In this document: piece after piece, positions 1 to 64,000 of the stretch
How the letters are laid out: each line of letters starts with the position of its first letter
How positions within the stretch are numbered: position 1 is the first letter of the stretch
Source: Megascapheus bottae
Lineage: Eukaryota; Chordata; Mammalia; Rodentia; Geomyidae
Direction of reading: 5' to 3'
Length of the DNA: 64,000 nt
Assembly: GCA_024803745.1 (NCBI GenBank)
Contig: JANJXV010000024.1
Coordinates: 21,861,927-21,925,926 of the forward strand
Translations under genes and position numbers: made by a program
Notes under the pieces: generated by a model
Database searches by the model: none
Told to the model about the DNA's origin: nothing
What the model saw: only the letters and a program-made list of their open reading frames with translations

Positions 1-106
1 CCTATCCCACGAACAGTAACTGGCTATTTCTCCTTCCAATCCATCATATGTTTTCTTAGATTTTGGCCTCAGCCAAAAAAAAAAAAAAAGCAGGCCATAA
101 ACTTAC

Positions 107-146
107 CAACGGCCCCCAAAAAGGTGATGAGAAGGAAATTCTTCAT
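107..146 (-). CDS. Trypsinogen-family gene, first coding exon only (partial, runs off left edge)
   Basis: Read on the minus strand, an ATG at 146-144 opens 13 codons plus one base (MKNFLLITFLGAV, then G), followed at once by a consensus donor gtaagt at 106-101. This hydrophobic start is a secretory signal peptide and closely parallels the first exons of the two complete trypsinogens in this window. The exon length of exactly 40 nt and the phase after the first base of codon 14 are identical to those genes and to mammalian trypsinogens generally. The remaining four exons would lie beyond position 1. There is no clear TATAAA about 57 bp upstream of the ATG, where both complete genes have one, so this copy may be weakly expressed, use another promoter, or be a pseudogene. 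The identification rests on one short exon, hence moderate confidence. Confidence 0.62.
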
Positions 147-269
147 AATAGGGAGGAATCTAGTCAGAGAAGACAATAAATGGCCCCAATCTGGGAGTTC
201 AAGTTTCTCTACGGGAGCATCTACGGAGGGACACTCTGTTGAGGGTGGAGAATTTACAAAAATCTCCAA

Positions 270-1400
270 ACTAGTCCTGATGCATAAGGCTAGGAGCCAA
301 CGTGGATCTGCACAACAGTAGGCCAGTGAAGGCCCCGGTGCTTCCTCTCTTAGTCCTTAAACCTCCCTGAACACTACCTGTATCTGCTGACCTCTATCCT
401 CCCCTTTCTGTGACATAGCTTTCTTTGTTGTCTCCTCAGGTGGTCACTTGAACCCTTTCTCCCTGTCTTCCCCTCCCAGGCTCTCTTTGCAGTGTCCCTG
501 TGCTAGCTCCAGAGGTTCATAGAACACTGAAGTATAAAATAGAGGTAGTTAATCATTTCTTTTCCTTGCTCCTTCATTTTGGTGATGGGGTTGTAGTTCT
601 CATGGAAGTTAGAGACAGACTCAGGACTCTAAACAAAATCTCCAGATCTTCTGTGACAAGTTTGAGCTTTATCTGAGCCCTGAGCTCCCAGAAAACCGTG
701 ATGGATAAGAAATGGCCTCATTCTTTGTGTTCTAGGAAATTTATTACTGCAAAGAACATTCTCTCCCATTTTTTGAGGAATTTATAACTGCGAAGAACAT
801 TCTCCCTCCAATATTTGTTCAGACAATCCTTACTTTTTCATGACTCTAGTAAGACTTGCTTTGTTGACCAGTGACAAGTCAATTTTATAAAAAATAATTT
901 AGTGCTAGGCATAGTACCACACTCCTACAATGCTGTTTATGAGACTGCGACATGAAAATCGTCGTTCAGAGGCAGACTATGCAGATAAATCTTGAGACTT
1001 TATAATCTCAAAAACAAAACAAAACAAAAACAAAACAAAACAAAAACACAGAAAAAAATCCAGAACTAGCTCAAGTGATATCCAGCTATGTATAAAAAAC
1101 ATCTCTGTGCCAGGCCGTGAGTTTATGCCCCAGTTACAGAAAAAAAAGATATTTTAAAAATAATTAGTATATATTTTTTCATAGATGTTTGTATGATTTT
1201 CATATCTAAATATAATGGACTTTGTTTATATTCATCTTTATTATTTTTCCTTGGCCTACTAGCTTCAATCCTCAGAATTCACACATATACACGCAATCTA
1301 CACATAAATACACACTGATTAGTTATGAAAGACTATAGAAATGTAACAATTACTTTTTGTGTGTATGTACAAGTGTACTAGTATTGGGCTGAACTCAGGG
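270..1400. other. Intergenic, no gene seen; degraded SINE and (AAAAC)n stretch
   Basis: No credible coding exon. A degraded SINE of the composite type runs from about 905 to 1145, with an AAAAC-rich spacer at about 1011-1056 and an ID-like tail after it. The rest is unremarkable AT-rich sequence. Confidence 0.5.
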
Positions 1401-1436
1401 TCTTGGACTCTCCAATATTATTTTCTCTCTCTCTCT

Positions 1437-1631
1437 CTTTTTTTTTGCCAGTCCTGGGCTTGAGCTCAGGGCCTGAGCACTGTTCTTGGGCTTTTCTCAA
1501 GGTTAGCACTCTGCCACTTGAGCCACAGCACCACTTCCAGAGTTTTTCTATGTATGTGGTACCAAGGAATCGAACCTGGGTCTTCGTGCATGCTAGGCAG
1601 GCACTCTACCACTAGGCCAAACTCCTGACCA
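1437..1631 (-). repeat. ID-like (tRNA-derived) SINE with target-site duplication
   Basis: On the minus strand it reads as the ID-like family seen repeatedly here, with a tRNA-like box B (ggttcgattcc type), a 'gccagaagtgg..gctgtggctcaagtgg' middle and an A-rich tail, seen here as the T run at about 1437-1446. The 13-bp sequence actctccaatatt occurs on both sides (1407-1419 and 1632-1644), a clean target-site duplication. It interrupts an older degraded SINE. Confidence 0.85.
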
Positions 1632-1670
1632 ACTCTCCAATATTTTGCTCAGGTCTAATGCTCTGTCACT

Positions 1671-1742
1671 GGAGTCATGCCCCTAGTTTATTTATATTTT
1701 TTGGTTGGAGTCATGCCCCTAGTTTATTTATATTTTTTGGTT
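1671..1742. repeat. Perfect 36-bp tandem duplication
   Basis: The 36-bp unit starting ggagtcatgcccctagttta occurs at 1671-1706 and is repeated without change at 1707-1742. Perfect identity suggests a recent local slippage or duplication event. Confidence 0.95.
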
Positions 1743-2094
1743 GATTAATTGAATATAAGTCTCAGAACTGTCTACCCAGGCTTGCTGCAAAGATTTGGGG
1801 TCAGATCTATACTCTCTAAACAGCCTGGATTATAGACATGAGCCACCAGTGACGAGTCACCTTAGTTCTTATGAAATTAATTAATGTGAAACATGCTATC
1901 TGGATGTTGTCAAGCATTCTAAACTTTAGAGATATTCATCTCTTTATTCAAAGCTTTGAACTATTATAATTCATAATAAATTCAGCAACTAGAGTTTTTC
2001 CTAGTGTCATTTGTATAAGCTAATTTGTCCTCTGTAATCAGCCTATACATTAATTTTGCAAATAAGAAGCTAAACTTTGGTAAGATTCAATTCG

Positions 2095-2340
2095 TGCTCA
2101 CAATCTGGGTGCTGGAAGGTCACACTCATAATCCTAGCTGAGATCTGAGGATCATGGTTCAAAGCCAGCTCAGAGAAGAAAGTCCATGAGATTTTTTTAT
2201 TCAATTAACCACCAAAAAGGCTAGAAGTGGAGCTATAGCTCAAGTCATACAATGCTACTTGTAGCAAAAAAACTCAGAAACAGTGCCTAGCCATGAGCTC
2301 AAGCCCTAGTATTGGTGTGTGCATACCCCCGCCACACACA
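2095..2340 (+). repeat. Degraded composite SINE (B1-like head, ID-like tail)
   Basis: It carries the recognisable order 'cataatcctagctgagatctgaggatcatggttcaaagcc' (7SL/B1-like head), 'ttaaccaccaaaaa' and 'agctcaagccctagt', ending in a CA-rich tail. Many substitutions mark it as an old copy. Confidence 0.7.
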
Positions 2341-2574
2341 ATCTCTCAATTATACAGTTTAAATCCCCCACTCACAACGTCTTAGGAAGTCTAGCACATC
2401 TGTCTTTTCCAAAATATTTATCCAAGACATTGGCACTTTTTCCTCTAGCCAGGCTGCATTAAAACAGCTATCTCAACTCACTTCTCAATTAAGTGCTATC
2501 TTCATGCTAAAACTGGTTTTAGATGGTAACGATTTGGGGATTTTAAGAGGAGCTGACCCAAACCCTAAAACTTT

Positions 2575-3364
2575 TTTTTCATATATTTTTTATTGTGATT
2601 AAGAGAAGGGTTACATTATATTCGCCAGATAGAAGGTGCATTACTTCACATACATTGATACCCTTTCTCATGTCTTGGTCACCATTTCCCTCCCAGCCAC
2701 CCCCACCCTTATTCTGTTTCCCCCCCTTTCCTATCCAATTTCAAATAACCAAATACCCATATATCCAATATATCAGATAACAAAGTGAGATACTGTAACA
2801 ATATGAGATAACCAAGGGACAGCAAAAGAGATGAGAGATAACCTAGTACATTAAGGATAACAATCGCTCATTATATGGCTTTTGTTTCTATATCCTAGAG
2901 GTCCTTTCATTTAGCGTCATACTGTATGGCCTTATGTATCTAAGTTTTGCTCTATTGCAAATCTCTGCTAGAAGAGTCTAAGGTTTCTACTGATTATGGC
3001 AAATGAGGGAAACCACTGAGCCCATGTTCCTTTGAGTCTGGCTTACTTCACTTAATATGATTTTTTCTAAGTCTTTCCATTTCCTTACAAATGGGGCGAT
3101 GTCATTCTTTCTGACAGCAGCATAGAATTCCATTGTGTATAAATACCACAACTTGTTGATCCACTCATCAACTGAGGGACATCTAGGTTGGTTCCATATC
3201 TTTGCTATGGTAAATAGTGCTGCAATGAACATTGTTGTGCTAGTGAATTTAGTATGCCCTTGTTTCTGGACGGTTAGGTAAATGCCAAGTAGTGGAATTG
3301 CTAGGTCATAGGGGAGTTCTATGTTTAGTCTTTTGAGGAACTGCCATACTGCTTTCAATACCAA
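2575..3364 (-). mobile_element. LINE-1 3' end: ORF2 C-terminus plus 3' UTR (main segment of a 5'-inverted insertion)
   Basis: On the minus strand, 3364-2987 encodes a typical L1 ORF2 C-terminal stretch (LLGIYLTVQKQGHTKF; MFIAALFTIAKIWNQP; LWYLYTMEFYAAVRKNDI). A 3' UTR follows, ending in the A-tail seen as the T run at about 2571-2580. The same 3' UTR recurs on the plus strand at 53.1-53.5 kb, 44.5-44.8 kb and 30.6-30.9 kb. It joins directly to the oppositely oriented ORF2 piece at 3365. Confidence 0.92.
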
Positions 3365-4169
3365 ACTTTAGACTCTATTGCAGAGCTTTAATGATCAAAA
3401 CAGCTTGGTACTGGCACAAGAACAGGCCTGAAGACCAATGGAATAGAACTGAGGACCCAGATATTAAACCACAGACCCATGGCCATCTAATCTTTGACAA
3501 GGGAGCCAAAAAGTAGAATGGAAGAAAGACAGCCTCTTCAACAAGTTGTGCTGGCAGAACTAGTTAAGCACCTGCAGAAAACTAAAGTTGGATCCTTCTT
3601 TGTCACCATGCACTAGAATTAACTCCAAATGGATCAAAGACCTCGAGGTAAAAGCCGACACACTGAAAACTTTACAAGAAGGAATAGGAGACACACTAGG
3701 CCTCCTTGACACAGGTCGAAACTTTCTTAATAAGGACCAAGAAACGCAACAAATCAGAGACAGGCTGGATAAGTGGGACTGCATTAAACTGCAGAGGTTC
3801 TGTATGGAAAAGGACATAGCTAGTAAATTAATTAGGAAGCCTACAGAGTGGGAGAAGATCTTCACCAACCATACAACGGACGAAGGCCTCATATCTAAAA
3901 TATATCCACAGCTCAAAAAAATTGAATCACTCCAAAACTAATCTCCAAAGAAACAACCATCCCATCAAAAGATGGGCCAAAGACTTAGAGTCTTCTCTGA
4001 AGAAGAAATAAGAATGGCCTATAGACACATGAAGAAATGCTCAACATCTCTGGTCATAAAAGAAATGCAAATCAAAACAACTCACTCCAGTTAGAAAGGC
4101 CAGGATCAAGAAAACTAATAACAACAGATGCTGGAGGGGATGTGACCAGGAGGGATCACTACTACACTG
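3365..4169 (+). mobile_element. LINE-1 ORF2 segment, inverted 5' part of the same insertion
   Basis: In the plus direction this is L1 ORF2 sequence that normally lies just upstream of the segment at 2575-3364. It includes an open stretch at 3588-3941 (INSKWIKDLEVKADTLKTL.., WEKIFTNHTTDEGLISKIYP). Its right end (ggaggggatgtgaccagg, then cactgct) is the sequence that in an intact L1 immediately precedes the start of the minus-strand piece. The arrangement is therefore one insertion with an inverted 5' portion, as expected from twin priming, and not two independent elements. Confidence 0.88.
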
Positions 4170-4430
4170 CTAAAACTTTTTTTTTTGTTTGGTCATGGGG
4201 CTTGAACTCTGGGCCTGGGCAATGTCCCTGAACAATTCAGCTCACAGCTACCACCCTTTGTCTGGAGCCACAGCACCACTTGCGGTTTTCTGGTGGTTAA
4301 TTGGAGATAAGAGTCTCACCCAGACTTTTTGGTGCCTGGGCTGGCTTTGAACTGTCATCCTCAGATCTCAGGCTCTTGAGTAGCTAGGATTAGGGGCATG
4401 CACCACTGCGCCCAGCTCCCCTAAAACTTT
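4170..4430 (-). repeat. Composite SINE inserted at the L1 target site
   Basis: On the minus strand it runs from a 7SL/B1-like start (gctgggcgcagtggtgcatg) through 'ttatctccaattaaccacca' to an ID-like end and an A-tail. The word (c)ctaaaacttt occurs at 2563-2574, 4170-4179 and 4419-4430. This is explained if the L1 duplicated the site first and the SINE then inserted into the L1's distal copy and duplicated it again. Confidence 0.85.
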
Positions 4431-6036
4431 CTTAGGCAGAACGAGAGTAACACTGATCAAGATATCCTACACCCAGGAACTGATATGTTAAATCAAAGCA
4501 CCTTTGTATAACCACCTACATTCTTTTAAAAAACCCTCTGCCACCCACTCCCTCCAAAATTACCTTTGAGTGATAGTCACTTGCATATTCTGATTCTTGC
4601 CATCATCTTAGGACCTGCCATGCATTTCTTTCCCATGTGGAAAGCAGCTCCCACTGCTGAACCTGAGATGCCCCAAGAGAGAAAGAATCCTCCACACCGT
4701 TAATCCACCAGAGGGAGAGGTGAACATTTTTGTTTCTGTTTTACATTAATAAACCCATACTATGTATCGCTGATCTCATTTTTACCCTTTCCCACAAAGC
4801 CTTGTCAATGACAACAGAAAGGCAACTACTGTCCTTTTAAATTCCATTTTTTTTCCTTTTCTACCAAAACTGAGGGAATAGTTGTTAATAAGACTAGAGA
4901 ATGCTTGTTCACTTTGTAGAGAATGGAGAGGGCTCATCTCATGCAGGAGATAGTCAAGATCATACCCCCACTCCTCTTTTATGACTATTCATGTTAACAT
5001 TCTGTGAAGTCATTAGCTGTGACCTCAGCAGGCACAAGGCCATCTCCAAGGAATTTTTTCTCCCCTGAGTACCAGGTGATAGAGTGGGTTAAAAATATTA
5101 ACATACATGAAAGGGGGAATAACCATTTTCCTGCTATTAGAAACTTATACACTATAAACTATAGTCTTTATGGAAAATTAGAGCTTGAAATAACAAGATA
5201 TGTGAAAAAGGACCTACTGGTGGGATTAAAAAGAAATGATTTGGTTTCCTTCTCATTGTTTTTCTGGGGCCTGTTCCAATTCTAAATCTGATTTCTATTC
5301 ATTTCTTTCATGAAGCCTAGGAATTTGTCTTCTGTCTCAGGTAGTAATAAGAAAAAGTGTGAATTGGAGGCAATGATGAGAAAGAAGGAATTTCAAAGGA
5401 ATCTGAAAATCATTTGCTTCTGGGGGCATCCCTGAAATAATGAGAATCTAAAGGTACTTATTTAAACAGAGAAATCTTCTGTATGAAAGTAGTGCAGACC
5501 GTGTTCAAGCAGGGATAGTTCAGTGACAAGTGAGAAAAGAAATCTGAGAACCTTAAGTAAGACCAAACACTTAGGAGGCTTAAATAGAAAGCAAAAGAAT
5601 TTGGGCTATATCCTAGGGACAAAGCAGTGTTAGAAATTTAGAGTTTCTCTTCAAATGTCTATCTTTTTATAAAGGTTAAAAAGTATAAATACATATATCT
5701 TCCTAATAGTCTACAAAACAGACATGACCAGATTGCTTGGAAGCAAAACATACAAAATGTATTTTCTATTTTAACAAAGTCCCTGAGATTCGTTTGGTAA
5801 CAATGACCTCATGTTTCTGTCATTAAAAAATGTCATGTGGATTATGGTAGCATATTGTAGAGAATCAGCGAAGATTTATCGGTTAGGTTGAGTGAATAAT
5901 GAAATCAGTTTCCAATTGTCTCCATAAAATAGGGTTCCTCCCCAGTAACCCTTTAACTGAACCTCAAGCGTGCATGTGGAAGTGGTCAAAACCAACTGAG
6001 GGTTGGACTCAGACAAATGCAGGAAATACTGATGTG
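4431..6036. other. Intergenic, no gene seen
   Basis: I see no exon, RNA gene or well-preserved repeat here. The longest open frame (5004-5285) has no recognisable similarity and no splice context. Confidence 0.5.
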
Positions 6037-6042
6037 TTTATT
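6037..6042 (-). terminator. Polyadenylation signal AATAAA of trypsinogen gene A
   Basis: AATAAA on the minus strand lies 69 bp downstream of the stop codon at 6113-6111, giving the short 3' UTR usual for trypsinogen genes. Confidence 0.85.
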
Positions 6043-6110
6043 CACATAACTGATTTCAGAATGAAGGTGTGATTGACTGCAGGAGATGGATTATGAAGAA
6101 AGAGAAATGT

Positions 6111-9100
6111 TCAGTTGTCATCAATGGTCTGCTGAATCCAGTCCAGGTAGTTGCACACCTTGGCATAAACCCCAGGTTTTCCTTTCAGGGCACAGCCACT
6201 GCCCCAGGAGACCACACCCTGGAGCTCTTCATTGCACACCACGGGGCCACCGGAATCATACTGCAGAGGAAGGAAAAGACAATCAGAGCTCTTCATGTCC
6301 AGAAGGGAAGTGAGTCTTAAGGTGTTTCCCCACATCCTTTAGTCATCTCGACAGGATACCAACACTCCCCAAACCAATCGTCCATCTTCTCATTGCCCAT
6401 GTATAATTCCTTCCGTTTGTCCTTCCTCTTTCTGTTACAAGCCAACAGAGCTGACCATACATGATAATTGTGAGATTTAATCCATGGGCTCTGAACATTT
6501 CTCAAGGAACCATTCCACAAGGATTCACAGCTTATCACCCTCCATGGCTCTTTACCCTTTCTATATGCTCGAATCAGCATATAGAAAACCTATGTCACCG
6601 CTTAGACTCAGGTACAGGGAAAGGTAGACAGCCTTCAGCATTTCAGAAATGAAAGTTAGCATGGATAAAGAGAGTCATGGTGATTGATGAAACTCACCTG
6701 GCAAGAGTCCTTCCCACCTTCCAGGAAACCCAGACAGAACATGTTGTTGGTGATTAGGCCTCGGTAGGCCTTGTGGCAAACAGAGTCAGACAGCACAGGA
6801 GCATCCAGACATTGCAGTAGTGAAGGCAATTTGACTATTGAACACAAGCAAATAGTGGAAGGGCAGGATTCCCACTCTCCTCCTCCTGTTCATTATTCCT
6901 CTCTTTCCAAATGGCCAATGAGTGATCATTTGGAAGAACCTTTTTTGACCAAAGAGTTCTTCAAATAGCACTCAACTTTTTGCTAGTTGATTACTGGTTT
7001 TAGTTTTCCCACTTACAATGTCCAAATGTTTTATTCTCAACCGAGTAGTTATCTAATCTATCTATTGATCTATGTATCTATCTATCTACCTACTACCACC
7101 TAACTCGGGCAGCATGAAACTCACAGCCTCCCTTTTATTTCCCTTCTCTAGTCTTAGTTCTCTACTTACCATACAGTTCAGTTATATGTGTTGTATTGTT
7201 CTTCTACTAGTGAATTTTCACTGTCTCCTACATGACCTCAGCATAGGGATCTTGGTTGTTTCCATTAACAGCCTACTCTCAGCCTAACTTTCCTTTCCAG
7301 CACCCTCCTACTTCCTACTGTATTTCAGATGATACCTACAGCCATTACTCAAAGTGTTGCCCCAGCCAGACACAAGGCACCAAGTACCAGCAGATGGACA
7401 GGATCTTGGCAGAGAGACAGTGGACACGTAAGAATTGATGGTGGCTGGTGACTTCAGCTTAATGAGCATGATGTCATTGTCAGCGGTGCCTTCATTGTAT
7501 TCAGGGTGTGGGATGATCTTGGCTGCATCAATGAATTGTTCACCACCCTCGATGTCACGAATGCTGTGTTCTCCCAAACGTACTTCGAGTTGGCTGAGTT
7601 TAAGGATTCAAAGATTCCTTAGGGGGATACATTGTGGGTCTCTTTCCTTTCTTCAACCCTCAATCATCAAGATGAATAAAATCACTATGCTCAATCATTC
7701 AGCGACACAGGTAATTATTCATTTCTGTAGTATCATGCACTACCATGCATGATGCAGGTTAGAGAATTACTACGGTAAGTATCATTGTTAATGAGGATTC
7801 CCATGCCTCTCTCCGTTTAGAATTCCAAGGCAAGGAATGGGAAGATAACTACTCTGCAAAACAACTGTAGATAGGAAAGTAGGCACTGGTTATCAATCAG
7901 TACCTGACTCTTTTTTGGGGTATGATCACCCAGTCTTACGTGAATGACTCAAGGTTCAGAACAATGAGTTTTTGTATGCATATATTTATGTATATGCATG
8001 TACACACATACATGTTTGCCTATACAATGTGTATATACATATACATATGTGTACATGTATTCATATATGTATATATCACATATACATGAGGTATTTTTAT
8101 GCTAGGAACAATAGGAATCTGTATATTTCATTCACCATACATAACTCAGCATTATTTTCCCCAAATGTACTTTGTGGGGCCAGAGGAAAAGCTGATCTTA
8201 TAGCATAGAAATATGAATATCAGTTACTTACGGAGAGTAGCAGTGAGCTGCAGACAAGACCCACTGGTCAGTGATGAGGGAGCCCCCACATATATGTACA
8301 CCAGTGTTCAGGGACACCTGGTAGGGGAGGGAATTCTTTGCACAGGTGTAGCCCCCTATTATCTTGTCATCTTCCTCGGTTGGGAGAGCAGCTGTCAGAG
8401 AAAAGTTTAGAGCTCTTTTATAAGCAGATGCCTCATAGAATTTCATGCATGATGATGTTTTTGCAGGACAAGAGACATGAGAATGTTAATTTCTCTAATA
8501 TAATCAGAAAATGTTCATTTCAATATAATTGAAGACAATTATTTATCATACTAATCCTTGAACTTGTTCCCTTCCTATTGAATTATAAATAAAATATATT
8601 TATAAAATGTTCTGTTTATATTTACTATTTATGTACCATTTTACATACAACACAAGCTCTCAAACACTAACTTAAAAAGATCAGAAATTATTTAGGTAAT
8701 AAATATACTACAATGCCATAACTTGAACTCTGTTCAACAGCCAGGCAAACAGGTGGGAGTTCTGTAGCAATCCTGGTGATGGTTCTGGTGTTATTGGTGG
8801 TGTGTTGCTTCAGAATAGTGTCTCCAAAAGGTAACAAAATGGAGGCTTTTCACAGCTACCTCAGAATATGATAGCTTTGAACCTTTCTCTACTTTCTCTC
8901 TTTGATGCTAATGTTCATTAAATTGTTTGAGTAGACATTTTAAGACTTCTCTCCTGCAAATTCCCCTTATTCATCCCAGTTACCTTTCTTTGATGAATTC
9001 TCTGTTTGAGGTCTGGCCCACATACCTGACAATATTCCTTACAGCTCCCGAAGCCTTTAACTATAGTATATGAGACCTGCTTTTCTAATGATTTATGAGA

Positions 9101-9976
9101 TTAGTTTTAAATATTAGGAAAAATGTTTTCATCATGTGTACATACTGATCAGTGGACTGTATTTGTTCATCGTGGGAAAAAAATACTAAGTTTTAGTAGC
9201 AAAACTCTAGAAGTCTTTAAAATTGGTCATTTGTATTTTACTCAGAATTGAGTTACCTTTATTCCAGAGAGATTTTCACTGGTGAAGTTGTCTTAACATA
9301 CAATTTAAACCTAGTGTAGTGACACATGCCTGTAATCTAGCCAAGCTACTGGGAAGTAGGGGCAAGAGGATTGAAAGCTTGGAGCCAGTCCTGGTAAAGT
9401 TAGTAAGCTCCCATCTCTAAGTGAAAAATGAAAACAATGGGTCTGAAAGCTTGATTTAAGTAGTAGAGTATCTGTCAGTCAAGTAGGAAGACCTTGGCTC
9501 AATTTTCAATAGGATTAAGAAATGTTTCTAATATTTCCGAATCTCTATCCTAAGTAAAAAGCCTTTCACTACTCAAAAGACAAAGGCTTTGTGTATCCCA
9601 GTTTTTGAAGCTTACATACTACTTGTCATTATTAACTGCAATTATTATAGAGGTCAAAAACAAGCACTTCTTAGATGTTGACTATACTTTCTTTTTCTTT
9701 TCTAATATAGAATATCCCTGAAACTTCAGGATTTTATACTATCTGTTGACCACTTCTAGTCACCATGAACTTTCTCAGGGAAATCAGAACTATTTATTTA
9801 TGAAAGTATATTTCAAGGGTTTAAGCTTCTTTCCTGTGGGCGTAAGTTCAAAAATCATTGTTATTTTCTTCAAGCACAAAGCCAAAACTTACATCCAATT
9901 CAAATCTCTACCGACACATTCATTAGAGAGACTCACCAACCAGTCCCAGGAAAGCAAGGAAGATGAAGTTCTTCAT
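6111..9976 (-). CDS. Trypsinogen gene A, divergent, with Tyr at the oxyanion-hole glycine position
   Basis: Secreted serine protease precursor of the pancreatic trypsin family, cleaving after Lys/Arg. Five coding exons on the minus strand: 9976-9937, 8391-8232, 7593-7340, 6834-6698 and 6260-6111 (40, 160, 254, 137 and 150 nt), all with GT-AG introns and matching phases. They give 246 residues, with a signal peptide [14 protein letters not shown], activation site TEEDDK (18-23) and mature start IIGG at 24. His63, Asp107 and Ser200 form the triad, Asp194 sets Lys/Arg specificity, and all 12 cysteines are present. Oddities: exon 4 ends DSCQ and exon 5 starts YDSGGP, so the usual Gly198 (chymotrypsin 193) is Tyr. 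The autolysis Arg122 is also Tyr (INSYVST), and two of the four acidic activation residues are Glu. Human mesotrypsin has Arg at 198 and resists inhibitors. The open frame is intact throughout, so I infer a specialised functional trypsin. Confidence 0.93.
7972..8095. repeat. AT/CA-rich low-complexity tract in intron 1-2 region of trypsinogen A
   Basis: Alternating tatgcatatatttatg / tacacacatacatg sequence, purine-pyrimidine alternating, inside the second intron (7594-8231). No coding content. Confidence 0.8.
9305..9530 (+). repeat. Old degraded SINE in intron 1 of trypsinogen A
   Basis: B1-like words (cacatgcctgtaatctagccaagctactgggaagtaggggcaagaggattg, broken by substitutions) followed by an ID-like portion (gtagtagagtatctgtcagtcaagta). 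No target duplication is visible any longer. Confidence 0.6.
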
Positions 9977-10033
9977 GGTTGCTCAGAGAACCCAGACTGG
10001 GCGCTATCGGGTGAGGGCTTATTCCCACAGCAA

Positions 10034-10039
10034 TTTATA
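10034..10039 (-). promoter_or_regulatory. TATA box of trypsinogen gene A
   Basis: TATAAA on the minus strand, 58 bp upstream of the ATG. Gene B has the same hexamer 56 bp upstream of its ATG, supporting function in both. Confidence 0.85.
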
Positions 10040-10064
10040 CTTCAGCTTTGTCACCGGAACTCAT

Positions 10065-10082
10065 GCCAGAAAGGTGATTTCA
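10065..10082 (-). promoter_or_regulatory. 18-bp promoter block shared with trypsinogen B
   Basis: The 18-bp plus-strand word gccagaaaggtgatttca is identical at 21719-21736 upstream of trypsinogen B, 26 and 36 bp beyond the respective TATA boxes. On the gene strand it contains TCACCTTTC, close to the CACCTG half of the PTF1 type of acinar enhancer element. The binding factor is inference; the conservation is seen directly. Confidence 0.6.
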
Positions 10083-13000
10083 TCGGAACCTCAGAAATCT
10101 AAATTTAGATTTCAGATCTGTGATGGATGGAAAACTGTGCCTGATGGACTGAATTGAATACCCATGTCTTCCATCTTTCCTGAAGGCCATGGGAATGGCA
10201 GTAACAAACCCACCTGGTAGACACTGCTCTTAATGAAAGGAAAATAAGCTACAATGAGATCACAGGACAGAGCTGCATGATTCCATATTCCCAGACAAAA
10301 ATTCTCCCTTCTTAGTTGTCTCAATGGTGAGCATTTTTTCCTAAAGGTTGTTCTGATTCTAAAACCCTTGTGTGTTATACACACTAGCCACCTTCCTATT
10401 ATAGCTACTTTGTCTTAATTTGGGTCATGTATACTAACTTTATTATTAATTGGAACAACTCATTATCTGATCATTTCTTTTCTCATTTGAAATTAGATTA
10501 GAAGGGGAAGTAAAACAACAATAATAATTTGCTGTTATCTAGACATTATCATATGTCATATCTCATTATTATAATTGCATTTAGTTCCGCTATCCAGGTG
10601 TTCAGTTACTCACAGTTCTCCATGAAACAAAGTTAGGTAGTGGAAACTTCTAGAAATAACTAATCTATAAGTTTAAAATAACTAATTGTAAACATAGTCA
10701 TGTTTGTTTGTCATTGCTATTCTCAGGATGCTAATGCAAGAGAATTTCTAGTTTGAGCCTAGCATGGTCTACATAGGAAGTTCAAGGCAATAAGTCAAGA
10801 CTCTGCCACAAGTAAAATGAACAAATAAATGACAAAATGACAAATGTCAAAATCCATTAGTTTAATGCCTTGCAATATTTTGCATTGTAATATTGTTTGT
10901 TATTGTTAAACTTGTACAGTAAATCTATAAATTAAAGGCACCAAAAGCATGAGAAGTAAACCATGCAACTATACAAAAGTCACCTGGAATAATCAAGATG
11001 GCAACATAGGAAATTTGGTTGCAGAATCTGAGCTCTTACCAAAGTAATGTGAAATTCTTGTGCTTATTGTGGAAGTGATTATTTGTGCACCAACTAATTC
11101 TATCTGCATCACAAATGTTGGAGGTTTGAGTGAGGTATGTTGCTTCTTGTCCTAGCTCTCTCTCCTCGGTGCCTTTGAACAATAGACATATACATTAGTT
11201 AATATTGATTCTCCTGGAACTGTGGATCAAATCATGGTAACTAAAATGGTTATAAACCGATGTTTTAACAACAGTGTAGTATCTCCTGGAGTCTATGAGA
11301 TTGTGTGGCAACTAGCAGACTGGCTTTGACAATGTAGAAGTGCAACTTGGGTACAAAATGAGAACCTAGCCCTCTTTAAGGATAGGATTATAAACTACCT
11401 TAGGAAGTACACTCATATAGATACTGACTCTTATCAATGACAAAGTAATTCTGGAAACCTCCTTTATTATTTGGTCAGCTCCTGATGCATGGCAAAAGTT
11501 TTAGAAGCTTTCTTTGTTCCTCAGAGTCCCTCTAGCTAGTTCAGGCTACCTTCTCTGTTTGCAGCACTGGGACCAGGCAGAGGCAGAGAAGTAGAGAATA
11601 CTAACAAATAAAATGTTTACCAGTAAGAACAACTTTGGCAGCCCTTTGAGGTATCTCAGCATTTATTAAACTCCTGGATAAAGCTCCTCAGATGCCATCC
11701 AGACAGGATAATTTCTACAACTTCCAGGATTCAGGATATTGGAGCTGGAAATGTCTTCAAGCACAACAGCTACCAGTGGGTCCATGTCTTCTCTGTAAAC
11801 CAAAAAGGATGGGGATTCACGTCTGAAAGGAGCTGTGAAGAGTGAATAATTGACGTTTGTCTGAAACAACTAAGAGCTCTGTAACAAAGAATATAGAACA
11901 ACACTGACAGTTACATCTGTGCCCTATACTCAGCCAATAGCAAAAGTCAAACACTTAAGGGCCCACTTGTCTATAGCCTTGTCCTAAATATTGAGTCTTG
12001 AGAACGAATTAGGTATAGTAAGATTCATAATGATGGAAATAAACCAAAAAAAAACGGACGTTGGGGGCTCATACCTCTAATTCTAACTACTTAAGAAGCT
12101 GAGATCTGAGAATGACCTGTCAAAGACACCCTGGACAGAAAAGTCCTTCTACTCTTATCTGCAATAAACTACTCAGAAAAGGCAGAAGTGGCTCTGTGGC
12201 TCAAGTAGCATAGAGCTTAGCTTGAGCAAAAAAAAGAGCTCAGGGACAGAGCTCAGGCCATGAATTTAAGGCCCAGGACTAGTAACAACCCCCCCCCACC
12301 TCCTGCCACACATACACACAAAGAACAAACAGAACATACAAGGCTAGGGAACGCTAACCAAACATCAAGCCTATAAATCATGAGCATTGAAGAAGAAGGA
12401 GATGAAAGCTAAGGCACAAGAGAGATTTAATAAGGTAATAGCAGAAAACTTCTCAACCTTTGAGGAAGAAATGGTGATCTAAGCACAGAAGGCTTATTTA
12501 GTTAAAACATCAGACATACAGAAACAAAGAAAAAAAAACATTGAAAGCAGCAAAAGAGAAGTCACATGTCACCTCCAAAGAAAAATCCATCAGAATAATA
12601 ACCCTAAACAGAAAGTTTAAATGCATCAACTATGATGGATTTAAAACATCATAAAATAATTATAAATCTAGATTAATGAACCCAGAAAAACTAAGCTTCC
12701 ATGATAAACAAGAACTAAAGGAATTCACTGTCAGTTAACTAAGGTTTCAGAAATACTACACACCACAAAAATACAGTAAAAGACATCTCAGTAGATGAGT
12801 GGATAAGCCAATGAGATATGAGAAGGAATCAAACACTGGAAAACAACTAAATAATGAATTATTACATTTTAATAGTAACTTTTAATGTATGTGGTCTCAA
12901 ATCTCAAAAGACACAGAATTGTTGCTTAGATGTAAACACAAGCAACCTTTTGTTGCTAACAAGAAAGGTCCTCAGTGGCAAAGACAAACATGATAGTAAA

Positions 13001-13299
13001 GTGAAAGAATGGAAAAGACTTTTCAAGGAAATTAAACCATAGGCACGAGCCACTCTATCCAAATCTCATAAAGCAGACTTCAAGTTTGTTAAAAGAGATA
13101 AAGATCCCTTCATATTAATGTAGTGAATAATCACCAAAGAGATGGTGACTATTAAATATAGTCATGTAGTATTGAGAAGTCTGAATTAACTTTGAAGTTT
13201 GAATCAACTCAAGTAAAAAGTTACTTTAAAGCAGGCCCCGTCAGAGGATCACTCTGATCTAATTCTAAACCAGCAGAGTTAGCAGCGAACAACTCCCAG
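10083..13299. other. Intergenic; only SINE relics
   Basis: No exon or trypsinogen relic recognised. A B1-like relic lies at about 10680-10830. A composite SINE on the plus strand lies at about 12050-12330 (ggctcatacctctaattcta.., gagctcagggacagagctc, then a C-rich and CA-rich end). The remainder is AT-rich. Confidence 0.5.
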
Positions 13300-13725
13300 T
13301 GTGGAAACTACCTTCAGTGACTAGAAAGTGCCTAAAGTTCCAGGTTAAGATGACGGAGACGATATCCTGACCTGCAGTTTGGCATGTGTCCCCCCAGCAC
13401 AAGCCACAGGCTTTAGCCAATCAATTAAAAAAAATGTTAGCCAGATAGGTATCAGCCGCTAGCTGCACAAATCAGCTTTGAATATTATTTTATGATTTTC
13501 CCATGGTGTGTGATGATTTGCTCAGACTTGTGGCAATGGTTGTAAAGTTCCCAGAACTCTATAAAAAAAATCCTGTACAATAGGAAATTGGGACTCTCAA
13601 CTCAGACCCGCTGTGTTGGTGTTGGTTGTGAGTCCAGGCTCCAGCTTGCAATAAAGATTCTCATGCTCTTACATCAGATTTGGCTCCTTGGTGGTCTTTG
13701 GGGACCCTGAATTCTGGGCACCTCA
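13300..13725 (+). mobile_element. Solo LTR of a gammaretrovirus-like endogenous retrovirus
   Basis: Plus-strand features in order: a TG start near 13300, a TATA-like ctataaaaaaa at about 13560, a polyadenylation signal AATAAA within 'cttgcaataaagattctc' at about 13650, and a U5 ending with 'tttggctccttggtggtctttgggg' and a terminal CA near 13725. This R-U5 arrangement is typical of gammaretroviral LTRs. No internal viral sequence or second LTR adjoins it. The exact ends are uncertain by several bases and no clean target duplication was found. Confidence 0.7.
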
Positions 13726-16700
13726 GCATTAGTGTTTTTAACATGAGTGTATGTTAATGCCATGTAGTATTAAAACAGGTACTGATATATAGAAATGGAA
13801 TACTTCTGTGCTTTATTGTCTTGTTGTGGCACTACATAACATTAAAATACAGATTGATCTGACACAATAAGAGGACACAAAACTTTAATATACCCCACTC
13901 GCTAAATATTAAATATTAAATAAAACTTCAAAACTAATGACACTATACATATACAGAATATTTCATCTCCTAGCCATAGAATACATTCTTCTAAGCAACA
14001 CTGGGAAATTTCTCCAAACTAGATGACATTTTAGCACATGAACCAAGTCTTAACATGTAGAAGATAGTTGAAACAGCAACCTGTTTTCTGTCAGACCACA
14101 ATAGGACAAAACTAAATGCTGAATAATTTCCTTTGGAATTCTCTGTCACTATAGAAATAAATAATGAGATAAAGAAATGAAAAACAAATTCCTGGAATGA
14201 AAACACAAATTACCAGAAAGGTTGGGATTCAGAAAGGACAGTATAAAGAGGAAACTTTATAGCTCTGCGGATAAAGATCAAAAGATAAGACAGATCCAAT
14301 TTAAAAAAATCACCTTGGTGTTATTTGTTTTATTGCATTCATCCAAATGTTTAAAACAATCAATATGCTTGATGAGCTCTCTATTTTATTTTCATATAGA
14401 ATTTGGAATTTCCAAAGAAATTGGAATAGTCTAATAATAATAATGATTCCTTAGAGCCAAATTTATATAAGTGCCTTATGGAAATTCAGTCCAAAAAAGC
14501 ATGATATTCTAAGGTACCATCATTTCTGTGCATGTTAACCAGAGATGGCATGCATATTTAGCTATACACAGACTTTTTCTTAAGGATTTTTTTCCTGATG
14601 GAAATAACTTTACAAACAATTGATTTCTCTTTGCATTTTCTTTGGTGAAAATTGGTTTCATGATAATGGCAATGAAGCTTGGGACTGCCTATCAAACATT
14701 AGGCCCTGAGTTCAAAACCAGGTACTGCCAAGTGATTTGTTATTCTTCAGACAAGAGACAGAGATAACAGAAGACAATAGAAACATGGCAGCAAGAACAC
14801 ATGGCCTGCCATCTTTTACCACTGGGAGTTGCTCTGATTTCTAGTCTTGCATGTACCTCAGTTCCCTTGTCAGGTCTGCAAAACATCTTTGCTTGATGGG
14901 CAGTGGTGCCCATAGTAAGTGTGGTTTGAAGGTGATCATACAGGGAGCACAACAGTACATCCTCAGGGAATCCTAAACTCATGCGGGTCAGGGGTGTTGT
15001 CTATGGCACATGGGAACACTGGAGCAGGGCAGATACAGGAGATACGTGGTGATGTCTCTAGTGGGCATGAGCTTGCATCTCATCACTCAAAGCTACTCCA
15101 AGACCCACTCACCACCCTATGTGGGGACCCTCCTGAAAACCTCCTCCCAGGAGTCTTATCCGTGTCCTTCGGTTAGGCTCAGCAAAACTTCACCCTGACC
15201 TTATCTGAAAGTGCACTGTCTCCCCAGCTGCAAGGACACTATACAGCCTGCTACAGTAAAATAATAAATACAGATATAAAGGAAAACATGTCAATTTATT
15301 GATGAGGGTCATACCTTTTTAGTACAGCAAGTACATTTGACTTCCAATCAAAAAGATTTGGTTATAAGCCCCCCAAAATGTAATTAGCTACTAACACACT
15401 CCAAAGGAACTCTCCTCCTCCATCATATAACGTCATAACCCCCACACTCCCAGCCCTTGTTTCTCTCACCTGCTCCGTGTGAGGTGGGGTCCCTCCTCAA
15501 CCACAATGAAAGCCTGTTCTGGAGGCTTCTGCCTTCTTGCTCTCCTCTCCTCTGCTTGATCTTCCCTAACACTCATGACTCAGTTTCCTAACACTAGAAA
15601 GCATAGCAAGGTGAAACCTTGAAACATTCTAGAAACCTGTCATTGACATGGGTTTTTTTTTTTTTTTACAAGAGTTTCCAATGAAATGAAGAATACCACA
15701 AAGAGAAAATTCTGTCACAGGAATACCAGTATACTAGGGATAAGGAATACTTCATGTTTTGTTGTAGCTCCTTATAAACTAGGTGAATAACTTTCAGAAA
15801 TTGATTTTAATTTTCTCCTATTTAGTATCAGTATATGTACTGAGTTACGAGGTGTGATGTGATCTGCCATAAAATATTTCACCTACTGTGCAGTGTACAA
15901 AAAACTTAAAATATCTGATGCTAAGAAATTACCAAATACTATGTATGAAATTCTAAAGAGATTTTCTGAATGTGTCCATAAATTGACTTAATTCTCTGTC
16001 TGCACTCTCTCTTAGCAGCAAATTCCAAGGGAAAGTTCTTGGAGATGTGTCTCACATGATAGATTGCCATCCTGGAGCAAAACAAGCTAAGAGATAGTGC
16101 CCAGGACTGAATTTAAGTCCCAGTTTTGGAACACACGTGCACAGAAAAGTTAAAACTTACAACCAAACATATATATTTTCTATTTAAAAGGCAAAAATTT
16201 GCCTAAGTCACTAAGTGTGGATGTATTACACATAGCTCTCAAATGTGCAGCCTGAAAGTTGACAGCTCCAAGATTCTAGCTCTAAATCATTTTTTTTGCC
16301 ACAATTAAAACCCAGGAGTTAAAACCTTGTCTGAGTGTAACAGTTCTGATCTCATAGCTTTATTTTAAGAGAGGTTCCTTAGAAATTGACCTTATTACTC
16401 CTGATCCTTTTGCCTGTCTGACATTCTCTAATCCTTTGGCTTCAGAGAAATCCCATTGGATTATTTAAAATGTTAACTACATTTCTTTAGTGTTACTTAG
16501 GCTAAATCAGGCTTCAGATATGTCAGGCAAGCCCTCTGCCACTTGAGTAACAGCCCCATCCCTCTTGCTGTGTATTTTGTCTTGAGGCAGGTTCTTTTCC
16601 AGGCGGGGATGGTCTTGAGACCAACTCTTCAACAACCCACCTGTGACCAGGACTGGATATGCTGGTACATGTCTCTAATCACAACAGACAGGAGGATTGA

Positions 16701-16973
16701 AAGGACTACATAGCATTATCCTATCACAAAAAGAGTGAAGCCAAAAATCAAAACCCAAAGCAGAATCCTCAAAAGGGTAATTAAATATATATGTTGGCAA
16801 ACTCTTACACAAGTTATCTGATAGATGGTCTATTTATGTTTGAGTGGAATATCAAACCTTTCAAATTCTCAAAAAAGTTCAATTCTTGAGTTTGTTTTGT
16901 CAATCACGACTAAGTTTCAACCAACCCCAAGCAATAACTAGACCAGGACACCTGTGGAACAGAACAAAACACT
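13726..16973. other. Intergenic; SINE fragments only
   Basis: ID/B1-type fragments are seen at about 14660-14745, 16040-16160 and 16500-16780, and an oligo-T run at about 15652-15668. I see no exon. The open frames around 14.7-15.2 kb have no recognisable similarity. Confidence 0.45.
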
Positions 16974-16979
16974 TTTATT
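16974..16979 (-). terminator. Polyadenylation signal AATAAA of trypsinogen gene B
   Basis: AATAAA on the minus strand, 59 bp downstream of the stop codon at 17040-17038, a spacing like that in gene A. Confidence 0.85.
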
Positions 16980-17037
16980 TAGAAGCTGATTTCATGAATG
17001 GAGAGGTGTGATTGGCTGCAGGGGATAAGAGAGGTGC

Positions 17038-21622
<4,585 letters not shown>

Positions 21623-21677
21623 GGTTGTACAGTGGATCTGGACTGTGCAATAGAATGAAGGTTTTCTTCCACGGCTA

Positions 21678-21683
21678 TTTATA
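21678..21683 (-). promoter_or_regulatory. TATA box of trypsinogen gene B
   Basis: TATAAA on the minus strand, 56 bp upstream of the ATG, at a distance matching gene A. Confidence 0.85.
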
Positions 21684-21718
21684 CTCCACATTTATCATTC
21701 ACTCCCATGGCTACAGGT

Positions 21719-21736
21719 GCCAGAAAGGTGATTTCA
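21719..21736 (-). promoter_or_regulatory. 18-bp promoter block shared with trypsinogen A
   Basis: Identical to 10065-10082. Here it overlaps an E-box caggtg immediately to its left (21715-21720) and is followed by ctggaaac, so both halves of a PTF1-like bipartite site may be present. That reading is inference. Confidence 0.6.
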
Positions 21737-22641
21737 CTGGAAACTATGAGGGATGGAAGATAAGTCAGAATCAAAGTTCAATGTCAGCACGTTTTCAAAA
21801 GGTTATGGGAGTAAAAAGAACAAAGACACCTGGTGAGTGTTATTATCCATAGTAGGGATACATGTTGGGCTGAAGTCACAGGAGAGAGGTGCAGGCTTCC
21901 AGACAAAAGCCAAGGCACTGGATTACCTCAATTATGAATTTTATTCCTATGGATTTTCTTAAACCTGGAATCTCTGATGATTAGGACAAGGCCTTAATGA
22001 TGAAGATGTTGTCCTTTTCACAATTAAATAATTTGCTTTAGGGAAGTACTGATCTTCTTCCATGTTAATGACTTTTTTCCAGAGGAAAGCAAAATTATAA
22101 TAGTTTGAAATAATAAATAAAAAGGTGAATGTAAACTAAAGGTTTTCCTTATCTGTGCGTTGCCTTCCATTGTTTCTATTGACTAGAGTCAACCATGAAC
22201 CAAAAATAATAAATGGAATGTTCTAGAAATATGCAACTCACAACTTTTAAATAACTTTCATTGGGTGTATTTTCATGTTCATTCTTTTTATTATTTTTTC
22301 ATTTCTTACTGTGCCTTATTTGTAAATAAACTTTTATACTAAGTATATATTTATGAAAATAAAATGTTTAGACACATCAGTCTATAGTCATATATTTACA
22401 TATTTGCAAATATATACTATAAATGTACATACACATTTATATACACACACTCACAGATATGTGTGTCTAACATTTATGTGCATAAGTATGATTAATACTA
22501 TTTTTAGTTGTAGGCATCTAGTGACTTGGAATGTATTTCCATGTCTGCCATGGATAAGGGTTTGGGCTGGCCTGCACTATGTCGGATGAATGACTGGTGT
22601 GTGCTATCACATCCAGTTTTTCTATTGGGATGGCCCCTCAT
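21737..22641. other. Intergenic, no gene seen
   Basis: AT-rich sequence with a TA/CA-rich low-complexity stretch at about 22330-22470. No exon or clear repeat family recognised. Confidence 0.5.
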
Positions 22642-23106
22642 TCTCGGGGTGTTTAGTCCTCCGTCCCTCCTGACCTGCAAGAGCGATGGAGAGAACACGC
22701 CCCCACCAGGACGAGCCGAGAAAGGAAAGGGCTGACTGATGGCCCCCAGCCTTCCCTCACCAGAGGACAATCAGACCCGACAGGGAGACCCGTCAAGGCA
22801 GGAACTCTTTTATTGAGGAAGTATATTTAGCTAATCTAGGATGCAGGAGCCTATCAGCACAAAGGTGGGCAAGGCAGGGGGGGGGAGGTAGGTAAAGAAG
22901 GGAAATCAGGTGCAATCTGTGAGGGTGGAAGTGTTCGGGGCCAATCCCTGAGGTAGCCTTACTTTACATCACAAACCACAGCCATGCCTTCCAATCGGGC
23001 GACAGGGAGGTTGGGGCCCAAAACCAGGAAATGAGCACTGGGCCATGAGGTAGGCCTCCTTTTCTACAGCATAGGTTTCCATTTCCCTGATGTGACGTGC
23101 CCCACC
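22642..23106 (-). repeat. 3' LTR of the provirus
   Basis: About 465 bp. It ends CCCCGAGA on the minus strand where the 5' LTR ends CCCCGACA, and contains AATAAA at 22814-22809. It is similar along its length to 24993-25460. Boundaries are uncertain by about 3 bases. Confidence 0.85.
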
Positions 23107-24971
23107 TCTCCCTGTTTTTTTGTTTTATGAAGCAGGTGCTTGCCTTACTCGAGAGTGTGCCTGTCTTTTGTCCCCCCCTGGGGATCTTACCCATCACTGA
23201 CTACCACTCTAGCTCTTCAGGCAATTCACCTGTAGAGTTGGCAGACCCAAATGGAGATTTTAAATAGGGGGGATGGCCAACGTCAGCAAAGGAAACCCTT
23301 CTATACACCTGTACATCCTGGAAAGAGCCGGGGCCAACCTCATAGGGTTCCAGTCCTCCATCTCGTAGCACAGCATATTGTTGTCGAACCACCATTAGCT
23401 GAACAGCTTTAACCTAAGAAACTGAAGGAGCTTATTGATCACACAAGGTCTGAATGTGAATACAAGGATCACTGTAACCAAGGGGCCCACGCAGGGGAGA
23501 GAGTCAGGGAGCCAACCATTTAGTGCAGTCCAGAGAGAGTTTGCATCGAGTTCATTTTGGCGGCGGTTGAGAACCTCCTGCAGCCTTTTTAAGCAGATCA
23601 AGGCCTCGACGATTTTGGAGGACTACTGCAGCCAGGGAATCAACTTGAAATTGTAGGTCCAACCTAGTGTCTTTATGGGTGGCGTGGATAATGATGCCCA
23701 GGATGAGGAGAAGGAAGGCGACTGAGGTATAGTCTCCTCATTTCTGTGAACGAGAGGGAGAAGGAAAATCATATCTCAAGAAGGGGTGCTCTTGGGTAAT
23801 TATGTTTTAGTTTGCTGACAATATTTTAAATCTCTAGCAGGTACCCAAATTGGGTTTGGTTCTCCCACTGGGAATCAATTTCCACTGGGGTCGGGGGTGG
23901 GGGGAACCTCCTTCTTTCTCAATTCTGTCCGATCTGCTCCAGTGTCAATCGGGTATCGGAACTTTTTTCCCACCATGAAGATATCCATTTTTGGCCTAAT
24001 CCCTGGGATTACTGGGACGGTCCAGGGAGCCCCAGGTGGATCCCTAGATGAGACACCTCCTTTGGGTGACAGGGCTGGAGGGTGCCCAGTCATTAGTTTA
24101 AAGGCTTTCCCTTGATATCAAATTTAGATTTACAATCCTTTTGCCAATGGAATCCCTTCCTACATCTGGGACAGGGTGTTTTAGATGGAGTTTGGCCTTT
24201 GGTCTGGCCTGAAAGATGTCCCTGTGGGGGATCAGGTCTTAACTGACCCCAGGGCAATCTCTTTTGAAGTGGCCTTGCTTTCAACACTCATAACAGACTC
24301 CTCTTCCAGCCCCATTGAGAGAGGTAGGGGTGGTAGAAAGCGCCTCTGCAAGTGAAGCTGTCTGTGACTGGTGGGCTTGAGTGCCTACATCCTAAGTGGC
24401 AACTATCCACCTCCCCATAGAGCTTTCCTTCATTCCTGCACAGGCCAGTTTGCTCTAGGGCCTGGCCCCAGGATCAAAGGAGACCAACAATCTCTCCTCA
24501 GAGTGAGACTTGAAACCCTTTTTCTCCTGAGCACTTCTCAATTAAAGTTTCCTAGGCCTGATCAGATCGTCCTTTGAAGCCACCTTGGGGGCATCTCTGC
24601 CATCCCCTAGATGAGCCAGGCTAGAAGCAGGCCTTGAGAGCAGACAAAGTCAGATAGACCCCAAGGGGAGGAACCTCCCCCAAGTCAATCTCCCTCCTTC
24701 TCACACACTTTCTACACAGTCCCAGGTGGTCCAATTGAGAAGACTGGCCACCATTAACCAGGGAGTGGCCTGTGTTAAGGCCTCCCAGACCTTCTCAGCC
24801 CGGGGATCCGAGATCTCCAAACCTTGGCTTTTAAGCATCAATCTCGACGTTTTGAGCGCCGGGTCCTCATGCTTGGTGTGAGATTGCCCCATCTTTTCAG
24901 GGAGACCCTTACCTTGTAACTCGCTTGGCTTGACTCGCCGATGGTTTTGCTTCGATGAGCACTCTTTTCCT

Positions 24972-24989
24972 GCCCCACGTTGGGCACCA
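24972..24989 (-). other. Retroviral primer binding site (tRNA-Lys1,2 type)
   Basis: Minus strand TGGTGCCCAACGTGGGGC, beginning 3 nt after the 5' LTR. Its start matches the HERV-K(HML-2)-type site for tRNA-Lys1,2, consistent with the betaretroviral zinc knuckle. Confidence 0.8.
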
Positions 24990-24992
24990 GAA

Positions 24993-25460
24993 TGTCGGGG
25001 TTTTTAGTCTTCGGTCCCTCCTGACCTGCAAAAGGGATAGAGAGAACACATCCCCGACCAGGACAAGCCGAGAAAGGAGAGGGCCGACTGACCACCTGCA
25101 CCCAGCCCTCCCTCACCGGAGGACAATCAGATACTTCAGGAAGACCTGTCAAGGCAGGAACTCATTTATTGAGGAAGTACATTTAGCAAATATAGGATGC
25201 AGGCACCTATCAGCACAAAGGTGGGCAGGGAGTGGGGGAGGTAGATAAAGAAGGAAAATCAGGTGTTGCCCAAGAGGACGGAAGTGTTTGAGGCCAATCT
25301 CTGAGGTATCCTTACTTTACATCACAAACCACAGCCATGCCTTCCAACCAGGTGACAGGCAAGTTGGGTCCCCAAGCCAGGAAAATGAGCACTGGGCCAT
25401 GAGGTAGGCCTCCTTTTCTACAGCATAAGTTTCCATTTCCCTGATGTGACATGCTCCACA
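24993..25460 (-). repeat. 5' LTR of the provirus
   Basis: About 468 bp, with AATAAA at 25170-25165. It differs from the 3' LTR by scattered substitutions and small indels, so the insertion is not recent. Confidence 0.85.
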
Positions 25461-25466
25461 TCTCAT

Positions 25467-28400
25467 GATATTTTTTTGGCCTGGAACTGTGATTTGCCTG
25501 ATCTCAGCTTGTCATGTGGCTTCCACAATGGACCTTTACTCAATAATATAGAAGAACAAAATGGTGTCATTTTCTGGAAAATGAATGGAGCTGTAGGTCA
25601 GTTTGCTGAATGAAAAAAAACCAGTCCTATAAAAACAAGTAACACATTTCTCTTGCTTGTTGATGGTAGATAGAACATTTTTAGTAAATCAAAGTCATCA
25701 AAATAAAAGGGGATGACCAAGAGATGGAAGAAGAAGGAGGAAGAATAAGAAAGTAATAAAAGGGGTGATTTAATAAAACTACACTATTATATGAATACAT
25801 ATCTAGAGGTCAATGCCCATACATTTATTTTGCACAATTAATATGTACTAATAAAAGTGGAAAGTTTACTGGCATGTGTGTACAGCATTTTTGTCTATAC
25901 TTTTTGTGCAAGACACTGTTCTCAGTGACATAAATGAATTCTCTGCATGCCCATTCCTGACCATGTAACTTTGTGGGGTCTCCTTCCTCAGCTTAGCTGG
26001 AGGGAAATTCTCATATTCCTTTATTTTAGAATTATTTGACATCCCATTTTTCCCATCCTAATTTTGAACACATGATAACCCAGAGGCATGTGTTTATATT
26101 TAATTAGTCTGCATTTGCTATCTATCTTTTCCATGCACGTGGCTGAGTAGCCTTGAGAGAATATTTGAGCTTGTGTCTTAATTTACTGCGGCTTGGGCTT
26201 CAGCAAATATGTTAACATTTGTATTGGCAGAAACAGTAGTTACAATCTTCTGAAAGCCATGTCATATTCTTTTCCTATACAGACTATTTTTTTCCTTTAG
26301 CTCTCCAGCCACTTTCCTGGCCAGTTCATCACTAGTCCCTGAGGCCAGGCTGACTTTTCACCACTCCAGTAGACAGGAAAAAATTCTAAATATTAAAAAA
26401 AGGATGTGATAGAATGTTTAGCATGTGGTATAAGCAAACAAGGTGACCAAGTGCAAAGAGAATGAAGTACATAGTAAGTGCTTCTGAAACAAGCTTACTG
26501 TTGATCTAAGAGTCTCTTCTATGATGGATCTTTCTCTAATATAGAAAATCACTGCTAGTGCTAGAAGGCTCTTTTTAAGAGAAGTGAGCCCTGGCAAAGA
26601 TCTACATTTTCTGGAGTACATGTTCCAGGATGGCACTAGTTTGAAGCTCTTTTATTTTTATCCTATTCTCTTTAAGTAGTTATACAAAGGAGTTGCTGTT
26701 TAACAGAGCAGTTTACAAATACAGTGCATCTTGATCAATGTCATTCTTTCAAAATTCCCCACCCTCCTCCCAATCCACCCCTTCCATCATCTTTCTTAAT
26801 TTTTTTAGGATATACGTTGAATTCTTGACCGCACTTAGTTTGGGGACTCACATTCTTGCCTATGGGACTGTCTCCATAAAATTATTTGCAAATGAATGGT
26901 ATCCACAAAGGCGCAGATTGCAAATGTTTAAGCACATGCAATACAGTCTTTGTCATAACTATTCTGTTGATGCACACAAATACAGTTATAGACAATAGGC
27001 AATGATGGAATATGGGCTGGGTTTTAATAAAACTTTATTAAAGTAGTCGGTAGGCTAAGAGTATGGTTCACTGGTATAGTTCTTCCTTGCATAGGTGAGA
27101 TATGTGGCTTGATTCTTCACACTGACAAAAAGAAATGTAAAAATAAAACAAGTTGCATCCAGATTTTTCCCCAGGCCACAGTTTATCAAATCTTCCCTAT
27201 AGGGAAGAAATAATTTTAATGTCTTGTATCAAGACTTGAATTTGAATGGTGTCTCAATTCCAGTGACTAATATTTCACATTAAGTAATGTTTGGGGAGAA
27301 CGAAAGAAATGAAATATTTGAAATTAAAGAATGAGAGATCAGAGTGACAAGGCCAATGCAGAAGACAGTTTGAAAGGAATAGAATACAGGGCACATAATG
27401 CAGTCTGACATTCCGGATCAAGACCACAAACAACAAACCATGTCGGACACACATCTTCCTGCTGCTGTCCAAGCAGGCAACAGATCCGACCTACCAGCTC
27501 AGCTATAGCACGACTGGGAGTGGAAGTTATTGAATCCTGATTTCCCGCCTTTACTAGTTCCAGGAACTGACTCATCTCGTGATTTGTGGATAAGACACTG
27601 CTTTTCATATGTTTCTCTGGAACTTTTGTCTTGTAAGTTTATCTGTTTGAGGGAGGGTCCTGGGGAGCACAGAAATGGTGGGACAAAGGCAGCAGTGATA
27701 CTCACTAGACACTGCAGTAGAGAATGAACTACACAACTTGAGGGCGCTTCGGTTGTGTAATCAGTTAGGGCGCCATACTTACAAGATAACTGGGTGGGGA
27801 TGAGGGTCAGGAAGGAAAAATCTGGGAGAAACTGAAGGAAGAGATGACCCTGTTCAGAAAGAAATTCACTTATTCCCTGACTTACGTGGCTGTCACCCCT
27901 CTGTACATCACCTTTCTAAAAGAATCAATACTTTCTAAGAACAGAAACAGAATGTACCTTGACGTATGAGAACCCATACGTGGGTTCCCATAAGTGGGAC
28001 AAACCCACTTAGAACAATCTGGATTTCTGGACACCATTTTAGATTTCATTCTCTCACTAGTGTTTCTTTCTGTCTCTGGACTTTAATGGCCCCATAGGAA
28101 AATAAATAATTACAGGAAAATAGTGAAAAAAATAAAAAAAATCTTTCATTCAGATATTATAATTTAAAGATGCCAAATTGAATTACTTATGTCTGCTAGA
28201 ATTTTCTTTGGATTACTCTGTTTCTTCAAATTTCATATTCATAAGAAGCACTCTTAATTAAATATGAATTAAATTTTTACCACAGAAACATAATATATAT
28301 ATGTGTGTTTATATGTATATATATCAGAAATCAATATCTATCAGACAAATATAAATGCTACCATGAAGCAGAGAGACATTGCAAAGAGAAAACCTACAGA

Positions 28401-31400
28401 AAGAAACAGACATGTAGATGGAGATGAAGTGAAGCTGGAGATTGACTCAGAGCATCATAATTGGAAGAAATAGGGAAAGACACCTCACATTCCTTTTTCA
28501 TGACAATTTTCTCCCTAATGTACTTGTTTTCCCAACACAATGTTGATCACATAGGAACTCAGGAAATTGTATTAGCTTTTTGTAAACCTCTTACATTCCA
28601 TCATTCCAGCTTCTTCAATACACCTGCCTTGAATTTATGAAATGCATTTTCTCAAATATGTTTTCCATTATGATTATAAAATTGCCATTTGGGAAGCAGA
28701 GAAAGAATATTTAATTTGGGGGGGTTGTAAATATTAGTGATGGAAGTTAGGATGTCACACTTTCTAGGCAGGTGCTTTACCACTTGAGCCAGAAACCCAG
28801 CCCCTTCTTCCACTGGATAATTTCAGTAGGGGCTTGCTTTATGCCAGAGCTGGCCTGAGCTGTAATCCTTTTACTTGCTCTTGCCTGAGGCATATGCCCT
28901 TGGGCCCAGCCATTGTGCTTCCCCAGTAACTAGCATAGTAAATATGAGCCGCCATATTGTGCCTCTGATTGAGATGGAGTCTTGAGTACTTTTATTCCTT
29001 GGGCTGGCTTTGCTTTATTATCCCTTGACTTTAATCTAACGACTTGACTTTTATTTCAAGAAGAATGCATAGATCCTATGAGAGACAAGGCTGTAAGAAA
29101 ACCTGCCCTCTGTTCTGCATGGCCTTGGAACCATACAGTTAACTTCATTTACCTACTCTATTCCTTTGGAGTGACAGCTATCAAAGGAAGGATTTGAGCA
29201 AATTCATCAGCGAATGGAGGTTCATTAAGAGAAAATTCTGTTGAATGAATCTTATTTTCTTTCCAGTGAGCTCAACATGATGAAGAATTAAGACAAAACT
29301 TGGAACTCAATTGACCTTGTTTTCAGTACAGAATGTGGTGATATTTCCATGATATTTTTCCATTAAAGGTGGAAAAATGCCTCTCTTTTAACTTCTTGTC
29401 AATAGTCAGCACTGATATTACAGGTTTCCAGAAATACGCCAAAGGAGAAAAGAATAATACAAGTACTACACAATAAAGTGAGGTATGTGCCCAGAGAAAC
29501 AACCTGAAGTTTAATTGAATGGCTGGGTGTTAGTGCAATACAAAAGATTGAGGTTCAAATCACAAAAGAAGGTTAACCTTCAAAAAGAAAGAGAGAGATT
29601 CGCTGAAGAGGTGAACAGAGGTTCAAGATCATAAAGACATTTTAAAAATTTATTGTACAGGTGATGTACGAGGAGTTACAGTTACATGAGTCAATGACTT
29701 TATTTCCTTTTGAGCAGTGCCCTCTCCTCCCTCATTCTCTCCCAGGTTTCCCTTCCCAGCTTCCCTCCCTGGGAAATTGCATAGTTCATTTCCAACATAG
29801 TATCTAGTGAGTATCACTGAGGAATTGGCTCGACCTTTGCTCTACCATTTCTGTGCTTCCCAACCCCCTCCCCAAATCAGATAAACATATACAAGAAAAA
29901 GAGTACAGAAATCATAAGCAGCAACAGGAGGGAATAAAAGAGAAAAGGAAAGAAGAAAGGAATAAGGAACCACATACAGTATAATAAAAAGTCTCTTGCT
30001 TCCATGCCTTGGAGTTCATTTCAATAAGCATGATTTTATATGCTCATAGGCACATAGCTATTGAACCAGAGGGCATTTCTCCTTAGCCCCTGTATCTCAA
30101 TGCCTGGACCTTCTCTCCCCAGGTGATGAGTCAGCCTATGGGTGACAGTGAATTCTACCCTGTGAACTTGACTGACACACGCTTATGAACTGCAGTAGTG
30201 AGTGGCTAACAGAACCCACTGTGTGCTGTGGGGTTCCCCTCTCCGCACCCCCATCAGGGATGTCCAGTGACAGCTGTAGATGAGGCACTGCTTGTTACAG
30301 AGGAAGCAGCTGACATTCTTGTCGTCATCGTTGCATCGGTTATGGATTAAGCTCCATGAGAAGAGAAGAAAGGGAAATGATAGCCAAAGAACTGGGTATT
30401 GTGCTTTGTCCTCAAGCTTTGGCTAGGAAGTGGATTTTAAAATCTCCACCATGACCCTTCAATGGGACCATGAAAATATTCTATGATCTTAGATGGTTAT
30501 TTTTCCATGTGAAATCCACTCTAAAAACCCATTGTCTGAGCATAGGATACCCATTCACATAGGAAATAATTGTAGAACTGTACAGTATAAATGAAGTAAT
30601 TTTAACAGAAAGTTAAAATTATCTTAAATTCACACAAGATAAAGCTCTTGTTTCTATGTCATTTCTCTTCTCTTTTGTTGCCCTTTGGTTAATCTCAGAT
30701 TGTTACAGTATCTGACTTTGTTACCTGGCATATTGTATATACATTCATTTGTTTATTTGAAATCGGAAAGGGAAGGGGGAAAACAAGATGATCGGGAGGG
30801 GTGGGAGGAGGGACAAAAACATGAGAAGGGGTATCAATGTGTGAGAAGTAATGCACCTATTATCTAGTGAATATAACTCTAACCCCTCTATACATTACAA
30901 TAAAAATACCTTAAATTCTGCTGACTGAAAATAACTACTGCAAAAATGCAGCAGAGAGGAAAAGAGGAAAGGAAGGAGAAAGAGAAATATGCAACAACAA
31001 AAAAAACCTTCCTAAGAGAGGAGGCTCTAAATCTAAGGGTTGTGCTAAAAATCAGAGGTATTCTAAGGCCAAAAGAAAAATATCCCAGGATTCTTTATCC
31101 AACATAAAGGGAGGAATGCACTAACAAAGCAAGGGAGGGAGGGACATCCTTCTGTTGCCTGACTGTAGACAAAGAACATTTTCAAACTCCATGGAAGCCT
31201 TGTGTAGATGTACCATTTCTGTAGCTTTCACTTGGGTTCTTACCTTAGTATAAAGGCAAGAAGCTAGAAGAGGAAGATGAGAAGGGTAAGGAGAGCCCCC
31301 ATTGCTTGGGTTACCTATGTTAGATGTAGGGTGACTCCATCTTGATTCGCTTGGGATGCTTGTGGTATATGAATCGTGTCCTGAGACAAAGCCACTCTTT

Positions 31401-31840
31401 ATTCTCAAATGTGCCCCTAAATGAGTCTGTAAGTGACATGGTAATGCCAGTCACATGGCAGGTTCTCCTATGCTCATTAGCCTTGGAAAGTCTAGCTTTC
31501 TCTCCAGTTTATCTCGAGTTAAGTTCATCAGGATTTCCTCTTCCAGATTTCCTATCAATGCATGAAATTAGTACAAAAAATTAAAAAACTAGACTAGAAA
31601 CATGGAAACTTCCTTAAGGTCTCTGTCCACTTCACTCAAATATGAAGTTGTAAAGATTTTTTTTCAGTCTTGAAGATTCTAGACTCATCTTTGAGGAATC
31701 TTGACAAGTCTTTCAAGTCACTCCTTTCTACCTTAATTCAGGAAAACATCAGTCCTTCTGAATTTCTGAGACCATGCTATGAGCATTCTTTTTCTTTCTG
31801 GATTTATTTTTCTTCAATCCACTCTCTACATAAAGTAAGC
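25467..31840. other. Long gene-free stretch: L1 tails and SINE relics
   Basis: A dispersed repeat at about 26655-26850 is related to 34030-34265 (both contain 'aagtagtt.tacaaag', a C-rich stretch and 'aggatatac..ttgaattcttgac'-type sequence). An ID-like relic lies at about 27040-27130 and an old SINE at about 28745-28960. An L1-type 3' region on the minus strand spans about 29640-30000, and a plus-strand L1 3' tail about 30640-30915 (agggaagggggaaaacaaga.., ending aataaaaata). No exon found. Confidence 0.5.
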
Positions 31841-31844
31841 TTTC

Positions 31845-32076
31845 TTTTTTTCTTTTTTTGCTTTTTCTTTTTCCGGTTGTGGGGCTTGAACTGTGGGTCT
31901 GAGCACTGTCCCTGAGCTCCTCAGCTTAAGGCTAGCGCTCTACCATGTTGAGCCTCAGCGCCACTTTTAGTTTTCTGGTGGTTAATTGGAGACAAGAGTC
32001 TCATGGACTTTCAGACTTTTATGCCCAGCCTCCTGAGTAGCTAGGATTACAGGCATGAGCTACCTTGCTCCTGGCT
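31845..32076 (-). repeat. Composite SINE
   Basis: T-rich start, then 'gtggggcttgaactgtgggt' (ID-like tail read in reverse), 'tggtggttaattggagacaa' and 'agtagctaggattacaggca' (B1-like head read in reverse). Flanked by aagtaagctttct at about 31831-31843 and 32078-32090. Confidence 0.85.
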
Positions 32077-32664
32077 TCAAGTAAGCTTTCTAAACTAAGC
32101 ATAGATTGTGTAACTTCCCCATTGAAAGTTCTCAGCAGCCTCATATTGACATTGGAACACATCTAAATTTCAATAAAATTCTGTATGCATTTATGGATAT
32201 AGTTATATTTTTGGTCTATCTAGCATCAACTAGTGTTGAGCAATTTGGCTTCTCTACCTGTATCCTTAACTAGAGCTATTTTAAGCTCCTGGAAAAAAAT
32301 GATTTTATATTTCAATCCCAAGAGATCATAGTACCTTCTTAATCATCCAGTTTGAAAAAATTCTTCTTCCTCATTTGGAATCAAAACATTGTCTCCTTAA
32401 AACTCCTATTTGTTCTCAGTCCTATCCCTTTGAAACATAGGATCAGGAAAGGAATGATAAGAAGGTAAACAGTGTCTATAGGTAAGAGCCAACAGTAGAC
32501 TATGGATATTAATGCATTAACAAGTAGTTTGGGAAAAGTAAAAATTCTAACTGAGCAGAGACAAGCTTTATGAAGTTACAAACCCCTAAGGGTAACCTCA
32601 AAAGTTACTGCATCAAGTTGAAAAATGGAATGTCAGAAAATTATAATCAAACTTATATACTGGT

Positions 32665-32882
32665 TTTTGTTGTTGTTTTGTGTTGTTGGTTATGGGGTCT
32701 GGGCACTGTCCCTGAGCTTTTCTGCTCAAGGCTAGGGCTCTGAGCCACAGCTCTATGTCCAGTTTTTACTTGGAGTGAAGAGATTCACAGATTTTCCTGC
32801 CCAGGCTAGCTTCAAACTGCAATCTTCAGAGCTCAGCCTCCTGAAGCTAGGATTACAGGTGTGAGCCACCAGTGCCCAGCTA
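32665..32882 (-). repeat. Composite SINE
   Basis: Same family and orientation as its neighbours (ggggtctgggcactgtccct.., aagctaggattacaggtgtg, gccaccagtgcccagc). Short repeats of tatactg flank it. Confidence 0.8.
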
Positions 32883-33002
32883 TACTGACCTTTTTGTACA
32901 ATCTAGCAGAGATGGTTCTTAGAACTATTCTCGGCATAGGTCTGGTTCGATTGCTCTAAGATTTGGCATAAACTTCTGTCCTTCAAAACATCTTTACCAA
33001 CT

Positions 33003-33230
33003 CTTTTTTTTCTCCCCTTCAGTTGTAGGGCTTGACCTCTCAGCCTGGGCTCTTCAGCTCAAGGCTAGCGCTCTACCACTTGAGCCACAGTGCCATTGCT
33101 GTGTTTTTAGTGGTTAATTGGACATAAGAATCTCATGGATTTTAGTGCCCGGTCTGGCTTTGAACCGTAATCCTCAGATCTCAGCCTCCTGAGAAGCTAG
33201 AATTACAGGCGTGAACCACTAGCACCTAGC
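33003..33230 (-). repeat. Composite SINE
   Basis: Same family and orientation (gtagggcttgacctctcagc.., agcgctctaccacttgagcc, agctagaattacaggcgtga). Flanked by catctttaccaact and catccttaccaact, a slightly diverged target duplication. Confidence 0.85.
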
Positions 33231-34029
33231 ATCCTTACCAACTTTTGTAACCCCAAATGATCATAATTTTTATGATTAGTCAGATATCCTACAGTGATTT
33301 TAACATTGCTTTACTTTTAGATTTTTTTCAATTATTTTAAAATAATTGTACAAGTGATTTTAATTCAATATGCCACTTTATGAGCGTTTCAGCTCAGTAT
33401 TAGCGGTCCACCTGTAATTTTCATTTTAAAATGTAATATTCCTTTAAAATGAAATATTCTTTTTAAAAGTTGTTTCATTAAAAAAATTCCCCTTTATCCA
33501 CATAGTATCCATGATTTCAGAAACTTTGTACAAATTCAACATGCACAGATGTTTAGTGACCAGAACATAGTATGGGAGTGTCTCCAGTGCTGAGAAGAAA
33601 GCATCTGTGGTGGGTCTGAGGCCTGGAGTCCCCTAAACGGGCATGGAAGGTGAAGGGAATGTTTACACAGCTGGTGATGTAGAGGGCACCTCCCCACTGT
33701 CCACTGTCAAGGGAAGAAACATTTAAGGAGCATGTGGTGGAAGTAAAAGCATGGGACCAAGAGCAGCTGCTAATTCTGTGGTGGAGGGTACACGTCAAGG
33801 TATGTAGTAGGTAAATACTGGCAGGATGAGGGGGCTGTACTGGGAACATGGACAAACAAAGTGGTGTCTCCTAGAAGAGGAGACACGGTCATAAACTATT
33901 TTTAAAAACTTATTTATAAAAAAGTAGGTTAAAAAAGGTATTGAACACATGCTACATGTCAAGCACTGTTTCTGGGCCAAGAATATAAAACCCAGTAAGT
34001 GAGATTCTTGAGGAGTCTACAGCAATTTG

Positions 34030-34265
34030 AACTGGTTCCCCAACCATTTTTTAAAAAATCTTAAGTAGTTGTACAAAGTAGTTTCCATTTAACAATTTAA
34101 CAAAGCATTGTCATTTAACAAACAACAATATGCTGTCATCAGTGTCATCCCTTTCCACATTCTCATCTGTCCTGTCCCTATCCAAAACCAATGCCCCCCA
34201 CCCCCTTCCTTCTGGCTTCTTAATTTTGTAAGATATACAGTGATTCTTGACTGCATTCTCCCCAT
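34030..34265. repeat. Dispersed repeat related to 26655-26850
   Basis: The two stretches share order and sequence (aagtagttgtacaaagtagt.., ttaacaaag, C-rich run, ttcttaattttgtaagatat). Probably the 3' part of an L1-like element; the family is not identified. Confidence 0.55.
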
Positions 34266-34723
34266 TTAAAGAACATTCTAAGCCAGTGTGTTTAGAATGG
34301 TGGTGGCCATTGGTGTTCTCACAATAGTTAATGCTTATTGTTATTAAACTTTTTATTTGAGACTTCAAAACCCTCTCTGGTTCTGTGTCCCCAGGTCTGA
34401 AAGGCCATTCTTTGTGTAACACTGCTCTTACTGAGATGGGGGGGGTATTGTACCACTTTGACCACCAGGAGGAGCTGTGACACCACTGAAACTTCAGAGG
34501 CTGGTGAAGGGAAAAGAAGCGATCAGAGAGAAAGGAAGGGAAGAATAAAAACACTCTCTGTCTTCAGGGTTTGCTCTTTGTTCAGCTTGGGAGATGGAGT
34601 CAACACAACTCCAGGACACTTCAGATCTCTCCCTCACTGGATTTCTTCAGCTTCCATAGCACTTATCTCTTTCTCAGTCTTGTGCCTCAGTTTCTCTGGA
34701 CCTTTCTTTCTGGAAGTCTCTTC

Positions 34724-34726
<3 letters not shown>

Positions 34727-34776
<50 letters not shown>
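34727..34776. repeat. (TG)n microsatellite
   Basis: Twenty-five uninterrupted TG dinucleotides. Confidence 0.98.
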
Positions 34777-34777
<1 letters not shown>

Positions 34778-35091
34778 CCTGTATTCTTCTTCCATCTCCC
34801 TCTGCATTATGGAGGGGATTCCCACCAAACCAGCAGGGAATTGTCTTGAACTGACACACAGCTGGCTTCAGGACAGGGATCCGATGGGCTGGGCAAGATG
34901 GCATCTGTGAATTAGTCAGGGTTGGGGAGAAGAAGCGGGAGTGAGCTTGTCGTGGGTCCATGCAGAGCAGCTGGGAGGGTAGCTCTGTAAAGGGGAGGAG
35001 AAGAATCACACAGCACACTCACGAAGGGGAAATGCAGCCATTGTTTCTGCCACAGAAGCCACCAGAGTCTTCAGAAGGAGGGCAGGAGGGC

Positions 35092-35103
35092 AATGATATC
35101 ACG
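35092..35103 (+). promoter_or_regulatory. TRBV promoter decamer-like CRE element
   Basis: AATGATATCACG matches 10 of 12 positions of the conserved TRBV promoter element AGTGAYRTCACT and lies about 270 bp upstream of the V exon of the following pseudogene. Confidence 0.55.
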
Positions 35104-35373
35104 CCGCCATCCTCCAGTCAGCACTAACAAGGTAGGACAAGAATTCAGCCTTTACTCAAGAGCACAAACGCTGAGCACCGGAGGCTCGGGACTACCTAAC
35201 ACAGCTGGGTCATAAGCTTCAAGGTCCTTCCCTGGGAGATGCTTTCTGTCCTGGGATCAGAGCTCTTCAGACAAGGAGAGCATCACCTTTCTGACCTTGT
35301 GGTCTTCTGAATCCTCCACTTTCTGCTGGGGATCCACCAGCCCCTTTTCCTCCAGACCCTTTTGGGATTGCAG

Positions 35374-35627
35374 TTATCCAAATCCCAGACTCCTGACAGA
35401 AAGTAACACTCAGATGACCCCTAATTCCCAGTATGCCCTCAGTATGTCCTTCTATCAGCAGGACCTTGGCTGGACCCCCCAGTTCATATTCGAGTCTTAC
35501 TCACATATGCAAACGGAAGAAAGAGACTTCCCTGACAGATTCTGGGCTCAGCACTCTCTTGACTGTAGTTTTGAGCTAAACCATGGAACACGAAGACTTG
35601 CCTGTGTATGTTTGTGCCAGTAGCTTG
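35374..35627 (+). pseudogene. TRBV pseudogene, TRBV5-like
   Basis: Relic of a T-cell receptor beta variable exon. After a possible acceptor (ttgcag) it reads GVIQIPDS, stop, QKVTLR, stop, PLIPS, then in a shifted frame MSFYQQDLGWTPQFIF and ERDFPDRF, and later FELN and, shifted again, the CASSL codons at 35613-35627. The PQFIF..ERDFPDRF..ELN pattern is that of human TRBV5 members. Two stops, at least two frameshifts and a damaged heptamer (caaagcc at 35628) without a recognisable nonamer make it unable to encode a receptor. No convincing leader exon was found. It is the most trypsinogen-proximal V segment I can recognise. Confidence 0.82.
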
Positions 35628-35634
35628 CAAAGCC

Positions 35635-38600
35635 TTGCAGTAATTACCATGCTGCTTCTCTCCTGATGAGCTCAGAGCACTTTGAACCAAAAAGGATAAG
35701 TTCCAGTGTGTGAACCAAACGCTCGTCTCCACCAGCACCTTCTTACCATGTGTCCAATCCTGTTTCATTTTATGAAAGCATGAAGCGCTTAGCTCTCTTT
35801 AAAAATATATATGTATATATATATTGTTATTATAAAGATGATATACAGAGGGGTTACAGTTACATAAAGTCCTTATTTCTTAACGTGTATTAATGTCTAC
35901 CCATACGTTGTGTCTCAAAAGTTTAGTCACAATCACGCAAATAAGATACTTTCATTTCCCTTTATGACTACAGAAGTTCAAGGACGGTGAATAGTCTTCC
36001 CAAGGCCTCATATTTGGTAAGAAACAGAATTGGGACAGAGACTTTTTTGTGTTTATAAAATCTGTGTATCTTCCACTATATCTTCATGTCCTGTGTTCTG
36101 GCTAATATGATGAAACCGTAGCCCTGTTGTCCTGACATGCCATTTCATGCAGATTCCTTAATATTCTATTACAAGCCTTGTGGATTCTTTCATTCTGTAG
36201 CCTAGGCTTTCTTCTTTAACTTGAAGTATGTTTTGGTGAACCATAATTTAGTGCAGCTGATGTTATAGTCTTGTTTGCAGTTTGTGTCAGAGCTGCCTCA
36301 GCTCTGGGCTCAGAAAGGCTGTGATTACTTATCTATCCTCAGATCAATGTTTATTTTTTGACACCACCAATCTACATTCTTTTCCCAGTTAGGGTCTTCG
36401 GATTCCAGCTTCTCCAACCTATGCTTGTCATAGTCTCTGCTTTGTTCCACTCTGTCTACTTCTTGGCTGTGCCCTGACTCCCCACACCTTCATCTCTGCT
36501 TCAGCAAAAGAAACTATCTCACTTTGTCTCTCATGAGCAGCATGTTCTTCAAGACTAAAAAGCTCTTCCTCTTTCAAGCCAGATTCTCTGAGACAACTCA
36601 TCTCTTCCATTCTCTTTTCTCTATCCGGCTGTTTAACGTGTAATATTCCTCTAACCCACAACTCCCAATGTGATAGGTGCTTATAACCTTTACTATCCAT
36701 GGCATTTGGTGCCATTGCTGTTTTATGTGAATTTTCATCATTATTTGAAAGACATTTCTCCTGTTCCCTAGACTGTAAACCTCATCACTATAGATGTGCC
36801 TGTCTCATCTTGACTGTCCATGCCCAAAGCAGTACCCAGTTCTAATGGCTGTTCTATCCTAAAGGAATTATAATGTAATATCTGTGGATTTCCACTTGCT
36901 CAAACCAGAGGCCTGAACACATTATCAGCCAGTTCTGCCCTATTGTCTCCCAAGCTCAGGTAAATCTTGGGCAGAGATGAGAGTCTCAGTCGTGGCAAGG
37001 TAAGAGGATTCTGTTTCTTTCTGCAGGGTGAGCTTCCTATCTTCCTGTCACCAGCTGGGGTTAGTCTTCTTTTTTTGTGTCCTTTTTTCATACCAGGCTG
37101 TAATGCAAGGTACTGAGCAGCGTCCTTTGCTTGTTTCTGCTTTTCTCCATACCACTTAAGGAAGACCATTGTTTATGCAAAGCTCCATCTACTACTCCTT
37201 AAAGAATCACGAATCATTTGGGCTAAAAATAACCTAATAAAAGATCACCGAGAATTGCCCTAAGGTATAAGAAAGCCCTCATTTTGCCTGAATGATTTAT
37301 ATCTATGCTGTAGAGGCTAATACATTTTAATCTCTGCTGACAGTGAGGATCAAACATAGACTACTTATATCAAAGAATCAAACATTAAGAGGCTGAAGTA
37401 AGGTCATCTTCCCTGGGGACATCTCTTCCCACAGCCAAAGCTGTGGCCCCTGAATGAACCCCAGCGCAACATTGTCACAGCATGTGACATTAGAACATGG
37501 TTTAGACTACAAAGAGGCTTCCTAGAGTCTGAAACATGAAAAAAAAACAACACAGAATTTACCAGTTACCAAATTTTGAAATGAAGGAATTATAATATGT
37601 TCATTTGGGTTGATTTTCAAATAAAGGGTGTCTCAAGACCTGTTCTGGAATGAAAAAGTGGTAAGACAGACGCCATGTGAACTCAGAGTCAGCAGAGACT
37701 GACAGCAACATCTAGCGTGCCCCACTCTATATTCCTCTACCTCCAGAGATAGAGGCCACCAGGATCACCAGAGACCTTGGTTTCTTACGTGGAATAACAT
37801 AACTTCAGTTCATTCAGAAACCTGGGCCACCATCCAGGCCTCCCTCTACCACGCCTTTCTATCTATTGCCCAGTTACACATCACAAATGATATCACCTGA
37901 TCCAAGGGGTGAAACTTGAATTCTCCTATAGTTAAAACTGATTTTTAACTTTAAGACTCAATGAGCTACAAATAAAATACCAACCATATCCCTCTTCCTC
38001 TCAATTTATTTCCTCCTTCTGCCGAGGATCAATATTATCCATTCTACTGTTTTTAATTTCCCATCCTTCCTTCCCATGTTCACATAAACTTGTCTACCCA
38101 AAATGCACCTAGAAAAATGGGGTGATCTCCGCTCATTAGCTCCCTCACACATAGCTTTTTCTGTTAATCTCCTTTGAACTACATTGTTTCCGATTGATCT
38201 GACCTTTCCTGTGCCTATTACCAGCTTCACCTTGAAAAACAGAGAATACAGGAACAGCTCCCTTAGTCACGACTTCTTCTCTTCCCCAAACAATTTCAGT
38301 GTTCCACTGGATTATTCTTCGGTAGACAGCATTGGCTTTTTTGTGATTTGTGCAATTTCATGGTAATGGAAAAGGTAGAACACATACAAAAAGAGGGAGA
38401 AAAGATTGTAAATACCTCAATCTCTTTTGGACACTGGACAGAAATTAATTGATAAAGTGTTACTACTTACTACTGATAAACCTTTGCTATGAGCAGCCTT
38501 TCAGTTTCCTTTCGTATATGTTGTGAGTATTGTTGATGATAACCCTTGGTGTGAGGACTCTTAAAGGGTGCTTTAGCCCAACAGAAAGTGAACTGTTACA

Positions 38601-38929
38601 TTGTCACCTCTAGAAAGGAGAAGGAAGGAGACACCCCAAGAGAAGACCTGTGATTGGCACAAATGAGCCCCCTCCCTGTCCCTCTCCCCCACCATGCTGA
38701 GCCCTCCTGTCACTGCTTCCCGTGCTGTCTACTTCCCTGGTTAGAGACAGTCTCCACCACATTATGTTAAGTCCTGTGGGTTTGCGGTTGCAGAATGGAG
38801 GCCTCGCCTGAGCTGTGACAGCAGTTCAGGCATGGATTGGGGAAAGTGACAGCACTGAGTTTTCGAGAAGCCATCTTCTTGTTTCTCCTCAGAAGCCTGG
38901 AAGACACGAGAGTGTGCCCTGCTCCAGAC
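35635..38929. other. Intergenic, no gene seen
   Basis: No V exon, leader or RNA gene recognised. An L1-tail-like sequence (ttacagttacataaagtcct) lies at about 35805-35900. The rest is unique-looking sequence with short open frames lacking similarity or splice context. Confidence 0.45.
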
Positions 38930-39368
38930 ATGGACACACAGCTCGTCCACGTGGCCTTCTGTCTCCTGTGGGCAGGTGAGTGATGAGTAGAGTTGGACTC
39001 CCCACCCACACCCAGGGAGACCCACTTCTCCTTGAGGGCCCTCTGCAGGCTTGGCTCACTCTCTCTATTACAGGACACATGGAGGCTGCCATCACCCAAA
39101 ATCCAAGTCACAAGCTCGCAGAGACAGGACGACAGGTGACCTTGAGTTGCCACCAGACTGACAACCATGACTACATGTACTGGTATCGACAATACCCTGG
39201 GCAAGGACTGAGGCTTCTGCATTATTCCTACAGTAAGAATAGCATTGAAAAGGGAGAGGTCCCTGACGGGTACAGCGTCTCCAGAACAGACACAGAGGAC
39301 TTCCCCCTCACTGTGTACTCGGCCACCCCCTCCCACACAGCTGTGTACTTCTGTGCCAGCAGTTTCTC
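38930..39368 (+). CDS. TRBV10: T-cell receptor beta variable segment, TRBV10-like, intact
   Basis: Encodes the V part of a TCR beta chain after V(D)J joining in thymocytes. Leader exon 38930-38975 ([15 protein letters not shown]) has donor gtgagt; V exon 39074-39368 follows acceptor ttacag in the matching phase. The V domain reads [15 protein letters not shown].., with the first Cys in VTLSCHQ, conserved Trp in MYWYRQ, LLHYSYS in FR2/CDR2, [15 protein letters not shown] in FR3 and YFCASS at the end. This pattern is that of human TRBV10 ([34 protein letters not shown]). The frame is open and all invariant residues are present. A 23-type recombination signal follows directly. The subgroup call is by eye, so orthology to one TRBV10 member is not settled. 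Confidence 0.95.
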
Positions 39369-39407
39369 CACAGCGCTGCAGGGAGGCCTCCTCTCTGCAC
39401 AGAAAGT
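39369..39407 (+). other. Recombination signal sequence (23-RSS) of the TRBV10-like gene
   Basis: Heptamer CACAGCG (39369-39375), 23-bp spacer, nonamer acagaaagt (39399-39407). The first four heptamer bases, which matter most for cleavage, are intact; the nonamer is a weaker match to ACAAAAACC. Confidence 0.85.
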
Positions 39408-41380
39408 GTGAGGGGAGACGAGGATGACCCTGCTGCCCCTTCAAAGTCCTTACTCAGACACAGGGACAGAGCTCCATTCCACCTCCAGATGTCACAGGAA
39501 AGGCACCATCAGTGCAGAGGCCTCAGTCTGGGTCACGGCAGTGTCCTGTTGTGGATGAAGCTCCTCTTTCTGGTAGCAAAAAAGGCAGTGCAGGTTTAGT
39601 TGTGGTTCAAGATGGCTCCCTGGATGACCTCAAAGCCATGCTCTGTCTCTCAATGTCGTCAGCTCCGGGGACTTCTTGAGGGGCCTCCTCCCGCCCTCCA
39701 TCTTACAAACTCCTTCACGGATAGGATCCACACTTTAGGGACCCAGCAACGTGAAGTCCTGTATCTTCTGTCCTTCTCCTGTGGCTCTTTCAACACTCCA
39801 CATTCTGGTCCAGCCACACTTATCTACAGCTAGTTTGTTCCTCATCTGGGTCTTGCTGGTTTCCACATGGACCATCTTATTTACCAAGTGCTCACTTCTG
39901 TCTTGAACATATGTCCAGCCCCCATATTTCTGGCTCCCCTTGCCTTTCAGTCCCCAGAAGCATATTTCACCTCTACTTATTCTCAGATGGGAAAAGTAAA
40001 CCTTAAAATGCACTTGAATTAATTCAGGAGAATATTTTTAGCATTTCCTTGAGGAAGGAATTTTTTTTAGTAGAAGCATAAAAGAACACAACCCATCAAG
40101 AACAATATTTATCATTCTATTCATATTAAATTGCTTACATGAAAACACATCATAAAATGAGATGCTGTGCCATGCACTGCGACTAGGCTGGCAGAATAGA
40201 ATGCAAAGAGGTGATGAAGAATCAGGGTGCCAGAGACTTCAGTGCATCTTAACCCCATGGCTCCATCATTCCTTCCAGCCTCACTTGCTCCTGGAGGTCC
40301 AGGCAGGCAGAACATGAGGGTAGGAACACATGGCACAGGAGACTGCTCACTTACTAGTAGCTGCCAGTCGGGGAGGGGACAAGCTCCCTTGCTCTTCAAG
40401 GTCATGACCTCAGGAATCTACTTCCTCTATATAGACCTCCTCTTCTTCCATTTCCCCACCTCAACACAGTGCATGCAAATATGAGCCCACCAGGTCAGAG
40501 ACATAGCTCCATGGTAGTACTTGCCTAGTGTACACAATCCCACTGCTACGCATAAACAAAGCGATGACTCTTGGGGAGAGATTTCACGACAACACAGCTC
40601 TTTGGGGAGGACATCAACAGACTGTGCAAGGTCACAGGAAGCTCTTGCCTGCTCTTTCTGTCTCCCAAGTGCCTTCAGTGTGAAGGCATTCAACTCTGTG
40701 CATTCAACTACACACCTCCTGGCATGTTGCCGTCATATTATTTTGGCCACCATGGTGCGCTTTGGCATCACTGACACTGAGGAACTCTGAAGAAGCCCTG
40801 AGAGAATGTCCTGCGTAAGAGAGGGTTGAAAAAGAGTTGGGGCTGGTTCACACCACAGGAAGAAGTGTGGTCTGCGAGCCAAGGCTTTCTTGTCAGGGGC
40901 TAAATGCACCCCTCACTCAGCACTGACATGCAAGTGGTTGTCCCAGAAGACAGCCTTCAATGCCACACTGTCTGCATGGATTAGCAAGATGCCTTTGAGC
41001 TGGGGGACGCTGGGAGCCATGGGTTGCTAGGTTGGGCCTCTGTCTCTGTTCAGCCCAGTCTCTTGCAACGCTGCCATGATATAAGGGATGAGTTTGGAGG
41101 GGTGGAGGGGTCTTTAAGGAGTTTACAGAAATAATAATAATTGAGGGAATTCTACTAACCTGGCTGAAGGCTCCTATCCTCATGCCAGAGTCAGGAAATT
41201 AAACTGGAAGAATGTTCTTGATCCGCATGTATTCTTGATCTGCTGGTGTGGCCTCTGTGTTCTAGGAGCAGGGCTGTTCAAGTAATGACAGGAAACTCAT
41301 CTTTAAGTGTTGAAAAATGGTTTGATTAAATGGTAGAAATAATAATCAATAATATAATAGCAGCAACAATCTCTCATTCA

Positions 41381-41394
41381 TTCTCTCTCTCTCA

Positions 41395-41454
<60 letters not shown>
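41381..41454. repeat. (TC)n microsatellite
   Basis: Two short imperfect CTCT blocks followed by 27 uninterrupted CT units. Confidence 0.97.
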
Positions 41455-41457
<3 letters not shown>

Positions 41458-41883
41458 GCCCCAACTCTCTTTCATTCTCCCAAGTTTCTATGTCTATCTA
41501 CAAAAATCTGTGGAAGTAAGAGTATTGAACTAAGTGGATGATGCTGAAACAGCTAGGCATGGAAAGCAGCCAGTGTGGACAGACACCAAGGATGCAATTC
41601 TGAATTTGGATTTTTCTCTTCGTTTCCACTCAACACTTCTTGTTATACTTTAAAAAGACATCTGAAATTTCCTTTGCCTCTAAGTAAGAAGTAACACTGC
41701 TTTTCATGTGGAATATAGTTGCTAGTCAGCAGAAGGAAAACTCACAGTATCTGCTCTTGCCACCATATGTATTCAACCATGGACTAATCATTTAACAGGA
41801 TCACCTAGCCTGTCTGTAAAGGTTGCCTTTTCACTTCACTGTAGAGGGGGACAAGAGACTCTTGTAAAGATAGCCAACTCTCT

Positions 41884-42112
41884 GGGTGCTAGTGGCTCAT
41901 GCCTATCATCCTAGCTACTCAGGGGGCTGTGATCTGAGGATTGCGGTTCAAGGTCAGCCCAGGCATAAAGGTCTGTGAGACACTTATTTCCAGTTAACCA
42001 CCAGAAAACAGGAAGTGGTGCTGTGGTTCAAGTGGTAGAGCAGTAGCCTTGAGCTGAAGAGCTCAGGGACAGTGCCCAGACCCAGAGTTCAAGTCCCATG
42101 ACTGACAAAAAA
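41884..42112 (+). repeat. Composite SINE with target-site duplication
   Basis: Complete head-to-tail copy (ggtgctagtggctcatgcct.., gaagagctcagggacagtgc, A-rich end) flanked by aaagatagccaa at both ends. It is the best plus-strand example of the family in the window. Confidence 0.9.
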
Positions 42113-43354
42113 CAAAAGACAAAAAGATAGCCAATTCATGGTTAAATTACTTAACCTTCTGTATTAAGGGGCATTTGCAAAATCTATTGAAAGTTACAAT
42201 GATTGGGGCTACACTTTTAAGCCCAAAGGAAAACAGAAAGAGTGATTGAATTTAACAGGAGTGAGAATTCCATCTTCTTGACTTCCCTCACTATCACCCC
42301 CCAAAAAATCTACATCTTCTTCCCAATTAAAAAGAAAATACAATGACCTGTATCGTTTTAAAAGCCAACAAATAATGCTTCATATAATAGTATTACATTT
42401 TTAATTGATGAATAAAAATTTGATGAGTATTACTTTCAAATGACTATTGAGTAAATATCTATGACCTTTATATTCTGGAAGGGATGACAAATGTAAATAT
42501 TTTAAGAGACTAGATAGAACTTCACGGCTAAGCAGCAAAGTACAGGAACTGACCATTTACATCCATAGAGGCCAAACATCCTAAAGGAAAAAAAAAGACA
42601 ACTCCCTGTGTGCTTGAGTGGAGTTTCTGCTTGGAAACTGGTAGCTCTTGGTTCCTGTGCAGGCATAGGATTGAGTGGAATGATGTGTACACTGACATAT
42701 ATTTTTGTTAGGAAGAAAACTGACTTATCTTCCAAGTCAACGTCACCAGTAACAAGGAACAAGCAATGTGAGCAGAGTGGAAAGGTGGCCATAGTTCTTG
42801 TCCCCTGGGCAAGCAACCAACCTGGAGCATCTGTGAATAGGCAGAATCTGATGACACTCGAGTTCTTCTGAGCCTTGGTCCCAATGACATAACTGGGCTT
42901 AAGCAACTCAGCCTGCATGCTGTTTTCCCAGTGCACCCAGTACAGTGGTCCTGAGTTCTCAGGGAGTGTCTAGAGGAGAGCTTCCCAGATAGATCTGAGT
43001 CCCAGTGAGATTGTCAGGAAGCCGTGACTGTGATACAGTGGTTACTTTTCCCATTAAGATTTTGAGATCCAAATGAAAGACGGAGCATGAAGGAAAATGA
43101 CAATTAAGACCGATATCCAAAATTTGTATTTGGATGGCATTCAGTTCATTTTCCCTGTGTTCTAGGCCTTTTCAACCTGCTGCCTCATTCCCACTGATCT
43201 ATAAATCTCAACATTTGTGGATTACGCTAGAATTATTTCAGAAATGATTTCATTTTTCTTCCATCATTTAAGGTATAGGGATTAAGGTATATGGATTTTA
43301 GCATCAGTACTGAGTACTTTATCTTCAATGACCCTTTCTTTGATTCAGCTGGCC

Positions 43355-43600
43355 CTGCCAGAAAAGGTCATGGAGCTTGAATTCAGCATCTCGGACTATC
43401 TCTGAACTCTTTGAGCTCAAGGTTAATATTCTACCACTTTGAGCCACAGCACTGCATCCAGTCTTCTGGTGGCTAGTTGGAGATAAGAATCTTCCAGACT
43501 TTTCCTGCCCCAGTTGGCTTCCAATATGGATCCCCAGATCTCAGCTTCTGAGTAGCTAAGATTAGAGGCGTGAGCCACCAGTGCCTGGCTCTTGACGGAT
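43355..43600 (-). repeat. Composite SINE, diverged
   Basis: Reverse-oriented copy (catggagcttgaattcagca.., tctggtggctagttggagat, gaggcgtgagccaccagtgc). The next SINE starts 20 bp away. Confidence 0.8.
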
Positions 43601-43615
43601 GTTAAAAATTATTGC

Positions 43616-43810
43616 CCCCTGGGGCCAGGAGTTTGGCCTAGTGGTAGAGTGCTTGCCTAGCATGCACGAAGGCCTGGGTTTGATTCCTTGGTACCACATA
43701 CATAGAAAAAAGCCAGAAATGGTGCTGAGGCTCAAGTGGTAGAGCTCTGGTCTTGAGAAAGCCCAAGGATAAGTGCTCAGGCCCTGAGCTCAAGCCCAGG
43801 ACTGGCAAAA
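43616..43810 (+). repeat. ID-like SINE with target-site duplication
   Basis: Full element (ggccaggagtttggcctagt.., tttgattccttggtaccaca, ggactggcaaaaaa) flanked by aaaaattattg at about 43605-43615 and again just after the A-tail. Confidence 0.9.
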
Positions 43811-44845
43811 AAAAATTATTGGCTCTTGATATAATACCCCAAACTAATGTCACCTAATTTTAGTCAAGATTCTTAATAATAAAGTTTTATTTCAGTATCT
43901 TCTCCAAGGACTATTAAACTGATTATGTCAAAACATACATAAAAAAGTATCATACTTATCTGAAACCTATTCTTCAAGAACGGTTAATTCTTTTTGCATT
44001 GCTTCTTTACATTCACTGTAGTCTATGTTTCTGGTCATTGCCTTTCTCCCTCTTTCCCTTCCTGCTTTGAAAGGCTTCAGATGTTGGCTGTGTAGACAAT
44101 TCAATGAGTGCTAGTGATGTTGGTGAATACTGTGGAATTTTAGAACTGGACAATGTGCTGAAAATTGGGTTACAGTTGAGACGAGACACCACATGAAGTA
44201 TGAATCCAGCATTTCATCTCAAAAACTAAAATTGGCATTCACTGACTGCAACAAGTAAAATATGCTCTAAGTTCCAGGAAAAGTGGCGGCCATGTTTCCA
44301 TTCTTCACAGCTGTATCCCTGATGCTAGTTCTATACTTACCACAACACAGTAGAACCCACCTGGCTGGGAATTTAGCCAGGCGCTGGGGGCCTGACTGGG
44401 AGGGAGAGTGTGCCTCCATTCCAAGCTGAGTCAGGAGGATCATACTTTCCAAAGAAAGTCTCTATCACTTGCGATGTAATGGGTGATGATGATCACGATG
44501 CATTGGAAGCATTATTAGATTTGTTGAATCAAAACCCCTTTGGAGAACTACTTTAAAAAAATTTAAATTTGTATTTGGTTATCTGAAATTGGATAGGGAA
44601 TGGGGGAAAACAAGATGAGGGGTGGGGGAGGGGGGAAGGGAAATGGGGACCAAGACATGTGAAAGGGTATCAATGTGTGGGAATTAAGGCACCATTTATC
44701 TGACAAATATCATGTAACCCTTCTATTAATTACAATAAAAATATATTAAAAAAATTTAAAGAGCTTATGTCAAACAACAAGCAGCAACAAAATACAAGAG
44801 CACACCTCCCGCCCGCCAGAAGTGGGAGGTGGTGGCATTACTCGA

Positions 44846-44878
<33 letters not shown>

Positions 44879-44900
44879 CGTGCGCGCACACACGCGCACA
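44846..44900. repeat. Alternating purine-pyrimidine tract (GT)n-(GC)n-(CA)n
   Basis: GT dinucleotides to 44869, a single A, then tgtgcgcgcgtgcgcgcaca and cacgcgcaca. The right half is nearly self-complementary and rich in GC steps, so both Z-DNA and cruciform formation are sterically possible. Confidence 0.95.
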
Positions 44901-45773
44901 TCAGGGGCTTTCTAACAGTCCTAGTTCCCTAATGGAGGACACAGTGACTAGACTATGGCACCCAGTCCATCAGTCCCCAAAGGCTGGGGCTGGAGAGGTT
45001 CAGCATTGTCTGAAAAGTTGTTTGGTGTGGCAGTAGAGCATGACTGGCATGAGGTAAGTAGAGGCCAGGAATGCTGCTAAGCATCCTTCAGTGCTCAGGA
45101 TGGCCCCACAACAAAGAATTACCCCACACCCTATGCAAATAATGACAAGGTTGGTAAATTCATGGCTGAGCATTGGCATGCAAACCACGCACCAAATCAG
45201 AGGAATTATGTCTCATGAACAGAGGCCCTAATTCCACTTAGACTTTGCCAAACTTCTACATGGTTTTGTTGGCTCCCACATCCATTTTGTTCCCAGCAGA
45301 GAAAGACATCTCAGTTCCTGCCTTCTCACAGCAAATGCCATGTAGGCACTTAGTCTGGTTCCAGCCGCAGTCCACCTTGTAGGGAGCAGGGCTGCATTCT
45401 AGTCCCCTCAAGTGCTCATTGCACCGCCCATCCTAGAATTCATGTATTATGAATGAAGGCGAGTGGCTCAGGTTTATCTTTACAGGAACCAAGATGGGAG
45501 AGGATTGTTTCTACACTGATGTGGAGGAAAAGACAAGAGCTTCAGTTCTTCCTCTGAGAGAGGAGTGCGGAAAGGAGAGCAAAAGGGAGATAGAGCTCCC
45601 AGGGAAGGGAAATGGGACAGGGTGGCAGCTGCTGGAGCAAGGGAGACTGTCAGAGATGCATCCTGGAGTGAAACCTCCTTAGACATTCCAATCACATCTT
45701 TGAGAGGAGCAAGCAAGAGACAGAAAAGGGGAAAGGTGAAAAGTCATGCTGTCATGGGAGGGCCTTCCCAGGC

Positions 45774-45785
45774 TATGATGTCACA
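45774..45785 (+). promoter_or_regulatory. TRBV promoter decamer-like CRE element
   Basis: TATGATGTCACA matches 9 of 12 positions of AGTGAYRTCACT and lies about 100 bp upstream of the leader ATG of the TRBV3-like gene, the usual location. Confidence 0.65.
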
Positions 45786-45881
45786 GGAAAAGCACCTATC
45801 AGCAGCAGGGGAGCTGTATCCTGGTCTTTCTGCTGTAGAAGATCCTGAGCTACTGTCTTGCCTAGCCTGCCTCATGGTGCC

Positions 45882-46328
45882 ATGGGCTCCAGGGTCCTCT
45901 GCTGTGTATCCCTCTGCCTTCTGGGAGCAGGTGAGTCCTGGGCACAGGAGACATGACACTTTGCCCATTGACTATGCCTACAGCAGGGTCTCCCTCCTGC
46001 AATTTGCCTGAATCCTTCTTTGCTCTATCACAGGCTCCCTGGACCCAGGTGTTTCCCAGACTCCAAAATACCTTGTTACCCAGGTGGGAAGCAAAAAGTC
46101 ACTTCAATGTAAACAGAATCTGGACCACAATGCCATGTACTGGTATAAGCAAGACTCAAAGCAACTGCTGAAGATCATGTTTAGCTACAATAACAAGGAA
46201 CTCATTATAAATGAAACAGTCCCAGGTCGCTTCTTACCTGAAGCTCCAAACAAAACTCATTTAAGCCTTCATGTCAAGTTCCTAGAACCAGAGGATTCTG
46301 CCATGTATCTCTGTGCCAGCAGCCGAGA
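45882..46328 (+). CDS. TRBV3: T-cell receptor beta variable segment, TRBV3-like, intact
   Basis: Leader exon 45882-45930 (MGSRVLCCVSLCLLGA, donor gtgagt) and V exon 46034-46328 after acceptor atcacag, phases matching. I chose the ATG at 45882 over the one 9 bp upstream in another frame because it gives the standard MGSR-type leader. The V domain reads GVSQTPKYLVTQVGSKKSL.., Cys in LQCKQNL, MYWYKQDSKQLLKIMFSYNN, KELIINETVPGRF and MYLCASSRD. The MYWYKQDSK.LKIMFSYNNKELIINETVP block is the hallmark of human TRBV3-1. The frame is open, conserved Cys, Trp and Cys are present, and the promoter element and recombination signal look usable, so I expect a functional gene. Confidence 0.96.
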
Positions 46329-46367
46329 CACAGCCTTACAGAGTCACTGCCTCCCTGTGCACAAACC
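46329..46367 (+). other. Recombination signal sequence (23-RSS) of the TRBV3-like gene
   Basis: Heptamer CACAGCC (46329-46335), 23-bp spacer, nonamer gcacaaacc (46359-46367), 7 of 9 to consensus. Confidence 0.88.
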
Positions 46368-47071
46368 TGTCCAGCCAGGAAACTGTGGTGGCTTTGTGTT
46401 TACCCTGTCTCTGCCTCCACACCCCAGCCCTTTAGGGACCAAAGTGGATATTCCATCTATGGCTCTGCCTTCCTGTTCACCAAATGGACATGTTGTTTGC
46501 TTATATACACTTAAATCTTACTGAATTCTAGTGCTCAGCTAGAGTAGCACTTCCTATTCAAGTGACCCAGGGATTTACAATTAATGAAGGACCCCAAAGG
46601 TCTTACTCAGCTAGTGCAAGATGCCATTCCAGTTTTTTTCTGCCAAACATCTTGATACATATTATCTGAGATCTGAAGGAAATTCTGATTATATAATTCT
46701 CACTATGTAACCCAAGCTGTCTGCAAACTGATGGCTTTGTTGCCTGTGCTTCCATGGTGCTGAGATTACAGGTCTGTCACCACTCAAGGAGTTCCTCATT
46801 TTATCAGGGGGCAGTGAGTATCTCTCTAGGGAAGCATGATAATAGATCAAGTAGAAAGGGAGGTACAGAAGAAGTCATGGAGGCAGGAGTGTACCCCCAG
46901 AGAGTATTTCTTCCAGGGGATCACCAGTGCAATTCTTTCCCAATTCCAAGTGTTACCTAAGGATCTTCTGCACAAGTAGGCAGTTGTCAGATGATGGAAA
47001 GTACCGGAAAGGGTATTGCATACATTCTCTAGGATGCTGTTGGCTGTTGGTCTGAAATTAAGTAGGACACT

Positions 47072-47103
<32 letters not shown>

Positions 47104-48079
47104 GTATTTTGGTCCAGCAGGTGGCAGTATGGATTTAGAATAGTGGCAGATTTTAGGAAGAATGAGCATTCATTAGAAGAATTCAAACCTATTCCACAAG
47201 AAATACAACACAGTTGGGGAGGGAGGGTCATGTCAGATGATCAGGGTAGAGCTTGGAATATGTCATTTATCTGTAGAGAGTGCTTTTATTCAAGTTGATT
47301 TTCATTACTTAAGAATGGTTCCTCCAGAAAAAGAGATTTCTTTATACATATCCTCACAGCCTTTGTTTCCCCCTTTGAAACTTTAAATCCTCCAATCCCA
47401 GCTTTCTTTGTAATCAGTTACATTGTTCACCAATGAATACTAATATTACCACCCCTATAATCAGGCTTATTTTAATTTATTTCATGGTCATCTCTACTTC
47501 TCATTTCAATCTGAGAAGTCCCATGCTACTGAAAATGATTTTTCCTTCCTTGGCTAGCTCCCGAGTCAGGCGACTTCACTCACATGTAGCCGCATGCTGC
47601 TGTGGGAAATGCAAACATTGACCCTGAGCGCAACAGCTCCTCAATGTCAGTGTGATTCAAGGTTTCAGTTTAAATTCTCGTGTTTGCAATTCCCCACATT
47701 TACTTTACTTTTTAAATAAACAATAAAACACATTTGCCTTATTCCTGTTGTTTTTCTGTTTCTTTGGGAAAGACCTAATTGATTTCCTTGGATATCTAGA
47801 TATGTGTGATTTTAGGTCCTTACCAGAGAATAGAATATCTCTGATTGTAGCAAGATGACAGTCCACTGTATACCTTACCTGCTCAAAGAGAAAATAGACT
47901 AAACCCCTTTACTCACACTCAATCTGTATATGTGTATATGTATTTTTAAAGGTACCCAGAACATTTTCCAAAAATTATACATAAGAAAATGCTATGCTTG
48001 CCTTCTAAATCACCCTTTGGTTAAACAATCTGAATTGGCTGTCCTTGACATCCTATTTCTACCCATTTATGCACAATAT

Positions 48080-48260
48080 TCAATAAGGGATTATATATAG
48101 ATACATAAATATATGGTATATATATGTGGTACACATATATGGTATATGTATGTATCTATATATACTATTGTATATATGATATATATATGGTATATATATA
48201 CTATGTAATGTATATGGTATATATGATATAATGTATATATGATATATATGTATCTGTATA
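48080..48260. repeat. TATATG/ATATAT low-complexity tract
   Basis: Imperfect repeats of tatatatggtatatgtatgt-like words over about 180 bp. Confidence 0.9.
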
Positions 48261-48517
48261 TAATAAGGCTACACCTTGACTCTGGTCCTAAAGGAACAAA
48301 GCATCCATCATAAATTGATAAAAGCTATGGAAAATGATGATAAATCATGTAGAGATTATTAATCACTTCATTGCACTTACAGGCATCTTCAAAGTTTTGA
48401 GAATTTTACATTTTTGAAATGCTATACCATTGTAATATATTCTAAAATACACTCCTAAAGTAACTCCATAGTATATGTATATATATATACAAAAATATGA
48501 CATATAGTATCTATAAT

Positions 48518-48701
48518 TTTTCTTTGCCAGTCTGGGGCTTGAACTCAGGGCCTGAGTGCCCTACTTGGGCTTTCTTAAGGCTAGAGCACTTGAGCCACAA
48601 TACCACTCCTGGTTTTTCTATGTATGTGGTACTGAGGAATGGAACCCGGGTCTTCGTGTATGCTAGGCAAGCACTCTACTACTAGGCTAAACTCCTGGCC
48701 A
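48518..48701 (-). repeat. ID-like SINE with 19-bp target-site duplication
   Basis: Reverse-oriented element flanked by identical 19-bp copies of gacatatagtatctataat at 48499-48517 and 48702-48720. The perfect duplication suggests a fairly recent insertion. Confidence 0.93.
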
Positions 48702-49382
48702 GACATATAGTATCTATAATATTATAAATATATATATGTCATCAGTAATAACCATATGCAGAACAATACCAGCTTGCCTCAAGTTGGAAAGTTATCTGAA
48801 GAACTTATGTGGTTGGTTTGGTTTATAGCATTCCACAAATAGACTTCCTTTGATTTTGTATGTAGATGAGGAGATATGGTATTATATACATTAATTATTT
48901 CAAGCACCTAAAATATAAAAAAACATTTCTTCAACATCATATAAGCTCCATTTCTAGTCCCTAGTTGTTATCTGTGAATATATTTAGTTGTCTTGCTAAA
49001 ATAGAATCCGTGGGCGAAAATGTTAATGTGTTTATGCCTGCTCCTAGCTGTATTCCGTGCATGTTTGCTGGGAAAGCCACACTGGCCTATGAGCTCCCCT
49101 CGGGCTCCAGACATCATTTCAGCATCTCTCATTCTGCTCATGATTCTGATATAGCAATCTTGGTAGAATGAAAATCAATGTCTTGGTTGCACAGTAACGA
49201 AGGCTGCTGTGGAGTCTATTCTATCAGTTGCTTTCTTCCTCTTCAAATTCCCCCATCTGTGCCTGACATATGGGATGTGGGAAGCTCTGGACTGTGTTAT
49301 AGTGAGTAAGAGAGCTGTGGTCTTAAGATGTGTGGTTTCACTGCAAGGAGGAGCTTTGTGCCTCCTTTAAAGGTCTGAGCTA

Positions 49383-49512
49383 GGTTCTGGGGATGTGGGG
49401 GAGAGTTGAAGCTAGGTGAGTAGCCAGGGTCTGGGGGTGTAGGGGAGAGTCAATGCCAGGTGAGGAGCCAGGGTCTGGGGGTATGGGGGAGTTGAGGCTA
49501 GGTGTGGAGACA
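49383..49512. repeat. 44-bp minisatellite, three copies
   Basis: Units at 49383-49426, 49427-49470 and 49471-49512, each opening ggtctggggg-like, with a (g)tgnggggga core and ending ggtgaggagcca-like. The plus strand is very G-rich, with runs of four to five G. Confidence 0.92.
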
Positions 49513-50719
49513 AGATCCATTGGGAGCTTCCGTTCAACTGTCTCAAAAAAGCACTAAAGTCAACTCCTAATTCCTTCTCCCTTTGCCTGGCTCCACAACC
49601 TCTGTGGTTTGCTCAGAATCTAGTACAGAGAAGGTTTGCTGCAAATCTGGGTTGACATCATGGTCAGGCAACTTAGATGGAGAACACAAGTTGATCATGG
49701 AACCACGCTTATTCAATCTTCTTCCCGCCACAAAGCTGACACCAAGCCTTGATGGAGAAGGAAGCAGTGTTTTGAAGCTTTTTGCCTTTTGACTGAGTAG
49801 GGGAAAGGAAAGAGGACTCCACACTGACTTTGAGAGAGGTCCTGGAAGGAGAAGGTAGAGGAAAAAACTGCAGAATGAGGTGCCATCTAGGAGCAAAGGA
49901 ACAAAAACCAGAGGGAAAAAATGTTCTCAAGGAGAAAAATGAAGCCCATTCTGCCTTTTCTGCATCCATCCTCCGCTTACTGGCCTGGTTCAATGCAAAC
50001 ACACCTTGCATTAAAATCTATACAGGGCCTGAAAGGGAAGAAAATACTAGATGGCCCAATTAGAAGCCATTGTATGTAGGGAACGTTTGTGTGTGCAAGT
50101 GTGTTTACTTGTGGAGGACAGTTTCTCCCTGGTGTTACTTAAAGGTACCAGGAGATTGGGAAGAACTTGAAGGCTTCTGGAGGTAGTGAGAGAAAATTAC
50201 GATCCAGCAAAATCTGCCTGAAGGATAGCTTATTTAGTTCGTGGGTGTCTAAATTTGGGATATGAACATGCGAAACCTAGAAAGCCTCATTCTCCAATGC
50301 GCTGTCTAAAATGTGGTAGTGATGGATTTCCATGTAAAATACGCTCTGTATTAATCAGGAAGAGCTGGGAAAGGGGGTTCTTTTGCTGTCAAGTCAGGCT
50401 GGGCATACACCATGCCGAGGCGCTGTGGCCCCACGATGCTGACTTTGAGGTCGCCCAGGAGATGAGACCAGCTGGTAAAGTGGGTGCGAACTCACTGAAT
50501 GTGTCCCGCACAAACGCCTCAGAGTCCAGGAAAGGCTACAGAGGAGTGGGTCTAGGAGGGAATTCCTCAGCTTCTGCTTGCATAGTGGGAAATGCAGGGG
50601 TGGAGAGAGGGAGACAGAGACAAGATGAGAAAATCAGGGGCAGGCCAGGCCCAGGAGCTAGCATGAAAGGAAGTAAGACATCTCACAGAGCAAGGCCAGG
50701 GCTCAAAGCTCCACCCCCC

Positions 50720-50731
50720 TGTGATGTGGAG
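50720..50731 (+). promoter_or_regulatory. Degenerate TRBV promoter element
   Basis: tgtgatgtggag keeps only the left half of AGTGAYRTCACT, about 190 bp upstream of the relic leader of the next pseudogene. Confidence 0.3.
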
Positions 50732-50913
50732 AGGAAAGCCTGTGTTGTCTTAGAATAGAGTGTAGAGGGCCAGAAGGGTAGAGCAGGGGGAGTGTGGACA
50801 GGGCAAGCCATATGCTTCTGTCAAAGAGGCCAGAGCCTGAGACCCTGAGCGTGGCCTCCAGGAGACCCAGCTCTGCACTGAGCTGGAAGGTATCTGGGGA
50901 TTCTGGTGCTGCC

Positions 50914-51360
50914 ATGGGCTCCAGGCTGCTCTTTGCTTCCTAGGGGCAGGGGAGGCCTGGGCACACGTGCAAACGTCTGGTCTGAGGTTTTCCTCCCTGG
51001 AATCTAAGCCAGAGGGTGGAGTCTGCACCCGGAGGCCTCCTTCTGCAACGTGACCTTCGCCTCTGTCTCCCCACTGACCCACAGGACTCGTGGGCTGTGG
51101 AGTCACCCAGCCCCCAGGCACCTAAACAAAGCCCAGGGACAAGCGGGTCACGCTGCTTCCTCACTCATGACACCTCTATGTGGACTGGTACCAGCAGACA
51201 CTGGCCAGGGCCTGACCTTGGTCATTTCATATTACAATGTGGAGCTGAGCGAGAAAGGAGACGTGACCCATCCAATCTCAGTACAGCAATCCCTACTAAA
51301 AGGTGCTTTCCCCTGGGCAGAAGGGGACCTGCAGTGTCACGCTGCCTGCCAGAGCTGCTC
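50914..51360 (+). pseudogene. TRBV pseudogene, TRBV5/9/13-like
   Basis: Relic leader from ATG at 50914 (MGSRLLFAS then stop TAG), shortened relative to functional leaders, with the donor GT changed to GG. The V exon starts after acceptor cccacag at 51085 and reads GLVGCGVTQPPGT, then a stop. Recognisable later pieces in other frames are DWYQQT, YYN.ELSEKGD and the remains of the GDSAVYLCASS region at about 51325-51358 (GACCTGCAGTGTCACGCTGC). The YYN.E..EKG.. pattern fits the TRBV5/9/13 group. No intact heptamer follows. Stops in leader and V exon, donor loss and frameshifts make it clearly non-functional. Confidence 0.8.
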
Positions 51361-54040
51361 CCATCCTAGCAAGCTGAGCCGTCTTTCCCAGACTCTTGTT
51401 GCTGTGGATATCTGTGATCTGTTGAATGCTCACAGAGTTCTCACAATCAGCAGCTCATCCTCACACCTGCTGGCTCCAGTGAAATCATTACTAGAAATCG
51501 ATGACACCAGAGTTAATGATTCAGGTGACTGGCACCTAGGCAGTCTAACAATTTTCAGAATGCTAGAAAGCAGAGATGACATAGATAGCTGTCCCTATTC
51601 CCGTTTCAATGCTACCTCATCAAGACTGACATCAGTAGTGCCATATTTAGCTGAGTTTTCCTGCCTATGAAAAAGAGACTAACAATATCCCTCTGTATAT
51701 GTCATTTCTTGAGAGAAAGAGAATCTGTCAGATTATCTATCTTCCATCTATTTATTGTCAATAGACCTCTATGTCAAGAGACATATCTGTCATGTATCAA
51801 CCTATCCATCATTTAATCCATAGACTTACATATATATCTATTATCCCTCTGTTATTTATAAATCTATATAATTTTCTCCCCAATCAATCCATCTATTATC
51901 TTCCTACTATCTATCAGTCATCTCCATCACCTATGATTCTCTGAATCTCTGTACATCTAGCTATCAGCTATCATTCTATCTACCTATCTATCTATCTATC
52001 CATCTATCTATCATCTGCCTACTGCTCTTCCTTCTGAATGATAGAGTCAGGGCTCCCTAAGCAAGGAGTCATGAGAAATTTCACGGGATCCTGAGGAACA
52101 CCAAAGCCTATCTATCGTGGGAGAAGCTAGGAAGAAGATCCTTGGAAATGCAAATGGTTCTCTGAACTGGCTCACCAGACAGTGACGTTAATGAGGTGCA
52201 GCTCTTTTGAGGAGCTGGCCAACACCAGCCTGATCTTGGTCCTGCCACACCCTTGCTTTTTCCAAAGCCATCTTTTCTCTCCCTACTGTTCAATGATGTG
52301 CATTGTTCAGGAATTGTTTGTGTAGTGTGGAATTCCACGACTATCTTAGCTACACTCAGCCTTGTTTTCTCCCGCACTCCTTCTTCCATGATGGTGTATT
52401 GTCTTATGATACCATTTAGTTTTCTCATTAGCCTAATTTTTTTTATTTTGCTCACATATTTAACCCATTTATCTTGATGATAATCTTGATCATCTTCATT
52501 TTCTATAATTTTGGGGTAACACTGTCGGTATCTATTTTGTTCTGTTTGGGTGTTTTTGTTTACTCTTAGTGATGGAGACAAAAGAACCCCCTTACCCTCA
52601 ATTCTAGTGCTTTTCTTCCTAATATTTTACATGAAACATTTCTTCTCATTCCTCTAGGTTTAAAGGAAGACATCTGAGATTATAGTTGGTATGCAGCAGG
52701 AGCAGAAGGAGGCGGTGACTAAATGCAGAAATCTAAGGAATAGTCAGTGACAGAATTAGTGTTGGGGTTAGGGTTTCAGGAAATTGGTCTTGGAACTTTC
52801 TCCATAGCTCTTTCCAATGACTATGCAGACATTACCCAGCATTCTTTATGCCACCGTTGAAATGAACAAAAATGAAACATCATTAATTGGCCACAAGATG
52901 TCACTGTGATGCCACTGTCCTACAAAAATCTCTAGGGGTTATTTGAAATAGGAAAGGGAAGGGGGAAACAAGATGATTGGGAGGGGATGGGGAGGGAAAT
53001 GGGGAAAAAACATGAGAAGGAGTATCCATGTGTGAGAAATAATATGCGCCTACTATCTGGCGAATGTAACTGTAACCCCTCTATACATTATAATAATTTT
53101 TTAAAAAGAAGAATGTCTTCTCATTTGAATAAATTGTTAAATAAAAAAATATCAAAACCTAGATACATAAGGCCATATGGAATGATGCTAAATGAAAGGA
53201 ACTCCAGGATATAGAAACAAAAGCCATATAATGAGTGATTGTTGTCCTTAATGTACTATGTTATCTCATCTCTTTTGCTGTCCCTTGGTTATCTCATATT
53301 GTTACAGTATTTCACCTGGTTATCTGATATACTGTATATATGCGTATTTGGTTATTTGAAGTGGGATAGGGAAGGGAGGAAAACAAGATGAGGGGTGGGG
53401 GTAGGGGGAAGGAAATGGGGACCAAGACATGAGAAAGGGTATCAATGTATGTGAAGTAATGCACCTTCTATCTGGTGAATATAATATAGCCCTTCTATTA
53501 ATTACAATAAAAATATATGAAAAAAAGAGGAAACATTAAAAAAAATCTCTAGGGAGAATTGAAGAGAAAAGCCTAAGAGCAAAAGGGTGAAGGCAAAATG
53601 GAGATTTGAATATCCAACGATGAGCACACATGGGGAAGTTTTCAGTTACTGGAGCCATGCAACAGTTAGAGGTCCCTCTGAACTTTGGAAGGTGCACAGC
53701 TGGTAAAATATTTTTAGGGCAGCTTTGATGTGGGATAGGTGCAAAGACAGGACCAACTGCCACTGATAAAGTGGGGACCCGCTAGATAGGGGTTCTCCTA
53801 GGCATATTACATTGCTCCACATCCACCTTCCCTGTGGGCCTGGCTTAAGCAAACATGGCCCTATGAAGAGGGCTGGTCCTGCCTGAGACAAGAGGCCCAC
53901 GAGGAGCTGTGGGCCTGAAGGAGGCGCCAGCACAGCTCACATTCAGCAGTTAGAGAGGGGAGAAGAGCCTCCTCCTGCCTGCTCTCAGTCCTAAGCTCAC
54001 AGGATTATCTTGGCTAGGTTCCCTCTTCTTGCGACCTGTC
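51361..54040. other. Intergenic between TRBV segments; L1 tails and GATA repeats
   Basis: A (TATC)n-type stretch lies at about 51950-52015. Two plus-strand L1 3' tails lie at about 52920-53120 and 53120-53525; the second matches, in reverse, the 3' UTR at 2590-2960. A minus-strand open frame at 52108-52581 is discussed under rejected items. No V exon recognised. Confidence 0.5.
52920..53525 (+). mobile_element. Two adjacent LINE-1 3' ends
   Basis: Both contain the 3' UTR words 'ggaaagggaagggggaaaca'-like, 'gagaaggagtatccatgtgt'-like and 'acccctctatacattataat'-like, ending A-rich. The second, longer copy begins with sequence (aaggccatatggaatgatgc) that is the reverse complement of the 2.9-kb L1 region. 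Both are 5'-truncated. Confidence 0.85.
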
Positions 54041-54505
54041 ATGATACACAAACTCTTCTATGTTCTCCATTTTCTCCTTGGAGTAGGTGAGTTCTGGGTT
54101 TTGTGAGAAATCTGTGCCATGAGTTTACGAAGTCCCATCCCTAAACCAACGAGCCAGAGACATGTGCTTATTCCTAAAGTATAGATTTCATCATATGCCT
54201 CCCATCCAATAGGATTCCTGGATGCTGAGATCACTCAGACTCCCAGATACCGGATTACAAACACAGGAAAGAAGCTGGTCCTAGAGTGCTCTCAGGATAT
54301 GAACCATTTCTCCATGTTCTGGTATCGACAAGATGCAGGACGAGGGCTGACGCTCATCCATTACTCAACTGGTGTCGGCAGCACTGTCAAAGGGGACCTT
54401 GCAGAAGGGTACAACGTCTCCCGAGACACAATGGATCGGTTCCCCCTGACACTGCCATCAGCCAGCCCCAGCCAAACCTCCATGTACCTCTGCAGCAGCA
54501 GCAGT
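54041..54505 (+). CDS. T-cell receptor beta variable segment, TRBV26/TRBV6-like, intact
   Basis: Leader exon 54041-54086 (MIHKLFYVLHFLLGV, donor gtgagt) and V exon 54213-54505 after acceptor ccaatag, phases matching. The V domain reads AEITQTPRYRITNTGKKLVLE.., with Cys in LECSQDM, Trp in MFWYRQD, HYSTGVGSTVKGDLAEGY in FR2-CDR2, NVSRDTMDRFPLT and QTSMYLC. The GSTVKGD..EGY.VS.DT..FPLTL.SAS..QTSMYL pattern is closest by eye to TRBV26, with TRBV6/25/27 also related, so I leave the symbol blank. The segment ends CSSSS instead of the usual CASS. The frame is open and the conserved residues are present, with an N-glycosylation site at NVS. The promoter decamer was not recognised. Confidence 0.93.
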
Positions 54506-54544
54506 CACAGCACTGCACCGACAGCTGTTCTCTGCACAAAAAGG
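54506..54544 (+). other. Recombination signal sequence (23-RSS) of the TRBV26/6-like gene
   Basis: Heptamer CACAGCA (54506-54512), 23-bp spacer, nonamer acaaaaagg (54536-54544), 7 of 9 to consensus. Confidence 0.88.
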
Positions 54545-56124
54545 GCGGACACACCTTCACCTTCCCCAGCCCCTGCCCCAACCATGAGACAAAACATGTG
54601 GTCCCAGCAGAGGGACCTTAACTGGTAGACAAAGAGGTGAGGGAGGGGAAGGAGAGACAGAGAGAGGAGACAGAGTCATTGTACTTTACTCAGCATAGTA
54701 AAGGAGAGGGATAGTATTTCTCATCATGAAACCAGTACTTCCTTCCTTTTTTCCACACAGAACAATTCCAGAATTTTTCTGAGCTGTTTTAACATCCCTG
54801 AGGAATCTGTGATTCTCCAGGTTTCATATAATTTCCTAATTTATCACATTGAGTTATTTGTCTGATATTCCTGCCCCCCCCCATCTATTTACCAAACTGG
54901 CCAAATCTACTGAAATTTGATATAATTGCTGAATAATAAAATGGATGGTGACCAAAATTCCCCAAGTCATGATACCTATGAAGCTTCTGACTACCTTTAC
55001 CAGCCCTGGGGATTTCTTTAAAGTGTTTGTTTACCTAATTCTTTCCTCCTGAAATTGGTCCTTCTTTTTTTAGATCAACCTGGCTCATTGTTTTGCTGAA
55101 TTTGAGGTTTCTGTATCTCTTATTGAACTCTTCTCTCAGTCTCAATGTTTTATGTGTTGACTTTTGTTTGTGCCTTTGGTTACTTTTTAATAACGAAACT
55201 GAGATTGGTCTGTATAGAATATAGTCACTCATTTGTACGGGACTCCCATTTTATGTTATTTATTTACTTACTTTGATTTGTTAAACTGTAGCTATTGAGA
55301 ATAAAATGTCCATATAATCCCAGCTACACAAGAGATGGAGTGCAATGGCTCAGGACACAAACTAGCCTTGAGTAAAAACACCAGATCCCATCTGAAAAAG
55401 GGCTGAGATGTGGGTCAAGTTGTAGAGCATATGGAAGGTCCAGAGTTCAAAACCTCAGGAGAAGAAAAAAGAAATAGTGAATCTATTTTCTCACAGAGTG
55501 GCTTGACTTTCCATTACTTTCATAAATCTCTTGATAAATAGAATTTCTTCATTTTTATAAAGTCAAACTTATAGTATGTTTCCTATTTACAGTTAATGCC
55601 CTTTGCATCTGAAGGCATTTTTATCTTCACCAAGTTACGAATTGTTTATTACTTACTTTCATACTGCAGTTTGGTAGCCCATTCTTGGTCAGTTCTTGAT
55701 GCCACAAGAAAATGCTCCACTATAATCCCATCCTTCTTATCCTACCACACCTCATAGTTGTATTACCAGGATTATTTGTGCATCAGGAACTCTCCTTTCC
55801 TTTTTTGTTTGTGGGCCAGGGAGGGACGTAGCCTGTGGGTGTGGAGGAAGAAGATGGCTGAAGAGAAGTCTGCCACAAACTTCCCTGGCTGGGAGGACGT
55901 GAGAACCCTCCTTGATTTCTCTCATGAGAAATCATGCATCTTTTTTGGAATTTGTATCTCTAAGACACACTGTTTATTCTCACATTTAGCATTTCTCACC
56001 ATTTCTGCTAACACTCTTAGCAATGCTAATTGCAGACTGGTAGACCTTTCGTTACTGCTAATTGCAGAATATTAAAAACCTTGTTACATCCAGTTGCAGA
56101 TTCTTAGAAAAAGAAATTCCATAG

Positions 56125-56312
56125 AGGGCCGGGAGTTTGGCCTAGTGGTTAAAGTGCTTGCCTAGCATGCATAAAGACCCGGGTTCGATTCCTCGGTACC
56201 ACATACATAGTAAAGCCAGAAGTAGTGCTGAGGCTCAAGTGGTAGAGCTATAGCCTTGAGAAAGACCAAGGACAGTGCTCAGGCCCTGAGCTCAAGCCCA
56301 GGACTGGCAAAA
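56125..56312 (+). repeat. ID-like SINE with target-site duplication
   Basis: Full element with intact tRNA-like box B (gggttcgattcctcgg) and A-tail, flanked by aaagaaattccatag on both sides. The well-kept box B suggests a relatively young copy. Confidence 0.92.
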
Positions 56313-56829
56313 AAAATAAAAGAAATTCCATAGAAATTTTCCCTATGCCATGTCTTTTAGTCAGGGTCCTGGATTGAACACAGAGGCATAAAGGGAGGAA
56401 GAATGATTTACCAAGTTGTGACTGGACTAAGGAAAACTGACAAGAAAATGTAAAAGTCTTAGGGTAACAGTAAGGTAAGACTGAGGTAACACAAGTGGAA
56501 AACTAATACACATGCTGAAACAGCAGCAGGCTTGAATCTCTGCATGGTTGAGCATGAGGATTTAGGAAAAGGCTGTTTACAAACTGCTGTATCATTGACT
56601 AGAAAAAATAGCCATAAAAATGAGTTCTAGTAAGAAAATTCCAACCAAACAATTTGTTTCTCGCCATATTTTACTCTCTTGACATAGTTTTCCCTAAGTC
56701 AAATTTACTAGGGATATGTTTCTAAAGTACTTAGTTACTATAATCCTCTGGGTTCAATCTGTAATGGCAGGAATGGCTTGGAGAAGTAGACACAAATTCC
56801 GAGGATGTTAAAGAAAGATGACTTTGGGA

Positions 56830-57035
56830 CTGGGAGTGTGACCTAATGGTAGAGTGCTTGCCTAGCATGCACGATGCCCTGGATTTGATTCCTGGGCACC
56901 ACAATACACAGAAAAAGCCAGAAGTGGCACTATGGTTCTAGTGATAAAGTGCTTGCCTTGAGAAAACTCAAGGAGAGGGCTCAGGCCCTGAGTTTAAGCC
57001 CCAGCCTTAGGACTGGGGGAAAAAAAGGAAGGAAG
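56830..57035 (+). repeat. ID-like SINE followed by (GGAA)n
   Basis: Diverged copy (gggagtgtgacctaatggta.., gatttgattcctgggcacca) whose A-tail has turned into ggaaggaaggaagg-type repeats to about 57065. Confidence 0.85.
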
Positions 57036-57570
57036 GAAGGACAGGACAGAAGGAAAGAAAGAAAGACTTTGTGAGTGTAAAAGCCTGAACTACCTTAGTT
57101 CTCTGCTATGAAACGATAGTCTGTAGAATGGGTTTGGGAGGGCAACATTTAGTCTAAATAACTTCTAGAGAGCTGGCAGCCTTTGCACGTGATCCGATGG
57201 ACTGCTCCCTGGTAACTCTGTGTCATGGGTCATCAGGGGAAGCACGTGTAACAGGAATCCACAGATCGAAGCTTGGCTTTGATCCAGCCTGGTAGTAATG
57301 ACAGGACATCTTCATGTGGAAGAGGGACAGGACAATTTCATCACTGAGCTCCTTGTTCTCAGCCAATAGGCAGGTGTATGGTTCCAGCGTGGGGCCATGC
57401 CAGGAGTATATACACTAAAGAATGCAGCGGGGAAGGACTCGTGGGCCTGAAGCAATCCCCATAAGGATAACCCAGGACCATACCGATGGCATTCCCCCAA
57501 TTAAGAGAAAGAAGACGAGGTACGAACTCGGCTCCTACCCCTCAGCACAGAAGCTCAGGGCTTCTTTCTG

Positions 57571-57628
57571 CAGTGGGACCACAAGCTCGGGTTTCCTTCT
57601 CTGGGTACTGCCTTGTCTCCTGGGAGTA
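57571..57628 (+). pseudogene. Possible TRBV leader-exon relic
   Basis: The stretch starting gtgggaccacaagctcgggt (GTG where ATG would be expected) and ending cttgtctcctgggagtag resembles a TRBV leader exon of the MGPQ..CLLG type. The donor after it is AT rather than GT. No matching V exon was found in the next 600 bp, so this is a weak call. Confidence 0.25.
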
Positions 57629-59148
57629 GATGAGGGCTGCAGAGAAGGAAGTTCATTGTTCAAAAATTGAACATCTCTGCTGAAGGATGGCCAGGCATTT
57701 GGGGATCCGGGCCTGCCTGGTGGACATGGTGTCCATTTTCATCCTCATCTCCCTCCCAGTCCTCATCCTAACCTCTGTTACCCATTCCATCCCTTCCTGT
57801 GCTGTCAAGGAGGAGCACAGCCTCAGAACTTCCAGCACATTCTATGCCAGACAACTCTTCTTTTGAAGTCAGCTTGCCTCATCCTCGCCTCTCTGGTTGT
57901 GTAGGAGAGGGCCACGAGGTGTGGGGAGACACTCTCCATTGTGTGCAGCACACTTCGGGGGAGGAATTACGTATGTTGCAAATCTATGGGTTCTGGGATC
58001 CAAAGGACTGGTTCACTCCCAGAGAACATGGGAAGCTCCACGTTCCTCTGCTCCATTGTGGCTGGAGCCCTATGGCAAGGGAGGGAGAGCCCTGGAGGAA
58101 AGCCCTGCTCAGCGCCCATTCTTCAACAAGTCTTCTGTCGTCCTCTTTGTGCCACGCCCAGCCTTCCCGGATACCATTTTCACAGGGATTCCACCATAGA
58201 TGAATGACCTCCATCCTCAGGTCACCTACTGGAAGTGAGGTAAACTGGAAATGGATCAGCTTGCTCTACTGAGCCGAAGCATTTGTGATGGTGAGTAGAT
58301 GGTAGTCGTTTCCGAGCCACCAGGGGGACAGGATTCTGTCACTGAGGGGGACTCTCCAATGTCTTCCTGGGTATGCAACAAGGAACTTTCTCCATCACGC
58401 CTGCTCTTCTCAAACTATGTTCTTGAAGTTTGCAGCTTCCTCACAAATCTAAAGTTAACATCCCCACAGAGACAGACACTGGAGCCATGGTTTCCCATGA
58501 GACGCATATGGGCAGGGATGGTTTAGACTAATTTATGAGAAGCAACGATTCACTTCATAATGCAGACTGTGGAAAAAGTCCAAGGACAAAGCCAATTCCT
58601 CATGTTCTTCAAGTTCTACAAGGCCCTGAAGAATCCAGTCTAGATTGGAGTGTGCTAGTGGTGACATTTCTTCCTTGATACTGAGGATGAACTCACTGCA
58701 TCTGCGGGATAAATGCTTGGCACTTCTCCCTTTCTCCTCGCAAACAGCTTTCACTCCTCCTGAAGTGTAGACAGGGACAGTGCATGACTGGGGAGAGAAG
58801 TCAGAGATCTCTCAAGGTGGATGGCAGTAGGCCTTCAGGTTTCTGATGTGGAACACTGGAGAAATAGGAAGATGTCAACGGCCACAAGAGAGGACACAAA
58901 TAAGGAGAGGCCCAGACACCACGGTGAGATTGAGGAAGCCACAGGGTTGGGCTCAGAGTGGGGTCAACCAGACAGACCTCTCTCTGAATGAGCCAGTGCT
59001 GAAATCACCTTCAGAGGATCCAGGATTTGTGAATTCTATGCCTTTTCTTTTCCCCATTTTTTTGATCATAACTCACAGTGAGTTTTGTTCCTTCTTACTG
59101 GCTCATGGTACAGGGGTGCATCTCAGGGCTGCTTGTATCCCAGGCTTA

Positions 59149-59160
59149 ATTCATGTCACA
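59149..59160 (+). promoter_or_regulatory. TRBV promoter decamer-like CRE element
   Basis: ATTCATGTCACA matches 9 of 12 positions of AGTGAYRTCACT, 130 bp upstream of the leader ATG of the TRBV7-like gene. Confidence 0.5.
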
Positions 59161-59289
59161 TTACACTTAGGCTCAGGGATGCCACTGTAGCAACTCCCAG
59201 TGGGGCCAGGGACGCCCCTCCCCGCTGCTGCTGAGCCTTACAAACCCTGTGGTGTGTGACCTCCTCCTCATCCTCACCCTCATCCTGCC

Positions 59290-59744
59290 ATGAGCACCCG
59301 GCTCCTCTGCTGGGTGACCCTCTGCCTCCTTGGCACTGGTGAGTCACCAAGCAGTGACAAGCACTTCTGAGTGTGTGTGTGTGTGTGTGTGTGTGTGTCT
59401 GTGTGTCCATGCAATGATTCGAAAAACAATGTCCTTCTCTATTCAAGGTCATGCCAAAGCTGGAGTCTCCCAGTCTCCCGGACACATTGTCACAAAGAAG
59501 GGGCAGAGTGTGTTGCTCAGGTGTGACCCCATTTCTCGACACCGAAGTCTTTTTTGGTATAGACAGAGCACGGGGCAAGGCCCAGAGTACCTGACTCACT
59601 TCCAGTATGAAGTGGCTGCAGACAAACCTGCAATGCCTAGTGACAGGTTCTCTGTGGAGAGGCCCAATGGCTCCTTCTCAACTCTGAAGATCCAGCCTGC
59701 AGAGCAGGGAGACTCAGTCCTGTACCTGTGTGCCAGCAGCTCAC
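59290..59744 (+). CDS. TRBV7: T-cell receptor beta variable segment, TRBV7-like, intact
   Basis: Leader exon 59290-59338 ([16 protein letters not shown], donor gtgagt) and V exon 59448-59744 after acceptor attcaag, phases matching; the 109-bp intron contains a (GT)n tract. The V domain reads [19 protein letters not shown].., with Cys in LRCDPIS, Trp in [33 protein letters not shown] and YLCASS. The CDPIS..WYRQ..GQGPE.LT.FQ.E and RF..ERP.GSFSTL.IQ blocks identify the TRBV7 subgroup. The frame is open with all invariant residues. Recombination can use the signal directly after the V end. Likely functional. Confidence 0.96.
59371..59398. repeat. (GT)n microsatellite in the TRBV7-like leader intron
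   Basis: Fourteen GT units, followed by a short interrupted extension to about 59406. It makes up a quarter of the 109-bp intron and ends about 50 bp before the acceptor. Confidence 0.97.
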
Positions 59745-59783
59745 CACAGTGTGGCACAGCCCCTCCCTTCTGAGCACAAACCA
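59745..59783 (+). other. Recombination signal sequence (23-RSS) of the TRBV7-like gene
   Basis: Perfect heptamer CACAGTG (59745-59751). The nonamer is either cacaaacca after 23 bp or, better matching, gcacaaacc after 22 bp. Confidence 0.85.
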
Positions 59784-62381
59784 CAGGACCCCATCATCCT
59801 TCCCAGAGGCCCTAAACAGTGGAGCTTGCCAGGACTTTTCCTCATCAAAGGGAATCAATGATCTTGAGCCAAAGGGGTTCCCTTCTTACAGCAGGAGGCC
59901 AGGAAATAACCACTGAATTAGCACAACAGGGAATTTGGGATTGGAAAAAATTAGGTTTATGCTTTCTTACATTAAGTTTATAGTCAAGATTCAACAGGTG
60001 GGATTGAATTTTAAAGCTTGATCTCAAAGACAGTGAGTGACAAGGAAATATTCTCCTGTAATATAATAATATTTCACATAACTCTTGAACTGAATGTCAT
60101 TAACCATACATAAGCAAATTGAAGAGTGGGCCAGCCAGAAGATAGAAATACTGGGTAATTAGTAGGTATCAGTCATTTAAAAATATTCAGGTGTAAAAAT
60201 TACCATCAAAATCAATTATCCCCAAATGTCATTAACAGGAAGACACATTCACCTGTGTCCACATGTTTTTAAACTTTCTATTGACAATCTCAATTCTTAT
60301 TTAATATCCTTCTTTTCTGCTCATCACATATTTTTAATTGAAACCCAAATTATGCTTGATTTTATGAACTATAACTCACTTGAAAACGTGTTGAAATGAA
60401 GTTCACGGAAAATCCACCTGCTTTTTCATCTGCAGTGGAGGTTGGTTTGAGGTTTCTAAAGTACAGGTACCAATTTAGACTCACACGAGAATCACAGCAG
60501 ACTTACATTTTTTGTTCTCTGTCTATCGCTTTTTCAATTATTAGAGTGTTACTTGTCTACTTTTACTATTGGATCTTGAATTGTATATATTTATATAATA
60601 CAGTTTGATGATGTAGTATGTGTCTATCTATTTAATCATTTTTAAATAATTTTGACTAACATAAGTGCATGAATTTATGGATGTTGTAAACATATATTAC
60701 ATTTCAATTTTCTGAAAAACAGAGGTCTTTAATAGACCACTCCATTTCTCCTTCTTTTTGGTTTGCATTGCATACTTTGTATTAAAAAAAATCTATGGCC
60801 TATTTCCCAATAATTATGTTTTGTACTTCCTTGTACAATGTTGGAATTACCACTAAGATAACAAAGTCCAGAATTATAACTGTTACATGAAAAAGAGAAT
60901 GGAATTATGAAAGTGATGACCCAAACACAGAAGTTAGATTGATGAACAAAGAAAGTAACAAGGAAGACATGGAAAGAGAAAGAAAACCAAAAGTTAGATG
61001 GCAGTGTTAGCAGATAAGGAGTCATACAACTGATAGTATAAGTGTTCTTATTTGGTAGAACCTAAGTAGAAGACACTGAGCCATTCCACTTTGTGAATAT
61101 CATTGTTTCAATCCAATATCCAGGCTCCCTACTACCCAAAAATTAAAACACAACAACAAAAAACATCCCGACAAATCTAGATGTTTGTTACAAGAAATTA
61201 AATTCTGCAAATATAAAGAAAGAGGATAGAAAAAGCAAGGGAACAGAAAAAATACAAAATTAATACAAATAAATAGATATCTAGAATCCATAAATTACTA
61301 TCAAAATAAGGTCCAGAGCAGAGCATATTATTTTGGATTTCAATGATATATTTACTATAAAAATATATGTATATACCTGCTTTGGGTGGTCATTGGGCTT
61401 GAACACTGGGCCTGGACTCTGTCCCTGAACTCTTCAGTTCAAGCATATCACATTACTCCTTGAGCCAAAGCTCCACTTCTGCTTTTCTGATGATTAATTG
61501 AAGATAAAAATCTCAAAGAAGATCATGCCTAGGCTGAATTTGAGCCCCAATCCTCCAATCTCAGCCACCTTAATAGCTAGGATTATAAGCGGGACCCATC
61601 TGGGAAGAGCTTATATAATGTATATTATAGGTAGTTTATAAATTATATTTATTTACATATAAATACATAAACATGTAAAATGGAATACATTAGCAATTCA
61701 AAGAATTTCTATGAGTCAGAAAGAAGAAATAATTCAACTCAGAATTACCAAAATGGTTACACAGGATCTTCAAAGTGTAACATGCACAGTGGGCAGTTTC
61801 CTCTTCCTGTGTCTTCAAGAGCTGTGCTGGGTGCTGGCATCCCCTGAGGCCAGCTTCAGGAGGCAGCCAGCTGCTGGTTCAGACAGTGGAGGCCTGGATG
61901 ACCACTAGAGGGCAATGTGGGCCCACTGACCAGCTGCTGCCTGCCTAGGAGAAGTGTGGGTTCAGAGACTTGGCTTGCTGGCCCAGGCAGGGATGAATTT
62001 AGATAAATAAAGGGAGCACTGGCACAGGAGTGGAGAATCATGATCCTCACACACCCACGGGTATGTATCACAAAGGCATCACGAATCTAGTGCTCTGGGG
62101 TCCATGTCATCCGTGTCGGGGGGCTGTGATGCAGCTTCATGGAATGGCCCACATCTCCCAGAGAAGGTAGGGAGGAAGGAGCAGCTTCCTCAGAGGACAG
62201 GACCAGCGGCTCAGGCCTGCCCATCTGCGCCTCGTGCTGCCCTGACTTCCTCAGCACAGGTTGCTCCCCATGTCGGTCTGAGGCTGGGGTGAGTGAGCAA
62301 GTTGGGCTCCCTAAGTGCCCACACAGGGAGGGCATGGGAAGTGATGCAACCTCAGCCACAGAAGCCTCAGAATGGGACATG
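59784..62381. other. Intergenic between TRBV segments, no gene seen
   Basis: AT-rich sequence. A diverged composite SINE in reverse orientation lies at about 61380-61605 (tcattgggcttgaacactgg.., tagctaggattataagcggg). The rest shows no V relic or RNA gene. Confidence 0.5.
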
Positions 62382-62393
62382 CCTGATGTCACT
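62382..62393 (+). promoter_or_regulatory. TRBV promoter decamer-like CRE element
   Basis: CCTGATGTCACT matches 10 of 12 positions of AGTGAYRTCACT, about 125 bp upstream of the leader ATG of the TRBV13-like segment. Confidence 0.65.
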
Positions 62394-62517
62394 TCCAAGT
62401 CCTCCACACTGTCAGAAAGGAGGGTCAAGAGAAGCAGCCACACCTCCCTCTCTCTCTCTCCCTGTGCCCCCCCTCCTGCCAGCCCTCTTTACTCAGACCT
62501 GTGCCCTCAGGAGGGAG

Positions 62518-62980
62518 ATGATTCCTGGGCCTGCTCTCCTCCACTCTGCCCGAGGCCCCAGGCTCCTCTGCAGCATTTCCCTGTGTCTCTTGGCAGCAGG
62601 TGAGTCAGGAGCACAGGTGGGGCAGAGCTGGGTAGCTGGCATCTGATGCCCACCTGACCTGGATTTCCCTGCTGTCTCCTCCTGCCAGGTGCGCTGCAGG
62701 CTGGGGTCCTCCAGTCTCCCCGACACCTGATCAAAGCAAAGGGAGGAAAGGCCACTCTGGAATGCGTTCCCCACTCTGGACACGACACTGTGTTCTGGTA
62801 CCAGCAGGCTGTGGGGCAGAGTCCCCAGTTCCTCATTTCGTATTATCGAGGAACAGAGAGAGAGAAAGGAAGCATTCCTGTCCGGTTCTCAGCTCGGCAG
62901 TCCAGTGACTACCACTCTACGCTGGTAGAGCGCCTTGGAACTGGGGGACTCGGCGGTGTATCTGTGTGCCAGCAGCTTGG
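62518..62980 (+). pseudogene. TRBV13: T-cell receptor beta variable segment, TRBV13-like, frameshifted near its end
   Basis: Leader exon 62518-62599 is unusually long (82 nt, MIPGPALLHSARGPRLLC..), a feature shared with human TRBV13, whose leader also has an N-terminal extension before RLLC. Donor gtgagt, acceptor tgccag, V exon 62690-62980. The V domain reads AGVLQSPRHLIKAKGGKATLE.., Cys in LECVPHS, DTVFWYQQAVGQSPQFLISYY, EKGSIPVRFSARQSSDYHSTL. At about 62925-62935 the reading frame breaks: the LELGDSAVYLCASSLAQ codons follow intact but in another frame, consistent with a 2-base deletion. Without the second Cys in frame, the segment should not yield a functional chain. Promoter element, splice sites and RSS are intact, so this is a young lesion or an assembly error. 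Confidence 0.9.
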
Positions 62981-63019
62981 CACAGCCCTGAACACGGACT
63001 GGCTTTCTCTACCCAAACT
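62981..63019 (+). other. Recombination signal sequence (23-RSS) of the TRBV13-like segment
   Basis: Heptamer CACAGCC (62981-62987), 23-bp spacer, nonamer acccaaact (63011-63019), 6 of 9 to consensus. Confidence 0.8.
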
Positions 63020-64000
63020 TCCTGCCCCAGCTGATGATGTAACTGAGGGGGAGAGGGGAGCTGATGCCAGGCACAGCAAACCCCAGGAGGCCTCTTGGGC
63101 TTTAGCCACCCCTTCTCAGTCTGCTCCTCTCAGAGAGCTTCTGAGTGTTTCCTGTCTTAAATATCTGGACAGCCTCTCCTTCTGTGATCGCAGTGGCAGG
63201 GCCTCTCATCTGTGCTAGGTTACATCTTGGATATTTTAATGCACACATGAGCAGTAGTGTATCCTCTTCAAATGTGAGATCTCAAGGCTTCAGTTCATAG
63301 ATAGACAGCTGCAGCTCAGAGACTCTCCTAATGGTTCGTAGGTAACACTATGGGCAGTAGGACGCGCATGCACCCTGCACATCACTCCCTGATGTTCTCT
63401 TGACGTTCTGCACTGCACAAGCAGCTTAAGAGCAGTGGCAGGTCACAGTACCGGTTCCAGTTTCTAGGACAGAGTGTCTGCCTTCCACTTCCATTTCAGA
63501 GATAACGTGTTCAGAAAACTCTTAACTCATAAGTTCAAGATGACATATGTTTTCCACAGAATAAAAATAGTGATTCAGAATTGAATTGAAAATAAATAAC
63601 AAATAGATATTCGTCGGTGATATTTAAGTATTCCAACAAGTTCGTGTACCTAAGCCAGACATAATTTATTAATCACACCTTAATAGATTAACGATTGGAA
63701 ATTTATTATAGTGGTAATAAAATATGACCAGAGAAATGGATATCCTTCCTAAAACTGTGAAAAAAATAATTGTAAAGGTGTACCTAGAAAAAAATAAAAC
63801 TGCCTCTATGACGAGCTGTGATGTTTGAATATACACTAAAATTGCTCTTATATATGCCATCCACCGGTACAGACCTTAGAGAAACAGTTGGTATTACAGA
63901 GAGGGGGCGTGGCAAGCATACTGCAGCTTGAACATTGGATGGGGAGGGTGAAGCACTGAGAAGCCCTCTGCTCCTATTCCAAAGAGGCCTAGAAGACACA
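63020..64000. other. Right-end flank, no gene seen
   Basis: No exon or well-preserved repeat recognised. The last 100 bp turn G-rich and resemble the flanks seen upstream of other V segments here, but no leader ATG with donor is present before the window ends. Confidence 0.45.

What the first reader, a model, noticed from the sequence alone, without database searches (positions are those of the whole stretch)
6111..6260. Trypsinogen with Tyr in place of the oxyanion-hole glycine (G193Y, precursor position 198)
Exon 4 ends ..KDSCQ and exon 5 begins YDSGGP, so the near-invariant Gly before Asp-Ser is Tyr. The catalytic triad, specificity Asp, all 12 cysteines, splice sites, TATA box and poly(A) signal are intact, which argues against a decaying gene. 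In human mesotrypsin the same position is Arg and is known to confer resistance to, and digestion of, protein inhibitors. A Tyr here suggests an independent route to an inhibitor-resistant or substrate-restricted trypsin. Gly193 supplies a backbone NH, so activity may persist with any side chain, while bulky inhibitors would clash.
Basis: partly seen in the sequence, partly recalled or inferred. Interest (0 to 1): 0.75.

Follow-up and report, generated by a model that had tools for sequence, protein, structure and literature searches.

The report
Rodent trypsin V lacking glycine 193
This kangaroo-rat-like rodent carries an intact digestive-enzyme (trypsin) gene with a bulky tyrosine where trypsins almost always have a glycine; it belongs to a lineage already named trypsin V in rats, and related trypsins in several other rodent groups also lack that glycine, so the oddity is old and probably functional rather than an error.

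Summary
On the minus strand, 9976-6111, lies an intact five-exon trypsinogen (246 aa). Exon 5 begins with TAT (Tyr193), and no nearby acceptor restores Gly. It is not private to this animal: the closest relative, Dipodomys merriami (85% identity), and rat trypsin V-A also carry Tyr193. In a tree built without column 193 they share a 9-row clade (97/90), all non-Gly.

That clade lies in a 34-row rodent clade (100/98) in which 18 rows lack Gly193 (Cys 8, Tyr 5, Met 2, Asn, Leu, Asp) and 16 keep it. One origin of the non-Gly rows is not rejected (p 0.397), but the best tree needs two changes. The 12 cysteines, His57, Asp189 and Ser195 are kept in 18 of 18. dN/dS against the Gly193 neighbour gene is 0.24.

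Best reading: an active acidic trypsin whose residue 193 hinders canonical inhibitors, as in mesotrypsin (Arg193) and TSV-PA (Phe193). Resistance was not tested. The gene is a new member of a known kind; the widespread rodent loss of Gly193 is the part worth pursuing.

The parts
6111..6260 (-). Exon 5 of trypsinogen gene A; first codon TAT (6260-6258) = Tyr193, followed by Asp194-Ser195-Gly-Gly-Pro; stop TGA at 6113-6111
6698..6834 (-). Exon 4 of gene A, ending ..GGKDSCQ (Asp189, Gln192)
7340..7593 (-). Exon 3 of gene A (Asp102; Tyr122, where 65 of the other 66 rows of the tree have Arg, Lys or Gln and one has His)
8232..8391 (-). Exon 2 of gene A (activation peptide [12 protein letters not shown], His57)
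9937..9976 (-). Exon 1 of gene A (signal peptide [13 protein letters not shown])
10034..10039 (-). TATAAA of gene A, aligned with that of gene B; just upstream A lacks 10 bp with a CACCTG E-box that B has
6037..6042 (-). AATAAA poly(A) signal of gene A
17038..21622 (-). Trypsinogen gene B, comparison gene with Gly193 (exons 21622-21583, 19422-19260, 18528-18275, 17768-17632, 17187-17038; 247 aa, activation peptide [10 protein letters not shown])
   Evidence: 94% to Dipodomys merriami cationic trypsin-3

Best explanation
Gene A is the castorimorph (heteromyid-like) ortholog of rat trypsin V: a secreted acidic trypsinogen with the catalytic triad and the Lys/Arg-specificity Asp in place (shown in sequence). 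It belongs to rodent trypsins that gave up Gly193 early, most economically Gly (GGT) to Cys (TGT) to Tyr (TAT) (inferred from codons and states). Inferred mechanism: the backbone NH of 193 still serves the oxyanion hole, while the side chain projects into the S1'-S2' side of the cleft. There it clashes with the rigid loop of canonical inhibitors (SPINK, Kunitz and plant inhibitors in the gut), so the enzyme is inhibitor-resistant and narrower in substrate choice, a rodent counterpart of mesotrypsin reached independently.
For: Intact gene, splice sites, 12 Cys and catalytic residues. Tyr193 shared with Dipodomys merriami and rat trypsin V-A. With column 193 left out, three supported subclades are wholly non-Gly: the trypsin V clade with gene A (9 of 9, 97/90), a squirrel clade (6 of 6 Cys, 100/99) and a hystricomorph clade (3 of 3, Cys/Asn, 97/87); outside the 34-row rodent clade 31 of 33 rows have Gly. 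Holding all 18 non-Gly rodent rows together is not rejected (p-AU 0.397), nor holding the 16 Gly rows of the same clade together (0.373). In a quick 129-row tree 7 Gly/non-Gly changes suffice; six non-Gly tips lie outside the rodent group, which leaves one for it. Core kept in the 18 rows: 12 cysteine columns, H57, D189 and S195 in 18 of 18, D102 in 17 of 18. A-B dN/dS 0.24, bootstrap 0.17-0.36. Parallels in print: mesotrypsin Arg193 (PMC6158287, PMC8609519, PMC8532158) and TSV-PA Phe193 (PMC11511063, PMC3123349), passages seen. Gene A also lacks Tyr39 (Val) and has a basic residue at 74 (Arg); loss of Tyr39 matters in mesotrypsin by the title of a paper cited in PMC8532158, position 74 is recalled. 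Rat trypsin V-A transcript rises 145-fold in control rat pancreas at birth (PMC9569808 table passage).
Against: No inhibition or activity data exist here. The 18-row set was drawn by the residue itself, so its being non-Gly is by definition, and 193 varies inside it (Cys, Tyr, Met, Leu, Asn, Asp), which fits relaxed constraint as well as selection. Changes at 39 and 97 are also common in the Gly193 rows of the same clade, so they do not track 193. The best 67-row tree does not hold the 18 rows as one clade: squirrel Gly and Cys rows sit together weakly (74/57) and two Gly/non-Gly changes are needed in rodents. dN/dS is a single A-B average and cannot single out A's branch. The promoter of A lacks an E-box present in B. 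The structure model was too poor to place the side chain.
Confidence: 0.5

Rival explanations
1. Relaxed constraint: a redundant trypsin paralog in a family with many copies lost Gly193, is catalytically weak, and the site now drifts; no inhibitor-related gain.
For: 193 changes 5 times among the 18 non-Gly rows. Activation peptides of the muroid members are altered (EDNDDR, EENDER), and the Chionomys row has Glu instead of Lys/Arg at the cleavage site. Asp102 is Asn in four Marmota rows. No Mus row of this clade among the rows listed in three searches, though clusters at 90% identity may hide members. E-box missing in A relative to B.
Against: Apart from 193, the 18 non-Gly rows evolve much like the 16 Gly rows of the same clade (1.64 and 1.48 changes per column; 93 and 102 unchanged columns of 223). 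All 12 cysteines and Ser195 kept in 18 of 18. Cys to Gly is always one base, yet no Gly revertant is evident, unless the squirrel Gly rows are such. dN/dS 0.24.
Confidence: 0.3
2. Restricted-specificity regulatory protease: Tyr193 narrows prime-side specificity so that the enzyme cuts few targets, perhaps also outside the pancreas (immune or inflamed tissue), rather than resisting inhibitors.
For: Rat trypsin V-A is listed with a 94.6-fold rise in acute renal allograft rejection (PMC2262896 Table 5, passage). Altered activation peptide without the usual poly-Asp.
Against: The rejection signal could come from T-cell transcripts of the TRB locus in which these genes lie (inference). 145-fold rise in rat pancreas at birth fits a digestive enzyme (PMC9569808).
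Confidence: 0.12
3. Artefact: sequencing or assembly error, or a hidden splice form restoring Gly.
For: Only one assembly of this animal was seen.
Against: The codon differs from gene B's by two adjacent bases, TAT for GGT. Dipodomys merriami has Tyr193 too. No acceptor within -60 to +40 restores Gly.
Confidence: 0.01

Closest known systems
Rat trypsin V-A / V-B (P0021 is the Rattus rattus V-A record; TRYA_RAT and P32822 are the database names seen in papers)
   Same: Tyr193 in the same QYDSGGP context (P0021); shared [15 protein letters not shown] and [29 protein letters not shown] stretches; one supported clade
   Different: 76% identity; rat has FPTEDNDDR|IVGG and Ser39, gene A has [12 protein letters not shown] and Val39
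Human mesotrypsin (PRSS3, Arg193)
   Same: Trypsin paralog with a bulky residue at 193; predicted inhibitor resistance
   Different: Arg not Tyr, charged not aromatic; human PRSS3 itself was not placed in the tree, independence is inferred from the rodent clade; resistance measured there, not here
Snake-venom plasminogen activator TSV-PA (Phe193)
   Same: A trypsin-fold protease with an aromatic residue at 193, credited with inhibitor resistance (PMC11511063, PMC3123349 passages)
   Different: Venom subfamily with narrow substrate choice; not compared by sequence here
Rodent trypsin-4 and squirrel/hystricomorph trypsins with Gly193 (16 rows)
   Same: Nearest paralogs: with the 18 non-Gly rows they form one clade, 100/98
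   Different: They keep Gly193, the criterion by which they were set apart

Membership tests
Trypsin (Pfam PF00089, peptidase S1A) | Profile match over the whole domain; His-Asp-Ser triad; Asp189 | tested here: met
   254.4 bits, profile 1-220 of 220; H, D, S, D present
Trypsin (Pfam PF00089, peptidase S1A) | Gly193 of the oxyanion hole (usual, not required by the profile) | tested here: not met
   Tyr, TAT codon; the profile match and triad still place it in the family
Rodent trypsin V ortholog group | Falls in a supported clade with rat trypsin V-A with column 193 left out of the tree | tested here: met
   9-row clade 97/90; order inside it relative to the Acomys/Chionomys rows is weak (63/8, 84/16)
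Rodent trypsin V ortholog group | Syntenic position in the TRB locus | tested here: inconclusive
   Four TRBV-like segments lie in the window by a motif scan; gene order of rat was not compared
Mesotrypsin (PRSS3) as a functional kind | Bulky side chain at 193 | tested here: met
   Tyr193
Mesotrypsin (PRSS3) as a functional kind | Arg193 exactly | tested here: not met
   Tyr; so it is not mesotrypsin, at most works like it
Mesotrypsin (PRSS3) as a functional kind | Resistance to and cleavage of protein inhibitors | not testable with these tools
   needs recombinant enzyme

The most novel reading that the evidence does not exclude
Early in rodent evolution a trypsin paralog lost the oxyanion-hole glycine once, through a Cys193 form with an odd, thirteenth cysteine that squirrels, a porcupine and degu still carry. 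It then diversified at that one site (Tyr, Met, Leu, Asn, Asp) under selection from inhibitors in the diet or in the pancreas: an independently evolved mesotrypsin-like lineage spread across rodents, of which no mouse member was seen.
Probability: 0.35. Interest if true: 0.65.

Novelty: new member of a known kind. Interest (0 to 1): 0.42.

Why it matters
Gly193 is a textbook fixed residue of trypsins. Rodent trypsins without it in three suborders, beside Gly193 paralogs in the same suborders, are a natural experiment on how far the oxyanion hole tolerates side chains and on how inhibitor resistance evolves. It also bears on rodent pancreatitis models: rat and hamster records have such an enzyme, and no mouse member was seen in the rows listed. 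If inhibitor-resistant, these trypsins would escape the SPINK brake.

Tried and rejected
Structure: the AlphaFold run on relatives (P0007 first, 19 rows) gave mean pLDDT 66.1 and under 50 at residues 190-199, so no fold search was run and nothing is concluded from it. The mesotrypsin positions 39, 74, 97 and 193: 39 and 97 do not separate the non-Gly from the Gly rows of the clade, so the idea of a full set of parallel changes was dropped. dN/dS on the branch could not be run: no coding DNA of relatives was available. Whole-genome copy number could not be run: the genome search was unreachable in all ten attempts. Literature: of the ten searches, nine (the tenth was on mesotrypsin) bore on trypsin V or residue 193; judged from the listed rows and the passages opened, none showed a paper on Tyr193 or Cys193 in rodent trypsins. 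The lists are capped and the library is open-licence PMC only, so this does not show absence from print. The original rat trypsin V cDNA paper (Kang and others, about 1992) is recalled, not seen, and so is the claim that Rattus norvegicus V-A has Tyr; the record seen is Rattus rattus (P0021). The comparison of 5 changes at column 193 in the non-Gly rows with 0 in the Gly rows is not used as evidence, because the two sets were drawn by that residue.

Full report
Observation. The window looks like rodent TRB-locus DNA: two complete trypsinogen genes on the minus strand and four TRBV-like segments on the plus strand, the latter found by a motif scan only. Gene A (9976-6111) splices with GT-AG introns into exons of 40/160/254/137/150 nt and encodes 246 aa with 12 cysteines. 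Exon 5 opens with TAT GAT TCC GGT GGC, so residue 193 is Tyr. Gene B has GGT at the same codon. No acceptor within -60 to +40 restores Gly. The triad and Asp189 are present, and the Pfam trypsin profile matches end to end at 254 bits. The species is not identified; gene B is 94% and gene A 85% identical to Dipodomys merriami proteins, which points to Heteromyidae or near kin.

Relatives. A protein search (best 120 listed of 3690) gave as the most identical hit a Dipodomys merriami protein at 85%, with Tyr193. The list also holds rat trypsin V-A (Tyr), hamster (Tyr), Acomys (Tyr), a Neotoma fusion record (Tyr), voles (Met), Apodemus (Leu), Chionomys (Asp), squirrels, degu and a porcupine protein (Cys) and a second porcupine protein (Asn). 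A profile search and a search with rat trypsin V-A added 20 more rows in all. Over the 140 proteins held, the CxxDSGGP motif has Gly in 108 (plus 3 records with two Gly motifs), Cys 11, Tyr 5, Met 3, Asn 2, Leu 2, Glu 2, Arg 2, Asp 1, and no such motif in 1. These are the best-ranked rows of each search, not a random sample of trypsins.

Tree. With column 193 removed, a 67-row tree puts gene A in a 9-row clade with Dipodomys, the muroid trypsin V proteins and the Acomys and Chionomys rows (97/90); all nine lack Gly. Order inside it is weak. Squirrel Cys rows (6, 100/99) and hystricomorph Cys/Asn rows (3, 97/87) are two further wholly non-Gly subclades. All three lie in a 34-row rodent clade (100/98) with 16 rows that keep Gly (squirrel, hystricomorph and muroid trypsin-4). 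Outside it 31 of 33 rows have Gly. I call the 18 non-Gly rows P1 and the 16 Gly rows P2; the split is made by the residue, so it is not itself evidence. Each set has squirrel, hystricomorph and mouse-related members, which is what one early rodent duplication would give. The best tree does not show it exactly: squirrel P1 and P2 rows sit together weakly (74/57), and Gly/non-Gly then needs two changes within rodents (4 in all with elephant and Myotis). Holding P1 or P2 together is not rejected (p-AU 0.397 and 0.373); with the divergent Acomys and Chionomys rows left out of P1, p is 0.201. None of these p values shows a clade. In a quick 129-row tree 7 Gly/non-Gly changes suffice; six non-Gly tips lie elsewhere (elephant Glu, Myotis Asn, a tenrec gene with a broken triad, aye-aye Arg, sugar glider Arg, Perognathus Glu), which leaves one for P1.

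Constraint. Among the P1 rows column 193 changes 5 times; 28 of 223 mature columns, itself included, change as often or more. P1 and P2 are otherwise alike in tree length (2.86 for 18 rows, 2.31 for 16) and in unchanged columns (93 and 102 of 223). In P1 the 12 cysteines, His57, Asp189 and Ser195 are kept in 18 of 18 and Asp102 in 17 of 18; three Marmota rows not in the tree also have Asn102. So the site was released or is under changing selection while the enzyme core is largely held. A and B differ with dN/dS 0.24 (0.17-0.36), an average over both branches. The 8 Cys193 rows in the tree have 13 cysteines in the mature protein, the extra one being residue 193 itself. The two vole Met rows also have 13, the extra one at precursor position 131. 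Gly GGT to Cys TGT to Tyr TAT is a path of single-base steps that also fits the states on the tree; only the TAT and GGT codons of this window were seen as DNA.

Other features. P1 activation peptides depart from poly-Asp: DGD(D/E)DK in squirrels and hystricomorphs, EEDDK/R in window A and Dipodomys, E(D/E)N(D/N)(D/E)R in the five muroid trypsin V rows; Acomys has NGNNDK and Chionomys NDSVNE, without a basic residue. The mature protein of A carries net charge -7, that of B +5; 17 of 18 P1 rows are negative. Gene A has Tyr122; the other 66 rows have Arg, Lys or Gln except one His. Its proximal promoter lacks a 10-bp CACCTG-containing stretch found in B.

Mechanism. Shown: sequence, clade, retained core. 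Inferred: activity, inhibitor resistance, placement of the side chain. Published parallels are mesotrypsin Arg193, where a steric clash with Arg17 of an APPI variant lowers affinity (PMC6158287, passage) and where BPTI is bound with KD 10^-5 M against 10^-14 M for bovine trypsin (PMC8532158, passage), and TSV-PA Phe193 (PMC11511063 and PMC3123349, passages). Expression of the rat ortholog: 145-fold up in control pancreas at birth against day E20 (PMC9569808, table passage) and 94.6-fold up in renal rejection (PMC2262896, table passage). The latter may reflect TRB-locus transcription in T cells rather than the enzyme (inference).

Verdict. The gene is a real trypsin V ortholog, hence a new member of a known kind. 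The broader pattern, trypsins without Gly193 in squirrels, hystricomorphs and mouse-related rodents, was not found described in the papers searched, which is weak evidence because the library is partial.

Noticed in passing
window 107-146, minus strand: Exon 1 (MKNFLLITFLGAV, then GTAAGT) of a third trypsinogen gene whose other exons would lie off the left edge of the window.
   Followed up: partly
window 30198-30380 (minus) and 54504-54653 (minus): Weak, degenerate matches to trypsinogen exons 1-2 and exon 3 (E 0.003 and 0.27), possibly relics of further copies.
   Followed up: no
P0124 (aye-aye), P0135 (sugar glider), P0133 (Perognathus), P0059 (elephant), P0072 (Myotis): Single trypsins with Arg, Arg, Glu, Glu and Asn at 193 and intact triads, scattered on the tree: repeated separate losses of Gly193 in mammals, two of them to the mesotrypsin residue Arg.
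   Followed up: partly
P0131 (Lemmus lemmus): By eye, a record whose first half resembles Gly193 trypsin-3 and whose second half resembles trypsin V, with Leu193: gene conversion, chimera or annotation error.
   Followed up: no
P0031 (Mus musculus Q9D7Y7): Asn instead of Ile at position 16, the new N-terminus after activation (DDDDDK|NVGG); such a trypsin might not form the active conformation.
   Followed up: no
P0015, P0041, P0044, P0050 (Marmota): Cys193 rows in which catalytic Asp102 is Asn: these copies may be impaired.
   Followed up: no
window 10065-10066 against 21710-21719, minus strand: Promoter of gene A lacks a 10-bp CACCTG-containing stretch present in gene B; may alter acinar expression.
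   Followed up: partly
window 15313-15382, plus strand: Rfam tRNA match at 33.9 bits that ARAGORN does not call; perhaps a tRNA-derived SINE.
   Followed up: no
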